This document shows, one piece after another, positions 1 through 22,991 of a stretch of 22,991 nucleotides of DNA (within the stretch, counting starts at the first letter, position 1; each line of letters opens with the position of its first letter). The position numbers and the translations under genes were made by a program. This DNA is from a virus. The stretch lies in the IMG/VR virus record IMGVR_UViG_3300020204_000392, positions 1-22,991 of that record. One strand, 5' to 3'. The notes under the pieces were generated by a model, which did not search any database, was not told the DNA's origin, and worked only from the letters and a program-made list of their open reading frames with translations.

Positions 1-2
1 CT

Positions 3-380
3 GAATTGTTGGCGGACATTATTGGCACTTACACATTGCCAAACGGGCAAGTAAAGTCGGCCATTTGGGTGGATGGCAAGAATGGCGTGCCTAAAAACTG
101 GAAGGTGACTGGACTGGAAGTGGCGATGCGCCAGTATCCAGCTCGTTCCACCAGGCCGTTGATGGGCATGGTGGAAATGCGCAAGGCATGGGAAGTGGTG
201 CTGTCGCAGTATGACCCTGGTAGCGAATCAATGGAGACTGCCGTGGACAGGCTGTTACGGCACTTCCCCGATGCTTCAGTTCGGGGCTTCCCCGCTAGCG
301 ATAGGGAGTATCAATACGCCAGATTTATTATTCCCGACATCGACATTGCTTTTCAATACAAAAGACCGGAGTGGACATAA
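3..380 (+). CDS. Putative tail terminator / neck protein, 5' end at or beyond window edge
   Basis: This is a small phage structural protein of about 125 residues. The frame is open to the window edge. In-window starts would be TTG at 6 or 9, and a start left of the window is equally possible. A TGA in another frame at 2-4 may be the stop of the preceding gene, which would fit a start very near the edge. The C-terminal half has the alternating pattern of tail terminator/completion proteins: a strand with WEVVLSQYD, a helix containing AVDRLLRHFPDA, then strands ending in the acidic-aromatic PDIDIAFQYKRPEW. Its place before a gp10-like gene and the chaperones supports a neck or tail-end role. 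There is no recognisable similarity to lambda U, so the assignment rests on position and fold pattern. It abuts the next gene, with stop at 378-380 and ATG at 381. Confidence 0.5.
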   Translation, partial: ELLADIIGTYTLPNGQVKSAIWVDGKNGVPKNWKVTGLEVAMRQYPARSTRPLMGMVEMRKAWEVVLSQYDPGSESMETAVDRLLRHFPDASVRGFPASDREYQYARFIIPDIDIAFQYKRPEWT

Positions 381-836
381 ATGGCGGGTATTACAAGGAT
401 TGTTGGCGCCAATTTAATCGAGGCTGCGCTGGTTGACGCTTTTGTTGATTGGGTGGAAGACGACGTAAACGATGAATACTGGGCACAAGAATTCTTCCAA
501 AGCAAGTGGCCGTATGACGCAGTTACTAAACGCAGGAATGGAGAAACGGTAGGCCCTGGCCCTCGCGACATTGTCGATACGCAAGAGTTGTATAACAGTG
601 GAGTTGAGTCACTAAAGGTGACCAACGGCACTACTGAAATAAGAGCTGACTGGCATTGGGATGCAAAAAATTCAAGCGGGGAAGAATACGCCTGGTATGT
701 ACACGAAGGACGTGGACCTCACTCGGTTGACCCCAGAAAATGGACAGATGAACTAAGCGATCCTGGTTTGTTTGATGGAAGTATGATTAAACGAAAATTA
801 ATGTCTCGCATTGCATCCAATCTCGGTACAAGGTAG
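381..836 (+). CDS. HK97 gp10-like neck / tail completion protein
   Basis: This 151-residue protein probably belongs to the HK97 gp10 / lambda Z type of neck or tail-completion proteins, which sit at the head-tail junction. The visible signs are an N-terminal amphipathic helix (residues about 7-30), a central segment with a D-T-x-x-L-Y-N-S-G element (residues about 66-75), and the sequence YAWYVHEGRGP near residue 108 followed by a conserved-looking RKWTDEL. The pairing of 'L..S/G' and 'Y..VHEG' blocks is what I recognise from gp10-like proteins. The ATG immediately follows the previous stop, with a GGAG at 368-371 as ribosome binding site. The last 26 bases overlap the next reading frame. The family assignment is from pattern memory only. 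Confidence 0.6.
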   Translation: MAGITRIVGANLIEAALVDAFVDWVEDDVNDEYWAQEFFQSKWPYDAVTKRRNGETVGPGPRDIVDTQELYNSGVESLKVTNGTTEIRADWHWDAKNSSGEEYAWYVHEGRGPHSVDPRKWTDELSDPGLFDGSMIKRKLMSRIASNLGTR

Positions 837-1074
837 AAGTTTTGATTATCTGCACAGCTCGTGTGGCCATGTGCATGTAATTAATGGAAGAGTGGACGGC
901 CCCACGCTTGAAGCGGGAATTTTATGCACTTTTTCCTACAGCGAGGCCAGTATTAGAATCTCAGACGACTCCCACTCTTTTTTGATTGAACTGCCGGAGG
1001 AACTTCGCTCTAGAGGCGATAAAGTCAAGGCGTTCAACATCCCATTGACCATTCTTAATCATGAGCCGGTATAG
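811..1074 (+). CDS. Small conserved-looking protein of unknown function
   Basis: This is an 87-residue frame with no recognised family. It is predicted to be mostly beta strand, with three histidines and two cysteines near the N-terminus. The longest version starts at TTG 811, inside the previous gene; an in-frame GTG at 871 is an alternative, and neither has a good ribosome binding site. Its stop (1072-1074) lies 14 bases inside the next gene, so it fills what would otherwise be a gap of more than 200 bases in a tightly packed operon. That is the main argument that it is real. In lambda-like operons this slot, between the neck genes and the chaperones, often holds the major tail protein, but this product is far too short and unlike one. 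Confidence 0.55.
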   Translation: MHPISVQGRSFDYLHSSCGHVHVINGRVDGPTLEAGILCTFSYSEASIRISDDSHSFLIELPEELRSRGDKVKAFNIPLTILNHEPV

Positions 1075-1600
1075 CTTTCTGCTCGCTTCCGAGGAACAGA
1101 AGTATTTTGAGCTGACAGCCAGCCTTCGACTAAAGAAGCATGGCGGATGGCTTGTTGCGGAAAGTATTGAACAAGAAGAAATCTCAAAAAGCCAAAGTCA
1201 AGGCACCATCAAGGCTGTCCAATTGGCCAAGAAGATTGCGGCATCCAAAGACATCTCACTAGATGAAGCCTTTGAACTGTTGCAGGGAGGAATGGGCTCT
1301 GAGACCGAGCTTCTGTCGGAATATACCGAAGAAACGTTGAGCATGATGAACAGCGGCATTTCCGCTGAGCAGTCCAATGCGCGTTTGATTACGACGTTTA
1401 TGCGCTGCCGTGGTGAAGGACTTGTGGAAGGCGAATGGACAGCTCTTGTTGACTGGTCTATTGACGACACTAAAACAATGACACGTCCGTTGCTGGCAAA
1501 AATGCTGGAGTTTATTGCGGACGAGCAAGACGAGGAGGTGAAAGCAGCACAAGCAAAAAAAGCGAAGAAGAAGCCAGCGGAAGCAGAACAGAGCAGCTAG
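1061..1600 (+). CDS. Tail assembly chaperone, G-like (unshifted product)
   Basis: This 179-residue protein is the short form of the tail assembly chaperone pair. In lambda-type phages G coats the tape measure protein and helps recruit tube subunits; it is not kept in the virion. The product has an N-terminal beta section (residues about 1-45), then mainly helices, and a very charged Ala/Lys/Glu tail at the C-terminus. Position immediately before the tape measure gene, size, and an overlapping second frame with a slippery site near the 3' end together identify it; sequence similarity to lambda G was not recognised. The ATG overlaps the end of the upstream small gene by 14 bases, suggesting translational coupling, and no clear Shine-Dalgarno is seen. 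Most ribosomes should stop at TAG 1598-1600; a minority slip at 1555-1561. Confidence 0.8.
   Translation: MSRYSFLLASEEQKYFELTASLRLKKHGGWLVAESIEQEEISKSQSQGTIKAVQLAKKIAASKDISLDEAFELLQGGMGSETELLSEYTEETLSMMNSGISAEQSNARLITTFMRCRGEGLVEGEWTALVDWSIDDTKTMTRPLLAKMLEFIADEQDEEVKAAQAKKAKKKPAEAEQSS
1533..1561 (+). promoter_or_regulatory. Programmed -1 ribosomal frameshift signal of G/GT
   Basis: Two elements are seen. The slippery heptamer A AAA AAA at 1555-1561 lies in the correct phase: GCA, AAA, AAA in the G frame, followed by GCG. Upstream, AGGAGGTGA at 1533-1541 is a perfect 9-base complement of the usual bacterial 16S rRNA 3' tail. It sits 13 bases before the heptamer and has no start codon at normal distance, so it fits a stimulatory internal Shine-Dalgarno as in E. 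coli dnaX, although dnaX spacing is a little shorter. I see no convincing downstream stem-loop by eye. Confidence 0.8.
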
Positions 1601-2025
1601 AGAAAACTGCAAGGCGCTTTCTTAAAGGCTTGACGGACTGGAATGGAATATTTTTTCGTCTAAACGCATCAGTATTGAAGGACGATAGATGGTCTTCGGC
1701 AAATTTCGCGATGCAGCGAACATCGGACGTGCTCGCTGCATTGAAATTTCTCGAAAAGCATGATATTGCTCAGGCCAACATTCAAAGCATTTCTGTGGCG
1801 AAGATGGCAACAATGGTTGCCGCTGCGTTGGGAGGCAAGAAGTCTTCTATTTCCCCTGAAGACTTTTTACCATTTGACACTCGTCGTTTGAAAAAAGAGA
1901 CTGGAATTACAGATGAGAGCGCGATGGTCCTTAAGCGACTGCTGAAAACACGCAAGGTAGATGCACGGTTGTTAGCAGTATTGGCTGACGAACTGAAGGC
2001 CGCATCAATGCGGCCGGAAGAGTAG
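1561..2025 (+). CDS. T-domain of the tail assembly chaperone fusion GT (made by -1 frameshift from G)
   Basis: This frame (154 codons before the stop) is the C-terminal part of a G-T fusion. Reading from ATG 1061 through residue 167, slipping back one base on 1555-1561 and continuing from AGC at 1561 gives a polyprotein of about 321 residues. The frame is open from the slip site to TAG 2023-2025. The first possible independent start, TTG at 1630, has only an AAAGG directly against it, too close to serve as a normal ribosome binding site, so independent translation is unlikely. After the slip the sequence begins with an acidic SEEE stretch and becomes helical, with WNGIFFRLN at the start of the T part. 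In lambda the T domain binds the tube subunit while G binds the tape measure, and the G:GT ratio matters for assembly. If annotated by simple gene calling it would appear as 1630-2025. Confidence 0.8.
   Translation, partial: SEEEASGSRTEQLEKTARRFLKGLTDWNGIFFRLNASVLKDDRWSSANFAMQRTSDVLAALKFLEKHDIAQANIQSISVAKMATMVAAALGGKKSSISPEDFLPFDTRRLKKETGITDESAMVLKRLLKTRKVDARLLAVLADELKAASMRPEE
1998..2015 (+). other. Perfect GC-rich hairpin at the end of the GT gene
   Basis: GGCCGCA and TGCGGCC form a perfect 7-base-pair stem with a TCAA loop, ending 8 bases before the GT stop codon. No T-run follows, so it is not an intrinsic terminator. It could slow ribosomes, protect a processed 3' end, or tune expression of the tape measure gene, or it may be a chance result of coding sequence. 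Confidence 0.45.
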
Positions 2026-2032
2026 TTGTGGC

Positions 2033-2063
2033 TTGATAAAAGCTACACTTAAGCAAGGATAAT
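2033..2063 (+). promoter_or_regulatory. Possible weak sigma-70-like promoter before the tape measure gene
   Basis: TTGATA (2033-2038) and GATAAT (2058-2063) are each close to sigma-70 boxes, but the 19-base spacer is longer than usual. This 53-base gap (2026-2078) is the largest space between genes in the structural operon, which makes it the only natural place for an internal promoter. It also contains a weak 6-base-pair stem (2028-2033 with 2041-2046). Low confidence. Confidence 0.2.
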
Positions 2064-2078
2064 AGTTGACTGGCGTAG

Positions 2079-5000
2079 ATGGCTGCGGAACTGAGGCTTG
2101 GCGTCTCGTTTGATCTGGTTTATTTCCGTCAACAGCTTCAACAGCTTAGCCGCATTGCCGCGTCTGAATTCACTGCTCCGATCAAGATTAAGCTGCACAG
2201 GCAGACGATAGATCGTGAATTAAACGAACTGCAAAGGCTGTTTGCAAGAAGGGAATATAGGATCAACATCAACGACAGCGCCGTTGCCGCGGCGTCTTTG
2301 CGGATTGATAATCTGCAGAGCAAAATTACAGCACTGCGCAATGACGTAAAGAACGCCATTGTTGTCAAGGTTAAATATCAAGAGGAAGGTGGCTTTGCGG
2401 CGGGCAAAACAGGGGCGGCGGGTTTATATGAATACATGCGCAAACAAGGCTTGTCTGGCGGCAATATGCCAGGAGCCGCTCAGGCAGGCAGGCGAACGCA
2501 GTTTGAGGCAGCGGTAGAGCGTGCCAACAATGCCGAACTAAGAAGCATGCTTCAGCGCGGAAACGTTTCCGGCAGGAGCGGGCTCAGGACCGGCGCTGCA
2601 ATGCGCGAACGATTATTGCAACTGGACGATGTTGCAATGGAAAGCATCCTCGGCAACCTTGAAATGAGGATGCGTCAGCCAAGGAAGACTAACAATGTCT
2701 TTCTTGACAAAGTTGCGCGGGCTGTTTTCTGGATGGCTGGCGTTGATCCAGAGTATCTGAAACAACAGGCAGCACAACGCAGAGTTCTACCCAGCATTGA
2801 CTTCCCGGCAACGGTTCCACCTGGGCCTTCTATTGGTCCTTCGGCGACGGGAAGAGCTTTGCCTGCTGGTGTTATTCCAGGAGCTTTACCGGGGAATGCT
2901 TTCGCTCGCCAAAGGTTTTTGCCTCCGCAGATTGGTCAAGATCTCAACCGGATCTTGAAGAATGCGGCATTTGCTTTTGTTGACTCTTTGAATTCCCGTA
3001 TTCGGCGGGTGAGCGTGAGGGAGATCGGCAGACAAGCACTACCTCCCTCCGTGATTCGTGGCTTGCTGCCGGCGGGAGTTGGAAGGGAGCCGTCTATTTA
3101 CGGAGGCCCGGAAGACAGAGGAGCTGTTCTGCAAAGAAGAATCGAAGAAGCTTATGCGAGGTCTGCAGCGCGTGCCGCTTCGGTGTTGGCAATGGAGCCG
3201 CGAGGCGGCGTGCTAGGAGCTGGCGGCAGTGGCACTGCTGGCCCGTATCGGCCGTTTGCGCAACCAGCAAGAGGTGGTGCAATTGTGCCATTTCGGGCTG
3301 CTCCTGCCCTATCATCAGCCCTTCCTCCTGGCTACTTTCAGGCTGGCAAATTAGCCGCCGGAATCAAAGGTTTGGGAGCTGATTTCAATCAGACACGGCT
3401 TCCTTTGGCGGGAGCGGTGAGTGAGCTTGGTGGGGAATTTGCCAATGCAGCAAAACAAGTATTGCTGTTTGGCACCGCCTATAAGGCTCTAGCGTTTTTC
3501 ACAAGCCTGCCTGGGCAGGCTTTTGACGTGGCCAAGGGCATTCAAACAATCAATAATCAACTAGAAGCGGTCACTGGTAGTGTTTCCAATGCCGACCGTT
3601 CTTTCGCATTTATTGATGATCTTGCCACTCGCTTTAATGTACCGTTGCAGAGTGCTCGCGACGGCTTTGTAAAGCTCTATGCATCGATGGCTCCCGCTGG
3701 TTTTAGCGCAGGGGAAATTGAAGGGCTATTTGAAGGCATTAGTAAAGCCACGGCAACATTTGGACTAAGCGCTGACAAGGTTGATCGCGTGAACTATGCC
3801 TTTGCTCAGATGGCGAGCAAGGGTCAGATCATGAGTGAAGAACTGAAGGGGCAGCTTGGCGACGTGCTCCCTGGTTCTCTTGCATTGTTTGCTCGTGCCG
3901 CTCAAATGAGCATCCCAGAGTTCTCCCAGGCAATGGAGGACGGGGCATTTAAGGGCGAAGCGATGGCGCAAGTGTTGCGCAATGTCGCCAAGATCATGAA
4001 CAGTGATTTTGGTGGCGCTGCGTCCAATGCCGCCAACACACTTCAAGGTGCAATGAACGGGCTGCAAAATTCAGTGCAGCGTATGTATGAAGCATTTGAG
4101 CCGCTAGTTGACTTGATCGCGGCAAGTGCCTTCCCCGCATTGCAGACAGTTGTTGAAGACGCTACGCGAGCAATTGCTGCATTTAGTGCAGCCATGACGG
4201 GCAATCAAGGGCCCGCAAATATGCTTGATGGCAATGCTCGCGCCTTGTATGACACCATGCAAAGCGTGCGCGAAGTATTGACTGCCGTTGGCACCATCGT
4301 GCAAAAGCTGGCGCCAACTTTTGCACTGTTAAGCCGGTTTGTTTTGACGCTTGCCGAAGCCTTCTCGCGAGTGGTCAATAATCCAATAGGTGGTTTCTTT
4401 GCTGATGTTGCAATCAAGATCGGACTCGGGATGATCGCGGCTCAAGCTTATGCAAAAGTGATGGGCTTCCAAGTTGTTGCCGCATTGATTTCTGCGGCAC
4501 GTAGCGCTACCACCTTGAGGGGCAGTCTGGCGGCAATGGCTGTCGCAATGAAAACCTCAGAAATGGCCGCAAGGGCTTTCAGGTTGGCATTGACCGGCTT
4601 GGTTGTTGGCGGCATTCTGATGGGCCTTGAAGCCCTTGCCGCTCACATTGGTAAAGTTGCAAACCGACTTGCTGATGCAAGAAAAAAGGCGCTGGAAGCA
4701 ACCGATGCTATTCGCAACATGAGCGATACTCAGCTTGTGTCAGAAAAACGCCAACGTCAATCAAATATTTTTCTGCTTCAAAAAATACAAAAAGCAGGCG
4801 GAAAGATTGGTACCGCCGGAGAAGCAAAGCAATTAAAAGAAATGGGACTTCCTGTGACCACAAGAGGCACAAGGGGGGGCGGTGTTGGATCCTTTGAGAG
4901 GTCTGTTCCAGCATATTTGATAGAGGGGGTATTGCAACGTGAACAAGGATTGCTTTCGGAAGCAGAGTATGCATATAGAAATAGGGATTTCACGGCGCCT

Positions 5001-6386
5001 ACTCCCACCCTGGAAAAAGTGGACCTTGCGCCCGGTAAACCCGCAAGAGAGAGAAAAGAACGAGAAAGTCAAATTCCTGAATTGCAAGAACGCTTGCGTC
5101 TTGCGAAAGAACTTTTTGCGATTGATCAGCGGATTATCGAGGCACGTCTTAGCGGCAATGACCTTGCGGTGAATCGCATTGAATACGAGCGAGACATGCT
5201 GGAAATTGCCAGCAAGGTGCGCATGGTGAAGCTGGAAGACATTCCAGACGCGGAAAAAGCGCTGAAGATCGAAGCACTGCGCGTCGACAGTCAGCTTGCA
5301 TTTGAAAAAATGCAAGCCAATGTGCGAAAGATCGTTATTGAAGACCTTCAAAAGCAATCCGATGCTCTTGAGGATATTCGCAAAGAAAGCACTCAAGAGC
5401 TTCAGAACACAAAGCGCTATGAAGAACTGCTGCGCAGTGGAGTTAACCCGGCACTCGCTAAGGCGACGATTGAGGTTGAAAACAAATTCGCAAAAGTGAG
5501 GGAAGAATTTGACCTAAAAACTAAAGAATTGCAGCTTGAAGTGGCCATGTTAGAGGCGATGAAAAATCGCACTAGTGAGCAAGATAAATACTTAGCACTA
5601 TTGAAAGAACAGCTAGGTCTTCGTGCGGGCGCGGCGACTGGCATTCCTGGGCAGCAAGCAGAAGAACAAGGCCGTCAAGGTTTGCTGCTGCAGCCCAAGA
5701 GCAATGCGGTTATTGCTCGGGAAGCATTTGATGAGGCAAAAGTAAAACTGGCGGAACTTACCAATCCAGTTAACGCTCTCGTTTCTGCTGCTCAAGGCAT
5801 TGGCGACGCCTTTGCTCAGTCCTTCAGTGACATTATCACCGGAGCATCTTCGGTGCAAGCGGGGCTTGGTAATTTGTTCAAAAATATTGGCAAAATGTTT
5901 ATTGACATGGCGGCTAAGATGATTGCCCAATGGATGGTAATGAAGGCCATTGGCCTGGTGGCTTCCATTTTTGGAGGCGGTAGCGCACCTGCGGGAGCCC
6001 CCTCACAGGGGCTCCAATGGAATCCTCAGACAATGGACTTCACTCCTGTTGCCAACGCTAATGGCAACGTCCTGCTTGGCGGCTTCCAAGCCTTTGCCAA
6101 TGGAGGCACAGTGACTGGTCCCACTTTGGGCTTGATCGGCGAGGGGCGCTTTAACGAGGCGGTGGTGCCGTTGCCTGATGGCCGAAGCATCCCTGTTGAC
6201 TTGGGGCAGGGCACCGGTAATAACATTGCCACTAACATTACAGTAAATGTAAGCAACGGCCAAGCGCAGTCTTCAATGTCTGGCAGCGGCGGCAATAAGC
6301 TTGGTCGCGAGCTTGATGCTGCAGTTAAGGATGTCATTCTGCGTGAAGTTCGCCCTGGCGGCATTATTTATTCGTCTCGTCGTTAA
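2079..6386 (+). CDS. Tail length tape measure protein
   Basis: This 1435-residue protein sets tail length and is ejected ahead of the DNA. Residues about 490-665 form a tape measure domain, containing LEAVTGSV, the helix-rich RFNVPLQSARDGFVKLYASM and the ELKGQLGDVLPGSL block. Hydrophobic stretches at about 770-806 and 833-858, and again at 1277-1302, could insert in the inner membrane. Residues about 990-1185 are highly charged and helical, probably coiled coil. The C-terminus carries the typical glycine-rich motif GPTLGLIGEGRFNEAVVPLP near residue 1345. The middle N-terminal part (about 230-420) is rich in proline, glycine and alanine. ATG 2079 is chosen as the first start in frame; AAGGAT lies about 20 bases upstream, so its ribosome binding site is weak. 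At about 0.15 nm per residue the tail would be near 215 nm, if not processed. No peptidase or lysozyme domain was recognised. Confidence 0.95.
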   Translation: MAAELRLGVSFDLVYFRQQLQQLSRIAASEFTAPIKIKLHRQTIDRELNELQRLFARREYRININDSAVAAASLRIDNLQSKITALRNDVKNAIVVKVKYQEEGGFAAGKTGAAGLYEYMRKQGLSGGNMPGAAQAGRRTQFEAAVERANNAELRSMLQRGNVSGRSGLRTGAAMRERLLQLDDVAMESILGNLEMRMRQPRKTNNVFLDKVARAVFWMAGVDPEYLKQQAAQRRVLPSIDFPATVPPGPSIGPSATGRALPAGVIPGALPGNAFARQRFLPPQIGQDLNRILKNAAFAFVDSLNSRIRRVSVREIGRQALPPSVIRGLLPAGVGREPSIYGGPEDRGAVLQRRIEEAYARSAARAASVLAMEPRGGVLGAGGSGTAGPYRPFAQPARGGAIVPFRAAPALSSALPPGYFQAGKLAAGIKGLGADFNQTRLPLAGAVSELGGEFANAAKQVLLFGTAYKALAFFTSLPGQAFDVAKGIQTINNQLEAVTGSVSNADRSFAFIDDLATRFNVPLQSARDGFVKLYASMAPAGFSAGEIEGLFEGISKATATFGLSADKVDRVNYAFAQMASKGQIMSEELKGQLGDVLPGSLALFARAAQMSIPEFSQAMEDGAFKGEAMAQVLRNVAKIMNSDFGGAASNAANTLQGAMNGLQNSVQRMYEAFEPLVDLIAASAFPALQTVVEDATRAIAAFSAAMTGNQGPANMLDGNARALYDTMQSVREVLTAVGTIVQKLAPTFALLSRFVLTLAEAFSRVVNNPIGGFFADVAIKIGLGMIAAQAYAKVMGFQVVAALISAARSATTLRGSLAAMAVAMKTSEMAARAFRLALTGLVVGGILMGLEALAAHIGKVANRLADARKKALEATDAIRNMSDTQLVSEKRQRQSNIFLLQKIQKAGGKIGTAGEAKQLKEMGLPVTTRGTRGGGVGSFERSVPAYLIEGVLQREQGLLSEAEYAYRNRDFTAPTPTLEKVDLAPGKPARERKERESQIPELQERLRLAKELFAIDQRIIEARLSGNDLAVNRIEYERDMLEIASKVRMVKLEDIPDAEKALKIEALRVDSQLAFEKMQANVRKIVIEDLQKQSDALEDIRKESTQELQNTKRYEELLRSGVNPALAKATIEVENKFAKVREEFDLKTKELQLEVAMLEAMKNRTSEQDKYLALLKEQLGLRAGAATGIPGQQAEEQGRQGLLLQPKSNAVIAREAFDEAKVKLAELTNPVNALVSAAQGIGDAFAQSFSDIITGASSVQAGLGNLFKNIGKMFIDMAAKMIAQWMVMKAIGLVASIFGGGSAPAGAPSQGLQWNPQTMDFTPVANANGNVLLGGFQAFANGGTVTGPTLGLIGEGRFNEAVVPLPDGRSIPVDLGQGTGNNIATNITVNVSNGQAQSSMSGSGGNKLGRELDAAVKDVILREVRPGGIIYSSRR

Positions 6387-6388
6387 AC

Positions 6389-6763
6389 ATGCCTCAACCC
6401 ACATTGTTCTCAGGGGCTACAGCGGCCAGTGGCATTTTTGAATATGGCACTGCCGTTAAGCGAAGTGTTCGCGTTCGGCGCGTGGTATTTGGCAATGGCT
6501 ACGAGCAAGTGGCCCCTGATGGCATCAATTCTGATATTCGCTCATACGATTTACGCACTCGCCCTATTTCCAACACGCTGGCGCAACAAATTGATGATGC
6601 TTTTTCTAGCTTGAAGGGCGATTTTTTCTATGCGCAGTTCCCTCAAGACACTGCAGTGTACAAATATCGCCTTGAGCCCAATGATTGGACGTGGGAAGTG
6701 ATTGGGCCAAATGGGAATGTAATATCGTTCACGGTGAGGCGAGTGTACGATTTTCGCTCTTGA
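6389..6763 (+). CDS. Minor tail protein, lambda M family
   Basis: This is a 124-residue tail tip protein of the lambda M (Phage_min_tail) family. In lambda, M joins the tip complex around the tape measure terminus before tube polymerisation. Diagnostic is the block VRRVVFGNGYEQVAPDGINS near residues 29-48, which matches the family pattern of a basic strand, F-G-x-G-Y and a D-G-I-N turn. It is followed by a helix (residues about 62-75) and a C-terminal TVRRVYDF strand. Length is close to that of lambda M. The start lies 2 bases after the tape measure stop with no clear Shine-Dalgarno, suggesting coupled translation. The next gene follows after 6 bases, with a GAGG at 6762-6765. Confidence 0.9.
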   Translation: MPQPTLFSGATAASGIFEYGTAVKRSVRVRRVVFGNGYEQVAPDGINSDIRSYDLRTRPISNTLAQQIDDAFSSLKGDFFYAQFPQDTAVYKYRLEPNDWTWEVIGPNGNVISFTVRRVYDFRS

Positions 6764-6769
6764 GGCATT

Positions 6770-8224
6770 ATGGCGATTAAAGATGATGTGCTACTTAGCT
6801 GGCACGATTCCATTGTTGAGCTATTTGAACTAGATCTCACGCCAATTACAACTGGAGTGGGCGCTAACAAGTTTTATTTCACGAATCAAACTGATTCATC
6901 TGGCAATAAATTGCGTTGGAAAGCCACGGGGTCTGGCGCAACGCTTGTCACTTATGAACCGTTGCCAATTGTTGCAGAAGGTTTTGATCGAGGCACGAAA
7001 GGGCAAATTCCGCGCCCCACAATGACCGTTGCAAATATCTTCAATACATTCACGGAAGCACTGGGCGAGCTCGATGATTTAGTGGGCGCCAAAGTTGTGC
7101 GCCGTCGAACGCTGGCTAAATATTTAGGCGGCATGCCAACGGCAGATCTCAATTCAGAATTTCCCACTGATATTTTCTTTATTGAGCGGAAAATTGCAGA
7201 GAACAATCAACTGGTGTCGTTTGAGCTTTCTAGTGCATTAGATCTGGAGGGGCTGGAGCTGCCCAAGCGTATCATCACTCAGAACTATTGCATTTGGGAC
7301 TATCGAGGGGCTGAATGTGGCTATGCAGGTCCTCCGGTAGCGGGAGTGGATGATGGACCGCCAGTACCATCTGGCACCACGTCTTCGCACCCAGCAGTTG
7401 TTGCTTATGTAACAGCAAGTGCTGCACTAGGCAATAGCAGGCGTGATCTATCTAGAGCTCAAGCTGCATACAACATTGCATTGAATCGTCGAACAGTTGA
7501 TTGTTCAACAACTGGTGGCGGCGATAGCCAATTTAACCTCGGAAGCGCGACAGCGCCGGGATTTGTTCCTATTGAGTGGAGCTTTGCATTGTGCAGTGGC
7601 AGTTCCACCAATCCGCTCATGATTATGTGGCGTGGTGCATTTAAGACGGCCGCTGACACAAATTATGTTGCAAGCACTACGCGGTTTTCGTCAACATTAA
7701 ATAAGCCCATGTATGAAGTGAGGAAGCAATTGTCTGCCACTGTTAGTGGTACTCGCGTTATTGACCCGCTGGTGTGGGACGTGAGCAGTCGTTCTCGCGC
7801 CACATTTGCCTTTCAAGATGACAATGGCAACTGGCTGGCCGTATGGAGTGGACAGTACATTGCGAGTCTTCCAGATGCTTTTTCTGGACTTGGCGTGTCT
7901 TATAGCCGTGGAGGACAGCGTCTAACGGCGGCGACCAGCATTGGACCACTTCAATATGCAAAAGAACTAGATCCAGCCATTGCCTGCTCCACTGCAACAG
8001 CGGCTCTTGCAGTGGCTTCCGGCAGTCTTGTCACTGCCAGCGGCGCCTATGTGGCAGCCCAGGCGGCATTTGTTGCAGCTAGTGGAGCCTTAATTTCATC
8101 GGGCCTTTCTGCTGTGATTAGTGGTGCCGACATCTGCGGCAAGCGTGTTAGCAGTTGTCGCCTGCGCTTTCCAACATCGGCTCTACCATTTGGAGGCTTC
8201 CCAGGGGCCAATACACCACGATGA
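6770..8224 (+). CDS. Minor tail protein, lambda L family, with large inserted domain
   Basis: This 484-residue tail tip protein is twice the length of lambda L (about 232 residues). Residues 1-200 and 450-484 together look like a normal L protein. Members of this family bind an iron-sulfur cluster through four cysteines. Here these are C174 and C183 (CIWDYRGAEC) and C456 and C463 (CGKRVSSC), with spacings of 9 and 7 that match what I recall for lambda. About 270 residues separate the two pairs, against roughly 22 in lambda. The insert consists of an Ala-rich helix (about 208-242), a beta-rich globular part (about 246-400, with C245, C275 and C406), and a second Ala/Ser-rich helix (about 409-446). 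This suggests a domain carried on a helical hairpin. The TGA stop overlaps the next ATG (ATGA at 8221-8224). Confidence 0.9.
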   Translation: MAIKDDVLLSWHDSIVELFELDLTPITTGVGANKFYFTNQTDSSGNKLRWKATGSGATLVTYEPLPIVAEGFDRGTKGQIPRPTMTVANIFNTFTEALGELDDLVGAKVVRRRTLAKYLGGMPTADLNSEFPTDIFFIERKIAENNQLVSFELSSALDLEGLELPKRIITQNYCIWDYRGAECGYAGPPVAGVDDGPPVPSGTTSSHPAVVAYVTASAALGNSRRDLSRAQAAYNIALNRRTVDCSTTGGGDSQFNLGSATAPGFVPIEWSFALCSGSSTNPLMIMWRGAFKTAADTNYVASTTRFSSTLNKPMYEVRKQLSATVSGTRVIDPLVWDVSSRSRATFAFQDDNGNWLAVWSGQYIASLPDAFSGLGVSYSRGGQRLTAATSIGPLQYAKELDPAIACSTATAALAVASGSLVTASGAYVAAQAAFVAASGALISSGLSAVISGADICGKRVSSCRLRFPTSALPFGGFPGANTPR

Positions 8225-8925
8225 TTAGCACTGAAAACAAAAGGCAAATTGTGGCACTTAGTCACTTGGCATTGCCTAATGAAGCCTGCGGCTTTGTTGT
8301 CGATGATGAAGTGGTGCAATGTGAAAACATTCACGAATCTCCGACTACTAATTTTCGCATTGCTGCGGAAGACTACATTGCTGCCGAGGAGAAAGGAACA
8401 ATTAAGGCTGTATTTCATTCGCATGGCCCAGACCATCAGCCTCGTTTCTCGTCGCATGACGTAAGAGCTTGCAAACAAAGCGCCATTCCCTGGGTGCTGT
8501 ATCACACAAAGACTGGCAGTTTTGTCTGGGCGGACCCCAGCGGCAACATGCCCTATCTGGAAAGGCAATGGGTGTATGGAATTAATGATTGTTATGGGCT
8601 GGTGCGTGATTTTTACCGACGTGAATTTGACATTGTTTTAGATGATTTTGAGCGTGGCGATGAATATGAATGGGAGAGCCGTGACTGGCAGATGTTCGGC
8701 AAGAACTATTTAGATCAAGGCTTTTCGCCCATCGAAAAGCCCACACAGAAAGGGGACATATTATTGATGCAAATTGGGGCACCATTTCCCAATCATGTGG
8801 GCGTCATGTCTGGTGATGGCATGTTGTTTTATCATCATTTAATGGATCGCCTTTCTGAAGCTTCAGTGTGGGGCGGATTTTGGGCAAGCTCCTGTTGTCA
8901 AGTATTGAGGCATCATCTTCTATGA
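8221..8925 (+). CDS. Tail tip peptidase, lambda K family (JAMM + NlpC/P60)
   Basis: This 234-residue two-domain protein matches lambda K. The N-terminal Mov34/JAMM (MPN) domain has NEACGFVV (likely catalytic Glu near residue 21) and the metal motif H66-S-H68 with S77 and D80. The C-terminal NlpC/P60 cysteine peptidase domain has C124 in NDCYGLVRDFY and H192 in NHVGVM. The second domain is expected to cut peptidoglycan stem peptides during entry; the first may process a tail protein, but its target is not known here. ATG 8221 is preferred over an upstream TTG (8155) in the same frame, because it gives the ATGA overlap with L and starts just before the conserved domain. The spacing between the second His and the Ser is 8 residues, one more than the standard JAMM pattern. 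The next gene again overlaps by ATGA (8922-8925). Confidence 0.92.
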   Translation: MISTENKRQIVALSHLALPNEACGFVVDDEVVQCENIHESPTTNFRIAAEDYIAAEEKGTIKAVFHSHGPDHQPRFSSHDVRACKQSAIPWVLYHTKTGSFVWADPSGNMPYLERQWVYGINDCYGLVRDFYRREFDIVLDDFERGDEYEWESRDWQMFGKNYLDQGFSPIEKPTQKGDILLMQIGAPFPNHVGVMSGDGMLFYHHLMDRLSEASVWGGFWASSCCQVLRHHLL

Positions 8926-9548
8926 CTAGCAGCGAGCAATGGGTGGATGTGAAATTGATCGGAGAACTGGGCCGTCGTTTTGGTCGCAGTCATCGCTTTT
9001 TTGTTCGCCATCCACGAGACATCATTTCTGCATTGTCTAGACAGATTGAAGGATTCAAGGACTATCTGTCTACTGCCCACGAGAATGGCGTGGCGTTTCG
9101 TCTCATCACTGATGATCCCAAAGGCATTGGCTATGAGCATCTTGAGCTTTCCTGCAAGCGCCTAGTCATTGCCCCAGTGATTGCTGGTGCTGGTGGCCAA
9201 GGGTTTTCTATTGGACAGATTTTGCTTGGCGTGGCTCTTGTCGCATTGGCCTTCATTCCTGGCGTTGGCATTGCCGCCTCTGGGGCATTAGCTGGCAAGA
9301 TGACAGCATTGGGCACCGTGCTGTTCTCCTTGGGTACAGGCTTGGTTCTTACGGGCATTTCCGGCTTGTTATCTCCTCAGGTGCAAACGCCAACAAGCGA
9401 CACATCCAAGAAGGAAAGTTTCATTTTTGATCGCTCCGTGGAGCTCACCACACAGGGCTATCCCATTCCATTGGTGTACGGCCAATATCTGGTGACATCT
9501 CCTTTGTACGTGTCATCTGCCATCAGTACGGAGGCGATCAGTGTCTGA
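8922..9548 (+). CDS. Tail assembly protein, lambda I family
   Basis: This 208-residue protein fits the lambda I family in size and position, between K and J. Residues about 1-85 form the N-terminal ubiquitin-like part with ELGRRFGRSHRFFV. Residues about 90-150 are strongly hydrophobic and glycine-rich (two stretches, GVALVALAFIPGVGIAASGA and TVLFSLGTGLVLTGISGLLS), as is usual for this family. The C-terminus has the recurrent GYPIPLVYG motif. In lambda I is required for tail tip assembly but is not found in the finished particle. ATG 8922 is chosen because it overlaps the K stop as ATGA; a start at 8868 (in-frame ATG) would lie inside the conserved end of K. The end overlaps the GTG start of the next gene by 8 bases. 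Confidence 0.88.
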   Translation: MTSSEQWVDVKLIGELGRRFGRSHRFFVRHPRDIISALSRQIEGFKDYLSTAHENGVAFRLITDDPKGIGYEHLELSCKRLVIAPVIAGAGGQGFSIGQILLGVALVALAFIPGVGIAASGALAGKMTALGTVLFSLGTGLVLTGISGLLSPQVQTPTSDTSKKESFIFDRSVELTTQGYPIPLVYGQYLVTSPLYVSSAISTEAISV

Positions 9549-11577
9549 TTCAGTATTTCTTGACGATGCTGAAGACAAGCGCAAGCTTGTCGCGCCATTA
9601 ATTATTGAAGGCGCCAAGAAGGGAGGCGGTGGAGATTCCCCAGAAGAAGACCCCGACACACTGCGAAGCCGTGCTACGGCCAAGATCCTGGGAGCTTTAT
9701 GCGAAGGGCCAGTAGAAGGCTTTGCCGTGAGCTCGGGGCAAAGTGTATTTCTTAATGACACGCCATTGCAAAGTCTTGATGGTTCTTCAAACTTTGGAAC
9801 AGGCTTAAATGTCAATTTTAGACGTGGTACGCAAGATCAATCGTCCATTCCTGGGTTTGATGATGTACGAGTGGAGCAATCTGTTGGCGTAAAAGTGACA
9901 AAGCAAGGTGGTGCTACCAGTGTCACCACTGCGAGCAATTTATTCTCTCAAATTATTGTGCGAATTGGCGTAGCATCGCTTTTTCGCGTGGAAGATGATG
10001 GTGACATTAAGGGAACAAGTGTTGAATTTGTCATCAGAATTATTGACAACAATGGTACAACTATTGTCAATCAAACGCAAACTATTAGCGGCAAAGCTCG
10101 CGGTCCTGTTGATTTTGAATATCCCTTTAACGCTTCTGGCCAGGGTCCATGGGTGGTGCGAGTAACGCGAAACACTGACGATCCCCGTGATCTGAAATAC
10201 AACAATGATTTGTATTTTAAGGCGGTGATTGGCGTGCTAGCCGAGTCGTTTCGCTATCCCAACACTGCGCTAGTTGGTCTAACAGTTAGCGCCGAAGCCT
10301 TTGATTCCATTCCCGAATTGTCCGTGGAGATGAAGGGACTCCAGATTAGAGTGCCAAGCAATTACAACCCTGCATCGCGCACATATTCGGGAATTTGGGA
10401 TGGCACCTTTAGCGGGCGCCAGTATTCCAATAATCCCGTCTGGGTGTTTTATGACTTGCTGACTAACCGTAGATATGGTTGTGGTAATTTTGTTGAGCAA
10501 GACAACATTGACAAATTTGCTCTGTATGAAATTAGCAGATATTGTGATGAGCTTGTAAGCAATGGTCGGGGCGGTACAGAGCCACGCTTCACTTTTAATG
10601 GCGTCATCAATAACAGGGCTGAAGCCTATGAAGTGTTGAATGGCCTGGCATCATGCTTCCAGGGCATGATTTATTTTGCAAACGGCACAATTGTCGCCAC
10701 TCAAGACAAACCTGGCCGAGCCGTTAAGCTCTTCAACTCTTCCAATGTCATCCAGGAGGTGGAGGAATCTGGACAGGTAACTGGTCCCCCTTTCACTTAT
10801 GAAGGAACTGGTCGCAAAGCCAGGAAGACCGTAGCGCTTGTTTCCTGGAACGATCCTAGTGATCGTTACAGAGGAAAAATTGAATATGTGGAAGATCGAG
10901 GGGCTATTCAACAATATGGTTACCGCGAGATTTCAGTGAGAGGCTTTGGCTGCACATCCCAAGCACAAGCGCAACGCATTGGCCGCTGGACTTTGCTTAC
11001 CAACCTCACGGAAAAGGAGACTGTCACGTTCAAGGTGAGCGCTCAAGGCTTCTTCTTAATGCCCGGTGATCTTGTTGACATTGCTGACAGTGATCGCAGC
11101 GGCGGCATTGCCGCCGGCATTTGCCCCACGGGCTCCACGACTACAAGGGTGGAGCTCGACCGGCAAGTGGTGTTGTCCGGTGGTACTAGCTACACGCTGC
11201 AGCTCATTGCTGCAAATGCAATGACGGTATATAGCGGCACCACGGCTTCTGGGGTGGCCCCAGCAAGCGAAGATCGGGCAGTTGCCACTACTGCTGGCAC
11301 TCATACAGCTTTGACAGTTTCTAGTGCCTTTACTTCGGTGCCCACTATCGGCACGGCATGGTTCTTGCGTGCCAACACTGTCACCAAGAAGCGCTATCGC
11401 GTTATTTCATTGGCAGAGGACGACGGCATTGTCACCATCATTGCCGCAAGTCACAATGAAGATAAGTATTCCATTGTGGACAACAGCACTGCACTGGACA
11501 CGATTCGACGCTCCGTGGCTAGCCTTACGGTTACGCCAAGGGTGAGTGCTGGCGGCATCGTCTTGGATGTGAGCTAA
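9541..11577 (+). CDS. Tail tip / host specificity protein, lambda J family (short form)
   Basis: This 678-residue protein closely follows the N-terminal two thirds of lambda J, the central tip protein that closes the tube and carries the receptor-binding end. Recognisable blocks in order are DTLRSRATAKILGALCEGPV (near residue 40), VNFRRGTQDQ (about 97), SFRYPNTALVGL (about 238), NYNPASRTYSGIWDGTF (about 275), a YGCGNF block (about 316), GTEPRFTFNG (about 344) and a KIEYVEDRGAI segment (about 447). It stops at about the place where lambda J (1132 residues) continues with fibronectin-like repeats and the receptor tip, so that function must sit in other proteins, probably those encoded just downstream. 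The start is GTG at 9541. The stop and the next ATG share one base (TAATG, 11575-11579). Confidence 0.92.
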   Translation: MSDSVFLDDAEDKRKLVAPLIIEGAKKGGGGDSPEEDPDTLRSRATAKILGALCEGPVEGFAVSSGQSVFLNDTPLQSLDGSSNFGTGLNVNFRRGTQDQSSIPGFDDVRVEQSVGVKVTKQGGATSVTTASNLFSQIIVRIGVASLFRVEDDGDIKGTSVEFVIRIIDNNGTTIVNQTQTISGKARGPVDFEYPFNASGQGPWVVRVTRNTDDPRDLKYNNDLYFKAVIGVLAESFRYPNTALVGLTVSAEAFDSIPELSVEMKGLQIRVPSNYNPASRTYSGIWDGTFSGRQYSNNPVWVFYDLLTNRRYGCGNFVEQDNIDKFALYEISRYCDELVSNGRGGTEPRFTFNGVINNRAEAYEVLNGLASCFQGMIYFANGTIVATQDKPGRAVKLFNSSNVIQEVEESGQVTGPPFTYEGTGRKARKTVALVSWNDPSDRYRGKIEYVEDRGAIQQYGYREISVRGFGCTSQAQAQRIGRWTLLTNLTEKETVTFKVSAQGFFLMPGDLVDIADSDRSGGIAAGICPTGSTTTRVELDRQVVLSGGTSYTLQLIAANAMTVYSGTTASGVAPASEDRAVATTAGTHTALTVSSAFTSVPTIGTAWFLRANTVTKKRYRVISLAEDDGIVTIIAASHNEDKYSIVDNSTALDTIRRSVASLTVTPRVSAGGIVLDVS

Positions 11578-11969
11578 TGGCCATTGAAGCGCGATGGGAC
11601 TTTCCGGTTTACAGTCCGTATTCCATTCTCAATGTCATCTGCCCAGCAATTAGCTGGACGCAATTAATCAACCACCCATTGATTCGCGGCTTCAAAGTGG
11701 AGCTGTTCATCATTGAAGAAAACCGGATTATTGACGTTGGAGAGGTGAGGCAAGCATATGCAACCATTCCTTCTGACAACTACACAATCAGTTCATCGTA
11801 TAAACTGAGGGTGGCTACAATTGGCACAGACAGTCGGCAATCCGCCTTCGTTGAAAGTGCTGCATTTGTCGCTTCTCCCTTGAGATTTGATTTTTCAGCC
11901 TCGGAGAATGTAAAACTTCCCGATGGAAGAGCGGTAGCATCTCAACGACTTTTATTCTTGCTGTTTTAA
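11577..11969 (+). CDS. Small fibronectin III-like tail tip protein
   Basis: This 130-residue protein is predicted to be all beta. Residues about 5-100 look like a fibronectin type III fold: a Trp in SWTQLI, a GFKVELFII strand, an ATIPSDNYTISSSYKLRVATI segment resembling the conserved F-strand region, then SAFVESAAFVA. The C-terminal 30 residues are different and end in RLLFLLF. It starts inside the stop of the J-like gene, which itself ends where lambda J would have such repeats, so it may be a detached J module that joins the tip as a separate subunit. This is inference from position and pattern; no family was recognised. The next gene begins 3 bases downstream. Confidence 0.7.
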   Translation: MAIEARWDFPVYSPYSILNVICPAISWTQLINHPLIRGFKVELFIIEENRIIDVGEVRQAYATIPSDNYTISSSYKLRVATIGTDSRQSAFVESAAFVASPLRFDFSASENVKLPDGRAVASQRLLFLLF

Positions 11970-11972
11970 TCA

Positions 11973-12374
11973 ATGGCCCTCTTCGGACTGGACGCTGCCG
12001 GCAATACAGCTTATGTGCAAGCTGTGGGCGATGGAAGCAATAGCAATCCCTATTTGATGCAGCATGATGTGCTATCGCGGGACATCAAGAGCGCTTTTGT
12101 AGCGAGCACAAGCGGCGCAGACATTACCAGTGGTGTCACCAGCAAGAAATTGCGTGTGATGAATATGGTCATCACTGCCACATCTGGCTGCACTGTGCAA
12201 ATTCAGAGTGGTGGTTCCACCAACCTCACTCCTGCATTCCCCATTGTTTCATCTGGCAGTTTAGTGCTGTCTAATCCGCTGGGCCTGTTTGAAAGTGCAT
12301 TGAGCGAAAAGCTCAATGCCGTGGTGAGTAGTGGTGCTAATTATCAAGTGTTTGTCACCTATCGCGAGGTGTAA
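11973..12374 (+). CDS. Small beta-rich virion protein, unknown function
   Basis: This 133-residue protein is rich in Ser, Gly and Thr with alternating hydrophobic residues, as in a beta-sandwich. Visible elements are DVLSRDIKSAFVASTSG, the central KLRVMNMVITATSGCTVQIQ, and a C-terminal strand NYQVFVTYREV. It probably is a tail tip or fibre-associated structural protein, because it lies in the middle of the tip/fibre operon and has no catalytic signature. I do not recognise a named family. The gap to the previous gene is 3 bases (TAA TCA ATG). GAGGTG at 12366-12371, inside its own end, is a good ribosome binding site for the next gene. Confidence 0.7.
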   Translation: MALFGLDAAGNTAYVQAVGDGSNSNPYLMQHDVLSRDIKSAFVASTSGADITSGVTSKKLRVMNMVITATSGCTVQIQSGGSTNLTPAFPIVSSGSLVLSNPLGLFESALSEKLNAVVSSGANYQVFVTYREV

Positions 12375-12376
12375 AC

Positions 12377-13195
12377 ATGACACGAATTATTGGCTCGTTA
12401 GACGGGCCGAATGGCCCGCTTGGCGGACGCCTGTACGTGAAACCATCCACTCCTTTTATTGGAGCGTCTGTCGATGGCATGTCGTTTCAAATCGAAAACG
12501 GCATGGTGGACATTGAACTGCCTGCCAATGTAGGGGGTACTGTTTGGCTGGCTGATTGGAAGGATCAATTTGATTGGTCTCCGGTTACTTACGTGGAGCA
12601 ATGGCGAGTGCCGAAGACTGATACTGTTTCGCTGGATGAAGTAAGGAACTTTGGCGCAGGCAATCGCCAAGTGCGGGCCAATAAAACCGACATGCTTGAT
12701 CTTGCTGTATGGAAGCAAGAAGCGCAAGCTGCAAAAGACAAGCTTGCCAACATTGAGCACGAAAAAGCCCGGCTTTTGCTGAAAGTAAGCAGCGCCGAAG
12801 GAAAGGCCGCTGCAGCGGCCGGACAAGTGGCATCGCTTAACTCGGAAATTGTACGGTTAAAGCAAAAACTGGTTGAAGCCGCTAGTCCCGTAGTAAAAAC
12901 AGAAGAGCGCGTAATTGAACGCCAGGTTCTTCCTGAAGAAGCAAAGCAAAAACTTGCATTGGCCGTGCAAAAAGCCACGTTGTTGCAGCAGGAAGTAGAC
13001 AGGCTTCAGATAGAACTCACTGAAAGGCTTTCGCTTGTCACGCATTTCACATCGCTTCACGAGGAGATTGATAGACTGACAAGAGAAAATCAAGAGCTTC
13101 AACTTCGCATCAATGAATTGAAGCAGCCCGTGCGCAATACATCTGCATTGCGCCGTGAGGCCATTGAAAATCTCGACCGACTTTTTGACGGTTAA
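12377..13195 (+). CDS. Beta-domain plus long coiled-coil stalk protein
   Basis: This 272-residue protein has two parts. Residues about 1-95 look like a small beta-sandwich of the transthyretin/FN3 kind (GGRLYVKPSTPF, then an NGMVDIELP strand, then PVTYVEQWRVP). Residues about 105-270 are almost all helical with heptad-like spacing (KDKLANIEHEKARLLLKV, SLNSEIVRLKQKL, LQQEVDRLQIEL, LHEEIDRLTRENQELQL), interrupted around residues 168-188 by SPVV...RQVLPEE. This suggests a trimeric or dimeric stalk with a hinge. It may connect the tip to a fibre or act as an assembly scaffold; nothing in the sequence decides. The start has GAGGTG 5 bases upstream, one of the better ribosome binding sites here. 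The stop shares one base with the next ATG (TAATG). Confidence 0.75.
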   Translation: MTRIIGSLDGPNGPLGGRLYVKPSTPFIGASVDGMSFQIENGMVDIELPANVGGTVWLADWKDQFDWSPVTYVEQWRVPKTDTVSLDEVRNFGAGNRQVRANKTDMLDLAVWKQEAQAAKDKLANIEHEKARLLLKVSSAEGKAAAAAGQVASLNSEIVRLKQKLVEAASPVVKTEERVIERQVLPEEAKQKLALAVQKATLLQQEVDRLQIELTERLSLVTHFTSLHEEIDRLTRENQELQLRINELKQPVRNTSALRREAIENLDRLFDG

Positions 13196-13878
13196 TGGAA
13201 AGCATCAACGTTACAGTCCGCGAAGGCGACAGTTTTGACGAACTGTATCTCGCTTTCCAAAAACCTGTTGGTACAGCGCGTAACTTTACGTCGTCTGAAC
13301 TTTTAGCCCAGATCCGCACCACGTTTGGATCAAACAATGTGGTGACAACTTGGGGCATTACGAAGCTGCCCACTACGGGTCACCTTAAGCTTGCCCTCTC
13401 ATCGTCTCAAACAGAAGCGCTTGGGCGCAATATTGGCCTTGGCTATACCGAGCGCGGCCTCACCTATGACGTGGGCCGTCAGGCTGCTGACCCTGGAGAC
13501 GTAGGCAGTGTTTTTCTGTGGGACTTGAAGGAGCTGTTCTACATCGATGCTGGCAGTGGTATTGCCACTGTCACGTCTGGCACTGTGATTGACCCTGCTG
13601 TTGGTACAGTGCGCATGCGCGTGACAACAAGCGGCCGACATGGCCTTACATCACAAGATGTGGTGCGTATTGCAAGCACAAGCGTGAGTGGCTATAACGC
13701 CACTTACATTAATAATACTTTGAGTGTTATTTCTGATACTGTATTTGAAATTGTACCTGCAAGTGGTGGTACGCCTGTTTTCAGTTCTGTAGCCTCTGGC
13801 GGCACGCTTAATGTGCTGAAAGAGGATACGATTGTAATAGGCACGTTGCAGGTTATCCCTCGCATCACATCTATCTAA
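13195..13878 (+). CDS. Tail tip / baseplate-like beta protein with HGL module
   Basis: This 227-residue protein has an N-terminal beta domain (residues about 1-110) beginning INVTVREGDSFDELYLAF, similar in style to the N-terminal domains of siphophage baseplate or upper-fibre proteins, with RNFTSSELLAQIR forming a strand pair. The C-terminal half (about 140-220) contains the HGLTSQDVVRI pattern followed by YNATYINNTLSVISDTVFEI, a module often found in phage fibre proteins. A diverged relative occurs in the product of 17532-18353. It probably is a structural protein of the tail tip or fibre; the exact role is unknown. AAGGA at 13877-13881, overlapping its stop, serves the next gene. Confidence 0.7.
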   Translation: MESINVTVREGDSFDELYLAFQKPVGTARNFTSSELLAQIRTTFGSNNVVTTWGITKLPTTGHLKLALSSSQTEALGRNIGLGYTERGLTYDVGRQAADPGDVGSVFLWDLKELFYIDAGSGIATVTSGTVIDPAVGTVRMRVTTSGRHGLTSQDVVRIASTSVSGYNATYINNTLSVISDTVFEIVPASGGTPVFSSVASGGTLNVLKEDTIVIGTLQVIPRITSI

Positions 13879-13884
13879 GGAACA

Positions 13885-15435
13885 ATGCCTGACATTGAAG
13901 AAGGAAAACAGGTAGTAACAGTTGGCCGCTCTGAGCCGCTTGCTGCCGGTCAGGCCACAATGGCCAATTCGCTGCCAGTGGTTATTGCCAGCGATCAGAC
14001 GCCCGTTCCCATCCTTGATAACCTGAGCAGCCCTTCGGAGGTGCATGATGACCTCCTGGGCAATCCTCGTGTTCAGACCAGTCTGCAGCTCTGGGATTCG
14101 ACCAACATCCTCGCCATTGACCCTAAGGCTTGGAAGCTAACGGCGGACGACACTGGCACCCCGGATCATTCAACTGTCACCCACTTGCCGTCTGAAAGCG
14201 GCGCACAGTTGCTGATCAATACCAACGCTCCCAACGGCACCATTGCTCAAATGCAAAGCCGTCTGGTGTTCCCGTACCAGACTGGCCGCATCACTGACGT
14301 GAGCTTTGGCGTCAGCATGCTGAAAGACACCAACGCCACCATCGAAATGGGCATTTTCGATGGCAAGAACGGCTACATCATTCGCATTGTTGGCAATAGT
14401 TTGTTCTTCGTTCGCCGGACAAATTCTGGCGAAAGTCCGCAGAATCATGGAGCCCCTGTGGGCTCCACTGATTTCACCATTAGCAATAGCGCAAGCCTAT
14501 ATAACGGCCATCGTTATCGCCTGCTGCCTTCCGATCCGTCCGTGATGGAAGAAATTGTGCCGCGTGCATTTTTTAATGGTGACAAGCTGGATGGCACTGC
14601 TCCGAGCGTACATAGCTTGAGCCTTGCGAATGTGACGATGTATCGCATTCAAATGGGCTGGTATGGCGGTTCGGCTTGCAAACTGCAAGCCTTTGTCCCT
14701 GTCGACACCAACTTGCCTGCTGGTGCAACGGCTAAAAACTCCCGTTGGGTGACCATTCACCAGCTCAACACTTGCGACCGCATCCCGTTCCCAAGCCTGG
14801 GCAATCCCAACCTGCCTCTGACGTTTAAGGTGACGAAAGATGGCAGCCTGCCGCAAGCTGTCTATCTGAAGATTTATGGCACCAAGGCTGAGATTGACGG
14901 TGGCGATGCAAGCAAATATGACATTTTCTCTCAGGCATCCACTCCCGCAACTGTCAATCCTGGCGTGCAGCGCCCGCTGCTGACCATCCGTTGCAAGGAA
15001 AACATCACCAATGCGGACGGCAATAGCAAGCTGAATATTATGCGAGTGGTGCCCCTGATGCTGAATTTCTCTGCATCGCATCGTGCCAAATTCAGCCTGA
15101 TCAAGAACCCCGCAACGCTGGTGGTAAGCGGCAGCAGTATTGATCCCTCGACTAACACCACTGCATTCACGTCCACGGCCCAATTGTCGGCCATGGAATA
15201 CAACACTGCAGCCACTGGTATTACAGGTGGTAGCACTGTTGCTACGTTCTTTGCTGGCGATGATGATGGTCAGAACATTGTCCTGAGTGAAGTGTTCCGC
15301 TACAACCGCGAATTTCTCACTCGTCCGATTTCCAACAGCGGCGGCACATCTGGCGACATCCTTACATTGGTTGCTGAAAGCATTGCTGACAGCGGCAACA
15401 CTGTTACCGGCTCGCTCACTTGGGGCGAGCGCTGA
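13885..15435 (+). CDS. Structural fibre-region protein, paralog 1
   Basis: This 516-residue protein starts with a linker-like segment containing SLPVVIASDQTPVPI (residues about 29-43), a motif common in phage virion proteins. Its core (residues about 50-345) shares a series of ordered blocks with the next gene: DLLGNPR (about 56), YQTGR (about 131), FNGDKLDGT (about 230), GWYG (about 259), RWV.IH (about 287) and a C-terminal IDGG (about 337). The core is probably a beta-sandwich of the jelly-roll/concanavalin type. The last 170 residues differ from the paralog and are Thr/Ser-rich. Likely a tail tip or fibre subunit. The gene follows the previous stop by 6 bases. I do not recognise a named family with certainty. 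Confidence 0.75.
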   Translation: MPDIEEGKQVVTVGRSEPLAAGQATMANSLPVVIASDQTPVPILDNLSSPSEVHDDLLGNPRVQTSLQLWDSTNILAIDPKAWKLTADDTGTPDHSTVTHLPSESGAQLLINTNAPNGTIAQMQSRLVFPYQTGRITDVSFGVSMLKDTNATIEMGIFDGKNGYIIRIVGNSLFFVRRTNSGESPQNHGAPVGSTDFTISNSASLYNGHRYRLLPSDPSVMEEIVPRAFFNGDKLDGTAPSVHSLSLANVTMYRIQMGWYGGSACKLQAFVPVDTNLPAGATAKNSRWVTIHQLNTCDRIPFPSLGNPNLPLTFKVTKDGSLPQAVYLKIYGTKAEIDGGDASKYDIFSQASTPATVNPGVQRPLLTIRCKENITNADGNSKLNIMRVVPLMLNFSASHRAKFSLIKNPATLVVSGSSIDPSTNTTAFTSTAQLSAMEYNTAATGITGGSTVATFFAGDDDGQNIVLSEVFRYNREFLTRPISNSGGTSGDILTLVAESIADSGNTVTGSLTWGER

Positions 15436-15443
15436 GTTAAACC

Positions 15444-17531
15444 ATGGCATATTATCAGCTTCCCCATGAAGTTGGGCAGAAACGGTATGTTGTAGCCAGT
15501 GGGGCTAATGCTGGCACTGTTTTACAGGAAGCTGGCCCTTTCCCTACTGGCCGCCAACCGCGTGCAAGTGGCATTCCGATTGTGCTGCCGCGTTTTAACG
15601 CAACGCTGCCAGTTGTCATTCACCAAGAAAAGCCAACAGAGATTCGCACTGATCTTCTTGGCAATCCACGGGCTGAGTACACACTCAGCCTTTTCAATTA
15701 CACTGATGACTACGCATTTCGCGACGACATTTACGTTGCCGAAGTGCAGGGTCTGAATGAAATTGGAGAGAATGATAATGAAAGTGCCAAGTGGGCTCAG
15801 CTCCAAAATGTCGGAATCAACTACTCCCCCCTGCCCACTGGATACATCACACATGATCCAGCCAGGCAAGCCGTCAAGATCGAGCTTGCCAAAGCAGAAG
15901 GCGGTTTTCAGCGAGTGCGTATCAGCACACGAAAGCGATTTCGTTATCAAACCGGACGTGTCGTTCGCGCTTCAGTTTGCCTTCAGATGAGCCAGGCAAA
16001 TCTGCCTGCCTGTGAAAAGACATGGGGTATTGGTGATTCGCTTGATGGTTTCTTCTTCAATATCAAAGCAGGTGGTGATGGGGATGATTTTCGCCTCATC
16101 CATCGCCGCTCTTCTGGTGATGGCCTGCCGAAGGAAATTGTTGTGCCTCGCAGTGCCTTCAACGGTGACAAGTTAGATGGTACTGGATCGAGCAATGCAG
16201 TGCTTGATCTGACTAAGAACTGTATGTACTTGGTTGAGTGGGGCTGGTATGGCGCCAGTTCTGCTCGCTTCTATGCCTTTGTCGTGGACGAGGCAACGGA
16301 TATTCCTGACACGATCAGGGGCATTCCGCGTGGTCGTTGGGTGTTGATGCATGAAATGCTCATCCCCGATTCATTGTCCACCCCCAGCTTGGGCACACCT
16401 GTGCTGCCCTTCACCATTGAAATTACAAACAATGGCTATCTGGTGGAGCCCCAGTTCATCGTCAAGTATGGACTGAGCCTACAGATTGACGGAGGGGAAA
16501 GCGAAAAGGCTGAGATTTATGGAGCCGATGTGTCCGCTGGTCGGGACATTGGCCCTGTGCTGGGCGGCAACCAAGCCGCCCACTACTTCCCGTTGTTTGC
16601 TATTCGGGCCAAGGACTTTGCTCCTGGCGGACTGATCAACAGCTTGCAGGGTCTGCCCAAAACTCTTGACTTACTGAGCAATTATGCGACGGAGCTGGTT
16701 GTGCTTCGCGATCCTGTGTTTAGCAACATGGACGAGGCTGCGGGCCACTTCAATGGCACGCTACCGGAGGATGCTGATGGAGAATATGGGCTTGGAGAAG
16801 CGTTGCTGCAGGGCTATGACAATGATGGCGTGAGCATTATTCAGCTCACAACAGAGCAGCCTGACGTGTTGCCGTTGGCTGTCGAGGACGTTTATACGCT
16901 CACTGACATGGGCACCCTGGAAGGCAATTTCCTGATCAAGAAAGTAGTGGAAGGCAAAAAGCTTACCACTCTCTACATTGCTCCAAACAAAAGTGAGCAC
17001 ATTCAGCTCACTTCCATTTACGACTTGGTGCGTGAATCAATCACCACTGAATACGACAGCAAGTTTGACTTCCCGCCCAGCAACGAGAACATCAAAATCA
17101 CCAACATCAGCGGTGGTGGCGTGCTGACGCTGGAACGGCGTCATACATTTGAAGTGGGATTCCGATTTGTTATTGGCACTACCACTTACTATGTGCGCAC
17201 TGTTCCTGACGAATTTTCTCTCACATTGTCCACCTCGCGTGGAGGAGCTCTTTACAACAACTACAGCGCTGATGGCATCACCGCCGGCACGTTTGGCACT
17301 GGTTATTACGACTTGGTGATTACCAATGCAGTGGCGACAAGAGCTCGTCCAATTAGCCAGGGCATTGTGGTTTTTGCTGTGCGTCGCGTTGCCGATGGTC
17401 AACTAACTGGCACATTGACAGAGCAAAATGCACAATGGATGAGGGCATATAATTGCTCAACCACTAACACGTATAATGTGGTTAGCCCTGCCCCCGAAGT
17501 GAGGGCGTTCCTCAATTACGGGCTGCGATAA
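15444..17531 (+). CDS. Structural fibre-region protein, paralog 2 (long form)
   Basis: This 695-residue protein is a diverged tandem paralog of the upstream gene. Shared blocks in the same order are DLLGNPR (about 70), YQTGR (about 168), FNGDKLDGTG (about 239), WGWYGA (about 266), RWVLMH (about 298), LGTPVLPF (about 312) and QIDGGE (about 347). It has its own N-terminus and a C-terminal extension of about 180 residues. Part of the extension (about 540-615) is a beta module containing NIKITNISGGGVLTL and TTYYVRTVPDEFSLTLS, similar in layout to fibre modules elsewhere in the window. Probably a virion protein of the fibre or tip complex. ATG 15444 lies 8 bases after the previous stop with a weak ribosome binding site; the next gene starts directly at the stop (TAAATG). 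Confidence 0.75.
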   Translation: MAYYQLPHEVGQKRYVVASGANAGTVLQEAGPFPTGRQPRASGIPIVLPRFNATLPVVIHQEKPTEIRTDLLGNPRAEYTLSLFNYTDDYAFRDDIYVAEVQGLNEIGENDNESAKWAQLQNVGINYSPLPTGYITHDPARQAVKIELAKAEGGFQRVRISTRKRFRYQTGRVVRASVCLQMSQANLPACEKTWGIGDSLDGFFFNIKAGGDGDDFRLIHRRSSGDGLPKEIVVPRSAFNGDKLDGTGSSNAVLDLTKNCMYLVEWGWYGASSARFYAFVVDEATDIPDTIRGIPRGRWVLMHEMLIPDSLSTPSLGTPVLPFTIEITNNGYLVEPQFIVKYGLSLQIDGGESEKAEIYGADVSAGRDIGPVLGGNQAAHYFPLFAIRAKDFAPGGLINSLQGLPKTLDLLSNYATELVVLRDPVFSNMDEAAGHFNGTLPEDADGEYGLGEALLQGYDNDGVSIIQLTTEQPDVLPLAVEDVYTLTDMGTLEGNFLIKKVVEGKKLTTLYIAPNKSEHIQLTSIYDLVRESITTEYDSKFDFPPSNENIKITNISGGGVLTLERRHTFEVGFRFVIGTTTYYVRTVPDEFSLTLSTSRGGALYNNYSADGITAGTFGTGYYDLVITNAVATRARPISQGIVVFAVRRVADGQLTGTLTEQNAQWMRAYNCSTTNTYNVVSPAPEVRAFLNYGLR

Positions 17532-18353
17532 ATGACAGTAGGAAGTTCAATCGTCAACTTGACGGCAAGCGGCCTGCCGACAGAGCAGGCTGATCAGGCC
17601 TTTGCCTTCTGTTTAGGCACGCAGATTCTGCAAAACCCGGCATCTTCGCCGAGGGTGGGCAAGCTGTCATTTAAGACCAGCCCCAGTCTTTTTGATGTGC
17701 CTGTTAGTGGCAACACAGTAGGCACCACTGCCATCGGCCTTGCCACTTCTACCAACATCTCTACGGTATCGGTGTGGTCGTCTGCTGCTGAAATCCGCGA
17801 CAATGGGCAAACATACGGTATTTATGCCGTGAGCTTCGCTGAGGACGTAAGCACTGGCGGCAAGGTGAACGTGTGCGCCGCTGGGCAGTCGATTGCGACA
17901 GTGTGCAAAGCTCGCGCAGCGAGCGGCATTGATCTTGGTAACAATACTTTCACGTCCACTTCGCATGGTTATGCGGCGGGCGATGCAGTGGCAATTGTCA
18001 GCGGCACCATTCCCACCCCCCTGGCCACTGGCATCACTTATTACGTTATTCCATCTGGTAATAACAATTTTCTCCTCGCATCGTCTCGTGCTGAAGCCCT
18101 GGCTGGAGTTGGTAGTGCCATTGATCTAACCGTGGATCCGGGTGGTATCACTTACTTGGAAAGTGATGATGTATTTGACATCACTCGTTCCGGTCTCACT
18201 GGTGTTGTGAAAGTGAGCAGGAATGATGCAATCATTCACACGTATAGCGGCACTACTACTAGCACATTGCGGCCATTCTTTTGGACGAGGGAGAGCAGCA
18301 ATAGCGCTACAATTCCAGTATTCAAGGCGATCAAAGTCAGCGGGGCTTCCTAA
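17532..18353 (+). CDS. Beta-rich fibre-associated protein with HGY module
   Basis: This 273-residue protein looks like a string of small beta domains. Residues about 1-125 form one unit with two cysteines near its end (NVCAAGQ, TVCKAR). Residues about 130-215 carry HGYAAGDAVAIVSG, ITYYVIPSGNNNFLLASS and a final VDPGGITYL, a recurring phage fibre module. Residues about 215-273 form a last sandwich with VKVSRNDAIIHTY. It is probably part of the tail fibre network, perhaps a connector between paralog 2 and the long fibre. The ATG follows the previous TAA with no gap, so reinitiation by the same ribosome is likely. No enzyme motif was seen. Confidence 0.7.
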   Translation: MTVGSSIVNLTASGLPTEQADQAFAFCLGTQILQNPASSPRVGKLSFKTSPSLFDVPVSGNTVGTTAIGLATSTNISTVSVWSSAAEIRDNGQTYGIYAVSFAEDVSTGGKVNVCAAGQSIATVCKARAASGIDLGNNTFTSTSHGYAAGDAVAIVSGTIPTPLATGITYYVIPSGNNNFLLASSRAEALAGVGSAIDLTVDPGGITYLESDDVFDITRSGLTGVVKVSRNDAIIHTYSGTTTSTLRPFFWTRESSNSATIPVFKAIKVSGAS

Positions 18354-18356
18354 TCC

Positions 18357-20423
18357 ATGGCACAAAGCAAGCTAATTACGGATCTTGTTGCGCTTATAAC
18401 GCCTAACAATGATGATATTTTCATCGTTGTCGATAATACAACCAACCCCTCGCTGTCGGTTACTAAAAAGATCAGCTATGCGAATCTGAAGGAAAGCCTT
18501 CAGGACATGATCAATTTGTTCGTGTCTGGTGGCACGGGCGTTAATGCAAGCTATAGCGATAGTGGTAATACGATTACGCTGAGCGTTGTTGCTGATACAA
18601 CTACTCAGCGCATTATTTTTAGTTCTGGCGGTACTACTGTCGGCACCCGGCGTCAGCTTAATGCTATTCCTGGTGCGAATATTACATTTACCGCTGTTGA
18701 TAATCCCAGCGACAACCGCGTCGACTGGACGATTCAAACCACGGCGGTGTCAACGGCCACCAGTCTGGCAGCAAGCGGCACCACGTTTAACGTGCTGTCA
18801 AGCGTAGATACGCTCGGCGATGGCACTCAAGCCTTGCGTGTTCGGACGCTGAAGGCTGGTAGCTCTAAGGCAGTATTGGCGTTTAGTGATGCAAACAATG
18901 CCATCACGTTTGATGTTGATCCGTCACAGATCGGTATCAACGATCTATCTATCACATCGCCCCTCGCATTGGCCCAGGGCGGCACGGCCTCTACGACGGC
19001 TTCTGGAGCCCGTGCAAGCCTTGGTGCAGCCAAGGCGGGCGTCAATAGTGACATCACTGCTCTCAGTGGCCTTACAACGCCTCTGTCGATTGGACAGGGC
19101 GGCACCAATGCCTCCACGGCTCAGCTCGCTCTACGCAACCTGCAGGGCCTGAAGTATCTGGAGAACGTGGCCACAGTCGGCGAAAGCTTGATTGTGAACA
19201 GCGCTGCTCTGGTAAGCAACGAATACCGGGCTGAACTGAAAGGCGTCAAGGCTGGCACGAACAAGGTACAAGTGACCACGGTCAGCAATGACGTGTCTAT
19301 TGATGTAAATGCAGATAATGTGCTTAATGCCGCATCGGCCGATGTTAACTTTAATAGCTATAAATTAACAAACGTTGGAGCACCAGTTGCATCCACTGAT
19401 GTAGCAACAAAAGGCTACACCGATGGCGTTGCGCAGGGCTTGACAATCAAGGAATCTGTACTGGTTGCGACCACTACTAATATTCCCGGAACTTATGTAG
19501 CGAGCGGCAAGACACTTACGATCACCGCCACTGGCACGCCGACCATTGATGATATTCAAATTACCGTTAGCGGTGCGCGAGTGCTATTTAAAGATCAATC
19601 AACTGGATCTGAAAATGGTATTTATGCTCTGACGGCAAGTGGCACTGCAAGTGGTGGCGCCGTATTTACACGCGCCACAGACTCTGACATTAGTGCTGAA
19701 GTAAGGGCTGGAAGTTTCTGTTTTGTAGCAAGTGGCACAACTAATGCTGGCAAACAATTTGTGCAGTTGGTGCAAAATCCAACGCTGGATTCCACTGCAT
19801 TGTCTTATACAACGCTTGTTGATACCACCATTGCTAATAATTCAATTACAAATGCCAAGCTGGCGGAGATGTCTGGTCTGCGCATCAAAGGCACAGTTGT
19901 CAGCGGAAATGCACAGGATCTAACCGCTGATCAAGTTATAAACGTTATTAATAGCGGTGGTACTGCTCAGCTTGATGCAGCGAGAGTGCAGCTTTCTGGT
20001 CATGCAACATTGACGGGGGCCACCTTTAGCGGACCAATTTCGGTTCCTTCTTCATCAACAATCAGTGGATATGCAAAGTTTGATGCGACGCAAACATTTA
20101 CGAAGGCTCAGCGAGGCGCAATCGTTAGTCTTGCGGGCAGTGGCGTTGTCACGCCTGATTTTAGTTTGAGCAACAATTTTGAGTTGACGCTTTCAGCAAC
20201 CACTACATTGGCATTTCCCTCGAATGTCAGCAGTGGCCAAAGCGGAGCTGTTCGTTTCGTACAAAACGGCACGTATACAGTAAGCTATAGCGGAGCAGGA
20301 TGGGATTTCCCTGGTGGCACCGCACCAACTAACACGACCACGAGTGGAGCTGCTGATTTACTTGTTTATTACGCGCATAGCAATAGTGGAATCACGGCTC
20401 AATTGCTGACTAACATCAGTTAA
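18357..20423 (+). CDS. Long tail fibre protein with QGGT repeats
   Basis: This 688-residue tail fibre protein has an N-terminal segment (1-50), KLITDLVALITPNNDDIFIV, of the kind used to attach fibres. It is followed by a Thr/Ser-rich beta part. Two copies of the widespread fibre repeat occur: PLALAQGGTASTTASGARAS (about residue 200) and PLSIGQGGTNASTAQLALRN (about residue 242), joined by AGVNSDITALSGLTT. A KLTNVGAPVASTDVATKGYT block (about 336), typical of trimeric shafts, comes next, then a domain (about 395-490) with ARVLFKDQSTGSENGIYAL and FTRATDSD. A C-terminal domain (about 575-688) ends in AADLLVYYAHSNSGITAQLL. No chaperone or peptidase tail was recognised. The gap to the previous gene is 3 bases; a 27-base gap follows. 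Confidence 0.9.
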   Translation: MAQSKLITDLVALITPNNDDIFIVVDNTTNPSLSVTKKISYANLKESLQDMINLFVSGGTGVNASYSDSGNTITLSVVADTTTQRIIFSSGGTTVGTRRQLNAIPGANITFTAVDNPSDNRVDWTIQTTAVSTATSLAASGTTFNVLSSVDTLGDGTQALRVRTLKAGSSKAVLAFSDANNAITFDVDPSQIGINDLSITSPLALAQGGTASTTASGARASLGAAKAGVNSDITALSGLTTPLSIGQGGTNASTAQLALRNLQGLKYLENVATVGESLIVNSAALVSNEYRAELKGVKAGTNKVQVTTVSNDVSIDVNADNVLNAASADVNFNSYKLTNVGAPVASTDVATKGYTDGVAQGLTIKESVLVATTTNIPGTYVASGKTLTITATGTPTIDDIQITVSGARVLFKDQSTGSENGIYALTASGTASGGAVFTRATDSDISAEVRAGSFCFVASGTTNAGKQFVQLVQNPTLDSTALSYTTLVDTTIANNSITNAKLAEMSGLRIKGTVVSGNAQDLTADQVINVINSGGTAQLDAARVQLSGHATLTGATFSGPISVPSSSTISGYAKFDATQTFTKAQRGAIVSLAGSGVVTPDFSLSNNFELTLSATTTLAFPSNVSSGQSGAVRFVQNGTYTVSYSGAGWDFPGGTAPTNTTTSGAADLLVYYAHSNSGITAQLLTNIS

Positions 20424-20450
20424 GGCATATTTCTGTCCAAAAGAAACATC

Positions 20451-22859
20451 ATGAGCATTCCCGGCGCCGCCCATCCCATGCTGCTTGCCGCAGTTGCAGA
20501 GCAGGCTGCATATAGCATTCCACGTTCGCTCCGTTTCAATAGTAGTGACAGTGCCTACTTGTCCCGCACCCCGGCATCGGCGGGCAACAGGAAGACGTGG
20601 ACGTGGAGCGGGTGGGTGAAAATCGCCTCATTCACTAGGACTCATTTCTTTTTTGGTGCGTCTAATACATTTGCTGCATTTAACGGTGGCGAATCAATTT
20701 CAGACTGCGAAATTTACTTTAACCTCAGAGGCGGAGGCACAAACTACTTTTCATCATTTGCGCCAAAACTGCGAGACCCATCTGCTTGGTATCATTTTGT
20801 CTTTGCTATAGATACAACTCAGTCGACCGCAAGCAACAGGCTCAAGGTTTACATAAATGGGGTGCAGATAACTGCCGCTGGAAGCACCGGTCAATCATTT
20901 CCGCCTCAAAACGATGATCTTGCTGTTAATGACACAATCTCGCATTTAATTTGCGGACAGTATTATTTCGACGGCTACCTAGCCGATATCTGGTTCCTGG
21001 ATGGGTTGACACCTACCACGGCGGTGGTGAATGGCGTCACTCGGTTAACGCAACTGGGCGAGTTTGACACCAACGGAATCTGGCAGCCAAAGGCGTGGGA
21101 TGGCGCAGCACTGACGGGCAACTCCTTCCACCTTGACTTTGCCGACAACAGTGCAGCAACTGCCGCCACACTAGGGAAGGACACTTCGGGGCTGGGGAAC
21201 AACTGGACGCCGAACAACCTTTCGGTCACGGCAGGTGCAGGAAACGACAGCTTGGTAGACTCCCCCTCTAGTCCGGCGGGTCAAACAGATTCCGGCGCGG
21301 GTGGAACTGTGGTGGGGAATTATTGCACATTGAATCCGCTGAACACTGGAGCAACATCACTTGCCAACGGAAACCTTGAAGTTACAACACCTTCCACTGG
21401 CTACGGCTTAACTTATTCAACAATCGCCGTATCTTCCGGAAAATGGTACTGGGAGGTATTTGCCTCAGCAATAACAGGTAATGCTGAAATCGGAATCTCA
21501 AAAGCAGGAGCAACGCTCACGAATGCTGTCGGCATGTATGTAGGTGGTTATTCGTATGTAAGCGGTCAATTCAAAGGCAACAATAATTCCTATACCTCAT
21601 ACGGTGCCTCGTACACAACTAATGACATTATTGGCGTTGCTTTAGACCTTGATGCTGGAACGCTTGTTTTCTATAAGAATGGCGTTTCACAAGGGACTGC
21701 ATTTAGCTCGTTAAGCGGAGAGTTTTTCCCTGCTGTTTCTGACTCCAGCAATAGCGGTGGAAGTACGCTCGTTGCCAACTTCGGCGCTCGGGCGTTTAGT
21801 TATACAGCACCATCGGGCTTCAAAGCCTTATGCACCGCCAACCTGCCGACGCCGACGATTGCCAAAGGTTCGGACTACTTTGACGCAGTGCTATACACAG
21901 GCAATGGCTCAACGCAGACGATTAGTGGGCTGAACTTCTCGCCTGATTGGGTGTGGATTAAAGGGCGCTCTTTAACTTCTAACAATCGACTTTATGACCA
22001 GATTCGCGGTGCTACCAAATCCATTTATAGCGATCTGACAGATGCAGAGGGAACTGAGTCCACGGGTCTAACTGCTTTTACCTCTGATGGATTTAGCTTG
22101 GGCAGCCAAGCGGGTCACAACCAAAATACCTCAACCTACGTCGCCTGGTGCTGGGACGGCGGTTCTTCTACCGTATCCAACACACAAGGCAGCATCACTT
22201 CTCAGGTGAGGGCTAATGCTAGTGCGGGGTTCTCCGTTGTTACTTGGAGTTCAACAACAACTGTGTCCCATACATTTGGGCACGGATTGGGTGTTGCTCC
22301 CGCCTTTGTAATAGTCAAACGTCGCAGCAGTTCAGGTGTTTGGCGCATCGGACATACCAGCCTTGGTTGGACTAGGGCACTTCAATTTGATACTGGCGCA
22401 CAATTAGCTGCTGATGGTGCTTATTGGAATAACACTGCCCCAACAAGCACGGTTGTGTATATTGGCGATACGGGGCAACTTGGAGCTGATAATGTCGCCT
22501 ACTGCTTTGCCCCAGTAGACGGGTACTCTTCTTTTGGCAGCTACACCGGCAACGGCAGCGCAGATGGGCCGTTTGTTTATACCGGGTTTAGGCCAAGGTG
22601 GATCGTGCTCAAGAGAGCCGTTGGACCGATTGCCGACTGGGTAATTCATGACACTGCTCGCTCTGATTACAACGTATCAACTAAGCGCCTATACGCTAAT
22701 AGTTCCGACGCAGAAGTTAGCGACTCGACAATGCAGATTGATTGCTTGAGTAATGGATTTAAAATTCGTAATACAGGTGGAAACGTGAATGGATCTGGTG
22801 ACACCTATATCTACGCCGCCTTCGCTGAATCTCCCTTTGCCTATGCCCGCGCTAGGTGA
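20451..22859 (+). CDS. Large adhesin: LamG + SPRY + three C-terminal repeats
   Basis: This 802-residue protein is the probable receptor-binding adhesin and the last gene before the terminator. Residues about 26-190 form a LamG/concanavalin-like domain (SLRFNSSDSAYLSR, WTWSGWVK, LKVYINGVQI, GYLADIWFLDG). Residues about 318-460 form a SPRY domain (SSGKWYWEVF, IGVALDLDAGTLVFYKNGVS). Residues about 479-802 hold three diverged tandem repeats built around a YTGNGS or GHG start, an F-x-P-x-W/F-V-x-I/V-K strand, an aromatic W-x-I-x-D/H strand and a Y-x-A-x-C/F end. No protease or depolymerase site was seen, so it looks like a binder and not an enzyme. The 27 bases upstream contain only AAAAGAAA as a poor ribosome binding site, and in-frame ATGs occur at 20451 and 20478. 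Confidence 0.85.
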   Translation: MSIPGAAHPMLLAAVAEQAAYSIPRSLRFNSSDSAYLSRTPASAGNRKTWTWSGWVKIASFTRTHFFFGASNTFAAFNGGESISDCEIYFNLRGGGTNYFSSFAPKLRDPSAWYHFVFAIDTTQSTASNRLKVYINGVQITAAGSTGQSFPPQNDDLAVNDTISHLICGQYYFDGYLADIWFLDGLTPTTAVVNGVTRLTQLGEFDTNGIWQPKAWDGAALTGNSFHLDFADNSAATAATLGKDTSGLGNNWTPNNLSVTAGAGNDSLVDSPSSPAGQTDSGAGGTVVGNYCTLNPLNTGATSLANGNLEVTTPSTGYGLTYSTIAVSSGKWYWEVFASAITGNAEIGISKAGATLTNAVGMYVGGYSYVSGQFKGNNNSYTSYGASYTTNDIIGVALDLDAGTLVFYKNGVSQGTAFSSLSGEFFPAVSDSSNSGGSTLVANFGARAFSYTAPSGFKALCTANLPTPTIAKGSDYFDAVLYTGNGSTQTISGLNFSPDWVWIKGRSLTSNNRLYDQIRGATKSIYSDLTDAEGTESTGLTAFTSDGFSLGSQAGHNQNTSTYVAWCWDGGSSTVSNTQGSITSQVRANASAGFSVVTWSSTTTVSHTFGHGLGVAPAFVIVKRRSSSGVWRIGHTSLGWTRALQFDTGAQLAADGAYWNNTAPTSTVVYIGDTGQLGADNVAYCFAPVDGYSSFGSYTGNGSADGPFVYTGFRPRWIVLKRAVGPIADWVIHDTARSDYNVSTKRLYANSSDAEVSDSTMQIDCLSNGFKIRNTGGNVNGSGDTYIYAAFAESPFAYARAR

Positions 22860-22920
22860 GTAGTGAACAAGACTTCTAAGGCAACATAAATACTCATACC
22901 TGAATGGGTTGCACTTTTCA

Positions 22921-22947
22921 GGAGGAGGGTGAAAGTCCCTCCTTTTT
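22921..22947 (+). terminator. Rho-independent terminator closing the tail operon
   Basis: AGGAGGG (22923-22929) and CCCTCCT (22937-22943) form a perfect 7-base-pair stem with a 7-base TGAAAGT loop, followed by a T-run (22943-22947). Two more G-T pairs can extend the stem at 22921-22922. It lies 62 bases after the last stop codon and is the only convincing terminator I noticed in the window. Confidence 0.88.
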
Positions 22948-22949
22948 AG

Positions 22950-22957
22950 TATAAATA
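22950..22957 (+). promoter_or_regulatory. T4-late-type promoter box TATAAATA
   Basis: TATAAATA is the exact T4-type late promoter consensus, placed 2 bases after the terminator T-run, where a promoter for the next unit would be expected. The region is AT-rich, so chance cannot be excluded. The 9-mer ATAAATACT overlaps it (22955-22963) and also occurs at 22886-22894, before the terminator. No other exact copy of the 8-mer was noticed in the window. Confidence 0.35.
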
Positions 22958-22991
22958 AATACTACCACCCATTTAGAGTAGAAATGTATTA

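Follow-up and report, generated by a model that had tools for sequence, protein, structure and literature searches.

The question raised by this locus is what stands between the two halves of the iron–sulfur (Fe–S) motif of an L-like tail-tip protein, and what it may do there. The window (the whole stretch analyzed, a virus record of 22,991 bases) contains at 6770–8224 a reading frame that is open throughout and encodes 484 residues. The product is a homolog of lambda L. It matches PF05100 (Phage_tail_L) with E = 3.7e-46 (157.5 bits vs. a curated cut-off of 25) and phrog_18 with E = 6.9e-69. With Foldseek, the AlphaFold2 (AF2) model finds lambda L (8iyk_L, E = 2.7e-10), and thus the HDI hub fold, followed by gp36 of T1 (9l9p_J, E = 7.4e-7) and, more weakly, by JBD30, RcGTA, and R4C. 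The L family membership proposed in the initial annotation is the one on which PF05100, phrog_18, phmmer, and Foldseek agree. The order of the genes around the frame is lambda-like (tape measure, M-like, L, K, I, J), with the following genes:

6389–6763, plus strand: M-like distal tail protein gene, upstream of L (PF05939, E = 2.3e-12)
6770–8224, plus strand: L-like hub protein of the tail tip, 484 aa, bearing the stalked insert (PF05100, phrog_18, Foldseek)
8155–8925, plus strand: K-like gene (JAB + NlpC/P60), downstream of L (PF14464, PF00877, phrog_30)
8868–9548, plus strand: I-like gene (phrog_32, E = 6.5e-45)
9541–11577, plus strand: J-like gene, product of 678 aa that lacks a long fibre at its C-terminus (PF24801, PF13550; phrog_31, 257–862 of 1565)

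The stop codon of L overlaps a probable start of K at 8221–8224 (ATGA), as it does in the relatives L004 and L005. This ATG is probably the true start of K, and not the TTG listed at 8155.

The four cysteines of the Fe–S motif are present as C174/C183 and C456/C463, with the C-x8-C and C-x6-C spacing of the L family, and 272 residues separate the pairs (about 270 had been announced, in an interval, 7289–8158, that runs exactly from the codon of C174 to that of C463). In lambda L (gpL; PF05100; PDB 8iyk), which shares the N-terminal hub, both cysteine spacings, and the M-L-K-I-J order, the cluster cysteines are Cys173/182/205/212 (PMC10721106) and only 22 residues lie between the pairs, whereas here the interval holds a stalk and a head. 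The C-x8-C is kept in all complete homologs aligned, and the motif CGKRxxSCRLRF around the C-x6-C is conserved in proteins with and without insert. The protein is built as follows:

6770–7267, plus strand: N-terminal hub domain (HDI, about residues 1–166 of lambda L; phmmer match to residues 20–196 of 8iyk_L, AF2/Foldseek)
7268–7339, plus strand: first half of the Fe–S domain, with C174 (7289–7291) and C183 (7316–7318), a C-x8-C with the lambda L spacing
7391–7501, plus strand: ascending stalk helix, residues 208–244 (AF2, pLDDT ~73–85)
7502–7504, plus strand: junction cysteine Ca (C245), in all complete insert-bearing proteins and absent from the class without insert
7505–7744, plus strand: head module 1, residues 246–325, with the lineage-specific C275 (profile match to module 2, same strand order)
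7745–7984, plus strand: head module 2, residues 326–405 (same evidence as for module 1, plus a match to the one module that small heads have)
7985–7987, plus strand: junction cysteine Cb (C406), in all complete insert-bearing proteins
7988–8098, plus strand: descending stalk helix, residues 407–443, with a heptad-like pattern (AF2 helix 402–443, pLDDT ~80–94)
8129–8221, plus strand: second half of the Fe–S domain, with C456 (8135–8137) and C463 (8156–8158), a C-x6-C

In the AF2 model, computed on 38 aligned sequences (mean pLDDT 71.8), predicted helices 208–244 and 402–443 flank a body (246–405) that is predicted all-beta. The initial annotation had drawn, from the letters, a helical hairpin (208–242 and 409–446) carrying a beta-rich body, and the prediction agrees with it; C245, C275, and C406 are where it had placed them, with C245 and C406 at the helix–body junctions. 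The body contains a first set of predicted strands (272–275, 282–287, 290–292, 299–309, 314–323) and a second set with the same pattern (345–349, 355–359, 362–364, 377–385, 393–400). The Fe–S part of the model is of low confidence (residues 158–184 and 457–484, pLDDT ~30–57), with pLDDT below 60 around both cysteine pairs, which would hold a [4Fe–4S] cluster if they come together. In the descending helix, hydrophobicity has a lag-7 autocorrelation of 0.55, and its power at a period of 3.5 residues is reached by 45 of 2000 permutations; the same heptad pattern sought in the ascending helix is not significant.

The fold of the head itself has no clear parent. A search with the body alone against fold databases had been advised; with a separate head-only model (pLDDT 72.8, pTM 0.66), Foldseek gives no significant match (best E 0.34 in PDB and 0.28 in BFVD), which may reflect a new fold or just a mediocre model. 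The head of the window has no match in Pfam, and tblastn of this head against phages gives none either, S-CBS4 included. Over all the heads, matches in Pfam, PHROGs, PDB, and BFVD are only weak and scattered: we do not believe the UnbV_ASPIC match (E 0.003, 2 of 29 heads), and phrog_18 covers some heads because it is the L family itself. Flagellins and FlgL also display a helical hairpin with a variable beta domain. Their Foldseek matches are insignificant (E 0.013 and above), and the likeness is an analogy of shape only. No sign of recent import is seen in base composition (head GC 50.8% and GC3 44.4% vs. 47.0% and 43.7% in the core).

An assembly error or a chance fusion of two genes, named at the outset as what could undo the observation, is excluded. 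We found no evidence in support of it, and it is contradicted by many assemblies in which an identical or a homologous frame is open: dozens of IMG/VR contigs from many samples carry the same insert, two other assemblies contain the same protein (identical over the portion present), the frame stays open in relatives at 48–68% identity, and the insert is present in gp036 (AEX56003.1) of the cultured Synechococcus phage S-CBS4. S-CBS4 is the closest cultured phage (gp034–gp044 are parallel in order and size, and J is 54.5% identical). Its gp036 shares the stalk, the junction cysteines, the large head, and the gene order; it is however 41% identical overall, with a highly diverged head. In its record it is named "phage tail protein" and the insert is not mentioned.

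Both insert-bearing and insert-free L homologs, which the initial annotation suggested looking for, exist. A wider search yielded 80 loci; the large-head alignment was too variable to work as a query against the collection. The relatives fall into three classes: without insert (21–22 residues between the cysteine pairs, as in Synechococcus phage S-H1), with a small head (61–85 residues between the junction cysteines), and with a large head (140–170 residues between them). Another 76 L proteins, sampled separately with queries lacking the insert, have gaps of 20–32 residues and no large insert, so that, among the L proteins sampled and judging from their sequences, the stalked insert looks restricted to the S-CBS4-like clade. 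A genome scan for prophages bearing it found none (0 of 20). On the tree of the L core, the three classes need 5 changes vs. 23 with shuffled labels, which suggests occasional rather than continual gain, loss, or exchange of inserts. Phages without insert occur within the same clades as those bearing it; the head is therefore not needed for infection as such. In the prophage-like L of Thermomonas haemolytica (L127, 5001–6971), a domain of ~400 aa is inserted elsewhere, within the N-terminal hub domain.

The stalk is of nearly constant length. In 53 proteins, a number that includes near-copies and does not count independent cases, 56–61 residues separate the second Fe–S cysteine from Ca, and in 49 of the 53 exactly 46 residues separate Cb from the third. 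In the window, as in the three relatives nearest to it, the latter distance is 47–50, and the added residues follow the helix. Sixteen complete proteins from loci found with the small-head profile (a few share contigs with the earlier set) all have 58 and 46. Both sides thus hardly change while the head varies almost threefold in length. No complete protein with the insert lacks Ca or Cb, whereas C275 is confined to the five closest sequences.

The profiles of the two halves of the large head match each other with an hhalign score of 50.8 (controls: at most 15.4 in 100 column shuffles, at most 13.6 with core segments, 14.5 reversed). The profile of the small head matches both halves (scores 36.4 and 31.3, vs. 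no more than 14.6 for shuffles against module 1). When the two modules of the window are aligned singly, the alignment is no better than shuffles; it takes profiles to reveal the duplication. On these profile comparisons, the large head is a diverged duplication of the module present once in the small head.

The head is hypervariable within sharp limits. Large-head relatives have a mean identity to the window of 61% for the core and 24% for the head. Between L049 and L059, the L core and most neighboring genes have 88–98% nucleotide identity, and the identity drops to 48–50% at codons 240–300, that is between Ca (234) and Cb (301–305); the pair L051/L061 presents the same pattern. For L049/L059, dS rises from 0.28 (core) to 2.0 (head). 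The sharp drop and the high dS fit either recombinational replacement of the head or a very high local rate of change. Since dN/dS is mostly 0.1–0.3 in the head (and likewise in the stalk), the head is constrained and functional. In the same pair, a second sharply variable stretch (33–59% identity) lies ~210–300 codons upstream of L and probably belongs to the C-terminal region of the tape measure protein.

Domains inserted inside the Fe–S motif of the L family are already known in RcGTA, R4C, and JBD30. In the hubs of RcGTA (Rcc01696, g13) and R4C (vBDshSR4C_014), a domain lies at the same point, between the two halves of the Fe–S (ion-binding) domain, and is termed oligosaccharide-binding, sugar binding itself being deduced from fold similarity (PMC7296036, PMC10276861). 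That insert is however of ~80–86 residues, and the descriptions mention no stalk helices. In the upper baseplate protein gp50 of JBD30 (Cys147/156/238/245; PMC11445458), we checked in the sequence that 81 residues separate the cysteine pairs, which is too short for a stalk; junction cysteines and detectable sequence similarity are absent. Comparison of the present insert with those of R4C and JBD30 gives hhalign probabilities of at most 0.3%, thus no detectable sequence homology, and the head has no Foldseek match. In the literature searched, the fixed-length helical stalk, the paired junction cysteines, the head of one or two modules, and the sharply bounded hypervariability are new. The initial annotation mentions neither the precedents nor the duplication, the module classes, or the variability of the head.

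What might such a construction do? The reading we consider probable is that an accessory adhesin, hypervariable and borne on a clasped helical stalk, stands out from the tip of an S-CBS4-like siphophage. The two long helices would form a hairpin, one leading outward and the other returning, and this stalk of constant length would hold the two-module beta head. Because the Fe–S domain of lambda sits on the outer surface of the tail tip (PMC10721106), an insert between the cysteine pairs should, by analogy, project outward; and, if the protein is a trimer as papers describe for lambda L, the tip would bear three heads pointing sideways. A disulfide clasp between C245 and C406 probably forms once the virion has left the reducing cell, fixing the head on its stalk. 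The head would then most likely make a reversible first contact with a variable molecule of the host surface, probably a polysaccharide, before the tip engages the final receptor.

It is on the whole unlikely that the insert is instead a structural decoration, packing outside the tip or against neighboring tip proteins to stiffen or space them, with no ligand. The lack of a significant match to any known fold in PDB or BFVD is in keeping with such a role; a packing surface, however, should co-vary with its partners, and the head differs sharply where the neighboring genes remain mostly 88–98% identical. A constant stalk bearing one or two modules also argues for a free end. A passenger with nothing specific to do, mobile and tolerated at a permissive exposed site, would agree with the L tree, on which the three classes take 5 changes, hence several gains or losses, and with the acceptance by L of domains at other sites, as in Thermomonas. 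The low dN/dS in head and stalk and, over deep divergence, the fixed stalk length and the invariant cysteines make it very improbable.

On the other hand, the head could be the main receptor-binding protein, in place of the J fibre of lambda that this phage group lacks, and its hypervariability would suit that role. In all relatives examined, whether they bear the insert or not, J has ~660–750 aa and ends without a long fibre, and the final receptor-binding protein must therefore be encoded elsewhere. That same observation makes the proposal quite doubtful, since the insert-free relatives have an equally short J and must bind by something else; for this reason, we rejected compensation for a short J as the role of the head. 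Further, the window encodes other large late genes that are possible fibres, besides a protein of 802 aa (20451–22859) with SPRY (E = 8.9e-18) and DUF7483 (E = 7.5e-118), a candidate fibre or adhesin present in three of the eight relatives' records searched.

To our knowledge, little has been described of the component of cyanosiphoviruses that binds first to picocyanobacteria. For the preferred reading, the accessory adhesin on a stalk, L would be a base with exchangeable ends: it can be bare or carry, on a stalk of unchanging length, one module or two. The hypervariable head, probably exposed at the surface, would be attached exactly within the Fe–S cluster motif. The sharp variability suggests a swappable part touching the host cell in aquatic S-CBS4-related phages. 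With S-CBS4 in culture, removal of the head and binding assays with the purified head are possible. It would be a bold extension, and an improbable one, that the head determines host range and is rapidly exchanged in a large cyanosiphovirus group, as yet uncultured, that the beta module is a fold absent from structure libraries, and that the stalk couples host contact mechanically to the Fe–S domain at its base. Were that coupling true, the role of the L cluster, unexplained so far (PMC10721106), would be sensing or triggering.

Two other observations concern the core of L and the late genes. The near-identical contigs L064 and L075 differ almost solely at L codons 26–86, in the hub domain (82–84% vs. 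98–100% identity elsewhere), which suggests small recombination events in the core too. At 12377–13195, a late protein of 272 aa occupies the place of gp042 of S-CBS4; its C-terminal half is a probable coiled-coil, and its matches are weak coiled-coil matches only.
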